Assembly (NCBI GenBank): GCA_011089965.1
Contig: JAANAU010000029.1
Location: forward strand, 1-44,844
Length of the DNA stretch: 44,844 nucleotides
Reading direction: 5' to 3'
Source of the DNA: Magnetococcales bacterium
GTDB lineage: Bacteria > Pseudomonadota > Magnetococcia > Magnetococcales > Magnetaquicoccaceae
Position numbers and translations under genes: made by a program. The notes beneath the pieces are model-generated. The model ran no database searches and had not been told where the DNA came from. It saw only the letters and a list, made by a program, of their open reading frames with translations. Position 1 is the stretch's first letter; each line of letters begins with the position of its first letter. Below are positions 1 to 44,844 of this stretch, piece by piece.

Positions 1-8
1 CTTTCCAT
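1..8 (-). CDS. Start of an outgoing minus-strand gene (partial)
   Basis: An ATG on the minus strand at 8-6 is preceded at ideal distance by the perfect ribosome-binding sequence AGGAGG (reverse strand, about 13-18). Only the first two codons (Met-Glu) and part of a third lie inside the window, so the product cannot be named. A candidate promoter at 72-100 would give a leader of roughly 57 nt. The gene lies downstream of the two minus-strand genes at 123-1546 but appears to have its own promoter. Confidence 0.5.
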
Positions 9-71
9 GAGTCCTCCTATCTTGGACAGCAGGGGTGCGCCTCTAAAGTCCAGATGAAAAGAATATCATGA

Positions 72-100
72 AAAATAAATCGATTTTATCTGTTTGGCAA
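72..100 (-). promoter_or_regulatory. Candidate sigma70-type promoter
   Basis: On the minus strand, TTGCCA (100-95, five of six matches to the -35 consensus) and TATTTT (77-72, four of six matches to the -10 consensus) are separated by exactly 17 bases. They lie between the stop of the coiled-coil gene at 123 and the strong ribosome-binding site of the gene starting at 8. No experimental support; judged by eye. Confidence 0.45.
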
Positions 101-122
101 GGAATCCCGCGTTTCATCCCTA

Positions 123-734
123 TCAGAACGGTTCAAATTCTTCATCCTGTTGGTCATGCAGGATGGGGTGTTGGGGACCGGCGAGAGCCAGACGGGGTGT
201 TGGGGTGTGGGTCAGGATGGACTCGGTGTGGGCCAGGGGGGGCAACGGGGTGGCTGGGACCAAAGGATTCAGTAGTGGGGCGGGTGTCGGGGGTGGAGAT
301 GATTTGACCAGCTCTTCGGTGCGGGCCATGCTCTCTTGCATGGCAGAGAGTTCACGAGAGACCTGCCGGGTGGTTTCGATCTGGTTGTTGAGCAGGGTTT
401 CCAGGCGCAGGAGTTCCGCTTTCCGGAACTCCTGGGATTCATGGAGCAGGCGATGGAGGCGTTCTTCCAGTCGGTTTTGTTCCTGCAACGCGCCATGACG
501 GATCCAGAGTCCCACACCCAGCAGACCGAATCCGCTGCCGATTGACAAAACCAACAGATCCATGGCCGTGCGCAGGCGCGGCACCATGGCTGCCAGATCT
601 GCCATGGGCGTGCCCACCTGGTGCAACAGGAGCTGGATGGAAATGTCCATGTCGTGGACTGTGGTCACGGCCACACCCAGTCCCGCACCTCCTGTGAGCA
701 ACAGGAGTGCGAATCCTGGCAGCAAACGATTCAA
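123..734 (-). CDS. Two-TM membrane protein with coiled coil, unknown function
   Basis: About 203 aa if translation starts at a TTG (734-732). The open frame continues upstream into the porin gene, but TTG at 734 lies just past the porin stop (739-737) and follows a GGAG about nine bases away, so the two genes are probably translationally coupled. Visible features are a hydrophobic segment near residues 4-24, a second near 55-78, a charged heptad-like coiled coil at about 85-140, a Pro-rich linker (SSPPPTPAPLL) and an acidic end (DQQDEEFEPF). The topology suggests a short periplasmic loop with a cytoplasmic helical tail. I do not recognise a family. Pairing with an outer-membrane porin hints at an envelope role, which is inference only. 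Start site uncertain. Confidence 0.55.
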   Translation of the reverse strand: MNRLLPGFALLLLTGGAGLGVAVTTVHDMDISIQLLLHQVGTPMADLAAMVPRLRTAMDLLVLSIGSGFGLLGVGLWIRHGALQEQNRLEERLHRLLHESQEFRKAELLRLETLLNNQIETTRQVSRELSAMQESMARTEELVKSSPPPTPAPLLNPLVPATPLPPLAHTESILTHTPTPRLALAGPQHPILHDQQDEEFEPF

Positions 735-736
735 GA

Positions 737-1546
737 TCAGAACTCCAAAGCCAGTTTCACCTTGCCGGTGTTGGTAATGGCCGGGGTGCCGGTCAGGCTG
801 CCGTCCGTGAACAAAGACTCCTTGTCGTGCATCCACTCCAGGGCCAGGGTGGTATGGTCAAAAATGCCCATGGAGAGACCAACCTTGAGACGGTTTTCCG
901 GCACGCCCAGGGTGCCGTCATGGATGGCCAGAGCATCATCACTGCCCTGCCAGGCCGCAGCCACCTGGGTCTCTTTACCCAATACCTGAAACTGGTAGCC
1001 GGCACCGAGGTTCCAGGCGTTCATGCGTGTCGCGCGACTGCTCACAGCGGATTCATTCAGGTGGTGACGATCCCGTGCTGTCAGGAAATCACCGCTCACG
1101 GTCAATCCGGAATAACCGATCTGGGCGTGCAGGCCGACACCCGAAAGTTGACGTTTCAAAGAGGTGGTTCCAAAAAGCGTACGATCTTGCTCTTCGAGTG
1201 TCGGGCTGGCGGTTGGATCCGACTCTTCCTGGAAATTGAGCAGGCTGCCCCCCAGATCCAGGCTCATCGACCGGATGCGGCCATCAAATCCCAGATGGGC
1301 ACCAAACTGTTGGATGGAATCGATGCCCGATTCCCGTTTGTCCAGGCCGGTAAAGGCATAGAGTTGACCGTTGGATTCCGGGGATTTCACTTCCAGTGCC
1401 AGATGCGGTTCTGAAGAGGCTTGCTGGGTCTGCTGGTGCAGCATGCTCCACATCTCGGTGCGCAAGGCCAATGTTTCGGCCTGGGCCAGAGATGTGGTTC
1501 CCAACGCGCCGATGGCGGTCAACAACATGGCAAGATGGATAAGCAT
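737..1546 (-). CDS. LbtU-like outer-membrane porin
   Basis: 269 aa. The chosen ATG (1546) follows AGGAG at good spacing and opens a signal peptide (MLIHLAMLLTAIGALG, cut after AQA). A short helical section (TEMWSMLHQQ) is followed by alternating beta-strand sequence ending in the aromatic C-terminus KLALEF, typical of outer-membrane beta-barrels. The end of the barrel (GIFDHTTLALEWMHDKESLF) resembles LbtU-type siderophore porins, named for the Legionella legiobactin uptake protein. The substrate here cannot be read from sequence. A possible -10 box, TATACT, lies at 1625-1620 on the reverse strand, with no convincing -35. The two-TM coiled-coil gene follows directly downstream. Confidence 0.65.
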   Translation of the reverse strand: MLIHLAMLLTAIGALGTTSLAQAETLALRTEMWSMLHQQTQQASSEPHLALEVKSPESNGQLYAFTGLDKRESGIDSIQQFGAHLGFDGRIRSMSLDLGGSLLNFQEESDPTASPTLEEQDRTLFGTTSLKRQLSGVGLHAQIGYSGLTVSGDFLTARDRHHLNESAVSSRATRMNAWNLGAGYQFQVLGKETQVAAAWQGSDDALAIHDGTLGVPENRLKVGLSMGIFDHTTLALEWMHDKESLFTDGSLTGTPAITNTGKVKLALEF

Positions 1547-1893
1547 GGTGTTCTCCTTTCGATTGGCACAGGTGCCAGGGCGCATGCCTGGTTGTTGATC
1601 CTGTTTTCAACTCCAGAATAGTATATCGTTTTCCGGGTTGAAAATCTCAAGGGAGAAATTTTTTGTGGGCATGCGAGAATTGCCGGTTTGTCGAGAGACC
1701 TTTGCGTGTCGTGTGGCCAAAGGGTATAATTGCGACATCATCCTCGTAGATCGAAATTTGGGCTTTGGGTGGAATCGCGACTGGTCTCAAACGCCTGCCT
1801 CGAATGCGTATTGATTGATTGACCTCATTTTTTTTCATGGCATGAAGGTCTTGAACAGGAGGCGCTCATGGGCGATTCCCCAGTGGCAGGGTC
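1547..1893. other. Divergent intergenic region between porin and ymdB
   Basis: About 350 bp with no convincing full gene. It holds a weak -10-like box for the porin (1620-1625), a good candidate promoter pointing to ymdB (1702-1730), a run of eight T at 1828-1835 without an obvious stem before it, and a 9-codon open frame at 1868-1897 with an excellent ribosome-binding site. A 63-codon minus-strand open frame (1838-1647) has no ribosome-binding site and was not called. Confidence 0.5.
1702..1730 (+). promoter_or_regulatory. Candidate sigma70 promoter for ymdB-purC-purL
   Basis: TTGCGT (1702-1707) and a perfect TATAAT (1725-1730) are separated by 17 bases. Transcription would start near 1737 and give a leader of about 130-160 nt before the first start codons. 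It is the best promoter-like match seen upstream of the overlapping ymdB-purC-purL genes. Confidence 0.5.
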
Positions 1894-1897
1894 ATGA
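1868..1897 (+). CDS. Possible 9-codon leader peptide coupled to ymdB
   Basis: ATG at 1868 sits behind AGGAGG with good spacing and encodes MGDSPVAGS, stopping at a TGA that overlaps the ymdB ATG (ATGA at 1894-1897). ymdB itself has only a poorly spaced GGCAGGG, and its frame offers no other start between the upstream in-frame stop (1852-1854) and 1894. Ribosomes terminating on the leader could re-initiate at ymdB. No sequence similarity is claimed; this rests on layout only. Confidence 0.25.
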   Translation: MGDSPVAGS

Positions 1898-2736
1898 ACG
1901 GGCAGAGGGCCGGTTCCCGTCGGATCGGGGTTCTGGTGATCGGCGATATTTTTGGTCGTCCGGGACGGCGTGCGGTCCAGCGGCATCTGGGGGAGTTGAA
2001 GGAGGCAACGGGTGCTGAATTCGTGATTGCCAACGCTGAAAATGCCGCTGCTGGCGTGGGGATCACCCCGGATGTGGCCGAAGAGCTGTTCAAAGCCGGG
2101 GTGGATGTGATCACCTCTGGCAATCATATCTGGCGTCACAAGGAGATCTTTCCGGTTCTGACCGACCAGAAACGGCTGCTGCGTCCTTTGAACTATCCCC
2201 CTGGTGTGATGGGACGGGGGTTTGGCATCTATGCCACAACCAGCGGGGTCCGGATTGGGGTGATGAATCTTCAGGGCCGGGTCTTCATGGAAGAGATCGA
2301 TTGTCCATTTCGCATGGCGGATGCGGTTCTGGATGCCAATCGATTGGGACGGGATGCAGATCTGTGGATTGTGGATATCCATGCCGAGGCCTCTTCGGAG
2401 AAAATGGCCTTGGCCCTGCATCTGGATGGTCGCGTGACCGCAGTCATCGGCACCCATACCCATGTCCCCACTGCTGACCACCGTGTGTTGAAGGGTGGGG
2501 CTGGTTTCATGACCGATGTGGGAATGACCGGTTGTTATGATTCAATCATCGGCATGCGTTCCGATACGGTGTTGCCGAAGTTTTTGACCAAATTGCCCAC
2601 CCGTTTCGAGCCGGCCACCGGTGAGGCAATGTTGTGTGCCGTACTGGTCCGGGCAGATGTGCAGACCGGGCGGTGTGTGGAGATCTTCCCGGCGCGTATC
2701 GGCATCGGGTTGAGTGCCAGTTATTCATTTCACTAG
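1894..2736 (+). CDS. ymdB: YmdB-family metallophosphoesterase
   Basis: 280 aa, the usual size of the TIGR00282/YmdB family, which hydrolyses cyclic nucleotide 2',3'-phosphodiester bonds using two metal ions. Metal-ligand motifs appear in order: GDIFGRPGR near residues 15-23, NAENAAAG near 46-53, SGNHIW near 73-78, DIHAEASSEK near 160-169, and GTHTHVPTADHRVL near 188-201. The last is the family's paired-histidine signature. The start is fixed by an in-frame stop just upstream and lack of alternatives. The gene ends 13 bases before purC, which suggests a shared transcript from the promoter at 1702-1730. Its physiological substrate here is unknown. Confidence 0.85.
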   Translation: MNGQRAGSRRIGVLVIGDIFGRPGRRAVQRHLGELKEATGAEFVIANAENAAAGVGITPDVAEELFKAGVDVITSGNHIWRHKEIFPVLTDQKRLLRPLNYPPGVMGRGFGIYATTSGVRIGVMNLQGRVFMEEIDCPFRMADAVLDANRLGRDADLWIVDIHAEASSEKMALALHLDGRVTAVIGTHTHVPTADHRVLKGGAGFMTDVGMTGCYDSIIGMRSDTVLPKFLTKLPTRFEPATGEAMLCAVLVRADVQTGRCVEIFPARIGIGLSASYSFH

Positions 2737-2749
2737 GGATGGATCGATC

Positions 2750-3478
2750 ATGGAAAAGCGGGAACAGCTGTACGAAGGCAAGGCCAAGGTGATCTTCGCC
2801 ACCGATAACCCTGACCTCTTGATTCAATATTTCAAAGATGATGCCACGGCATTCAATGGCGTGAAAAAAGGGACCATCACCGACAAGGGGGTGGTCAACA
2901 ATCTCGTGGCTGGCAAGCTGATGACCATTCTGGATGCCGTGGGCATTCCCGTCCATTTCGTGCGCCAGCTCAATGATCGTGAACAACTGATCCGCCGGGT
3001 CGAGATCATTCCGGTCGAGGTGGTGATCCGCAATGTCGTGGCCGGCTCCATGGCCCGGCGTCTGGGACTCGATGAAGGTCAACAACTGCCCAGACCGATC
3101 CTGGAGTTCTATTATAAGGCGGATGCACTGGACGATCCTCTGGTGATTCGGGACCATGTGCTGGTCTTTGGTTGGGCCACGGAGGACGAGCTGCACTGGA
3201 TCGAAACCACCTGTCGCCGGATCAATGACGTGTTGATCGCCTTTTTTGCCAATATCGGGATCCGGCTGGTCGATTACAAACTGGAGTTCGGGCGGTTGCA
3301 TGGCGAGGTCGGCAAGGTGGTTCTGGCCGATGAGATCTCCCCGGATACCTGTCGTTTGTGGGATCTGACCACGGGCGAAAAACTGGACAAGGATCGTTTC
3401 CGGCGTGATCTGGGCGGGGTGGTCGAAGCCTATCAGGAAGTGGCCCGCCGCATGGGTGTGACGAGCAAGACCTCATGA
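2750..3478 (+). CDS. purC: Phosphoribosylaminoimidazole-succinocarboxamide synthase (SAICAR synthetase)
   Basis: 242 aa, typical for bacterial PurC. It joins aspartate to carboxyaminoimidazole ribonucleotide with ATP in de novo purine synthesis. The N-terminus ([10 protein letters not shown]) is the family's nucleotide-binding strand-loop. [43 protein letters not shown] and DYKLEFGR follow in canonical order, with [12 protein letters not shown] near residue 195. I chose ATG 2750 rather than 2714 because it matches the family N-terminus and has an AGGGATGGA-type ribosome-binding site. The stop overlaps the purL start (ATGA), so the two purine genes are translationally coupled. Confidence 0.95.
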
Positions 3479-6400
3479 CTACGCGCCCTGTCCTCGTTTG
3501 GCCTGGGGAGGTGTGCGACTCCCGGTTGCGCCTTTCATTGTGGCCTGATGAGTTGGCTGTACCGGTCTTTGTGGCCCGGTATATCTACTTCATCGCACTT
3601 GCCGAGCCAATGGGGCGACAGGGTGAGGAACGGTTGGCAGCCCTGCTGAACGCCGTGCCCAGGGAGATGGTGCTGCATCCGTTTGTCCGTCCTCCGATGG
3701 TGGTGATCCCCCGGATCGGCACCATCTCCCCTTGGTCCACGAAAGCAACCGAGATCGTGCGCGGATGCGGTCTGACCTCTGTGCAGCGGGTGGAACGCGG
3801 GGTGCTGCACGATTTCGGCGACCAGCGTATCAGCCGGGCGCAACGGGAACGGTTGGCTCCTCTGCTGCATGATCGCATGACCCAGACGGTGTGCAACGAT
3901 CTGGTCAGTGCCATGGGACTCTTTTCCTGCGAGCCGAGGCGACCCTTGGTACATGTGCGGGTGGAGGAGCTGGAACGGATCAATGGCGAGTTGGGTTTGG
4001 CCTTGTCGCCCGATGAGATCCACTATCTGACGGCCCATTTCCGCGATTTGGGGCGCGATCCTACGGATGTGGAACTGATGATGTTTGCGCAGGCCAACTC
4101 CGAACATTGTCGCCACAAGATTTTCAATGCCTCCTGGGTGATTGATGGCCGGGAACAGACCGAGACCTTGTTCGGCATGATTCGCGCCAGCGAAGCCAAC
4201 ACCCCTTTCCCGGCCTTGCTGGCCTATCGGGACAATGCCGCGGTGATGTCGGGTGGGGCGGGGATCCGTTTGCTCCCGGATGCCACTGGCTGCTATCGGG
4301 AGAGCAACGGGACCATCCATCTGTTGATGAAGGTCGAAACCCATAATCATCCCACAGCCATCTCGCCCTTTCCCGGAGCAGCTACCGGGTCAGGCGGTGA
4401 AATTCGCGATGAAGGGGCAACAGGACGCGGCTCACGCCCCAAGGCTGGGTTGACCGGTTTTTCGGTCTCCAATCTGTTGTTGCCCGGAGCGGTACGACCC
4501 TGGGAAGAGGAGTATGGCCGGCCTGAACGCATTGTGTCGGCCCTGGAGATCATGCTGGAAGGGCCGTTGGGAGCTGCGGCCTTCAACAACGAATTCGGAC
4601 GTCCCAATCTGTGCGGTTATTTTCGCACCTTTGAGCAACGCATTGCCGGCGAGGTGCGGGGTTATCACAAGCCGATCATGGTGGCTGGAGGCATTGGCAC
4701 CATTGATCCGGATCAGATCGAAAAACAGCCACTGACTCCAGGCGCTTTGATCATCCAGTTGGGCGGACCCGCCATGCTGATCGGTCTTGGGGGGGGAGCC
4801 GCCTCCTCTCAGACCAGCGGTTCTGCCCATGCCGAACTCGATTTTGCCTCGGTACAGCGCGAAAATGCCGAGATGCAACGGCGCTGTCAGGAGGTGATCA
4901 ATGCCTGCCTGCAATTGGGTGCCGACAATCCCATCCTCTCCATCCATGATGTGGGGGCAGGGGGGCTGTCCAATGCGATTCCGGAGCTGCTGCATGGCGG
5001 TGGTGTGGGCGGGCGGTTGGATCTGACACAGATCCCGAATGACGATCCGGCCATGTCACCGATGGAGATCTGGTGCAATGAGGCCCAGGAGCGTTATGTC
5101 CTGGCGATTGATCCCAAGGATGAAACGCTTTTTGTCCGTTTCTGCGCCCGGGAACGGTGTCCTTATCGTATTCTGGGCCAGGCCACGGCAGAGCCGGTGC
5201 TGGTGTTGACAGACGGACGGACCGGGGCGGTGGCCATAGATCTGCCCATGGAAGTGCTGCTGGGCAAACCGCCGCGCATGCGTCGTCATACCCAGATCCG
5301 CACCCCGTTGCGGATTCCGTTTGATACCCGCATGATCGATCTGCGTGAGGCTGCCGAACGGGTGTTGCGTCTGCCGACGGTGGCGGATAAAGGATTTCTG
5401 ATCACCATTGGGGATCGGACCGTGACCGGTCTGGTTCATCGCGATCAGATGGTGGGACCGTGGCAGGTGCCGGTTGCCGATGTGGCCGTGACTCTGCGTG
5501 ATTATTGCGGATTTGCCGGTGAGGCCATGGCCATGGGAGAACGTACCCCCGTGGCCCTGCTCGATCCGGCAGCCTCGGCCAGGATGGCGGTGGGCGAGGC
5601 GTTGACCAATCTGCTGGCTGCTCCGGTCGTTGCCCTGGAACAGGTGAAACTGTCGGCCAACTGGATGGCTGCGGCCTCTCATCCCGGCGAGGATGCGGCC
5701 TTGTTCCAGGCTGTGCGGGCTGTGGGGCAAGAGTTGTGTCCGGCCCTGGGGGTCGGGATTCCGGTTGGCAAGGACTCTTTGTCCATGAAGACCGTGTGGG
5801 AAGAGCGTGGCAATGCCCGTGCGGTCACGGCACCGGTCTCATTGATCGTCTCCGCGTTTGCCGTTGTGGAGGATGTGCGTGGTTCGCTGACCCCGTATCT
5901 GCGCAGCGATGCCGGACCAACGGAGTTGTGGCTGATTGATCTGGGACGGGGACGGGATCGGTTGGGCGGATCGGCGTTGGCCCAGGTGTTCAGACAGATC
6001 GGGGATGAACCCCCGGATCTGGATGATCCGGCACTGTTCAAGCGATTTTTTGCCGAAATCCGTGCCTTGCAAAACGAAGGGATCCTGTTGGCCTACCATG
6101 ATCGCAGCGATGGCGGGCTGTTCGTGACCCTGTGTGAAATGGCCTTTGCCAGCAATATTGGTTTGGACATTACGCTGGATGGACTCAATGCCAACGCTTT
6201 GGCCGCATTGTTTTCCGAAGAGTTGGGTGTGGTCGTGCAGGTGCGCACGATCCATGGGGAAGGGATGCGTGAACGTTTGGCCCGTTTGGGGATCATGGCC
6301 ATGCGCATTGGTACGCCGGCACAGGAGGGGGACCGGATCCGGTTCCTGCGCGCCGGGCGTGAGCAGCTGGGTGCAGAACGGACCTATTTCCGTCGGTTGT

Positions 6401-7308
6401 GGTCGGAAACCAACTGGCGCATGCGTGCCTTGCGGGATGATGCGGTCTCTGCCAGGCAGGAGTTTGATGGCCTGCTGGATGTGGCCAATCCGGGTTTGAA
6501 CGTGCAGGTGCGGTTTGCCGATCCGCCGATGATCCATCGGGGTGCCCGACCCCAGGTGTTGATCCTGCGGGAACAGGGGATCAACGGGCAGATGGAGATG
6601 GCTGCCGCCTTTCATGCGGCGGGTTTCGATGCCATGGACGCCACGATGACCGATTTGGTCAGCGGACGGATTGTTTTGAGTCGCTATCGGGGGTTGGCCG
6701 CGTGTGGCGGGTTTTCCTATGGGGATGTCCTCGGAGCCGGACAGGGGTGGGCGCGTTCCATTCTGTACAATGGGAGCTTGAAAGAGGCATTTTATAAATT
6801 TTTCAATCGATTGGATACTTTTACCCTGGGAGTGTGCAATGGGTGTCAGATGTTGAGTACCCTCAAGGAGTTGATTCCAGGCACCCAGGAGTGGCCCAGG
6901 TTTGTACGCAATCGCAGCCATCGTTTCGAGGCCCGTCTGGCAGGGGTGGAGATCGGTGCCACGCCGTCCATACTTCTGGCAGGCATGGAAGGATCACGTC
7001 TGTTGGTTCCTTGCGCCCATGGGGAGGGACGGGCCGATGCCATGGTGCGGGATGGAACCCTGGTGGCGTTGCGTTATGTGGACAATCGCGGTCAGGTGAC
7101 CGAAACCTATCCTGCCAATCCCAACGGTTCGCCGGGTGGTTTGGCTGGCGTGACCAGCCGGGATGGGCGGGTCACCATCATGATGCCACACCCGGAACGG
7201 GTCTTTCGTTGGGTGCAGCACTCTTGGATACCACCACAGGCCCAGGGCGATGTGGCTCCATGGGCGCGGATGTTTGCCAATGCCAGGGCTTGGGTGGATG
7301 CGACGTGA
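3475..7308 (+). CDS. purL: Phosphoribosylformylglycinamidine synthase, single-chain form
   Basis: 1277 aa, matching the long form (about 1300 aa) that fuses the PurS-like, PurL and PurQ parts into one chain. It converts FGAR, glutamine and ATP to [18 protein letters not shown] (near residue 207) and [20 protein letters not shown] (near 287) are the synthetase signatures. [11 protein letters not shown] and [13 protein letters not shown] mark the central AIR-synthase-like halves. The C-terminal class I glutaminase has the nucleophile Cys1121 in GVCNGCQM and the His-Glu pair in [10 protein letters not shown]. Many Alphaproteobacteria encode the split PurS/PurL/PurQ set instead, so the fused form is a mild phylogenetic clue. 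It starts within the purC stop (ATGA). Confidence 0.97.
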
Positions 7309-7335
7309 CCGTTGGGGATGAATGAGGAGATGGCC

Positions 7336-7938
7336 ATGGACGAACAGGAGATCCCGGCAGAAGAAGCCAGGCCTGGAAAAAACAAATTGATTTTGCTCGG
7401 GGCACTGGTTGTTGGAGTCATTGTGCTGGCAGGAGGCGGCTGGGTGGTTTATCAGAAGTTCATGGGGACCAAGAGTGCCATCGAAGCCGAAATCACCCCA
7501 AAAGAGGCAGAAAAACCGGTGCGCTTTTCCGGTCCCCTGGTGGGGGTGCCGAGTGGCATCGAAGGCGAGGAACCGCCAGCAGCCACCCTTGCCCGCGATG
7601 GAGTGAGTGTGGATCAGTTGAGCGTTGTGGTGATGGAGAGTGGCGAGCGCAATATCCAGGCCCGTCTGTTCAATCAGGGGCGTCACCCTTTGAGTGCGGC
7701 ACGGGTGGATATGGAGTTTCTGAATTCCAAGGGGGATGTGGTGCTGGTGCGTCCGGTCAATCCCCTGGTGGTAACCGGCGGTCTGTTCGGAGATCAGTCC
7801 GAGCCATTGGCCACCGGCTCTGCGCGCCGTTTCATGGTGGCTACCGATGACACGCCTGCAAGCTGGAGTGGCAAACTGGCCGCCAGGATTCGCGATCTGC
7901 AATTCGGTCAACCCTGGTCGGGTGAGGCGCGTCGATGA
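7336..7938 (+). CDS. Single-TM anchored protein with DUF3426-like C-terminal domain
   Basis: About 200 aa. The ATG at 7336 is preferred because GAGGAG lies six bases before it; ATG 7318 and TTG 7312 in the same frame lack such a site. An acidic N-terminus is followed by KNK and one membrane helix (LILLGALVVGVIVLAGGGWVV, about residues 17-37), then an extracytoplasmic domain. The C-terminal pattern (LFNQGRHPL, FLNSKGDVVL, VNPLVV, ARRFMV, ending IRDLQFG) resembles the C-terminal half of DUF3426 proteins, but the usual N-terminal zinc ribbon is absent. Function unknown. It sits between purL and maf, and its stop overlaps the maf start (ATGA). Confidence 0.7.
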   Translation: MDEQEIPAEEARPGKNKLILLGALVVGVIVLAGGGWVVYQKFMGTKSAIEAEITPKEAEKPVRFSGPLVGVPSGIEGEEPPAATLARDGVSVDQLSVVVMESGERNIQARLFNQGRHPLSAARVDMEFLNSKGDVVLVRPVNPLVVTGGLFGDQSEPLATGSARRFMVATDDTPASWSGKLAARIRDLQFGQPWSGEARR

Positions 7939-8522
7939 CCCTGCCGATCTCTCTGGTATTGGCATCCACCTCGGTCTATCGTCGACAATTGCTGGAGCGA
8001 TTGGGGCTGCCATTTGTCGTGGCTGCCCCGCACGGGAGTGAAGAGCCTCTGGATGGTGAGACTCCGGAGGCTTTGGTGCAGCGTCTGGCGGTGATGAAGG
8101 CCCGTTCGGTGCTGGCAGATCATCCGGATGCCTGGATTATCGGATCCGATCAGGTGGCGGTGATTGCAGGCCAGATCCTCGGCAAGCCGCATGATATGGA
8201 GCGGGCGAGTGCGCAGTTGCGTTTGGCTTCGGGTCGTGAGGTCATCTTCTGGAATGGTCTGTGCCTGTTGGCACCCAATGGCACGGCCATGCAGGTGGAG
8301 TTGATCCCCTTTCGGGTTTTTTTTCGACAGTTGACCGATGCGCAGATCCGGCGTTATCTGGAACGGGATCGCCCGTTTGATTGTGCGGGCGGTTTCAAGT
8401 CTGAGCAATTAGGGATCGCTCTGTTTGAACGCATGGCGGGTGACGATCCCACCTCCTTGATGGGATTGCCTTTGATTGCCTTGACTGCGATGTTGTACCG
8501 GGTCGGGGTGGAGGTGGTGTGA
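7935..8522 (+). CDS. Maf-family nucleotide pyrophosphatase (YceF type)
   Basis: 195 aa, full length. Maf proteins remove pyrophosphate from non-canonical or modified nucleoside triphosphates; the YceF subgroup prefers 7-methyl-GTP. Diagnostic motifs are LASTSVYRRQLLERLG at the N-terminus (substrate-binding S-R pair), IGSDQVA near residue 70 (catalytic Asp), GKPHD near 85, and the YLERDRPFDCAGGFKSEQLG block near 137-156. The Cys in the last block and the DPTSLMGLPLI ending fit YceF rather than the dTTP/UTP-specific YhdE group. The gene overlaps its upstream neighbour by ATGA, and its TGA overlaps the GTG start of the kinase gene, implying one operon. Confidence 0.9.
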   Translation: MTLPISLVLASTSVYRRQLLERLGLPFVVAAPHGSEEPLDGETPEALVQRLAVMKARSVLADHPDAWIIGSDQVAVIAGQILGKPHDMERASAQLRLASGREVIFWNGLCLLAPNGTAMQVELIPFRVFFRQLTDAQIRRYLERDRPFDCAGGFKSEQLGIALFERMAGDDPTSLMGLPLIALTAMLYRVGVEVV

Positions 8523-10480
8523 ATATCCTGGATTCTCTTGTCTCAGTGAAGCGGCATTTTTTTAAATGGCGTCATGGGGTCTCCCTGACAGTCCAGACAT
8601 TGATATTCAGTGTGTTGGCTGGTTTATTGTTCTGGTTTTTTCAAGATCTCTATTATGGTCTGCGCTTGCGGGAGATGATGGAAGATTTGTTGTTTCAGGA
8701 GTTGCGTCAGGATGTGCAGATGGATTGGCTGCGTCTGGACGAACGATTGCATATGCAGGTCAATACCAATCGCTGGCTGGTGGAACGCAAGGAGTTTGTG
8801 GATCATGTGGAGAGGCTGGAGGGATTGGGCTGGATGCAACGCCCTGCACCGTCGGTCATGTCGTTTCGGGATCCGCCGATTTGGTTGCCCAAGCGTCAGA
8901 TAATGGGTGAACACGACTATGCGGTCCATGCACTGTTGGTGGATGGCATGGGACAGCCGCGAGAATTGTATGAGGCACCTGGAAAAACTTTGCCTCTGGA
9001 AGTGTTGGAGGGCGTGCGTGGGGAGTGTCGGGATGCGGACGACTACAGCACGGTACGTTATCATGATGCAAGCGCCTTTTTTATCAGTTGTGCGGTGTTG
9101 AGCTGGTCGGAAGGTCGGAATCGGGCGGTATTGTTTCTGTTCACCCCGCTGGATGATGATTTCTTGCTGGTTTTTGACACGCTGCGCCAGGATGAAGGGT
9201 TGATCGTTTTTCTGGATGAAAGAGGGGAACGGGTGATTGCCAGCAGTCGTCCGGAGCTGGTGGTACCCGGAACCCCCTTTCAGAGAGTGGAAGAGGGGTA
9301 TCTGGTCCTGACCAAGGTGATTGCCAATGATCTGTTGTCAGCCATTGGTTTGATTCGTTATGTAAGTCTGTTGCCCAAATCCCGTTTGGATGAGCTGGTG
9401 CTGTTCTTTGTCGCCGAGGGCAGGAATTTATTGGTTTCAGGTCACGTCTTGATGATTGCCATGTTTGTGCTCATCATTTATTGGATGGGTCGGCATATGG
9501 AGTCCCTGACGCGCCGGATGGTCCGGTTTGCCAGCAGTCGTTTGAATCTGCAACTGTCGGCAGCGGCTCCGGGCAATGCCTGGCGTCAGTTGGTGGAGCA
9601 GTTCGAGATTTTGATCACCGAAATCGAAACAGCACGGGCGCGTGAAGTGGATTCGTTGCAAAAGTTGGCCATGAGCAATCGGGCGCTCGAATCCTCCCTG
9701 ACCATGCTCAAGCGTACTCAGAGTCAATTGTTGACCTCGGAAAAGATGGCGGCCCTGGGTGGTCTGGTGGCCGGGGTGGCCCACGAGATCAACACCCCGG
9801 TAGGGATCGGCGTGACAGCGGCTTCGTTTCTGGAGAATCGGACCCAGTCATGTCAAACCCGTTATCAGGACGGAACCCTGACCCGGGCCGACCTGGAGGG
9901 GTATTTTCAGGATGCCAGAGAGTCTTCGGTCATGATCCTGGCCAATCTGACCCGGGCAGCGGATCTGGTGCGCAGTTTCAAGCAGGTGGCGGTCGATACC
10001 AGCAGCGAAGCCAGCCGTTTGTTTGATTTTCATACGGTGATTCAGCAGATTCTTCAGAGTTTGCATCCCCGTTTGAAAAAAATGTCCCATCGGGTGGTGG
10101 TCTCTTGTCCGGAAGGGTTGGTCTATTTTGGTCGTCCGGATATCTTTTCGCAGATCATTACCAATTTTGTTCTCAATTCATTGCTGCATGGATTGGAGGA
10201 TCATCGGCCCGGAGAGATGAAGATTGATCTCTATGCCGAAGGGGAGCGTATTGTGTTGCGCTATGCGGATAATGGGCGTGGCATGGGGGATGAGGAGCTG
10301 GCGCGGATCTTTGAGCCGTTCTTCACCACGGCCCGACACAAGGGGGGAAGTGGACTTGGTATGCATATTGTTTTCAATCTGGTCACAGCCACCCTGGATG
10401 GCACCATTCATTGTGAATCCACACCTGGTCAGGGAACCGTATTTGTCATAGAGTTTCCAGCGCGTCGGCAACAGGTTTGA
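8519..10480 (+). CDS. Membrane-bound sensor histidine kinase
   Basis: 653 aa from a GTG overlapping the maf stop (GTGA). A membrane helix near residues 22-44 and a second near 302-325 flank a periplasmic sensory region of about 255 aa that I cannot assign to a named domain. A coiled linker (RTQSQLLTSEKMAALGGLVAG) follows, then the H-box AHEINTPVG with phospho-acceptor His422. The ATPase domain has an N-box around FVLNSLLHG, DNGRGMG, EPFFTTARHKGGSGLGMHIV and GQGTVFVIEFP. The N-box has FVLNSLLHG where NAxxAxxG is usual. There is no receiver domain on this protein; the response regulator encoded 33 bases downstream is the obvious partner. Confidence 0.88.
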   Translation: MNILDSLVSVKRHFFKWRHGVSLTVQTLIFSVLAGLLFWFFQDLYYGLRLREMMEDLLFQELRQDVQMDWLRLDERLHMQVNTNRWLVERKEFVDHVERLEGLGWMQRPAPSVMSFRDPPIWLPKRQIMGEHDYAVHALLVDGMGQPRELYEAPGKTLPLEVLEGVRGECRDADDYSTVRYHDASAFFISCAVLSWSEGRNRAVLFLFTPLDDDFLLVFDTLRQDEGLIVFLDERGERVIASSRPELVVPGTPFQRVEEGYLVLTKVIANDLLSAIGLIRYVSLLPKSRLDELVLFFVAEGRNLLVSGHVLMIAMFVLIIYWMGRHMESLTRRMVRFASSRLNLQLSAAAPGNAWRQLVEQFEILITEIETARAREVDSLQKLAMSNRALESSLTMLKRTQSQLLTSEKMAALGGLVAGVAHEINTPVGIGVTAASFLENRTQSCQTRYQDGTLTRADLEGYFQDARESSVMILANLTRAADLVRSFKQVAVDTSSEASRLFDFHTVIQQILQSLHPRLKKMSHRVVVSCPEGLVYFGRPDIFSQIITNFVLNSLLHGLEDHRPGEMKIDLYAEGERIVLRYADNGRGMGDEELARIFEPFFTTARHKGGSGLGMHIVFNLVTATLDGTIHCESTPGQGTVFVIEFPARRQQV

Positions 10481-10513
10481 TCGGGGAACCAACAGAGGGA
10501 AAGGTCACAGGCC

Positions 10514-12067
10514 ATGGCCACGAACGATCTGCTGTTTGCGGATGATGCGGCATCGGAGAAGTTGCGTTTGACCGGAGTCCGGCAGCGCAGCCCGTGGAAA
10601 TTGATGATCATCGATGACGATCCGGATGTGCATGCCTTGAGCTGTCTGGTGTTGCGTCATTTCCGTTTCGAGGAGCGGGGCCTGAATTTTTTGCATGGTC
10701 ACTCCCGGGTGGATGCCGAACGGTTGATGCAGGAGCATCCGGATACGGCGGTGTTGTTGATGGATGTGGTGATGGAGAGCGATCAGGCGGGTCTGGATGC
10801 GGTCCGCCATATTCGTAATGTGTTGAAAAATCGTTTTGTGCGCATCATCCTGCGGACCGGTCAGCCCGGTTTCGCCCCGGAACAAAAGGTGATTCTGGAT
10901 TATGATATCAATGATTATAAAGAAAAAACCGATCTGACCGATATTCGATTGACCACTGCCGTGATCACCTCGTTGCGTTCCTATCGGGATCTGATGATCA
11001 TCGAGCGTAACCGGCAAGGTCTGCAAAAGATCATTCATGCCACCGGCAGTCTGTTTGAGCCGCGTTCGATCACCAAGCTGGCCACAGGTGTTCTGACCCA
11101 ATTGGTATCGATTCTTGGGTTGGACGAGAGCGCCTTGTATGCCCAGGCATCGGGGTTGGCTGTCAACGAAGAGAGAGGGCGCATGCTGTTGTATGCCGGG
11201 ACCGGGAGTTTCAGCGAGCGGGTCGGTGAACCTTTGGAAAGTGTGGTGGATGAGTCAACCCTGGCCTTTTTTCAACGTGCGTTGCACGAGCAGGAGAGCC
11301 AGTTTGCGGAAGATCTGTTTGTCGGCTATTTTCGGACCCGGCAAGGATCGGTCAATCTGCTCCATCTCAAGGGGATCGGCAAGCTGGAGAGTTGGGATGA
11401 GGAGTTGATCCGATTGTATGCCGCCAATGTGGGGTTGGCGTTTGACAATGTTCTGATGAACCGGGAGATCTTTGCCACCCAGCAGGATCTGACCTTCACC
11501 TTGGGGGAGTTGATCGAAGAGCGCAGCAACGAAACCGGCAACCATGTGAAACGGGTGGCCGCTTTTGCCCGCCTGTTGGGTGCCAAGGCCGGACTGAACG
11601 AAGATGAGTTGGAATTGCTGTGGCTGGCAGCCCCGCTGCATGATCTGGGCAAGATCGGGATTCCGGAGTCGATCCTGAAAAAACCTGGCGAGCTGGATAG
11701 CGCCGAATGGGAGTTGATGAAACATCATGCGCAATTGGGTGCCCGGATGTTGCAGGGTTCCAATCGCCGGATTTTGCGTACTGCCGGGATCATTGCCGTG
11801 CAGCATCACGAACGGTGGGATGGGACCGGTTATCCTTTGGGATTGAAAGAAGAGGAGATTCACCTGTATGCACGGATTGTTTCTCTGGTGGAGGTGTTTG
11901 ATGCCCTGGCCCATGAACGGGTCCACAAGCGGGCCTGGTCGTTAGAAAGCACCTTGGATTTCATCCGCAATGGTCGGGGCAAACGGTTTGATCCCCGGCT
12001 GGTGGATCTGTTCATGGCGCATTTGGATGAGTTTTTACAGATCCGCGCGGAGTTGGTGGATCTATGA
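10514..12067 (+). CDS. Response regulator with DUF3369 and HD-GYP domains
   Basis: 517 aa. The N-terminal receiver domain (KLMIIDDDPDVH; phospho-acceptor Asp84 in LLMDVVME; KEKTDLT for the conserved Lys) is followed by a GAF-like DUF3369 region (about 170-325) and a C-terminal HD-GYP domain. HD-GYP enzymes degrade cyclic di-GMP. Motifs present are ETGNHVKRV, HDLGKIGIPESIL (His376-Asp377), MKHHAQLG, QHHERWDGTGYP and ARIVSLVEVFDAL. In the last motif the usual Asp (DVFDAL) is Glu460. The metal-binding set is otherwise intact, so activity is plausible but unproven. The upstream histidine kinase is the likely phosphodonor. A ribosome-binding GAGGGAAAGG lies upstream of the ATG. Confidence 0.9.
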   Translation: MATNDLLFADDAASEKLRLTGVRQRSPWKLMIIDDDPDVHALSCLVLRHFRFEERGLNFLHGHSRVDAERLMQEHPDTAVLLMDVVMESDQAGLDAVRHIRNVLKNRFVRIILRTGQPGFAPEQKVILDYDINDYKEKTDLTDIRLTTAVITSLRSYRDLMIIERNRQGLQKIIHATGSLFEPRSITKLATGVLTQLVSILGLDESALYAQASGLAVNEERGRMLLYAGTGSFSERVGEPLESVVDESTLAFFQRALHEQESQFAEDLFVGYFRTRQGSVNLLHLKGIGKLESWDEELIRLYAANVGLAFDNVLMNREIFATQQDLTFTLGELIEERSNETGNHVKRVAAFARLLGAKAGLNEDELELLWLAAPLHDLGKIGIPESILKKPGELDSAEWELMKHHAQLGARMLQGSNRRILRTAGIIAVQHHERWDGTGYPLGLKEEEIHLYARIVSLVEVFDALAHERVHKRAWSLESTLDFIRNGRGKRFDPRLVDLFMAHLDEFLQIRAELVDL

Positions 12068-12085
12068 GTCTGGGAGTATCCGTGA

Positions 12086-12925
12086 ATGGATGATGCAGGA
12101 CGTTGGCCGATTTTTGTGGATGGGAACTGGTTGCAGGGCCGATTGGGGGATCCTGGCGTGCGTGTGGTGCAGGTTGGAGGAGAGAAGGATTATCCCCGCC
12201 TGCATCTGCCTGGGGCAGTGCTGGTGTCGTATGGGGAGTTTACCACCCAACGGGATGGTTTGCTGAACATGCGTGCCGAGGATGCGGTGTTGGCTGCCCT
12301 GTTCGGACGGTTGGGGATTGGAGTCGATACCCCGGTGGTGGTCTATGATCTGTCCGGAGGCACGGATGCCGGGCGATTTGCCTGGAGTTTGGCCACCATG
12401 GGCCATCGTGGCGGGTGTGCGCTGCTGGATGGGGGATTGCCGTGGTGGTATCAGGAACGCCGTCCGCTGGATACCGTGATTCCTGTAGTGCCAACGGTGC
12501 CATTTCAGGCGCTCCCTGACAGATCCTGGGAGGCGGACCGCGAATGGGTCGAGGCAGTGACCGAAGGAGAAAAAGAGGGGCTGTTGTTGGACACCCGGTC
12601 GCGCAACGAGTATATGGGATTGACCTTGCGTGCCCCCCACGGGCATTTGGCCGGGGCCATCCATTGGGATTGGATGGAGAGTTTGAATGGACGTCAGGAT
12701 CCCCGGTTGCAACCTTTGTCCCGTCTTGCCGACCGTTTGGCGGCCTTGGGGCTGGACGATCCGGGGCGCGAGGTGATCCTGTATTGTGAGACTGCCCATC
12801 GGGCAGCCCACACCTGGAATGTGTTGCGTCATCTCGGCTGGGAGCGGGTGCGTCTGTATGACGGTTCCATGGCGGAGTGGCGTGTGTACGACTTGCCGGT
12901 TGTGGCTGGCGAAAACCCCCGTTAA
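12086..12925 (+). CDS. Tandem-rhodanese sulfurtransferase
   Basis: 279 aa, the size of thiosulfate / 3-mercaptopyruvate sulfurtransferases (SseA/TST family), which move sulfane sulfur from a donor to a thiol acceptor. The N-terminal rhodanese domain (residues ~8-125, GRFAWSLATMGH, LLDGGLPWW) lacks the active-site Cys, as is normal. The C-terminal domain (~150-270) has LLDTRSRNEYMG and the catalytic loop YCETAHRA with Cys234, followed by YDGSMAEW. The CETAHRA loop departs from both CGSGVTA (mercaptopyruvate) and CRKGVTA (thiosulfate), so donor preference cannot be read. It lies 18 bases after the HD-GYP gene and 16 bases before ffh. Confidence 0.85.
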   Translation: MDDAGRWPIFVDGNWLQGRLGDPGVRVVQVGGEKDYPRLHLPGAVLVSYGEFTTQRDGLLNMRAEDAVLAALFGRLGIGVDTPVVVYDLSGGTDAGRFAWSLATMGHRGGCALLDGGLPWWYQERRPLDTVIPVVPTVPFQALPDRSWEADREWVEAVTEGEKEGLLLDTRSRNEYMGLTLRAPHGHLAGAIHWDWMESLNGRQDPRLQPLSRLADRLAALGLDDPGREVILYCETAHRAAHTWNVLRHLGWERVRLYDGSMAEWRVYDLPVVAGENPR

Positions 12926-12941
12926 GTAACAGGATTGGCCC

Positions 12942-14336
12942 ATGTTCGACTCACTGTCTGACCGCCTGGAGGCGGTTTTCAAGAAGCTGAAGGGACAAGG
13001 TTCCCTGAACGAGAAAAACATCCGTGATGCCATGCGGGAGGTGCGCATGGCGTTGCTGGAGGCCGATGTCCATCTGGATGTGGTCAAGTCGTTCATTGCG
13101 CGCGTGCGGGAAAAATCCCTGGGTCACGAGGTGATGGGGTCGTTGACTCCGGGTCAGCAGGTGATCCATCTGGTTCACAAGGAGTTGATCCATGTGATGG
13201 GTGGGGTCAACGAGCGGTTGAATCTGGCGGCCCAGCCTCCGGTGGTGGTGTTGATGGTGGGTTTGCAAGGCTCGGGCAAGACGACGACAACGGCCAAATT
13301 GGCCAAGCGGTTGATCGAGAAGGAGCGACGCAAGCCACTGTTGGCCTCTCTGGATGTCTACCGGCCTGCGGCCATGGATCAGTTGGCCACGGTGGGTGAG
13401 GCAGTGGGTGCCAAGGTGCTGCCGACATCTGTTGGAGAAAATCCCCGTGACATTGCCAAACGGGCATTGCAGAGCGCGCGCATGGGTGGTTTTGACGTGC
13501 TGTTGCTGGATACGGCGGGTCGATTGCATGTGGATGCCGAGTTGATGACCGAGCTGGTCGATGTGGCCGAACTGGTCAAGCCAACGGAAATCTTGTTGGT
13601 TGTGGACTCGATGACCGGTCAGGATGCGGTCAATGTGGCCCGTTCCTTTGATGAAAAGCTCAACGTGACCGGTGTGATCCTGACCAAGACCGATGGTGAT
13701 GCCCGTGGGGGTGCTGCCTTGTCGGTGCGGCATGTGACGGGCAAGCCGATCAAGTTTTTGGGTACGGGTGAGACGGTGGATGGTTTGGAGCCGTTTCATC
13801 CGGATCGGGTGGCCTCGCGCATCCTGGGTATGGGAGACATTTTGTCTTTGGTGGAAAATGTCCTGGAGAAGGTGGATCTCAAAGAGACCTCCAAGCTTCA
13901 GGAGAAGTTGATGACCTCTGCGGCCTTCACCCTGGAGGATTTTCTGGCCCAGATGCAGCAGATCAAGAAGATGGGACCGTTGGAAGAGTTGATGGCCATG
14001 ATTCCCGGAGTCAAGCAGGCCATGAAAGGGCGTGAGGCCCAGATCGATCCCAAACATATGAAGCGCATTGAGGCCATCATTCTCTCCATGACCCCCGTGG
14101 AGCGACGCAAGCATCAGATTCTCAATGCCTCACGTAAAAAGCGTATTGCCATGGGATCCGGGACCAGTGTGCAAGAGGTCAATCAACTGTTGAAACAGTT
14201 TGTGCAGACCCAGACCATGATGAAACGGTTGGGAAAACTCGGCAACAAAGGGTTCATGCGCAACTTTCCGGGTCTGGGCGGAGGATTGCCGGGTGCCGGT
14301 CTGTTCGGGGGTATGAAACCGCCGGGTATGCCGTAA
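12942..14336 (+). CDS. ffh: Signal recognition particle protein Ffh
   Basis: 464 aa. It is the GTPase and RNA-binding subunit of SRP and targets nascent membrane proteins to FtsY and the translocon. The N domain begins MFDSLSDRLEAVFKKLKGQG. The G domain has GLQGSGKTTTTAKLA (from about residue 107), DVYRPAA, DTAGRL, TKTDGDARGGAAL and GTGE. The methionine-rich M domain (about 325-430) contains MKRIEAIILSMTPVER and SGTSVQEVN, with a Gly/Pro/Met-rich tail. All family landmarks are intact. The stop is only five bases from the end of an unrelated remnant on the opposite strand (14342-14506). Confidence 0.97.
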   Translation: MFDSLSDRLEAVFKKLKGQGSLNEKNIRDAMREVRMALLEADVHLDVVKSFIARVREKSLGHEVMGSLTPGQQVIHLVHKELIHVMGGVNERLNLAAQPPVVVLMVGLQGSGKTTTTAKLAKRLIEKERRKPLLASLDVYRPAAMDQLATVGEAVGAKVLPTSVGENPRDIAKRALQSARMGGFDVLLLDTAGRLHVDAELMTELVDVAELVKPTEILLVVDSMTGQDAVNVARSFDEKLNVTGVILTKTDGDARGGAALSVRHVTGKPIKFLGTGETVDGLEPFHPDRVASRILGMGDILSLVENVLEKVDLKETSKLQEKLMTSAAFTLEDFLAQMQQIKKMGPLEELMAMIPGVKQAMKGREAQIDPKHMKRIEAIILSMTPVERRKHQILNASRKKRIAMGSGTSVQEVNQLLKQFVQTQTMMKRLGKLGNKGFMRNFPGLGGGLPGAGLFGGMKPPGMP

Positions 14337-14341
14337 GCAGA

Positions 14342-14506
14342 TCAGACTTCGTCCTGTTCTGGATCCGTGGGGTTGGCAGCGTGGATGGTCAGAAGCAGTT
14401 CAGACTGGTCGATCAGGCGGTATTCCGGGGTGCGTCCGGAGAGCCTGGAACTCTCCTCCAGGATAATCGGTACACCTTCTCCACGTTTTTCCATGAAGTA
14501 TTGTCG
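14342..14506 (-). pseudogene. C-terminal remnant of an AlbA/Schlafen-type ATP-binding protein gene
   Basis: On the minus strand, 54 codons run from just after an in-frame TAA (14509-14507) to a TGA at 14344-14342. The peptide begins RQYFMEKRGEGVPIILEES and continues through RTPEYRLIDQSELLLTI to an acidic end. This MEKRGEGVPII...LSG..P.Y.LID.SELLLTI pattern is what I recognise as the extreme C-terminus of COG2865-type proteins (N-terminal AlbA_2, C-terminal GHKL-like ATPase). Nothing upstream in any frame continues the family, and a 9-bp inverted repeat (14511-14553) starts right at the break. I read it as the scar of a lost gene. The N-terminal half of a protein of this type is present at 43781-44605. 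Confidence 0.6.
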
Positions 14507-14510
14507 TTAC

Positions 14511-14553
14511 GGCACTGGGCTTGGGATCTTACGAATAGTCGGATCCCAGTGCC
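14511..14553. repeat. Inverted repeat beside the AlbA-type remnant
   Basis: GGCACTGGG (14511-14519) and CCCAGTGCC (14545-14553) form a perfect 9-bp stem around a 25-nt loop that contains a nested GGGATC/GATCCC pair. No T-run follows on either strand, so it is a poor terminator. It abuts the broken end of the remnant at 14342-14506 and may be part of a deletion or insertion scar. Confidence 0.4.
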
Positions 14554-14612
14554 CAGGCCATGCAAGGCTGTGCGGTTCAGATCGATCCATGGCCTGTGAG
14601 GTGCATGGAGGA

Positions 14613-16343
14613 TCAAAACAACTCAAAGCCGTCATCGTTATCCTCGGGCATGCGACAGCTCTCCTCCTCTGCGGGCATTGCGCCCAGCAATTGGGCATGG
14701 ATGCGGCGTTCGCTGTCCATGGTGTAGAGGGCGTACAGTCCATGAAACTCTTCGGCCATGCTGCGGCAGTCGTCGAGCAGGGTGGGCAGGAGTGGTCCGG
14801 CCTGGGCTGTCGAGATGGCGGTCAGTTCGCGACAGATCTGGGATGATGCCGTGCGGATCGTGGTGTGAAAGGTGATGTCCGAGGTCAACAGCATGATCTG
14901 ATTATAGGTGGCCAGTGTCTCGGCCAGCGATTCGGAGAAGATCGTGGCCAGGTCGGCATTGCTCATCTCCAGTCTGCGGATGGTCAACGGGATGCGGCGC
15001 AGCATCACTCCGGCATTCATGATGCGCGGAGCACCCAGTTCGGCGAATTCGCTGTTGATGGTCTGGACCGCCTCTGCCGACTGGAGCAGCTCTTCCCCTT
15101 TTTGATGTCCCTCTTTGTGAATGCGGCTGGCCAACTCCTGGATCGCTTCGGTGAGGGTCTCCAGTTTGCCGCACCCTTTGGTGTTGACATCCCGAGTCAG
15201 CGCGGTCAACCGATGGGCGGTCTTGTCCAGGGTCTCCATCGCTTTGTGGGCCATGAACAGGATGTTTTCGGTCTGGGAGAGGGTTTTGAGGATTTCGGCC
15301 AGCAAGGCGTCGTCCAGGATCGGCAACTTGAGCATGGCCCCCAGATGATAGGCGGCCTCTGCCACATCCTGCTGGAACTCCATGCTGACGTTGCGGGCTG
15401 CAAAAATGGTTTTTTTCTGGGCTTCGGCCAGATCGGAGATGCTGGTCAGGTGGCGATGCATGGTCTGCACCGCACTGACCAGATCCGCGGCGCTCTCTTC
15501 CAACTGGTCGATGGTCAGGCGTGTGGTCATGGCAAACCAGCGCAGCGGTTGCGTCTGGCCCTGGGCTTCGGCCAACCGTTCCCGTCCCTGCCGCATCATT
15601 TCGGTGATGTGGGCCAGTCGTTGCACGCTGATGTCGTCGTACTGCATGGTTTGCATCATCTCGAACAACACCCCATTATTGGCCTCGGCATGGCTTTCGA
15701 TCTTCTGGCAGGCCTCATCGATGGCGGCAATGGAGACCCCCATGCGTCCGATGACATCCCGCAGGCGACTTTTGAGCGCCTTGAGTCGATGGCTGGAGAG
15801 ATCCATGTCCGCAGCCAGGCGTTGGGTCAACTGTTGCATCATGGTGGAGGCGTCGCGCAAGGAGGAGATCAGATCGTGGATCAGGGGACGGATCTGACGC
15901 ATCAGGCTGTCGATGATGGCGCATTGGGTTTGGCGTTCCAGGGCGTCACTGCCCTGGCTGATGATCTGGTCTGCCATCTGGGGCAGAAAGGCATCCTGCT
16001 CCAGTGTCAGCGCCCACAGGATCAGACTGTCGGTGGTCTGGACAAAAGAGCGGGTTTGGGCCATCAATCCGTCAAAATGTTTCAAAGAGCTTTCGATTTC
16101 GCGCTGGATCCGGGTCAGATCCTGTTGCAGAGGTTGCAGCCCCTTGGATTTGCCCTTGACCGAATGGCGCTCCCGGATGGCTGCGGCACGGCTGGCACTG
16201 GAGGCAAAACTTGCAGAAAAACCGCCCATGTAGTCTACAATGGCATGAAAACCAGCCGAACACAGAGCCGGGGTCCGGTCCAGGGTGGCAATGATTTTAT
16301 CCAGTTGTGTCAAGGTATTGGCTAAGGATTCGGTGGGTGGCAT
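14613..16343 (-). CDS. Long soluble coiled-coil protein, chemoreceptor-like signalling helices
   Basis: 576 aa from ATG 16343, which follows AGGAG; the open frame extends further upstream but without family-like sequence. There is no signal peptide or membrane helix. Almost the entire chain is predicted helix with heptads. The segment MMQTMQYDDISVQRLAHITE (about residues 240-259) resembles the Q(F/Y)xDIxRQRxxH motif seen in cytoplasmic chemoreceptor-like and chemotaxis-associated helical proteins. The C-terminus is acidic (EDNDDGFELF). The typical receptor hairpin tip was not found, so this is not a standard methyl-accepting protein. The promoter region carries a palindrome over a -10 box (16383-16403). 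Function unknown; a cytoplasmic scaffold or sensor is a guess. Confidence 0.65.
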   Translation of the reverse strand: MPPTESLANTLTQLDKIIATLDRTPALCSAGFHAIVDYMGGFSASFASSASRAAAIRERHSVKGKSKGLQPLQQDLTRIQREIESSLKHFDGLMAQTRSFVQTTDSLILWALTLEQDAFLPQMADQIISQGSDALERQTQCAIIDSLMRQIRPLIHDLISSLRDASTMMQQLTQRLAADMDLSSHRLKALKSRLRDVIGRMGVSIAAIDEACQKIESHAEANNGVLFEMMQTMQYDDISVQRLAHITEMMRQGRERLAEAQGQTQPLRWFAMTTRLTIDQLEESAADLVSAVQTMHRHLTSISDLAEAQKKTIFAARNVSMEFQQDVAEAAYHLGAMLKLPILDDALLAEILKTLSQTENILFMAHKAMETLDKTAHRLTALTRDVNTKGCGKLETLTEAIQELASRIHKEGHQKGEELLQSAEAVQTINSEFAELGAPRIMNAGVMLRRIPLTIRRLEMSNADLATIFSESLAETLATYNQIMLLTSDITFHTTIRTASSQICRELTAISTAQAGPLLPTLLDDCRSMAEEFHGLYALYTMDSERRIHAQLLGAMPAEEESCRMPEDNDDGFELF

Positions 16344-16382
16344 CGGGCGGCTCCTGGCAACCTGGTATAGATTTGGAAATGG

Positions 16383-16403
16383 CCGGGATTCAGTATATCC
16401 CGG
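16383..16403. promoter_or_regulatory. Palindrome overlapping a minus-strand -10 box (candidate operator)
   Basis: CCGGGAT (16383-16389) and ATCCCGG (16397-16403) are perfect inverted repeats with a 7-nt centre. Read on the minus strand, the centre contains TATACT (16397-16392), a good -10 hexamer for the coiled-coil gene starting at 16343; TTTTAA 17 bases upstream is a weak -35. A dimeric repressor bound here would block that promoter. No T-run follows, so it is unlikely to be a terminator. Confidence 0.4.
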
Positions 16404-16493
16404 TTTGTCGTCTGTTAAAAGGCTGGTCAACCGGGTTGCATCCAGGCTATTGTAACTGCCTGGCCGTGTGACCCATCTTGTTGGGAGAACAAT

Positions 16494-16778
16494 ATGAACT
16501 TGAAAGTCGTGGAATCGGGTTCCTCGGATGGTGTGGAGGATCTGGGTGGCATCTCTGGCGAGGATTTGCGGCGCGTGGTGGAGCGAATCGAGCGTCTGGA
16601 AGAGGAGAAACTGGGGATTTCTGCCGACATCCGGGCCGTCTATGCCGAGGCAAAGGCCATGGGTTTTGATCCCAAGATCGTACGCAAGGTGGTGCGTCTG
16701 CGCAGCATGGAGCCGCATCAGATCGAAGAGGAGGAGACGTTGACCGAGTTGTACAAGCGTGCTTTGGGCATGGAGTGA
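16494..16778 (+). CDS. gapR: GapR-family (DUF2312) DNA-binding protein
   Basis: 94 aa, full length for the family. GapR binds overtwisted AT-rich DNA and stimulates topoisomerases to support replication; it is characteristic of Alphaproteobacteria. The signature runs LRRVVERIERLEEEKLGIS (about residues 25-43), then DIRAVYAEAKAMGFDPKIVRKVVRLR and the ending ETLTELYKRALGM. A GGGAGAA ribosome-binding site precedes ATG 16494. The TGA overlaps the GTG start of rlmKL (GTGA), so the rRNA methyltransferase is probably co-translated. Confidence 0.92.
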   Translation: MNLKVVESGSSDGVEDLGGISGEDLRRVVERIERLEEEKLGISADIRAVYAEAKAMGFDPKIVRKVVRLRSMEPHQIEEEETLTELYKRALGME

Positions 16779-18982
16779 GTGGGACGGTGATCCAATTATT
16801 TGCCTCCTCGCCGCGGGGGATGGAGTCTTTGCTGGCCGATGAGTTGCGGGCATTGGGTGTGCATCGGCTGCGTCCTTTGACGGCTGGGGTTTCGTTTGAA
16901 GGGGATCTGACCACGATCTTGCGGGTCTGCCTCTATTCCCGGGTGGCCAGTCGTCTGATGCTGCCGTTGGCGCGGGTGCCGGCAGATGATATCGACGGGT
17001 TGTATCAGGGGGTTGTGGATCTGCCCTGGGAGGATCATCTGCGCGCGGATGGCAGTTTGGCCGTGGATTTCTCCGGGACCAATGCCGTGGTGCGCCATAC
17101 CCGTTTTGGTGCCATGAAGGTCAAGGATGCGGTGGTGGACCGGTTGCGCCATCAGACCGGCCAACGGCCAGACGTGCGGTTTGACCGGCCTGATCTGAGG
17201 ATCTATGCCCGTTTGACTGCCGGGCGCGGGGTGGATATCGGCATTGATCTGTCCGGGGATGCCTTGCATCGGCGCGGTTATCGGGTGAATGGTGGCAACG
17301 CCCCGTTAAAGGAGAATCTGGCTGCTGCCATCCTGCTGGTGGCCGGTTGGCCGGAAGCGGCCCGGGCCGGGGCACCTTTCATGGATCCGATGTGTGGATC
17401 CGGGACGCTGCTGATCGAGGCGGCCTGGATGGCAGGAGATGTGGCACCGGGTCTGGCGCGTGACTATTTTGGTTTTCTGGGTTGGCGCGGTTTTGATGCG
17501 GCACTGTGGGCCGGATTGGTGGCCGAGGCAAAGGAGCGGGCGCGGGCCGGACGGGCGCGGATTCCGGTCATTCTGGGTCATGATCGCGACCTGTCTGCGC
17601 TCATGGCTGCCCAGGAGAATGTGGCGGCTGCCGGGTTGACGGATCTCATCCAGATCAGTCAGCAGAATCTGGAACAACTGGAGCGTCCATTGGGTCGGGC
17701 CGGGTTGGTGGCGGTCAATCCGCCGTATGGTACGCGTCAGGGGGAGTTGGAGTCATTGGTATCGACCTATGCCCTGTTGGGCAACCGGTTGCGTACCCGG
17801 CTGTATGGTTGGCAGGCTGCGGTATTTACGGCGGCACCTCTTTTGTCCGACGCCTTGGGGAGCCGTCCCCGTGCGACCCGGACCTTTTACAACGGTCCGA
17901 TCCCCTGCCGGGTGTTGGTGTTGGAGCCGGCTGCGGCCCCGAAGCCGCAGTTGGACAAGCAGACCGAACCGGATCCGGTTGCGGAGTTGCCGCCACCTGG
18001 AGATCCCAATGCTCCGGGTGCCGTCATGTTTGCCAACCGTTTGCGCAAAAACCGCAAGCGTCTGGAGCCGTGGTTGCGGCGGGAAGGGGTGACCTGTTAT
18101 CGCGTCTATGATGCCGACATCCCGGAATATGCGGTGGCTGTGGATCTGTACGGTACATGGGTCCATTTGCAGGAGTATCGTGCCCCGGCCCAGATCGATC
18201 CGGAGGTGGTGCGTCGGCGATTGGGAGAGGTGTTGGCCGTGTTGCCGATTGTTCTGGGTGTGGCCCCGGAGCAGATCTGTTTCAAGACCAGGCGGCGGCA
18301 GTCGGAAAACGCGGGCGGACAGTATCGTCGTCTGGATGGGAGCAGCCCGTTGCTTGAAGTGGAAGAGAGCGGATTGCGGTTTCTGGTCAACCTGACCCGT
18401 TTTCTGGATGTGGGACTGTTTCTGGATCATGCCCCGTTGCGCCGCATGATCCGGGATGTGAGTGGTGGTCGTCGTTTTCTCAATCTGTTTGGCTATACCG
18501 GGACGGCCACGGTGTATGCGGCTGCCGGAGGGGCCAGTGCCACCGTGACGGTCGATCTCTCCCGCCACTATCTGGAGTGGGCTGGAGAGAATCTGGCACT
18601 CAATGGTTTTGTGGGTCTGGCCCATCGACTGGTGCGGGCCGATTGTCTGGTCTGGTTGCAAGAGGCGGTGGAGTTGCCGGAGCGGTACGGATTGATCCTG
18701 CTGGATCCCCCCACGTTTTCCAACTCGGCACGCATGGAACGTCCCTTTGATCTTCAACGGGAACATGTTGGATTGATCACCCTGGCGGCCCGGTTGCTCA
18801 CTCCGGATGGGGTGCTGTTTTTTTCCACCAATGCGCGTCGTTTCCGGTTGGATGCCGATGCCTTGCCAGCAGGTCTGGGGGTGCAAGAGATCACGCGGGC
18901 CACCATCGGACCGGATTTTCGGGACAATCCGACGATTCATCGTTGTTGGCGCATGGGTTGGCAGTATGGTGGTGGTGCGTAA
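16775..18982 (+). CDS. rlmL: Bifunctional 23S rRNA methyltransferase RlmKL
   Basis: 735 aa, close to E. coli RlmL (about 700 aa). The N-terminal half makes m2G2445 and the C-terminal half m7G2069 in 23S rRNA. Order: THUMP domain (about residues 45-155), first methyltransferase with DPMCGSGTLLIEAAW and NPPYGTR, a linker (about 380-430), then the second methyltransferase with RFLNLFGYTGTATVYAAAGG and LLDPPTFSNSARM. Both S-adenosylmethionine and catalytic NPPY/DPPTFSNS motifs are intact. The GTG start at 16775 overlaps the gapR stop; another GTG at 16787 is possible. The fused form is best known in Gammaproteobacteria. Confidence 0.93.
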   Translation: MSGTVIQLFASSPRGMESLLADELRALGVHRLRPLTAGVSFEGDLTTILRVCLYSRVASRLMLPLARVPADDIDGLYQGVVDLPWEDHLRADGSLAVDFSGTNAVVRHTRFGAMKVKDAVVDRLRHQTGQRPDVRFDRPDLRIYARLTAGRGVDIGIDLSGDALHRRGYRVNGGNAPLKENLAAAILLVAGWPEAARAGAPFMDPMCGSGTLLIEAAWMAGDVAPGLARDYFGFLGWRGFDAALWAGLVAEAKERARAGRARIPVILGHDRDLSALMAAQENVAAAGLTDLIQISQQNLEQLERPLGRAGLVAVNPPYGTRQGELESLVSTYALLGNRLRTRLYGWQAAVFTAAPLLSDALGSRPRATRTFYNGPIPCRVLVLEPAAAPKPQLDKQTEPDPVAELPPPGDPNAPGAVMFANRLRKNRKRLEPWLRREGVTCYRVYDADIPEYAVAVDLYGTWVHLQEYRAPAQIDPEVVRRRLGEVLAVLPIVLGVAPEQICFKTRRRQSENAGGQYRRLDGSSPLLEVEESGLRFLVNLTRFLDVGLFLDHAPLRRMIRDVSGGRRFLNLFGYTGTATVYAAAGGASATVTVDLSRHYLEWAGENLALNGFVGLAHRLVRADCLVWLQEAVELPERYGLILLDPPTFSNSARMERPFDLQREHVGLITLAARLLTPDGVLFFSTNARRFRLDADALPAGLGVQEITRATIGPDFRDNPTIHRCWRMGWQYGGGA

Positions 18983-19037
18983 GAATTTTTTTGGCGTTTG
19001 CCTGTGGATTCGGTTAGATTAATTGTAATATGAACCG

Positions 19038-19055
19038 TGCGACTTCGGGGTCGCA
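19038..19055. other. Small hairpin in the DHH gene leader
   Basis: TGCGAC (19038-19043) and GTCGCA (19050-19055) form a perfect 6-bp stem with a TTCGGG loop. It lies between rlmKL and the DHH gene and is not followed by a T-run, so it is more likely a leader or mRNA-end structure than a terminator. Purpose unknown. Confidence 0.35.
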
Positions 19056-19097
19056 TCAACCGCTCGTGTGGGGAATTGCGTTTCTGGGAGGTGTGTG

Positions 19098-20036
19098 ATG
19101 GGTAGCAAGGAAGAGTTTCGTTTGGTGACACGGAGCGATTTTGATGGCCTCGTGTGTGCGGTACTGTTGAGAGAATTGGGAATTATTAATGATATCAAAT
19201 TTGTGCATCCCAAGGATATGCAGGATGGCAAGATCGCGATCACGGATCGGGATATCACCACCAATCTCCCCTATGTGGAAGGGGTGCATCTGGCGTTTGA
19301 CCACCACCTGAGCGAGACCATCCGGCGTGGTTCGGCCAAACCTGAGAATCATATCATTCATCCCGATGCCCCATCGGCAGCCCGAGTGGTTTATGATTAT
19401 TATGGCGGGGCAGCGGCCTTCCCGCGCATCTCCCAGGAGATCATGGATGCCGTGGACAAGGGGGATGCGGCCCGTTTCACCCGCGAGGAGATCCTCGATC
19501 CCAAGGGGTGGGTCTTGATGAACTATCTGATGGATGCACGGACCGGTTTGGGACGGTTTCGTTCTTTCCGGGTTTCCAATTATCAGTTGATGATGCAGTT
19601 GATCGACAACTGTCGCGAGATGCCCATCGAAGAGATTCTGCAACTGCCGGATGTCAAAGAACGGGTGGATCTCTATGATGAGCACGCCGTCAAGTTCAAG
19701 GAGCAGGTGCAGCGTTGTTCCACGGTCTACAAGAATCTGGTGGTGCTGGATCTGCGCAACGAAGAGACGATTTGGGCCGGGAATCGTTTCATGATCTATG
19801 CTCTCTATCCGGAGTGCAATATTTCGATTCATGTCTTGTGGGGCTTCCAGAAACAAAATACGGTTTTTGCCATTGGCAAGTCGATTCTGGACCGCTCCTC
19901 CAACACCAATGTCGGGGAGTTGGCGCTGCGTTATGGCGGGGGTGGTCATCAGAACGCGGGCACCTGTCAGGTGGCCAATGAGGAGGCGGATGAGAAGTTG
20001 CAGGAGTTGATCGACCAGATCAATCAGGACGGCTGA
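19098..20036 (+). CDS. DHH-family phosphoesterase
   Basis: 312 aa from ATG 19098, which has GGGAGGTG just upstream; an in-frame start at 19068 is less likely. DHH phosphoesterases use two metal ions to cleave phosphodiester or phosphoanhydride bonds in RecJ-type nucleases, oligoribonucleases and exopolyphosphatases. Visible motifs are TRSDFDGLVCA (metal-binding Asp residues), FDHHLSE (the namesake DHH), DKGDAARF, and the DHHA1-like RYGGGGHQNAGTC near the C-terminus. The total length is too short for RecJ, and fits the exopolyphosphatase/NrnA-like group. The exact substrate cannot be told. A strong terminator follows at 20055-20095. Confidence 0.85.
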   Translation: MGSKEEFRLVTRSDFDGLVCAVLLRELGIINDIKFVHPKDMQDGKIAITDRDITTNLPYVEGVHLAFDHHLSETIRRGSAKPENHIIHPDAPSAARVVYDYYGGAAAFPRISQEIMDAVDKGDAARFTREEILDPKGWVLMNYLMDARTGLGRFRSFRVSNYQLMMQLIDNCREMPIEEILQLPDVKERVDLYDEHAVKFKEQVQRCSTVYKNLVVLDLRNEETIWAGNRFMIYALYPECNISIHVLWGFQKQNTVFAIGKSILDRSSNTNVGELALRYGGGGHQNAGTCQVANEEADEKLQELIDQINQDG

Positions 20037-20054
20037 AACAGTGGATCGATTGCG

Positions 20055-20095
20055 CCGCATCCGAATGATCCTTTGATTCGGATGCGGTTTTTTTT
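20055..20095 (+). terminator. Rho-independent terminator
   Basis: CCGCATCCGAA (20055-20065) pairs perfectly with TTCGGATGCGG (20077-20087) over 11 bp around an 11-nt loop, followed directly by eight T (20088-20095). It lies 18 bases after the DHH phosphoesterase stop and closes the gapR-rlmKL-DHH block. Confidence 0.92.
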
Positions 20096-20272
20096 GTCTG
20101 TGTGGTGCCATGGAGTAACCTGTTTGAACGCACGGCCTGCCCGACAAGACGACTCTTCTCTTTATTTTCAGCGTGTTCATTGGCCAGACCAGCAGCAGGA
20201 TGCCGTTTCATGGGAAGTGGTCCAGATTGGTTGGTCTATTGTTAACAACTTTAAATTTCTTGTGTGGACCTG

Positions 20273-21202
20273 ATGGAACCGATCTCTGGTTTGGCGGGAT
20301 TGACCTTGATTCTGGCGATTCTGTTTGTGGCTTTGGGGGTGCGGGTGGTGCCCCAGGGATTGGAGTACACGGTGGAGCGATGGGGCCGTTATATTCGGAC
20401 CTTGTCGCCGGGGTTCAATGTGATCATCCCCATTGTGGATCGCATCGGTGCCAAAATGAACATGATGGAGCAGGTGCTGGATGTCCCTTCACAGGAGGTG
20501 ATCACCAAGGACAATGCCATGGTCCGGGTGGATGGGGTGATCTTTTTTCAGGTGCTGGTGGCGGCCAAGGCCGCCTACGAGGTCAGCGATCTGTCGCGGG
20601 CGATTCACAATTTGACCACCACCAACATCCGCACCGTGATGGGTTCCATGGACATGGATGAACTGCTCTCCAAACGGGATGAGATCAACGCCCGTCTGTT
20701 GGCGGTGGTGGATGATGCCACCCATCCGTGGGGCGTCAAGGTGACGCGGATCGAAATCAAGGATATCACACCACCCAAGGATCTGGTGGACTCCATGGCT
20801 GGTCAGATGAAGGCGGAGCGGAACAAGCGGGCGGCCATTCTGGAGGCGGAAGGGTTTCGTCAGGCCGAGATTCTGCGCGCCGAAGGGGAGAAGCAGGCAG
20901 CGATTCTGGCTGCGGAGGGGAAGCGGGAAGCGGCCTTCCGGGAGGCTGAAGGACGGGAGCGCCAGGCCGAGGCCGAAGCACGGGCCACGCGCATGGTTTC
21001 CGAGGCCATTGCAGCGGGCAACCTTCAGGCGGTCAACTATTTTGTGGCCCAGCGTTATGTCGATGCCTTGGGGCGGATTGCCGCAGCCCAGAATCAGAAG
21101 GTGGTGTTTCTGCCTTTGGATGCCACGGGTCTGATGGGGGCATTGGGTGGCGTGAACGAATTGATGCGTGCCGTGCGCGCAGAGGTGGATACAACCCGAT
21201 GA
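20273..21202 (+). CDS. SPFH / band-7 (stomatin-like) membrane protein, QmcA type
   Basis: 309 aa from ATG 20273; GTG 20264 would add three residues but has no ribosome-binding site. A single N-terminal membrane helix (LTLILAILFVALGV) is followed by the SPFH core (VVPQGLEYTVERWGRYIRTLSPGFNVIIPI, then PSQEVITKDNAMVRVDGVIFFQV). A long Ala/Glu/Arg-rich coiled coil with repeats of the form EAEGxxxA (about residues 190-245) comes next, then the C-terminal oligomerisation region. Such proteins form large ring or cage assemblies on membranes, often with FtsH, and in paired operons with NfeD. The next gene, overlapping by ATGA, is exactly an NfeD, supporting the assignment. Confidence 0.92.
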   Translation: MEPISGLAGLTLILAILFVALGVRVVPQGLEYTVERWGRYIRTLSPGFNVIIPIVDRIGAKMNMMEQVLDVPSQEVITKDNAMVRVDGVIFFQVLVAAKAAYEVSDLSRAIHNLTTTNIRTVMGSMDMDELLSKRDEINARLLAVVDDATHPWGVKVTRIEIKDITPPKDLVDSMAGQMKAERNKRAAILEAEGFRQAEILRAEGEKQAAILAAEGKREAAFREAEGRERQAEAEARATRMVSEAIAAGNLQAVNYFVAQRYVDALGRIAAAQNQKVVFLPLDATGLMGALGGVNELMRAVRAEVDTTR

Positions 21203-21720
21203 ACGGCTGGATGGAGTGGATGGCCGATGCGCCGTGGACACAGATGGGGGTGTGGCATTGGTGGGGCGTGGCCGTGGTTTTGATCATTGTCGAGGTGTTG
21301 TTTGTTCCGGCCTTTTTTTGTTTGTGGTTGGGGGTGTCTGCGCTGCTGGTCGGGTTGTGGTTGATCTTTGTTCCGGGTTTGGATTGGCGGATGCAGTGGT
21401 TTGGTTTCTCTTTTCTGGCCATGGTTTCTTTGCTGGTCTGGCAGCTGTGGTTGCGTCCACGCTGGCAGAGACTCCCGGAGAGCGGGTTGAACCAGCGGGG
21501 TCATCATTATCTGGGTCGTGAAGTGACCCTGGAGAGTCCGATTCATCACGGGTGCGGTCGTGTGCGTCTGGATGATACCAGTTGGAAGATATTTGGCCCG
21601 GATCTTCCAAGTGGAGTGCGTGTGCGCATCACGGGTATTGACGGGATTGCGCTGTTGGTGGAGCCGGTGGTCGGTTCTGCGGATCAATCCAACAAGTCTG
21701 ACGTATTGTCCATCTCATGA
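21199..21720 (+). CDS. NfeD-family membrane protein
   Basis: 173 aa, the short NfeD form lacking the ClpP-like protease domain. Two to three membrane helices (about residues 22-95; VAVVLIIVEVLFVPAFFCLWLGVSALLVG) precede a C-terminal OB-fold (GHHYLGREVTLESPI...RVRLDDTSWKIFGPDLPSGVRVRITGIDG), the NfeD signature. NfeD proteins accompany SPFH proteins in membrane microdomain organisation and quality control. The start overlaps the SPFH stop and its own TGA overlaps the next start (ATGA both times). Confidence 0.9.
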   Translation: MNGWMEWMADAPWTQMGVWHWWGVAVVLIIVEVLFVPAFFCLWLGVSALLVGLWLIFVPGLDWRMQWFGFSFLAMVSLLVWQLWLRPRWQRLPESGLNQRGHHYLGREVTLESPIHHGCGRVRLDDTSWKIFGPDLPSGVRVRITGIDGIALLVEPVVGSADQSNKSDVLSIS

Positions 21721-22529
21721 TCGGTTCCATACATAAGCGTTTTCGGTTCTGTTTCGGGTGTTGGCTGCTCGGAGGTTTGGTGTGGATGGGGGCGCTGCCG
21801 GTCTGGGCGGGCGTGCAACCTTTGGGAGCGGTGGCCGGAGAACGGTTGCGGTACAACATCCACTGGATGGGGGTTCCGGCAGGTTTCGCCTACATGGAGA
21901 TGCGGCCTGCCAAAAAGGGGGAGTATACCTTTGAGGCCGGAGTGGAGTCGATTGGCATGGTCAAACTGCTCTATTCGGTCAAGGATCGTCTGCATGCAGA
22001 AGGAGGGATGACATCGTCCGGAGGAATGGTGGCGCGCTATTATGCCAAACATCAACAGCGTGGCGCGCAGAAGAGGCTGATCGAATACCGTTTTGACCGG
22101 GAGTGGGGCGAGGCATTCCGGACCCAGGAGGGTGAAGAGCCGATAACGATTGGAGGAGTGACGCCCACGGTGCATGACATGCTGACCGGTTTTCATGCCT
22201 TGCGCGGGTGTGCCGGACTGGTGGCTGGCAAGAGTCTGTATATTCCGATGGTGGATGGCAAAAAGGTCTATCAGGTGGAGGCCAGTGTGGGTCAGCCGGA
22301 CAGGTTGAACACGCCGTTGGGGTGGTTTGACGTGTTTCCATTGACCATTATGGTGGGCAATTCCGATCTGTTTCGATTGCAAGGGTCGATTGTCGTCTGG
22401 TTGACGGGTGATGCCCGTCGCTTGCCGGTCAAGGTGGAGAGCCGTTTTGAGTTGAAAAGCGTCTCTGCCGATCTGATCGCCTATGATGATGGTCGTGGCG
22501 AACAGCGGGAAGTCAAGGAAACCAAATAG
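21717..22529 (+). CDS. DUF3108-family exported protein
   Basis: 270 aa with a cleavable-looking signal peptide (basic RFRFCFGCW, hydrophobic LLGGLVWMGALP, cut near VWA-G). The mature part starts GERLRYNIHWMGVPAGFAYMEM, the characteristic opening of DUF3108 proteins, and continues with LLYSVKDRL, TVHDMLTGFHALR and a C-terminal WLTGDARRLPVKVESR. These are beta-rich periplasmic proteins of unknown function, often encoded with envelope genes. The neighbours (NfeD upstream, kdsB downstream) fit an envelope context. Coupled to nfeD by ATGA. Confidence 0.85.
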   Translation: MIGSIHKRFRFCFGCWLLGGLVWMGALPVWAGVQPLGAVAGERLRYNIHWMGVPAGFAYMEMRPAKKGEYTFEAGVESIGMVKLLYSVKDRLHAEGGMTSSGGMVARYYAKHQQRGAQKRLIEYRFDREWGEAFRTQEGEEPITIGGVTPTVHDMLTGFHALRGCAGLVAGKSLYIPMVDGKKVYQVEASVGQPDRLNTPLGWFDVFPLTIMVGNSDLFRLQGSIVVWLTGDARRLPVKVESRFELKSVSADLIAYDDGRGEQREVKETK

Positions 22530-22549
22530 TTTTTGCATGGAGGTCAACC

Positions 22550-23317
22550 GTGGGACACCGTTTTGCCGTGGTCATTCCGGCCCGGTTCGGTTCGACCCGT
22601 CTGCCAGGCAAGCCGTTGCTGGATCTGGGAGGCAGGCCGATGATTCAATGGGTGTACGCAGCAGCTTCCCGTTCCAGTGCGCATACCGTGGTGGTGGCCA
22701 CGGATGACGAACGGATCTGTGCGGCAGTGCATGCCTTTGGCGGACGGGCGGTCATGACCTCTGCCGACCATGCCTCGGGAACGGATCGGGTGGCTGAGGT
22801 GGCCCGGCTGCTGCCAGAGCCGGTGATTGTCAATGTGCAGGGGGATGAACCGTTTCTGGATCCAGGGTTGATCGATCTGGTGGCAGCTCCTTTGTTGCGG
22901 GATCCGACCGTGTTCATGTCTACGCTGGCCCATCCTCTGATGGATCCTGCCGAGTGGTTCAATCCCAATGTGGTCAAGGTTGTCTGTGACCGTTCGGGTC
23001 GAGCACTCTATTTTTCCCGGGCACCCGTTCCCTGGGATCGGGATTGTTTGTCCGCCGGGGACGGGCACGCACTGGCACGGGTGGAGGGGGTGTTGCGGCA
23101 CGTGGGGGTGTATGGCTATCGGTCTGACTTTTTGTCACGCTTTGCCAGCCTGGAGCCAACGCCATTGGAGCGTCTGGAACGGTTGGAGCAGTTGCGTGTT
23201 TTGGAGCATGGATATGGGATCCAGGTGATGGTCACGCCCGATCCGGTGGCTGGTGGCGTGGATGCTTTGGAGGATCTGGAACGGGCCAGAGCGCGGGTGC
23301 TGAACGAGGAGGGGTGA
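22550..23317 (+). CDS. kdsB: 3-deoxy-manno-octulosonate cytidylyltransferase
   Basis: 255 aa. It makes CMP-KDO from KDO and CTP for lipopolysaccharide inner core, so the organism is Gram-negative with KDO. Motifs: IPARFGSTRLPGKPLLDLGG at the N-terminus (nucleotide-binding loop), ATDDERI, MTSADHASGTDRVAEV, VNVQGDEPF, YFSRAPVPWDRD, HVGVYGYR, and LERLEQLRVLEHGYGI near the end. The start is a GTG preceded by GGAGGT at good spacing. The TGA sits against the queA start, continuing the tightly packed run of genes from 20273. Confidence 0.96.
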   Translation: MGHRFAVVIPARFGSTRLPGKPLLDLGGRPMIQWVYAAASRSSAHTVVVATDDERICAAVHAFGGRAVMTSADHASGTDRVAEVARLLPEPVIVNVQGDEPFLDPGLIDLVAAPLLRDPTVFMSTLAHPLMDPAEWFNPNVVKVVCDRSGRALYFSRAPVPWDRDCLSAGDGHALARVEGVLRHVGVYGYRSDFLSRFASLEPTPLERLERLEQLRVLEHGYGIQVMVTPDPVAGGVDALEDLERARARVLNEEG

Positions 23318-24378
23318 TGCCAATGGAGCCGGCCTGGCGTTTGAGCGATTTTGATTATCCTCTGCCTCGGGAGCAGATTGCCCAACGTCCGGTCACGCCA
23401 CGGGATGCAGCCCGTCTGCTGGTCAGTCGGCCAGAGAAGGTGGTGGATGGTCATTTCACCGATTTGACCTCCTGGTTGCAAGCGGGTGATCTGTTGGTGT
23501 TGAACGATACGCGGGTCATTCCGGCCAGACTGCATGGTCGCAAGTCCACGGGCGGGGAGGTGGAAATCCTTTTGTCCCGTCCGTTGGCTGCCGGGGAGGA
23601 GGGGGTGTGGGAGGCGTTGTTGCGGAGCCATCGACCGGTGCGTCCTGGTGCGGTCGTGCATCTGGCTCCAGGCTTTGACGCCGAGGTGCTGGGACGGGAT
23701 GGCGACCGGTATCGGATTGGTCTGCATGTGGCGCATGGTGATCTGGAGCAGGCATTGGAACGGTACGGTGCCTTGCCGCTGCCCCCATACATTGTCGCTT
23801 CCGATCCTGTGGAGAATCAGCACCGCTATCAGACCGTCTTTGCCTGCCACCCGGGCGCTGTGGCTGCACCGACTGCCGGGTTGCACTTCACCCCGGAGCT
23901 GTTGGCAACCCTGGACTCCATGGGGGTGGGCCGGGTCATGGCCACGTTGCATGTGGGGTTGGGAACCTTTCAGCCGGTGCGGCATGAGGATCTGTCCACT
24001 CATGTGATGCATCGGGAGTTTTTTGTCCTCTCCGCCGAAGTGGCCAACGCGGTTGCGGCCACCCGTCAGGCTGGGGGGCGGGTGGTTGCGGTGGGAACCA
24101 CGGTGGCGCGCATGCTCGAATCATCGGTTGGAGCCGATGGCCGCGTGGAAGCGCGTTGTGGTGAGACCGATCTGTTCATTCTCCCCGGATTCCGGTTTCG
24201 GGCCGTGGATCTGTTGATCACCAATTTTCATCTGCCCAAATCCACTCTGCTGATGCTGATCGCCGCTTTTGTTGGCAAAGGGCGTCAAGAGCGTGACTAT
24301 GCCCATGCCGTGGCTGCGGGCTATCGTTTTTTCTCCTATGGGGATGCCAATCTGCTGTTTCCGGAGTCGGCGACATGA
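23317..24378 (+). CDS. queA: S-adenosylmethionine:tRNA ribosyltransferase-isomerase QueA
   Basis: 353 aa, full length. It transfers and rearranges the ribosyl part of S-adenosylmethionine onto 7-aminomethyl-7-deazaguanine in tRNA, giving epoxyqueuosine. Recognised blocks: [16 protein letters not shown] at the N-terminus, [53 protein letters not shown] and [24 protein letters not shown] 23317 has GAGGAGGGG just before it, four bases away; ATG 23323 is an alternative. Its stop overlaps tgt (ATGA), the enzyme for an earlier step of the same pathway. Confidence 0.96.
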
Positions 24379-25511
24379 GCGGACGTTTTGCCTTTGAACT
24401 TCTGCATGTGGATCCAGGTGGTGCCCGACGTGGCCGGGTCCACACCCCGCGCGGTGTCATCGAAACCCCGGCCTTTATGCCGGTGGGCACGGCTGCCACG
24501 GTCAAGACCGTGGATCCGGATGAAGTGCGCTCCACCGGCGCACAGATCCTGTTGGCCAATACCTATCATCTGTTTTTGCGTCCGGGTCCGGAGAGTGTGG
24601 CCAGACTGGGGGGGTTGCACACCTTCATGCAGTGGTCTGGACCGATTTTGACCGACTCGGGTGGCTATCAGGTGTTCAGTCTGGCCAGGTTGCGAAAGAT
24701 CAGTGAAGAGGGAGTGGCCTTTCGTTCCCATCTGGATGGTTCTGCCCGGTTTTTGAGTCCGGAGATTGCGGTGCGGGTGCAGGAGCGGTTGGATGCCGAT
24801 ATCCTGATGCAGCTGGATGAGTGTCCTCCGTATCCTGCCGAACGGGGCTATCTGGCACGCTCCATGGAGATGTCCTTGCGTTGGGCAGCGCGCAGCAAGA
24901 CGGCACGGGCCACGGATGGATCCGATGGGCGCGCCTTGTTCGGCATCATGCAGGGGGGGATGGAGCGTGATCTGCGCGTTGCCTCGGCAGCCGGCCTGAT
25001 GGAGATCGGCTTTGATGGTTATGCCCTGGGCGGATTGTCCGTGGGAGAACCCAAGGAGTTGATGGCTGAGGTGCTTTCCTATGCTCCGGCGTTGTTGCCC
25101 AAGGATCGTCCCCGTTATCTGATGGGGGTTGGCAAGCCGGAAGATCTGGTCATGGCGGTTGGGAACGGGGTGGACATGTTTGACTGCGTGCTGCCCACGC
25201 GCAATGCCCGCAATGGTCAACTTTTCACCCGGCGCGGGGCACTCAATGTCAAGACTGCACGCTATCGGGAGGATCCGGGACCGGTGGATCCGGAGTGCCG
25301 TTGTCCGGTATGTCGCCGTTTTGGTTTGGCGTATCTGCATCATCTCTTTCGTGCCAAAGAGATGTTGGGTCATCGCTTGATGACTTTGCACAATCTGCAC
25401 TATTATCAGGATTTGATGGCCGGGATGCGGGAGGCGATCCAGGCAGATCGGTTTGACCGTTTTGTTCAGGAGTTTCACACCAGGCGCATGGGAGAAGAGC
25501 CGTGTCCATAG
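24375..25511 (+). CDS. tgt: tRNA-guanine transglycosylase Tgt
   Basis: 378 aa. It exchanges guanine 34 for preQ1 in tRNAs with GUN anticodons (queuosine pathway). Active-site motifs: [11 protein letters not shown] (general-acid Asp region), [28 protein letters not shown] and [14 protein letters not shown] (nucleophile Asp). The zinc site is [18 protein letters not shown] plus a downstream His (TLHNLHYY). Start overlaps the queA stop. Its 3' end overlaps the next gene by ten bases in a different frame, an unusual join between a housekeeping gene and a sensor kinase. Confidence 0.97.
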
Positions 25512-27733
25512 GTGCCAAGCTGTTGTGGTTGGCGGTGGTGGTGGCCGGATTGTTCATCGGTTTTTCCGGTCTGGTGCAGAGGTATGTGATCTATCCGAGT
25601 TTTGAACATCTGGATGCCATCGAGGCCACGGAGAACGGCCATCGCAGTGTGCAGGCGATCCAGAGGGAGCTGCACCATCTGGCGGTGATGACGCAAGATT
25701 GGAGTTTCTGGGATGACACATATCGTTTCATTCAAGACAAAAATCAGGATTATTTGAACAGCAATCTGGCCCTGGATGCGTTTGTCAACATCCATGTCAA
25801 CCTGTTATTTTATTATGACGAACATGGAGAAGTGGTGTGGGGAAAGATGGTGGATGCCGAGAAACAGGTGCACGAATGGCCCGATTTTCCTGCCAATCGA
25901 CCTGATCATCTGTTGCGTCGGCATGAGCGTCTGTTGGAAGGGAACAAAGGGATTTTATTGACCGAGCAGGGTCCGATGCTGGTGGCAGCTTTCCCGATTC
26001 TGACCAGTGATCGCAAGGGGCCGATGCGGGGCACGGTCATCATGGGGCGATTTCTCAATCAGGAGTTGATCAAGACATTACGTGAACAGACCGATGTTTT
26101 TTTTCAAATCTGGGAGGAGGGTGCGGAACTTGCGGAGCCGGAGTATGAGATCCGCCGCCAATTGACCCGGGAGCAGGCGCCCGCCTATCTGTTGCAAGTG
26201 GATGATCCGTCCAGCCGATATTATGCCTTGTTGCCGGATGTGGAAGGTCGGGCACCTCTGTTGTTGCGGGCCGATACGGGCCGTACCCATGCGGCTTTGG
26301 GGGGCAAGGTCATTTTCACGGGGATGTTCTTTCAGTTTTTGCTGGCTATGCTTGTGTTGGCTATTTTGTGGTTTTTCTTGCAAAAAATGATTATCCAGCC
26401 GATTCATGCCCTGACCGGGCGCATTCGGGAAGGAGATCTGTCAGATCTGGTTCTGGTGCCGGATCATGCCAGTGTGCATGATGAAATTGATATTCTGGAT
26501 CAGTACAAGGCCGCTTTGGAGCGTGCTGTGGTGGAGCGCACCCGGGAGTTGGTGGTGGCCAAGGATGTGGCCCTGGAGGCGTCTCGTGCCAAGGGCGAGT
26601 TTTTGGCCATGATGAGCCATGAGATTCGCACCCCCATGAACGTGATCATCGGTTTCAGTGAGATCCTGGAAACCAGGGCCAAATTGAGTTCCGAGGAGCG
26701 TTCCCACCTGGCGGCCATCAAGAATGCCGGGAATAATTTGCTTGATTTGATCAATGATATTCTGGACCTTGCCAAGGTTGAGTCCGGACGTTTGGTGGTG
26801 GAGCGCATTCCTTTCGGCTTGAATGAGTTGGTGAGTGGCATCATGGAGATGTTTTCCGGGGCCGCAGCCAACAAGGGCGTGGGTCTGATCCGTGAGATCC
26901 ATGCCGCCCTTCCGGATCGTCTGATCGGGGATCGGGTCCGGGTGCGTCAGGTATTGGTGAATCTGGTGGGCAATGCCATCAAGTTCACTGCCAAGGGACG
27001 GATCATCCTGCGTGTGTATGAGGAGGTTCGTTCCGACCGGGTGGTGGTGGTGACCTTTGCGGTGGAGGATACCGGGATCGGGTTGCCGGAAGAGAAGTTG
27101 CAGACCATTTTCGAGGCGTTTGCCCAGGCCCACTCTTCCGATACCCGGCGTTATGGTGGCACCGGATTGGGGTTGGCGATCTGTGCCGGACTGGCAGAGG
27201 CCATGGGGGGGGTGGTATGGGCCGAGAGTCCGGGTGTGGGATTCGGGGCCATTTTTCATTTCACGTTACCGCTGATCATCGATCCAGCGGCTCGGGAGAT
27301 CACGGCCATGCCGGACTCCCCCGATGCTGGCCGTCAGAATGGTGCCAGTTGGACCATTCTGGTCGTGGATGATGCCGAAGACAACCTGATTCTTCTGGCC
27401 GCCATTCTGGAACGGGAAGGTCATCGGGTGGTGCAGGCGCGCCATGGTCGTGAGGCTGTGGATCGCTGTTTTCGCGGGGAAAAATTTGACCTGATCATCA
27501 TGGATATCCAGATGCCGGAGATGGATGGCTATGAGGCCACCCGCACCTGGCGTGGTTTTGAGCGTGCCCGTGGTGATGAACCGACACCGATCATTGCCTT
27601 GACGGCCCATGCCATGGTCGGCGAACGGGAGCGGTGTCTGAGTGCTGGATGCAATTTGTTTCTGACCAAACCCATCAAAAGAAATCGTTTGGTGGCCGAA
27701 TTGGCCGAAGTGATGGCCAGGAAAAAGGAGTAG
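25502..27733 (+). CDS. CHASE4-domain hybrid sensor histidine kinase
   Basis: 743 aa from GTG 25502, inside the end of tgt. A membrane helix (about residues 6-27) leads to a periplasmic CHASE4 sensory domain recognised by [21 protein letters not shown] and the later [10 protein letters not shown] and GTVIMGR. A second helix near 278-298 is followed by a HAMP-like linker. The kinase core has H-box [10 protein letters not shown] with His373, then [22 protein letters not shown] and FHFTLPL. A C-terminal receiver domain has Asp668 in [12 protein letters not shown] and Lys in FLTKPIKR. There is no HPt domain, so phosphate must pass to another protein. Ligand unknown. Confidence 0.92.
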
Positions 27734-27800
27734 GTTTTTGTTGCTGAAAATGCGGCGATATTTTATTTTATAACTCTGTCTCATGAACGGTTTGCCGGTC

Positions 27801-27821
27801 GGTTGATCAACCATTTTTTTT
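27801..27821 (+). terminator. Possible weak terminator
   Basis: The perfect palindrome GGTTGATCAACC (27801-27812) is followed by A and eight T (27814-27821). The stem can be only about four pairs with a GATC loop, so as a rho-independent terminator it is weak. It lies between two kinase genes that face the same way and may end the transcript that began near 20273. Confidence 0.35.
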
Positions 27822-27869
27822 GTGACCAGTGCGTGATTTCAAAACGTATTTGGAAGGAATCTCATCCCC

Positions 27870-30800
27870 ATGAAAGCCATTCTGTTGCAGCGTCGCTATT
27901 GGGTGATTCCATTTTTGTTCTGGTCCGGGATTTTGCTTGCCTCGTATGGCTGGAACGCCAACAACCTGGATAATCAGGCGTTGGAGTTGGCGTTGAATCG
28001 GGGACGGGTGGTTTTTCAGTTTGTGGAGACGGTACGTCTTTGGAATGCCCAACATGGCGGGGTGTTTGTGCCGGCATCGGAGCAATCCCCCCAAAATCCG
28101 TATCTGGAGGCCGGAAAGAGGGGATTGGTCACTGCCGACGGAACCTCTTTGACGCGCCTCAATCCAGCCTATATGACCCGTCAGATTGCGGACGTGGCCT
28201 TGCAAACCGGTTACATGGCGCTGCATCTCACCAGTTTGAAGCCGTTGCGACCGGAAAATGCGCCGGATGCCTGGGAGAGCGATTCGTTGCGTGCTTTTGA
28301 GGCAGGGGAGCGGGAGCGGATCGTGTTGCTGGAAGGACAACCGAGGCGATTTCGTTTCATGGCACCCCTTTTGACACGTGCGGCCTGTTTGGCGTGTCAT
28401 GCCCATCAGGGGTATCAGGAAGGGGATGTGCGTGGTGGATTGAGCATCACCTTCCCGGCGGATGATATTCTGCAAGCCATGTCGGATCAGAAAGAGCTGG
28501 TGATGGGGTATCATGTGGTGGCATGGCTGTTGTGGACCCTGTTGTCACTGGTGTTGTTGGAGCAGACCCGGATCACCTTGTTGCGGTTGCAGACCGAGAA
28601 GGAGCGACAAGAGTCCCTGGTGGCCGAGCGCACAGCAGAACTGGTGAACGAGATGCGTTGCCGCCAGCATGCGGATGATCAACTGCGCACCATTACCCAG
28701 GCATTGCACGATGCCATTGTTTCTGTGAGTCAGGATGGTCGTATCGTGTTCTGGAATCGTGCTGCCGAGGCGATTTTCGGGATGAGCCGCGACGAGGTGA
28801 TGGGCCGTCCCATGGGATTTCTGGTGCCGGAGCGGTTTTTGGCAGGTCATGAGCGGGGCATGGAGTTGATGCGCACGAGTGGAGCATCGGCATCTGTGGG
28901 ACGGACTTTCGAGACCTATGGTCGTCATCGCGATGGCAGCGAATTTCCGGTGGAGATTTCGATCTCCTCCTGGACCGATCATGATGGACGGCTCTTCTTT
29001 GCAGCCGTCATGCGTGACATTTCGGCGCGCAAACAGGCTGAGGATGTGCTGCGCAAGAGTCGTGAAGGGTTGGCCAAGGCGCAACAGTTGGCCCATTTGG
29101 GGAGTTGGGAGTGGGAGATCATTGCGGATCGATTGATGTGGTCGGATGAGGTGTATCGCATTTTTGGATTGCAGCCGAATTCGGTGTCTGCCGACTATGG
29201 GGTGTTTGAAGCGGCGATCCATCCGGAAGACCGGATGCGGGTGCGTGAGGCAGTGGCCCGTTCCCTGGAGGATCCGGAAGTGCCCTATCAGGTGGAACAT
29301 CGCATCATACGTCCGGATGGTGTGGTGCGGATGGTGGTGGAGTTGGGGGAGGTCCATTTTGATCCCACCGGACGGCCTGTGACCATGGTGGGAACGGTTC
29401 AGGATATCACCGAACGCAAGCAGATCGAAGAGGAGTTGCGGCGTGCCAAGGAGGAGGCCGAAGCAGGCAACCGGGCCAAGAGTGAGTTTCTGGCGGTCAT
29501 GAGCCATGAGTTCCGGACCCCCATGAATGCCATTATCGGTTTTTCCGATTTGCTGGCTTCCAGTCGTTTGGATGTGGAACAGCGGGAGTGGGTCAACGGG
29601 GTGTTGACGGCCAGTCAGGGATTGGTCGGGTTGATCAACGACATGTTGGAGTGGGCCTGGTCCAAGTCTGGGGATGGTGTTGAAGAAGGGACGGACTTTG
29701 ATCTGGCGCGGGTGGTGGAGGAGTTGACGGCAGCGGTATCGGTGCAGGCGCGGCGCAAGGGGTTGCGCGTGCAGACGCGCATCGATGCGGGTGTTGTGGT
29801 GCATGTGCATGGTGAGGAGAAGGCTTTGCGGCTGGTGTTGCGCAATCTGTTGGGCAATGCGGTCAAGTTTACGGAAGTTGGGACGATTGGTCTGGAGGTG
29901 AGCGGTGCAGAGGAGACGCCGCGTGGCCGTATGGTTCGTTTTGCCGTACGCGATACCGGCATGGGGATTCCACCGGACAAGCTGGTCATGATTTTTGATC
30001 CTTTTACCCAGTTGGACTCGTCGCATTCGCGCAAGTTTGGCGGGACGGGATTGGGGTTGGCGCTGTGTCGGCGGTTGGTCGAGCGTGCGGGGGGGCAGTT
30101 GTGGGTGGAGAGCAAGGTTGGCAGCGGGAGTGTGTTTTATTTTACGTTGCCCTTGATGGAGCGGATGCCCACCGTGACACCGTCGGTCGTGGTTGTACCG
30201 TCTGTTGCTGTCCAGTCCGGGAACGCCATGCGTTTTGGTTCTGGATTGCGGTTGTTGCTGGTCGAGGATGATCCCATCAACTGCAAGGTGATCAGTGTGA
30301 TGTTGCGCAAATTGGGGCTGGAGTTCGACAGTGCGGAAAACGGTGCCGAGGCGTTGGGAAAATTGGGTCTGGCATCCTATGATCTGGTGTTGATGGATTG
30401 TCAGATGCCGGTTCTGGATGGTTTTGCCGCCACCCGTCAATGGCGTGCGCAGGAGGCGGCCAGTGGCGCGCGTCGGGTTCCGATTGTGGCGGTGACTGCC
30501 TATGCCTTGCAAGCGGACAAGGATCGCTGTCTGGCTGCCGGCATGGACGACTATTTGGCCAAGCCTTTGAATTTTCATGATCTGGAATCGACTTTGGCCC
30601 GATGGCTCCTGGGCCGACCTCAGGAAGTGGTGGCGGTGTCATCCGGTGTGGCTGCTGGAGGCGCTGCGTTGGCCGAGAGTGCCTCTCTGGATGCGCGGGT
30701 TTTGCAGCAGTTGCAGGAGGTGTTGGGAGCGGATGCGGTGCGTGAGGTGGCACGGGCCTTTTTGGAGATTCTCCCGGAGCGTTTGGCTGCGATTCGCGAA

Positions 30801-31019
30801 GCCTTGGCAGGTGGAGATCCGGAGGGGGTGCATCTGGTCACCCATCCTTTGAAGAGTCCGTCACGTCAGTTGGGAGCCACCCGTTTCAGCACTCTGGCCA
30901 CGGAGTTGGATACGATGACCCGTCATGGCTCCTTGACTGGTGCCAAGGAGCTGGCATCCCAACTTGAGGAGGAGGCCGTACGGGTGGTGGCGGTATTGGA
31001 GTTGTTTTGCGGGGAGTAG
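27870..31019 (+). CDS. Hybrid histidine kinase with periplasmic Tll0287-like heme domain
   Basis: 1049 aa; GGAAGGAA precedes the ATG. An N-terminal helix (about 11-25) and a second (about 216-236) bracket a periplasmic domain of DUF3365/Tll0287-like type ending with C173-L-A-C176-H177, a c-type heme attachment motif, then GGLSITFPADDI. Two PAS domains follow (about 268-390, with RDEVMGRPMGFLVPERF; and 400-520). The kinase core has MSHEFRTPMN with His546, LLGNAVKFT, DTGMGIP and GTGLGLALCRR. A receiver domain has Asp843 in LVLMDCQMPVLDG. A C-terminal HPt domain has His992 in THPLKSPSRQLGA. This is a full phosphorelay chain in one protein, plausibly sensing redox state, oxygen or a gas ligand through heme. 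The signal is inference. Confidence 0.9.
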   Translation: MKAILLQRRYWVIPFLFWSGILLASYGWNANNLDNQALELALNRGRVVFQFVETVRLWNAQHGGVFVPASEQSPQNPYLEAGKRGLVTADGTSLTRLNPAYMTRQIADVALQTGYMALHLTSLKPLRPENAPDAWESDSLRAFEAGERERIVLLEGQPRRFRFMAPLLTRAACLACHAHQGYQEGDVRGGLSITFPADDILQAMSDQKELVMGYHVVAWLLWTLLSLVLLEQTRITLLRLQTEKERQESLVAERTAELVNEMRCRQHADDQLRTITQALHDAIVSVSQDGRIVFWNRAAEAIFGMSRDEVMGRPMGFLVPERFLAGHERGMELMRTSGASASVGRTFETYGRHRDGSEFPVEISISSWTDHDGRLFFAAVMRDISARKQAEDVLRKSREGLAKAQQLAHLGSWEWEIIADRLMWSDEVYRIFGLQPNSVSADYGVFEAAIHPEDRMRVREAVARSLEDPEVPYQVEHRIIRPDGVVRMVVELGEVHFDPTGRPVTMVGTVQDITERKQIEEELRRAKEEAEAGNRAKSEFLAVMSHEFRTPMNAIIGFSDLLASSRLDVEQREWVNGVLTASQGLVGLINDMLEWAWSKSGDGVEEGTDFDLARVVEELTAAVSVQARRKGLRVQTRIDAGVVVHVHGEEKALRLVLRNLLGNAVKFTEVGTIGLEVSGAEETPRGRMVRFAVRDTGMGIPPDKLVMIFDPFTQLDSSHSRKFGGTGLGLALCRRLVERAGGQLWVESKVGSGSVFYFTLPLMERMPTVTPSVVVVPSVAVQSGNAMRFGSGLRLLLVEDDPINCKVISVMLRKLGLEFDSAENGAEALGKLGLASYDLVLMDCQMPVLDGFAATRQWRAQEAASGARRVPIVAVTAYALQADKDRCLAAGMDDYLAKPLNFHDLESTLARWLLGRPQEVVAVSSGVAAGGAALAESASLDARVLQQLQEVLGADAVREVARAFLEILPERLAAIREALAGGDPEGVHLVTHPLKSPSRQLGATRFSTLATELDTMTRHGSLTGAKELASQLEEEAVRVVAVLELFCGE

Positions 31020-31041
31020 ATGAGGTCGGGATGGTCTGGGA

Positions 31042-31929
31042 TCAGAGTTCATAGACCAACCCTTCCCGTGCCAGCAAAAATTGCGGATCACCGGGTTGTT
31101 TGGGGTGGCGGGTCAAGGCCTCTTGCAACACCCGTTCCAGGGCATCGTCCGAGCGGGTGGGTTCGTGATGGGTGAAGAAGAGGGTTTTGACTCCGGCCTC
31201 GCGTGCCAGGGCGATATTGGCATCAAAGGTGCTGTGCCCCCACCCTTTTTTGGCCGGATAATCTTCGGCGGTGTAGGAGGTGTCGGCGATCAGGACATCC
31301 ACTCCCCGGATGAAATCGACAATGGCCTGGTTTTTCTGGTTCATGAACAGGCTGTACTCACTGTATTCGGGATCGTGGGGATCATAGATGTTGTAGAGGT
31401 GTTCGTGATCTCCGGTAAAGAAGATCGATTTTCCTTGACATTCAATACGATAACCAAAATTGAGTACCGGATGGTTCATGAGGATGTTGGTGACGGTGGC
31501 ACTGCCTGCCTTGACGGTTTGGCGTTCGCGCAGCGTGACATACTCCAGTTTGGCTTTGAGTTCGGCTTCCCGTACCGGGAAGTAACAGTATTGGAGTTGA
31601 CCGGTGAGGATTTCACGGATATCCCGGCGGGCAATGGGGTCGTAGGCACCGTGGATGCGCAGGGTGTTGCCTGGAATGAAGTTCGGGATGAAAAAGGGCA
31701 GTCCCTGGATGTGGTCCCAGTGGGTATGGGTAATGAACAGATGGCAGGTGAGGGGCAACTCCGGAAAGAGAGTCAAAGCCAAGGGGAAGATGCCGGTTCC
31801 GGCATCCAGGATGATCAGGTCGTTGTTGTCGCTGCGCACTTCGATGCAGGTGGTATTGCCGCCATAACGGACCGTGGAGGCACCCGGCGTGGCAATGGAG
31901 CCGCGTACCCCCCAGAATTTGATTTTCAT
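31042..31929 (-). CDS. MBL-fold metallo-hydrolase
   Basis: 295 aa. The metallo-beta-lactamase fold is shown by MKIKFWGVRGSIATPG and YGGNTTCIEV at the N-terminus, LDAGTGI, the metal motif THTHWDHIQGLPFF (near residues 68-81), a later His in LMNHP, and FTGDHEH, ADTSY and FTHHEP further on. This CRSI-type MBL subgroup (GVRGSI...GGNTxC) often accompanies two-component and c-di-GMP genes; some are phosphodiesterases, but substrates are mostly unknown. The start overlaps the stop of the HDOD gene (ATGA), so both belong to one minus-strand operon. It converges on the hybrid kinase gene with a 22-base gap. Confidence 0.88.
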   Translation of the reverse strand: MKIKFWGVRGSIATPGASTVRYGGNTTCIEVRSDNNDLIILDAGTGIFPLALTLFPELPLTCHLFITHTHWDHIQGLPFFIPNFIPGNTLRIHGAYDPIARRDIREILTGQLQYCYFPVREAELKAKLEYVTLRERQTVKAGSATVTNILMNHPVLNFGYRIECQGKSIFFTGDHEHLYNIYDPHDPEYSEYSLFMNQKNQAIVDFIRGVDVLIADTSYTAEDYPAKKGWGHSTFDANIALAREAGVKTLFFTHHEPTRSDDALERVLQEALTRHPKQPGDPQFLLAREGLVYEL

Positions 31930-32816
31930 GGGGCCTCTTGGGAGTACAGGTGAGAACCGGTTTGCCAGGAGTGGATGAAGAGTTGCACCTTGTGCATCTC
32001 CCCTGAAAGATCACCCAGCGTGCCGATCAACTCGTGGAGGGATCCGCCCAGACACTGTTCGACAGCGGTGGGCAAGGCGGTTTCGGTCACGGGGTTGCCG
32101 GAGTTGCCCACCCCGATGGTTTTGGCAATGATGTTGGCGGCATAGACGCACGTGAGAATCGGTGCGGTATCCGGATCCGGGCACTGGTGATGCTGTCCCA
32201 TGCTGGCCACGCATCCTGGTGGCAGACGCCATTTGTCGGCCAGCATTTGACCGATTTGGGCATGGTCCAGATCCAGCATGTGGCGTTCGGCCTCAATCAA
32301 GGAGATCTGTTTTTTGGCGGCCATGGCCATGGCTTTGGCGTATTTGTTGGGAAAGAAACGGTGCAGGGCGATTTTGCCGAAGTCGTGGAGCAGACCTGCC
32401 ACGAAGAAATCGGTGGATTCCACTTCCGAGATGCCACAGCGGCGCGCCAGATGGCGGGCGATCACACCCACGGCAATGGCATGGGAGAGCAGACCCTCCA
32501 GAAACGGGGAGTTGTGGGTGTCGCGACTGAGCATCTCCATGGGGGCGATGGTCAGGGCCAGATTTTTGATGGTATTGATGCCCACGAACACCACGGCCTG
32601 ACGGATCGATCCGATCTGTCTGGAGAGGCCGAAATAGGGGGAGTTGACCAGTTGCAACAACTTGATGGTCAGAACCGGATCCAGATCAATGACCCGCACC
32701 AGCTCTTTGGGTACGCAGTTGATGTCTGCGGTGAGCTTGAGGATGTGATAGACACTGGGCGGAAAGGCGGGCATGCCATCCACAAGTCGGATCAGTTTTT
32801 TTTTGGAATGCCCCAT
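31926..32816 (-). CDS. HDOD-domain signalling protein
   Basis: 296 aa. The HDOD domain (a catalytically uncertain relative of HD phosphohydrolases) covers most of the chain. MPAFPPSVYHILKLTADI, LVRVIDLDPVLTIKLLQLVNSPYFGLSRQIGSIRQAVVFVG and a later GLLHDFGKIAL are the family hallmarks. HDOD proteins act in bacterial signalling, motility and stress responses, often with response regulators; no biochemical role can be assigned here. A GGTGA ribosome-binding site precedes the ATG. A TAAAAT box (32898-32893, reverse strand) could be a -10 element, but its -35 is poor. The MBL-fold gene is coupled downstream. Confidence 0.88.
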   Translation of the reverse strand: MGHSKKKLIRLVDGMPAFPPSVYHILKLTADINCVPKELVRVIDLDPVLTIKLLQLVNSPYFGLSRQIGSIRQAVVFVGINTIKNLALTIAPMEMLSRDTHNSPFLEGLLSHAIAVGVIARHLARRCGISEVESTDFFVAGLLHDFGKIALHRFFPNKYAKAMAMAAKKQISLIEAERHMLDLDHAQIGQMLADKWRLPPGCVASMGQHHQCPDPDTAPILTCVYAANIIAKTIGVGNSGNPVTETALPTAVEQCLGGSLHELIGTLGDLSGEMHKVQLFIHSWQTGSHLYSQEAP

Positions 32817-33034
32817 GGTTCACCGGTTCAATTAGGAGGTGGTGCAGGAGTGGGTGTCAATGTGGGCCAAACTGGCTGGTCTGGTCAACCTAATTTTAGC
32901 ATGTTCCACTCTTTTTTAACAGGAGGCAAGATTGATGCCACGCTTCGGGTTGTCAGGTGTGATTCTCTGGTCAGGAGGTGCGGGAGCGGAGGTGACGCCT
33001 TGCCAAAGTCAGGAAATTTGGGTACTCTGAGGAA

Positions 33035-33844
33035 ATGGCCTTTCAGACCTCTACCGATGCGGACTGTGTGCGCACCATGACTTACGCCACTGTACAGGGC
33101 ATTCTGAAAAATACCGATTTGTTGCTGGATGCCGAAGAGATCCGCTCCATCGTGGTTTCTGCGCGCAGCACCAATCGGGTGGTTGAAGTGCATGCCGGAC
33201 GTGGGACGGTGCATGATGCCCTGTTGGCCGATATTCGGGTCGGAGACTCCCTGACCCTGACACTGACCGATGCCGAGACCGGCAATCGGGATCTGCATGT
33301 GGGAAGAGCGGTCACCCTCCATTTCCATATGGGTGGTTACTCCCTGGAGAGTCGCCTGGAGTGTCTGGAGCAGGTTGGCGACCAGGGGTTGCGCGTGAGC
33401 TATCCGGCCATGTTCCGGGTTCACTCCAAACGGCAGGTGAGCCGTTTCTCCATTCCCATGAATATGACCTGTCTGGTGGAGATGGGGTTGGGGGAGAGTG
33501 GGATGGTGCGCGGGGAGTTGCAGGATCTGAATCTGGAGGGGTTGTCGTTTTTGGGCGAACCCCTTGCCGGAGAGATGCCGGTCAATGCGGCGGTACGTTT
33601 GCGTCTGGTTCCGACCAGCCTGGAGGATTCCCCCATGGAGCTGACCGGTATTTTGCGGTTTTCAGGTCGCGAGGGGCAGGGTGGTGGTGCGGTGCCGCGT
33701 TATCGTCACAGCGTTCAGGTGACCGGTGCCTTGGATCCGGAGCTGTTCCGGTGCTATTTCAACAAAATCAGTACCTGTTCCCATGGCTGGTTCCGGTCCG
33801 CAGTGATTTCGGCAGAGAGTTATCGCCAGACCACGTCCATCTAG
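33035..33844 (+). CDS. PilZ-domain protein, YcgR-like
   Basis: 269 aa. An N-terminal YcgR-like region (about 20-125, GTVHDALLADIRVGDSLTL) is followed by a PilZ domain. The c-di-GMP binding motif is SKRQVSRF (RxxxR, near residues 131-137) plus DLNLEGLSF near 168, where Asn replaces the usual Ser of (D/N)xSxxG. PilZ/YcgR proteins bind c-di-GMP and act on the flagellar motor or other surfaces. The ribosome-binding GAGGAAA is close to ATG 33035; ATG 33077 is a possible alternative. Together with the HD-GYP regulator it shows that c-di-GMP signalling operates in this organism. Confidence 0.82.
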   Translation: MAFQTSTDADCVRTMTYATVQGILKNTDLLLDAEEIRSIVVSARSTNRVVEVHAGRGTVHDALLADIRVGDSLTLTLTDAETGNRDLHVGRAVTLHFHMGGYSLESRLECLEQVGDQGLRVSYPAMFRVHSKRQVSRFSIPMNMTCLVEMGLGESGMVRGELQDLNLEGLSFLGEPLAGEMPVNAAVRLRLVPTSLEDSPMELTGILRFSGREGQGGGAVPRYRHSVQVTGALDPELFRCYFNKISTCSHGWFRSAVISAESYRQTTSI

Positions 33845-33910
33845 CAGGTTGGCAGCGTATCATCTTGAGTTTTTTGTCTCGTTTGTCTTAGACCACGGAG
33901 GGATTGACTG

Positions 33911-34297
33911 ATGATTGATTGGATCACCCCGGCATATGCTCAGGCTTCTGGCCCGAGTACGGAAGCGGCGATTGGCAACATCGTTTTCATGATTCTGCTG
34001 TTTGCGATTTTCTATTTCCTGCTGATTCGTCCCCAACAGAAACAGGTCAAGCAGCACAAGGAGATGGTGGCCAATCTCCAGCGCGGTGATGCGGTGGAGA
34101 CCCGTGGCGGTCTGATCGGGCGGATTCATCGGGTGGAAGATGATCAGGTCATCCTGGAGGTGGGTGAGGTCGAAGTGGCGACCCGTCAGTTCCGTCCGGT
34201 GCGGGTCAAGGTGCGGCGCGTGGCCATTGCCGAGATGTCGGCCAAGGCAGCCATTGCCGCCCCAGCCGAAGAGAGTGCCGATAAGGCCAAGGAGTGA
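33911..34297 (+). CDS. yajC: Preprotein translocase subunit YajC
   Basis: 127 aa. A single N-terminal membrane helix (IVFMILLFAIFYFLLIRPQQKQ) and the following cytoplasmic stretch (KEMVANLQRGDAVETRGGLIGRIHRVEDD) are the YajC signature. It associates with SecDF and helps protein export and membrane insertion. GGAGGG precedes ATG 33911. An Ala/Glu-rich tail (AAIAAPAEESADKAKE) extends past the conserved core. secD starts 47 bases downstream. Confidence 0.95.
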   Translation: MIDWITPAYAQASGPSTEAAIGNIVFMILLFAIFYFLLIRPQQKQVKQHKEMVANLQRGDAVETRGGLIGRIHRVEDDQVILEVGEVEVATRQFRPVRVKVRRVAIAEMSAKAAIAAPAEESADKAKE

Positions 34298-34344
34298 ACA
34301 GGTTTCACTGGATGCGATCCATGGCTGTGCGGGAGTGACCGGGC

Positions 34345-35928
34345 GTGCGACAGTTCCCACTTTGGAAAACCATTGTTTCGTGCGTAATCGTCTTGATTGC
34401 GGTGATCTACTCGTTGCCCACGCTGATGGGCGGGGTGCCGTCATGGTGGCCGGGATGGCTGCCCTCCAAGATCGTCTATCGCGGCTTGGACTTGCAGGGG
34501 GGACTCTATCTCCTGTTGCATGTCGAAACCGACAAGGCCGTGGAGCAGGCAGCAGAAAACCTGGTGGACGAGATCCGTCTCGCCATGCGCAAGGGAAAAC
34601 TGCGCTATCAGTCGATCAAGCGTTTTGGACGGGATGGGGTTGAGATCAAACTGCCGGCGGATGCGGTCAAGGCGGATCTGATCAAACTTCTGAAAGATGA
34701 GTTCAAAAACGGGGTGGTCGAAGAGATCGCCGAAGGGGTGCGGCTGCGTCTGGATCCCAAAGAGATTGCCGAGCTGAAAAAGTTTGCCGTGGATCAATCC
34801 ATCCAGACCATTCGGTCGCGTATTGACCAGTTCGGTGTGGCTGAACCGTCCCTGCAAAAGCAGGGCGAAGAACGCATCCTGCTGCAATTGCCGGGTTTGA
34901 ACGACCCGGCGCGCGCCAAGACCCTGATCGGACGCACGGCACGCCTGGAGTTCAAGCTGGTGGATGAAAAAGGGGATCTGGCTGCGGCATTGGCTGGCAA
35001 TATCCCGCCGGATGATCAACTGCTCTATGAGGAACGGGGTGGCAAAAAGGGGCAGCCGGTCACCCGGCAACCCTTGCTCCTGAAAAAACGGACCAACCTG
35101 ACCGGTGATCTTCTGACCGATGCACGGGTCAACTTCGATCAGTTTGGTGAACCTCTGGTATCGATCACCTTCAACCATCAGGGCGCACGCAAATTTGCCC
35201 AGTTGACCGGCGAGCATGTCGGGGAACGGATGGCCATTGTCCTGGATGACAAGGTTCACTCCGCACCCGTTTTGCGCGAGAAGATCGAAGGCGGACGCGC
35301 CCAGATCACCGGAAACTTCAGTATGGAAGAGGCCCATGACCTGGCCATCGTGCTGCGGGCCGGTGCCTTGCCCGCCCCGGTGACGATCATGGAAGAGCGC
35401 ACGGTCGGACCCACCCTGGGCAGTGATTCGATCCATCAAGGGGTGATCTCCTCTCTCGTCGGGGGGGGGCTGGTCATTCTGTTCATGGGCATCTATTACA
35501 AAGGGTTTGGGTGGCTGGCCAATGTCGCCGTTGTCTTCAATGTGTGTATCGTGCTGGCGGTGTTGGCGGCATTGCAGGCCGCACTGACCTTGCCGGGTAT
35601 TGCCGGCGTGGTCCTTTTGATCGGCATTGCCGTGGATGCCAATGTGCTGATCATCGAGCGCATTCGCGAGGAGTTGCGTCTGGGCAAATCTCCGTACGCT
35701 GCCATTGATCAGGGGTACGACAAGGCATTCCTGACCATTCTGGACTCCCATGTCACCACCCTGGCCACTGCCCTCATCCTGTTCCAGTTCGGAACCGGAC
35801 CAGTGCGTGGCTTTGCCGTCACCCTGATCATCGGGATCGTCTCCTCCCTGTTCACGTCGATCACGTTGACCCGGATGATGTTGCATTTCATCCTGCGCAA
35901 TCGACGGATCCAGAAACTGAGTCTTTAG
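34345..35928 (+). CDS. secD: Protein translocase subunit SecD
   Basis: 527 aa from a GTG with GGAG upstream. An N-terminal helix leads to LDLQGGLYLLLHV (D1), a large periplasmic region (P1 head with RIDQFGVAEPSLQKQG and LPGLNDPARAKTLIGRTA), then five membrane helices with D4 GIAVDANVLIIERIREE. SecD and SecF use the proton-motive force to pull exported proteins through SecYEG. The helix containing GVISSLVGGGLVILFMGIYY begins the translocase channel part. secF follows 24 bases later. Confidence 0.97.
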   Translation: MRQFPLWKTIVSCVIVLIAVIYSLPTLMGGVPSWWPGWLPSKIVYRGLDLQGGLYLLLHVETDKAVEQAAENLVDEIRLAMRKGKLRYQSIKRFGRDGVEIKLPADAVKADLIKLLKDEFKNGVVEEIAEGVRLRLDPKEIAELKKFAVDQSIQTIRSRIDQFGVAEPSLQKQGEERILLQLPGLNDPARAKTLIGRTARLEFKLVDEKGDLAAALAGNIPPDDQLLYEERGGKKGQPVTRQPLLLKKRTNLTGDLLTDARVNFDQFGEPLVSITFNHQGARKFAQLTGEHVGERMAIVLDDKVHSAPVLREKIEGGRAQITGNFSMEEAHDLAIVLRAGALPAPVTIMEERTVGPTLGSDSIHQGVISSLVGGGLVILFMGIYYKGFGWLANVAVVFNVCIVLAVLAALQAALTLPGIAGVVLLIGIAVDANVLIIERIREELRLGKSPYAAIDQGYDKAFLTILDSHVTTLATALILFQFGTGPVRGFAVTLIIGIVSSLFTSITLTRMMLHFILRNRRIQKLSL

Positions 35929-35952
35929 CATTGTTCGGGAGGTCGCACGGCC

Positions 35953-36894
35953 ATGGAACTTCTCCGGTCTGATCTGAATGTCGATTTTGTGGGTTTCCGC
36001 AAGTGGGCCTACGCCATCTCACTGACCACCTTGTTGATCAGTCTGGTTTTTCTTGTGACCAAGGGATTGAATTTCGGTTTGGATTTTTCGGGCGGCGCGG
36101 TGATGCAGTTGCGTTTTCCAGGTCCGGCCCCGATTGCCGGGATTCGTGGCGCTTTGGGGGATATTGGTCTGGGTGCAGCGGTGATCCAGGAGTTCGGTTC
36201 TCCGGAAGAGATCCTGATCCGTCTCCACCAGCAGGAGGATGCCAAGGATGGTGAGGCGTCGCGCATGGCCCAGAAAATCGTCGAGGTCATCACCCCGTTG
36301 GTGGGAGGTGCGGGCAAGGTGGAGTTGCGTCGGGTCGAGTTTGTCGGACCCCAGGTGGGACGCGAATTGACCGTCAACGGCATCTGGGCCGTGATCTACT
36401 CCTGGCTGGCGATTCTGGTCTATGTGGGAATCCGTTTCGAGTTCCGTTTTGCCTTTGGCGCGGTTCTTGCTTTGGTGCATGACGTGTTCATCACGCTCGG
36501 TTTTTTTGCCGTGACCCAGAAGGAGTTCACCCTGGTGGTGGTGGCCGCCATCTTGACGATCATCGGTTACTCAATCAACGACACCATCGTGGTTTTCGAC
36601 CGCATCCGCGACGAGACCAAACGGTTGCGTCAGCAGTCGCTGGAGGTGGTGATCAACGAGTCTGTCAATCGTACCTTGTCACGTACCATCATCACCTCAT
36701 TGACCGTGGTGCTGGTTCTGGTGGCGTTGATCTTCTTCGGAGGCGAGGTCATTCACGACTTCGCTTTGACCTTGTTGTTGGGTGTTGTGGTTGGAACCTG
36801 GTCTTCGATCTATGTTGCCAGTCCCATCGTGCTGGAGGTGGAACGCTGGCGCCGCCGTCACCCCCCGGCGCGCACCGCTTCCACAGGAGTCTGA
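35953..36894 (+). CDS. secF: Protein translocase subunit SecF
   Basis: 313 aa. An N-terminal helix is followed by GLNFGLDFSGGAVMQLRF, the SecF D1 motif, then a periplasmic domain (about 45-130) and five helices with VHDVFITLGFFAV, GYSINDTIVVFDRIRDE and a proline-rich basic end. It pairs with SecD. The ORF ends three bases before the next start, so the small gene downstream is probably on the same transcript. Confidence 0.97.
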   Translation: MELLRSDLNVDFVGFRKWAYAISLTTLLISLVFLVTKGLNFGLDFSGGAVMQLRFPGPAPIAGIRGALGDIGLGAAVIQEFGSPEEILIRLHQQEDAKDGEASRMAQKIVEVITPLVGGAGKVELRRVEFVGPQVGRELTVNGIWAVIYSWLAILVYVGIRFEFRFAFGAVLALVHDVFITLGFFAVTQKEFTLVVVAAILTIIGYSINDTIVVFDRIRDETKRLRQQSLEVVINESVNRTLSRTIITSLTVVLVLVALIFFGGEVIHDFALTLLLGVVVGTWSSIYVASPIVLEVERWRRRHPPARTASTGV

Positions 36895-36897
36895 ACC

Positions 36898-37281
36898 ATG
36901 AACGATGATTCTGATCTACAACCTAAAGATGATTATCATCTGCGTTTTCAGGTGGCAGCCCCGGCCTTCACCGAGGAGCAGGAGCGTCAACACGCCGAGG
37001 GGGTTGCCCTGGTGCGTGCTGCCCTGGCCAATGGGAAATCCTGGAGTGCGGCCATCCGGGGCTTGAAACTGGAGGATGCCGACTTCCGGGAGGTGATTTT
37101 GACCGATTGCCTCAAGGTGATCGTGGCCGAACGTCATTTTCAGGGTGGTGAACGGTTGAAAGGGTTGGCCGGGGAGTTGGGCGTCTCCATGGAGCGGCTG
37201 CTCTCTTTGAAAGAAGAGATGATTCGTGAGGTGGTGGACTCTTCAAAAGAGGTCTATCGTCTGACACGCGGCCACTCCTGA
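36898..37281 (+). CDS. Small soluble protein, unknown function
   Basis: 127 aa with no signal peptide or membrane helix. The sequence is mostly helical; GVSMERLLSLKEEMIREV suggests a small helix bundle or helix-turn-helix-like unit, but I do not recognise a family. It starts three bases after secF, pointing to co-expression, and a candidate terminator (37266-37300) overlaps its end. The composition matches its neighbours and gives no sign of transfer. Confidence 0.65.
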   Translation: MNDDSDLQPKDDYHLRFQVAAPAFTEEQERQHAEGVALVRAALANGKSWSAAIRGLKLEDADFREVILTDCLKVIVAERHFQGGERLKGLAGELGVSMERLLSLKEEMIREVVDSSKEVYRLTRGHS

Positions 37282-37300
37282 GCGATGAACCGCGTTTTTT
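37266..37300 (+). terminator. Candidate rho-independent terminator after the secDF transcript
   Basis: ACGCGG (37266-37271) pairs with CCGCGT (37290-37295) across an 18-nt loop and is followed by T at 37295-37300. The left arm lies within the last codons of the small gene and its stop is in the loop. The stem is GC-rich but short and the loop long, so strength is uncertain. Confidence 0.4.
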
Positions 37301-37325
37301 GCTATCCTGAGAAGGGGAAGTTTTG

Positions 37326-37697
37326 ATGGCACGTATTCTGGTCATTGATGATGATGCCTCGATTCGCGCACTGTTGCGTGAAATCCTGATCGAAGAGGGC
37401 CATGATGTCGAGGAGTCGGCAGATGGGCGCGCCGGGTTGCGCCGCTTCAGGCAATACCATCCAGACCTGGTCATGACCGACATCCTGATGCCCGAAAAGG
37501 ATGGAGTGGAGTTGATCATGGAGTTGCGGGAGGTGAATCCTGCCGTGCGCATTGTGGCCATGTCCGGTGGAGGGCGTGGTCTGGATGCAGCGTTCAACCT
37601 GCGCATGGCTCAGGATTTCGGGGCCAATCGTCTGTTGGTCAAACCGTTTGGGCGCACTCAGGCTCTGGAAGTGGTACGCGAGGCACTCTCTTTGTAG
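37326..37697 (+). CDS. Single-domain response regulator (CheY-like)
   Basis: 123 aa from ATG 37326 (an in-frame TTG at 37323 is ignored), with GAAGGGGAAG upstream. It is a stand-alone receiver: RILVIDDDASIRALLREIL with the acidic pair, phospho-acceptor Asp52 in VMTDILMPEKDG, MSGGGRG at the Thr/Ser switch, and VKPFGR for the conserved Lys. There is no output domain, so it acts by protein contact or phosphate relay. The neighbouring hybrid kinase at 38217-40898 carries HPt and is a reasonable partner, but this is only proximity. Confidence 0.9.
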   Translation: MARILVIDDDASIRALLREILIEEGHDVEESADGRAGLRRFRQYHPDLVMTDILMPEKDGVELIMELREVNPAVRIVAMSGGGRGLDAAFNLRMAQDFGANRLLVKPFGRTQALEVVREALSL

Positions 37698-37702
37698 CTG
37701 CG

Positions 37703-38227
37703 TTGTTGGTTCTGTCCGACAGTGGTTACAGCCGAGCAGAGCTGTTGGGTCACAACCATCGCATGGTCAAATCGGATGAGCATCCGCCAGAATTTTATCG
37801 GCAGATGAGGTCCACCATCGTTCACAGGCAGACCTGGCATGGGGAGGTGAAGAATCTCTCCAAGACCGGTCTGTCCCTCGCTTTCGACCCGTCAAAAAGA
37901 TTGTCTCCAAAAGGTGTATGGTTCGGTCAAATCCCTGGTACTGATCATCAACGACATTTTCAAGATCGATGTCGGCGTTTGGACATGGATACGTCCCGAC
38001 GGGATCAATGGTTGCGCCAATTGTACGGGCAGTTGGAGATGTTTGATGCCGATGCCGAGAAGACCCTCTCCAGGCTGGATGAGCATGTGGTTGGTGCGGC
38101 GTGCATGGAACAAGTCATGCGCATGCGCAGGCAGGTGGTCCAGTATGATTTTGATGATGCGAGAGAGACCTTGCTGGCGTTGGCCAAGGTGTTGAATCTG
38201 GCGTTGGAGACAGACCATGGCGGATGA
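37703..38227 (+). pseudogene. Decayed sensor kinase: PAS, H-box scar and C-terminal helix remnants
   Basis: An open frame of 174 codons starts only at TTG with no ribosome-binding site. Its first part (SGYSRAELLGHNHRMVKSDE, then PPEFYRQMRSTI and WHGEVKN) is the middle of a PAS domain with its beginning missing. At about 37914-37980 a different frame reads VKSLVLIINDIFKIDVG, strikingly like the post-H-box helix of histidine kinases (SLLxIINDILDFSKIEAG). From about 37986 the first frame resumes with a helical module (LEMFDADAEKTLSRLDEHV, RRQVVQYDFDDARETLLAL) like the C-terminal helix pair ending the 893-aa kinase next door. I read this as a kinase gene reduced by internal deletions and frameshift. 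A short translated 174-aa protein is an alternative. Confidence 0.55.
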
Positions 38228-40898
38228 AGGCAACCGGGTTCTGGAAGAGGGGAGGGTGTTGCGGCAGTTGGTGGAAACCGTGCCGTTACCGGCCTTCGTG
38301 ATGGCCAGTGCCGGTAAGTTGCTGTTTGCCAACGCGGCCTTTTTTGCCATGTGTGCCAAAATGCCGGTGTTGTATCACGCAGGTCAGGGACGGCTGGTAC
38401 GGTTGTGTGCCGATTTTTTGTTGCATCCGGAGTGGACGCAGTGGAGTCAGGAGATTGAAACGAAAACCGGTTCACATTTGGCCGGGGTGGTGGAGGTGCG
38501 TCTCTCCCGATTGGTCCGGAGTACCGGTGCGCTGCCGATGGTCATGGGGGTGTTGGTGGACCAGACCGAGCTGAAACATATCAGCAACCGGTTGACGAAA
38601 TCGCACACTCAAGCCAAGGAGTTGGCCAGAAAGGCGGAACAAGCCTCCCGGGCCAAAGAGGATTTTTTGGCCAACATGGGCCATGAGATCCGTACTCCGA
38701 TGAATGCCATCATTGGTTTGACCCATTTATGCCTGCAAACCGATCTCACTCTGAAGCAGCGGGACTATTTGGGCAAGATTGCGCTGAGTGCCAATTTGTT
38801 GTTGAAACTGATCAGCGACATTCTGGATTTTTCCAATGTTGAGGCAGGTCGGCTCACCATGGAGATGGTCGAGTTCTCTCTGGAGGAGTTGTTGAGTCGT
38901 GTTGTGGCTTTGGGAGTCAAAGGCTGGGAAAAGGGATTGGAGTGTGTGGTGGATGTGGCATCCAACGTTCCCATGCGTTTGCAGGGAGATGCGCATCGCC
39001 TGGCGCAGGTGTTGAACAGTCTGGTCGGCAATGCGATCAAGTTCACCGAGCAGGGTGGGGTGGTGATTGGCGTGACGCTGCACGAGGAGCTGGCGGAACA
39101 GGTGGTGTTGACGTTTGCGGTGGAAGATACCGGTATCGGCATGTCTGCTGCGCAGGTGGGGCAACTGTTCCAGGGGTTTACCCAGGGAGATGGTTCGGCA
39201 AGTCGCAAGTATGGTGGTACGGGGTTGGGTCTGGCCATTGCCCAACGTCTGGTGACGTGGATGGGGGGGCGGATTGAGGTTGCCAGTGTTCCTGGATTCG
39301 GAAGCCGGTTCACGTTTACCGTCCCTTTGTTGACGGTTGGCACCCGCAGCGCAGCCACACCGGATGTGCTGCCATCCTGGCATGGGCGGCGCTTTCTGGT
39401 GGTGGATGACAATGCCACGGTCAGAAAGGTGCTTGGGGGATTTTTGGCGGGTTGTGGGGCGCAGTTGGTGTGGGCAGCCAGTGGAGAGGAGGCTTTGCAG
39501 GCGGTACGTGCAGCGGATGAGGCGCAGGTTGGTTTTGATCTGGTATTGGTCGATTGGCATCTGCCGGGTTGGAATGGTCTGGAGACCATTCAGCAGATCA
39601 AGAGGGCCGGTTTGTCATCACCTGTGCCGAAAATGGTGATCATGACCGCTTATGGCCAGGAGAATCTGTTGACCAGCGGGGCAGAACAGGGGTTGGTCGA
39701 TGGATTTTTGAGCAAGCCGATCTGGCGTGGGGCGTTGTTGGAGATCATGGCCTGTTTGTTGGGAGCCGGAACCACCTCTGCATCCTGTGCCGCCGAGGAG
39801 GAGGTGGCCACTCTGACCCGTCTGGCCGGGTTGCGGCTGTTGCTGGTGGAAGACGACGAAATCAATCAGGATGTGGCGCGAGAACTGCTCGGTCAGGTTG
39901 GAATACGGGTGATTGTGGCCAATCATGGCCAAGAGGCTCTGGAACGACTTGCAGAGCAGGGTTTTGATCTGATATTGATGGATATCATGATGCCGGTGAT
40001 GGATGGTTATGAAACGGCACGCCGCATCCGGCTTCGGTATGACAGCACTGAGTTGCCCATCATTGCCATGACGGCCCATGCCAGGTCCGGGGATCGGCAG
40101 AGGTGTTTGGATGTGGGCATGAACGATCACATTACCAAGCCGGTGGTGCCACGTGAGCTGTACGGGACGTTGGGGCGTTGGACCCGTCATGGCGGCGAGG
40201 TGGAGCGTTTTTTATCGCAGGATCTGCCTGTTTGGGAACCGATTGAATGTGTGTTGTTTCCTGAAGATTTCTGTCCGGGTATCGATGTGTCCAGAGGATT
40301 GCGCAACGTGGGAGGCGGTATGGTGACTTATCGCGGCGTTTTGGAGAAGTTTGTCCGCAACCAGCGGGATACTGGCCAGAAGTTGCGGCAGGCGCTGGCA
40401 GATCAGGATTGGTCCACCCTGGAGTATATGGCCCATGCTTTGAAAGGGGTATCGGCTTTGATCGGAGCCAAGGCATTGGCGGGTATTGCCAAGGAGATTG
40501 AACAACGGGTCAAACGGACCGAAGAGCGGGAGATGTTGTCAGCGTTGTTGGTGGAGTGTGAAGAGGAGCTTGTCCGTTTGATTGACGAGATCAGTCGTCG
40601 CTTGCAGGAGTTGGATGCTGTGGAAGGGGTGCGGGATGTTCCCGGAGAAGAGGAGCCTGGGGATGTTCCATTATCCGAGGAGATGGCGGCTTTGATGCGG
40701 CATGCGGTGGAGTTGTTGCGTGCCTTTGATTCATCTGTGGATGTGGTTGTGGAGGAGATGGTTCCTTTGGCGCGGGGAGTGGCGCGCAAGGAGCGGGTGC
40801 AGGCCATGCGTCGGGTGTTGTCGGACTATGATTTTGATGAGTGTCTGGCTCTGTTGCACAGTTGGGCTGAGGAAGAGGGGGTGGTTTTGTATTCATGA
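38217..40898 (+). CDS. Soluble hybrid histidine kinase with two receivers and HPt
   Basis: 893 aa with no membrane helix, so cytoplasmic. Order: a small PAS-like domain (about 15-120), coiled linker, H-box [11 protein letters not shown] with His156, ATPase domain ([31 protein letters not shown]), receiver 1 (Asp446 in [13 protein letters not shown]), receiver 2 (Asp589 in [19 protein letters not shown]), HPt domain with His740 in [14 protein letters not shown], and a last helical module with [11 protein letters not shown]. The first receiver has Trp-His after the Asp, a common variant. The ATG overlaps the end of the decayed kinase (37703-38227), whose C-terminal module resembles this one's, suggesting past duplication of the locus. 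Confidence 0.9.
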
Positions 40899-40937
40899 AT
40901 TGGCGGCGCGGGATCTGCTGGCCAAGGAGGTGTGCCC

Positions 40938-43766
40938 ATGAGCGAATATCTGGGGATGCGTTGGTTCAAATGCGATCTGCATGTTCATACGCCAGCAGAT
41001 CCACAGCATTGGCAAGGCTCTCCCATTGTTCCCGGCCAGGAATCACAGAATGCCACAGCGTTTGCAGAGGCGTGCCATCGAACTGGATTGGATGTGATCG
41101 CTGTCACGGATCACAATTTTCTTAGTAAAGACTTTTTGCCCTATCTCAAGGATGCACTGGCTGAGATTGAGCATAAACATGGACACAAAATAACATTGTT
41201 TCCAGGATTCGAATTTGAAGCCGATGTTGGAAAAGGCATGCATGTACTTTGTCTTTTTGAACCGGATACGAATTTGTTGACAATTGACCATATTTTGACG
41301 GAATGTGGGGTTTATCACCCAAGAATTCAGAATGGCAGGCTTCAGAAATCGGTTAAGAGGTTGCCTGAGATTCTTGGTATTATTCAAAAGGGAAATGAGC
41401 AATCGGGATGGCGTGGAATTGTGATTGTCCCGCATGTTTTTGAAAACAGTTTGTTTGATAATGACCGGATCAGCGAATGGCTGCAACAGGAAGAATTCAT
41501 CAATCCTGATCTTTTGGCGGTTGAAGTTCCGAAACCCGTCGAAAGAATGGGAACGAATTTTAAAAAATTGTTTCGTTCAGGATCAGATTGTGATCCCGGA
41601 TGGCGACGATCCCGCCCCATTGCCACCTTGATGGGATCTGACAATAAAAAACTGATCGAGAGAGATGCATCAGGTCGACCGGAGGCCAACACTCTGGGAT
41701 ATCGACACACCTGGATCAAGATGTCACACCCGGGCATTGAGTCGTTGCGTCAGGCTTTTCTGGATCCGAATTCCCGTATTCGTCCATCTGGAGACGATCC
41801 GTCCAGTCAGGAAAAACACGCGCGCATCTTGTCTCTGTCGGTAAGCAATGCCGCTTTCCTGGGGGATCAGCAAATCGTTTTTTCTCCCAATTTTAACGCC
41901 ATCATTGGCGGTCGCGGCAGCGGCAAGTCGGCGCTCCTTGAAGGAATGCGTCTGGCCATGGGCAAGGATGATGATCCAAAGTTGGATGACAGAGCCAGGG
42001 AGAAGGTCAGGCGCATCAAAGAGCTGCTGACAAAAATGGCTGGTTCCGAAGTGCGGGTCCATTGGCGTGATGCCGATGGAGTGGAGGATCATCTGCTTTA
42101 CGTGGTCGCACAGGAAGGAAATGGTTCCTGCCGTGTTGAGGGTCGATCCATGACGGATCTCTCTTCCTTTCTGAGGGAACTGCCGGTACAATTTTTCAGC
42201 CAGCAGCAGTTGAATCAGATCACGGAACGCGGTGGAAATGTGCTATTGACCCTCCTGGATGAGTTCTCCAGAGAGGAATTGAAACCTTTGTTGCAAGAAG
42301 AGGCAGAACTGCGACGTGAGATTGAGCAATTATTTATATTTTCAACCGCTCTTGAGCAAACAGAGAAGGATTTGAGTCGTCTGGAACAGGAAAGTGCCGA
42401 CCTGGAACGGCAATGGGAGGTCCGTTCCGCATTGCAGGAGGATGCCCGCAAACATCAAGGACTCAAGGCGCAACAAGCCTATATTCAAAAACTGAAAAGT
42501 GCGTTGGACGAGGATGCTGCTCGTTTGATGGATGTCGCGAACGATATTTGGGAAACGCATGTAGATTTGGGATCTTCCATCGAACGATGGCCTCACGGAG
42601 TTTGGTTTCAGGAAAAGGATAATCGGGTTTTGCAAGCCAAGGAAACCTTGAAAGTCGCCATTGGCCGAGCGGTGGAAACCTACCGCAAGACTGTTTTCGA
42701 GATGTTTGGAGGCTTGGAATGGTTTGACATCCAACAGCAGTGCAACCAGGCGGATGAGACGTTTGCCCAGGCTTGTGCGGCCAAGGGTATTGATCCTGCA
42801 GACGTCAGTCGGATTCAGGAGATTGGCCAAAAGAGAACCCTGAAAAAGCAGGAATTGGACCAGAAGAGGAAAGAACGTCTCCGCTTGCAACAGCTTCTGG
42901 CGAAGATGCCGGAATTGTTCCAGCAACTACATGACAATTGGTTGGCCTGTCATGATGTTCGCAAGCGCGTCGCCGATGAGATCGTGCAGTCCGCAAAATC
43001 TGATAACAAATCGGTGATCGGATTGATGGTATCCTATTTTTCAGATGCGGTTTTATTCAAAGCGGTCTGGAACAGACTCAGTACAGATGGCAGAACGCGA
43101 TTGGGACGAAACTGGGAGGAAATTGGAGGCATTGTCCGAGACGAATATCTTGAAAGTGGTCATACCAACCATTTATCCTTATGGAACATGTTGCAATCCT
43201 GGATGGAATCTGAGGACAGTATGCCGGCCCATGTTCAAGAGAAATTAAGGAGAATTCAAGTAACCGTTGTAGACATCAAATCGTATTTGTCTGGTACTGC
43301 TCGCAAAACATGGCAGGAAACGCAGCTAATCCGTATCGACGACACAGTGGATCTTGTGTTGTACCAAAGCAATGGACATGACGAGGTTGGTCGGGTTTCG
43401 GATGGCACTCTTTCCGATGGTCAACGTAACACAGCGGCTTTGGCCATGTTGCTGGCAAGAGGGAATCATCCGTTGGTTATTGACCAACCCGAAGACGAGT
43501 TGGATTCCAATTTTATTTTTCAGGAACTTGTCCCCATGCTGCGTCGATTGAAGCATTCCCGCCAGATCATCCTGGTCACCCATAACGCCAATCTTCCCGT
43601 CAACGGAGATGCCGAATTGGTGTATGCGCTTAAAGCGCAAGGGGGGCGTGGCGTCAAACGCGCCGCAGGAGGACTGGATCGGACGGATGTGACCCAGGCA
43701 ATCCTGGACATCATGGAGGGATCTGAGCAGGCTTTCCGCCAGCGCAGGGAAAAGTACCATTTTTGA
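40938..43766 (+). CDS. PHP-domain SMC-like ATPase (TrlF / ppl-type, putative phage defence)
   Basis: 942 aa from ATG 40938; AAGGAGG lies seven bases before it. The N-terminal PHP phosphoesterase has metal motifs DLHVHTP (His15, His17), VTDHN (Asp58-His59), FPGFEFE, VPHVFE and GSDNK. The second part is an SMC/RecF-like ATPase: Walker A GGRGSGKS (324-331), coiled-coil segments around 455-500 and 640-690, ABC signature LSDGQ (825-829), Walker B LVIDQPEDELD (Asp849) and the H-loop THN. This PHP plus ATPase architecture corresponds to TrlF-family proteins and to the 'ppl' system reported as anti-phage by Gao and co-workers (2020). The gene is AT-richer than its neighbours, a sign of transfer. Nuclease substrate unknown. 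Confidence 0.88.
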   Translation: MSEYLGMRWFKCDLHVHTPADPQHWQGSPIVPGQESQNATAFAEACHRTGLDVIAVTDHNFLSKDFLPYLKDALAEIEHKHGHKITLFPGFEFEADVGKGMHVLCLFEPDTNLLTIDHILTECGVYHPRIQNGRLQKSVKRLPEILGIIQKGNEQSGWRGIVIVPHVFENSLFDNDRISEWLQQEEFINPDLLAVEVPKPVERMGTNFKKLFRSGSDCDPGWRRSRPIATLMGSDNKKLIERDASGRPEANTLGYRHTWIKMSHPGIESLRQAFLDPNSRIRPSGDDPSSQEKHARILSLSVSNAAFLGDQQIVFSPNFNAIIGGRGSGKSALLEGMRLAMGKDDDPKLDDRAREKVRRIKELLTKMAGSEVRVHWRDADGVEDHLLYVVAQEGNGSCRVEGRSMTDLSSFLRELPVQFFSQQQLNQITERGGNVLLTLLDEFSREELKPLLQEEAELRREIEQLFIFSTALEQTEKDLSRLEQESADLERQWEVRSALQEDARKHQGLKAQQAYIQKLKSALDEDAARLMDVANDIWETHVDLGSSIERWPHGVWFQEKDNRVLQAKETLKVAIGRAVETYRKTVFEMFGGLEWFDIQQQCNQADETFAQACAAKGIDPADVSRIQEIGQKRTLKKQELDQKRKERLRLQQLLAKMPELFQQLHDNWLACHDVRKRVADEIVQSAKSDNKSVIGLMVSYFSDAVLFKAVWNRLSTDGRTRLGRNWEEIGGIVRDEYLESGHTNHLSLWNMLQSWMESEDSMPAHVQEKLRRIQVTVVDIKSYLSGTARKTWQETQLIRIDDTVDLVLYQSNGHDEVGRVSDGTLSDGQRNTAALAMLLARGNHPLVIDQPEDELDSNFIFQELVPMLRRLKHSRQIILVTHNANLPVNGDAELVYALKAQGGRGVKRAAGGLDRTDVTQAILDIMEGSEQAFRQRREKYHF

Positions 43767-43780
43767 AACGGACAACATCC

Positions 43781-44605
43781 ATGTATGAAGCCACTGACGA
43801 ACTGATGCGCGAAATTCTCGCGGGTGAGGACACCTTCCTGGAATTCAAGGAGGTGGTTTTCCGTGGAGACCAACCCCGTTTTGCCAACGAGGAAGGCCGC
43901 GCACCCAAAATGATCGCAGAAGTTTTCGTGAGCATGGCCAACACCGAAGGCGGGACTGTGGTGTTTGGTATCAACAAATTTGGGGAAGTGGTGGGCATCG
44001 CTCCCGACAAACGCAATCTCCTGGAACAAGGGGTGGTCAATTGTGCTTTGGACTCCTGTGAGCCAAGAGGCAGCCTGGAGCCGCGATTGAATTGGCGTTA
44101 TTTGCCAAATCTTGATGGTGTGGACAAGTTGGTCTTGCATGTCGATGTTCCAAAATCGCGTTATTATGTTCATCACACTTCAGATGGAAAATTTCTGAAA
44201 CGGGTTGGCAGTCATCGCACCCCCATTCCTGCAGAGCAACTAGGACGTTTACTGGCAACCAGAAGTTTGTTGATGCCCTTCGAGGAACGTCCTTGTCCTG
44301 GCACATTGCTGGACTTGTTCAATCGGGAACGTTTTGATGCCTACTATACGAGACGCTTTGGTTTCCCATTGCGTGAAAGCGGCGTTCCTGTCGAGCGTTT
44401 ACTGGAAAATTTGAAGTTGGGGCTGCGGATGGATGATGGTTCGTGGCGTTTGACCAATCTTGGGGTGTTATTGTTCACGGATCGTCCACAAAACCACCTG
44501 ACCGGTGCTTACATCGAAATCGCCATGCACGATCATGCAGTGGCCGATGGAAAGACTCTGGATGTCAAACGTTTTGAAGGGCCGGTTACCGTGAAAGAGT
44601 GCTGA
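43781..44605 (+). pseudogene. AlbA_2 / Schlafen-like protein gene, truncated at its 3' end
   Basis: About 274 aa from ATG 43781 (a TTG at 43763 overlapping the previous stop is also possible). The N-terminus has the AlbA_2/Schlafen core: FLEFKEVVFRGD, then MIAEVFVSMANTEGGTVVFGIN and GEVVGIAPD, followed by a winged region (LGRLLATRSLLMPFEERPC) and the segment WRLTNLGVLLFTD, where COG2865 proteins lead into the GHKL-like ATPase part. The frame then reads FEGPVTVKEC and stops. Family-like sequence ends at the exact base (about 44586) where an 89-bp tandem duplication begins, so the ATPase half is missing. It lies 14 bases after the PHP-ATPase gene, presumably as its partner. A functional short protein cannot be excluded. 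Confidence 0.7.
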
Positions 44606-44766
44606 ACAGAAGACAATAAACCACTATTCGCCTTTTTTACCTCAGAAAGACGATGCCGCAGACAGGATTGAAATTTACCGTGAAAGAGTGCTGAACAGAA
44701 GACAATAAACCACTATTCGCCTTTTTTACCTCAGAAAGACGATGCCGCAGACAGGATTGAAATTTA
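44586..44766 (+). repeat. 89-bp perfect tandem duplication
   Basis: The stretch starting TTACCGTGAAAGAGTGC at 44586 recurs without mismatch at 44675, giving two 89-bp copies (44586-44674 and 44675-44763) plus a shared TTA at 44764-44766. The first copy forms the last six codons and stop of the truncated AlbA_2 gene; each copy contains GCCTTTTTTACC and ends GACAGGATTGAAAT. The two sides of the repeat belong to different genes, so it lies at a rearrangement junction. It could be a duplicated insertion-sequence end; I do not recognise the element. Confidence 0.9.
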
Positions 44767-44768
44767 GT

Positions 44769-44844
44769 TCAGGCCGCCGCAGGCAGCAGACCGAACTGAC
44801 GCAGTTTGGCGATCCAGCGGGGGGCGTTACGTTTGACCGCAAAT
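44769..44844 (-). CDS. 3' end of a minus-strand gene, possibly a transposase (partial)
   Basis: The minus strand has an open frame from the window edge to a TGA at 44771-44769, ending RNAPRWIAKLRQFGLLPAAA. This 25-residue tail is too short to identify. A basic helix ending just inside the duplicated sequence and lying next to a truncated gene would suit the C-terminus of an insertion-sequence transposase. That is inference from position, not a family match. Confidence 0.35.
   Translation of the reverse strand, partial: FAVKRNAPRWIAKLRQFGLLPAAA

Follow-up and report, generated by a model that had tools for sequence, protein, structure and literature searches.

Near the end of the window, by which we mean the whole stretch of 44,844 nucleotides that was analysed, two adjacent genes lie on the forward strand, 14 bases apart, the first coding for a protein of 942 residues, exactly as had been read earlier from the letters alone (Table 1). 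The first gene, trlF, is intact. The second, trlG, is present only as its 5′ part, within an open reading frame that extends from 43781 to 44605. A histidine kinase gene (38217-40898) directly precedes trlF, and a search for the small regulator trlR upstream of trlF found only the 39 bases that separate it from the kinase.

Table 1. Features of the trlF-trlG locus, in window coordinates.
Feature	Position	Strand	Basis
trlF, PHP-SMC ATPase, 942 aa, intact	40938..43766	+	NF045780 (TrlF_fam_ATP) profile match
PHP domain, endonuclease Q-like fold, residues 8-286	40959..41795	+	AlphaFold model and ligand positions
Walker A GGRGSGKS, residues 324-331	41907..41930	+	conserved residues; SMC/Rad50 head fold
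ABC signature LSDGQ, residues 825-829	43410..43424	+	S826, G828 invariant; Q829 almost so
Walker B with D-loop, residues 846-853 (DQPED 849-853)	43473..43496	+	D849, Q850, P851, E852 invariant
H-loop THN, residues 881-883	43578..43586	+	H882, N883 invariant; T881 almost so
trlG, 5′ part only (about codons 1-268)	43781..44585	+	PF04326, 54.8 bits; close homologue in G030
SLFN_AlbA_2 domain, residues 16-148; acids E16 and E21, K66 at the third Schlafen acid position	43826..44224	+	profile, fold
89-bp tandem duplication of the multi-copy element end	44586..44763		copies 44586-44674 and 44675-44763, 100% identical
Multi-copy mobile element terminus, at contig end	44675..44844		same sequence ends five other contigs

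TrlF matches the family profile NF045780 with 528.5 bits (cut-off 350) over residues 6-941 and profile positions 2-944 of 944, and it has the layout of that family, an N-terminal PHP domain followed by a split SMC-type ATPase. It is 87% identical to a relative in genome G030 and 72% to another in G029. In an AlphaFold model (mean pLDDT 87) the PHP domain is structurally closest to endonuclease Q (5zb8_C, Z 17.6, 220 aligned; 7k30_A, Z 17.4), and residues 295-928 are predicted to adopt an SMC/Rad50 head fold (Z 17-19.5). The Pfam PHP profile alone gives 13.9 bits, below its cut-off of 26.4; it is the predicted structure that supports the domain. The initial annotation held the PHP metal motifs to be intact. 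Most ligands are indeed kept (H15 and H17 of the motif I HxH, D58, H59, E92, H102, H166 and D235), but the last histidine of motif IV is replaced by a lysine (K237) in the subfamily of the window protein. The same annotation had recognized the Walker A, LSDGQ, Walker B and H-loop motifs of an SMC-type ATPase, and these are conserved in relatives, with G324, G327, G329, K330 and S331 of Walker A invariant in 45 sequences. It had also seen the architecture of both TrlF and Ppl, and proposed a search with profiles for PHP, TrlF and Ppl: the TrlF match stands above its cut-off, whereas Pfam PHP and the Ppl equivalog stay below theirs. Membership in Ppl is rejected at 234 bits against an equivalog cut-off of 1000 (NF042955), the PADLOC Ppl profile giving 181 bits.

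The product of the trlG piece, about the first 268-270 codons, comprises the Schlafen/AlbA_2 core, the only Pfam domain found there (PF04326, cut-off 25.3), and the start of a middle region. This core had been correctly identified, but the gene had been taken to be complete, with a protein of 275 residues, whereas full-length homologues have 424-444 residues and a C-terminal HATPase_c_4 domain. The truncated protein is 95% identical to a homologue of 436 residues in G030. The 3′ remainder of the gene lies on contig C75 (146303-146785), corresponds to residues 268-428 of the homologue with 93% identity, and lies 108 bases from the end of that contig. The HATPase_c_4 domain is present in the close homologue from G029, and the piece on C75 is the corresponding 3′ part. 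What had been described as rearranged DNA at the end of the window is an 89-bp tandem duplication of a multi-copy repeat, which supplies the last codons and the stop of the truncated reading frame. Five other contigs, C34, C79, C7, C66 and C38, end in the same element terminus. In this genome trlG appears to be interrupted by a multi-copy mobile element and, with the gene split in this way, the module probably has no effector function here. The copy in the window is a damaged but otherwise ordinary representative of TrlF-TrlG. The contig also carries a relic, some 50 residues long, of a second trlG.

The TrlG model has a Schlafen/AlbA_2 core fold, with Z values of 10-10.8 to the SAMD9 tRNase domain (9o0d, Z 10.7) and to the N-domains of the SLFN proteins (SLFN13, SLFN11 and SLFN14, Z about 10); matches with Z below 6 (Alba, IF3, methyltransferases) were disregarded. 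The catalytic acids of SLFN13 are E205, E210 and D248. Two of the three have counterparts in the window protein, E16 and E21, and the third position is occupied by K66. Most other TrlGs have an aspartate there, the lysine being a feature of the window subfamily. Because it replaces the third catalytic acid, the RNase activity of this subfamily is only putative.

The pairing of the two genes extends far beyond this locus, as the initial annotation had surmised. A partner follows directly in 20 of the 21 PHP-bearing TrlF loci of the order, against none of eight for PHP-less TrlF relatives, and reciprocally, among the 20 full-length TrlG proteins of the order that match best, 19 adjoin a TrlF. 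Overall, a same-strand TrlG lies directly downstream in 68 of 119 testable TrlF loci, and the pairs are spread over many bacterial phyla and one ANME-1 archaeon. The distances of TrlF and TrlG are closely correlated (Mantel r 0.94 over 64 pairs, the best of 1000 permutations reaching 0.14). To judge by these comparisons, the pairing is not due to chance. TrlG is missing at about 40% of testable TrlF loci and was found at none of 41 viral-contig TrlF loci, so that TrlF must also work without it; some TrlG-like genes stand alone as well. The genes were also said to be richer in AT than their neighbours, and they are, with a GC3 of 0.51 and 0.53 against 0.66 ± 0.04 for 25 other long reading frames of the window, sliding windows giving the same picture. 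A search for the empty site in sister genomes found no clear orthologue of the upstream kinase (best matches 48-49% identical), and proof of horizontal gain at the level of the site therefore failed.

A role in defence had been proposed from the outset, and it is the surroundings of relatives that speak for it. In two Gammaproteobacteria the order is BrxC-PglX-[TrlF-TrlG]-PglZ-BrxL; a Vibrio plasmid has pglX-trlF-trlG-pglZ-brxL; an IncC plasmid of Citrobacter carries the pair inside a type I restriction operon, hsdM-hsdS-trlF-trlG-hsdR; and within the window's own order and subfamily we find PglX-AbiU-PtuA-x-TrlF-TrlG-PglZ. In the window, by contrast, as in the majority of cases in its order, the pair is isolated, outside any recognized defence island: a Pfam scan of eight window reading frames found no defence gene, the histidine kinase adjoins the pair on one side, and the contig stops just after the interrupted trlG on the other. 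The PHP HxH motif has been lost (KCALQVN) in many TrlFs that have a TrlG partner and are embedded in BREX or restriction-modification loci. Among the BREX-embedded TrlFs a degenerate PHP motif I is more frequent than among the others (6/8 versus 10/36, Fisher p 0.02, uncorrected for relatedness), which we do not take as proof.

The annotation had further suggested an undescribed two-component variant of a single-gene system, and this must be withdrawn. The pair was published in 2020 as part of the temperature restriction locus of Photorhabdus, and was presented there as a growth-at-heat switch (PMC7554251), and Schlafen RNases are already catalogued as BREX-linked backup effectors in a paper whose text makes no mention of TrlF, PHP or Ppl (PMC12839542). 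Deletion of the Photorhabdus locus permits growth at 36 °C, its transcription goes up on temperature up-shift, and suppressors of the 36 °C growth arrest fall in trlG, none in trlF; that study linked the pair to temperature, and phage was not tested there (PMC7554251). The related Ppl is an anti-phage PHP enzyme that acts on ssDNA as a 3′-5′ exonuclease; it is relieved when NTPs are depleted and by 3′ ends (PMC12904381).

Our main reading, to which we give a probability of about 0.6, is that TrlF-TrlG is an accessory two-gene anti-phage system of the abortive kind, with TrlF as sensor and TrlG as RNase effector. It draws on the pairing, the co-divergence, the embedding, the SAMD9/SLFN13-like fold, the trlG suppressors and the kinship with Ppl; computation establishes the family membership, the folds, the pairing with its co-divergence, the embedding of relatives in BREX and restriction loci and the truncation, whereas the defence role is suggested by the neighbourhoods, and the division into sensor and effector and the choice of tRNA are what we infer. 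The SMC/Rad50-like ATPase and EndoQ/Ppl-like PHP domain of TrlF would monitor DNA ends, nucleotide state or both, and the PHP domain may additionally digest DNA. TrlG, a Schlafen-core RNase with tRNA as its probable target, whose C-terminal HATPase_c_4 region may serve to gate or dimerize it, would stay inactive until the cell is infected, or until a companion system, BREX or type I restriction, is blocked by a phage; once it is released, growth would stop. The heat phenotype of Photorhabdus at 36 °C would be a misfiring of the same pair. Against an anti-phage role stand the stand-alone pairs, K66, the TrlF loci devoid of TrlG and a published link to temperature rather than phage; it also counts against it that we found no phage assay of TrlF-TrlG in the literature.

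It could be, instead, that TrlF alone is the defence protein, a DNA-end exonuclease akin to Ppl, and that TrlG is a DNA-binding regulator or a safety device of the operon and no effector. Ppl works as a single gene, TrlF without TrlG is common (41/41 viral-contig loci included), proteins combining AlbA_2 and HATPase_c_4 are frequently annotated as regulators or RecG-like, and the window subfamily lacks the third Schlafen acid. We nevertheless hold this unlikely: loss of trlG, not of trlF, relieves the Photorhabdus growth arrest, which fits an effector; known tRNases are the closest folds to the TrlG model; and where embedded, TrlG-partnered TrlFs have lost HxH, a nuclease role cannot rest on TrlF.

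That suppressors fall in trlG only (PMC7554251) would also suit a toxin-antitoxin style pair, where TrlF merely restrains a toxic TrlG and defence is incidental, and plasmid-borne pairs and a turnover of modules, to which the second-trlG relic attests, go in the same direction. Yet solo TrlF is far too common for an antitoxin, solo TrlG-like genes exist, and embedding in BREX or restriction-modification loci is atypical for addiction pairs, all of which makes this quite improbable. The original view of a temperature-dependent growth regulator, devoid of any anti-phage role, agrees with growth at 36 °C after deletion and with the transcriptional response, but it fits neither a patchy spread over many phyla and an archaeon nor placement in BREX and restriction operons, and phage was left out of the experiments on which it rests; we regard it as very doubtful. 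We give hardly any credit to housekeeping DNA-repair genes made adjacent by accident, which the SMC/Rad50-like head and EndoQ-like PHP domain might evoke: the genes are accessory and patchy, with a TrlF relative in 24 of the 48 genomes of the order, their composition is deviant, and TrlF co-diverges with a partner of RNase fold.

Going further, and with less than even confidence, we might see in TrlF-TrlG a widespread guardian, standing alone or plugged into BREX or type I restriction operons. Here TrlF would respond to DNA ends, to the loss of nucleotides or to anti-restriction, and would then license a Schlafen RNase, much in the way of PARIS or PrrC although the parts are unrelated; the temperature restriction of Photorhabdus would be its autoimmunity. 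The TrlF-TrlG pair as such links three published strands: the heat-arrest locus of Photorhabdus, the family of Ppl/TrlF anti-phage nucleases, and the Schlafen RNases of BREX loci. These are not connected with each other in the literature that we found. If the reading as a defence pair is right, the puzzling response of Photorhabdus to temperature can be explained as a misfiring immune system, and bacterial Schlafens get a defined sensor partner.

Among known systems, the trlR-trlF-trlG locus of Photorhabdus laumondii is the same in that TrlF is directly followed by a protein of the AlbA_2 plus HATPase_c_4 type, and differs in that the window has no upstream trlR and an interrupted trlG. In P. 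akhurstii the two genes likewise occur, separated by 26 bases and with TrlG complete in both domains, but its TrlF type shares no more than about 22-25% identity with the window protein and lacks the HxH motif kept in the latter. Ppl, a PHP-NTPase of E. coli, shares with TrlF a PHP domain and an ATPase and acts as a DNA-end exonuclease, yet it is a single gene, and the window protein falls far under its equivalog cut-off. The BREX-linked Schlafen RNases (PMC12839542) resemble TrlG in their Schlafen core, their C-terminal minimal kinase-like ATPase part and their presence in BREX loci. Human SLFN11, SLFN13, SLFN14 and SAMD9 have the same fold as that predicted for TrlG, with the difference that a lysine stands for the third catalytic acid in the window subfamily. 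PARIS is made of other parts, the TOPRIM nuclease AriB and the OLD-type ATPase AriA, neither of which occurs in the window pair, where the partner domain is AlbA_2; it is alike in associating an ABC-type ATPase sensor with a separate tRNA-cutting nuclease, in the vicinity of BREX or restriction-modification systems.

Two forward-strand genes occupy the final 3.9 kb of contig C74, one complete contig of a draft genome of 3.66 Mb in 80 contigs. The initial annotation saw in them a possibly undescribed defence module. In fact the pair corresponds to trlF-trlG of the temperature restriction locus (TRL) of Photorhabdus laumondii, already published (PMC7554251); the P. akhurstii locus has the same pair. 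The observation was otherwise largely right, and better supported than its reader could know: we consider the window pair a damaged example of a gene pair already known, likely with a role in defence.

Features of the trlF-trlG region and the remnant of a second trlG on contig C74, the whole window
Feature	Position	Strand	Remarks
ffh/SRP54	12942-14336		
TrlG C-terminus relic	14342-14536	minus	~50 aa, 55 bits; RQYFMEKRGEGVPII...
trlF	40938-43766	+	942 aa
trlG-type ORF	43781-44605	+	starts 14 bases after trlF; Schlafen/AlbA_2 domain
Contig-end repeat	from 44586		shared with five other contig ends

The PHP-SMC architecture proposed for the first gene was borne out. Its product is a full-length match to NCBIfam TrlF_fam_ATP (528 bits, cut-off 350); PADLOC labels it Ppl (181 bits), but at 234 bits, far under the cut-off of 1000, it is no member of the Ppl equivalog. 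None of Walker A, LSDGQ, Walker B and H-loop is missing, and each is near-invariant among relatives. In a model predicted from 45 sequences (mean pLDDT 87), residues 295-928 resemble SMC and Rad50 heads (Z 17-19.5) and residues 8-286 endonuclease Q (Z 17.6, 220 residues aligned), and this latter match supports a predicted N-terminal PHP domain despite a Pfam PHP score under cut-off. Its metal motifs, said to be intact, are nearly so: HxH, D58, H59, E92, H102, H166 and D235 are present, but the final histidine of motif IV is lysine in the window subfamily. In many TrlFs HxH of motif I has become QxQ or QVN (L085-L089, L094, L095; L058, L059, L107, L123, L134), most often in those embedded in BREX or restriction-modification systems, which suggests a dead nuclease domain retained as sensor.

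The second gene is interrupted. About its first 270 codons remain, against 424-444 residues in close relatives, where a HATPase_c_4 domain lies C-terminally. The missing part (homologue residues 268-428, 93% identical) is found on another contig, C75, 108 bases from its end. In the window the first 89 bp of the contig-end repeat are doubled. The simplest reading is that a multi-copy mobile element was inserted in trlG; the split may instead be an assembly break at this repeat, and we kept the two pieces separate. Between ffh/SRP54 and a 746-aa ORF, what is left of a second TrlG shows that an earlier module was lost there: TRL modules come and go.

The predicted association with an AlbA_2 partner proved conserved. 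In 48 genomes of the order, such a gene lies directly downstream of TrlF at 20/21 loci above the family cut-off (one exception; one further locus is cut by a contig end), and at 0/8 loci of shorter, PHP-less relatives. These ATPases (~630-690 aa; L027, L029-L032, L039, L040) occur in several genomes, never adjoining TrlG. Conversely, 19 of the 20 best full-length TrlG matches in the order adjoin TrlF; more distant AlbA_2 proteins do not. Scanning named genomes gave 78 TrlF loci (Proteobacteria, Bacillota, Chloroflexi, Actinobacteria, Nitrospirota, Rhodothermota, Elusimicrobia, cyanobacteria, an ANME-1 archaeon and others), more than half of which are immediately followed by a same-strand TrlG; all surveys pooled, 68/119 testable loci are paired, shares biased upward by a search profile built from paired TrlFs. 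Across 64 pairs, TrlF distances track TrlG distances with a matrix correlation of 0.94 (at most 0.14 in permutations). The partner state changes 18 times on a FastTree tree, so TrlG has been repeatedly gained or lost. No TrlG partner was found at 41 TrlF loci in viral contigs (L179-L219), one of them (L179) being part of a BREX operon, on a putative viral contig; a P2-like Yersinia phage has TrlF alone.

The deviant composition noticed at the outset was confirmed, with GC3 of 0.51 and 0.53 for the pair versus 0.66 +/- 0.04 for 25 other long window ORFs, some possibly spurious. This fits acquisition, but the search for an empty site failed to show one. As for defence neighbourhoods, the expectation holds for relatives, but most pairs in the order, the window's included, stand alone between unrelated genes; here a hybrid histidine kinase gene directly precedes trlF and the contig stops after trlG. 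A Citrobacter IncC plasmid has hsdM-hsdS-trlF-trlG-hsdR, a Vibrio plasmid pglX-trlF-trlG-pglZ-brxL, and two Gammaproteobacteria (L123, L134) BrxC-PglX-TrlF-TrlG-PglZ-BrxL. Within the order, genome G021 has, in this sequence, PglX, AbiU, a PtuA-like ATPase, one unknown gene, TrlF of the window subfamily, TrlG and PglZ, and, elsewhere, BrxC-PglXI-TrlF-TrlG. Its two pairs are L069 (contig C83) and L072 (C162), one near PglX, AbiU/AIPR, the PtuA-like ATPase and PglZ, the other near BrxC (DUF6079) and PglXI. At 46-51% identity, the closest outside relatives of the window TrlF belong to BREX operons that lack TrlG, such as BrxC-PglX-TrlF-(HEC-06-like gene)-PglZ-BrxL.

How might the pair work? In P. 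laumondii, where TrlG combines AlbA_2 and HATPase_c_4, growth at 36 C is restored by mutations in trlG, none in trlF, and likewise by deletion of the operon (PMC7554251); the word 'phage' is absent from that paper. Relief through trlG and not trlF marks TrlG as the growth-stopping part. TrlF would be the sensor and TrlG the executor, with tRNA as its putative target. The predicted TrlG core is similar in fold to SAMD9 and Schlafen tRNases; two of its three catalytic acids are present, and the lysine replacing the third in the window subfamily is the main weak point of reading the window copy as an RNase. E. coli Ppl is described (PMC12904381) as a 3'-5' exonuclease acting on ssDNA, which NTP depletion and 3' ends release. 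Like PARIS, which answers to Ocr, the TrlF-TrlG pair would be a back-up or guard, as its location within BREX and type I systems suggests.
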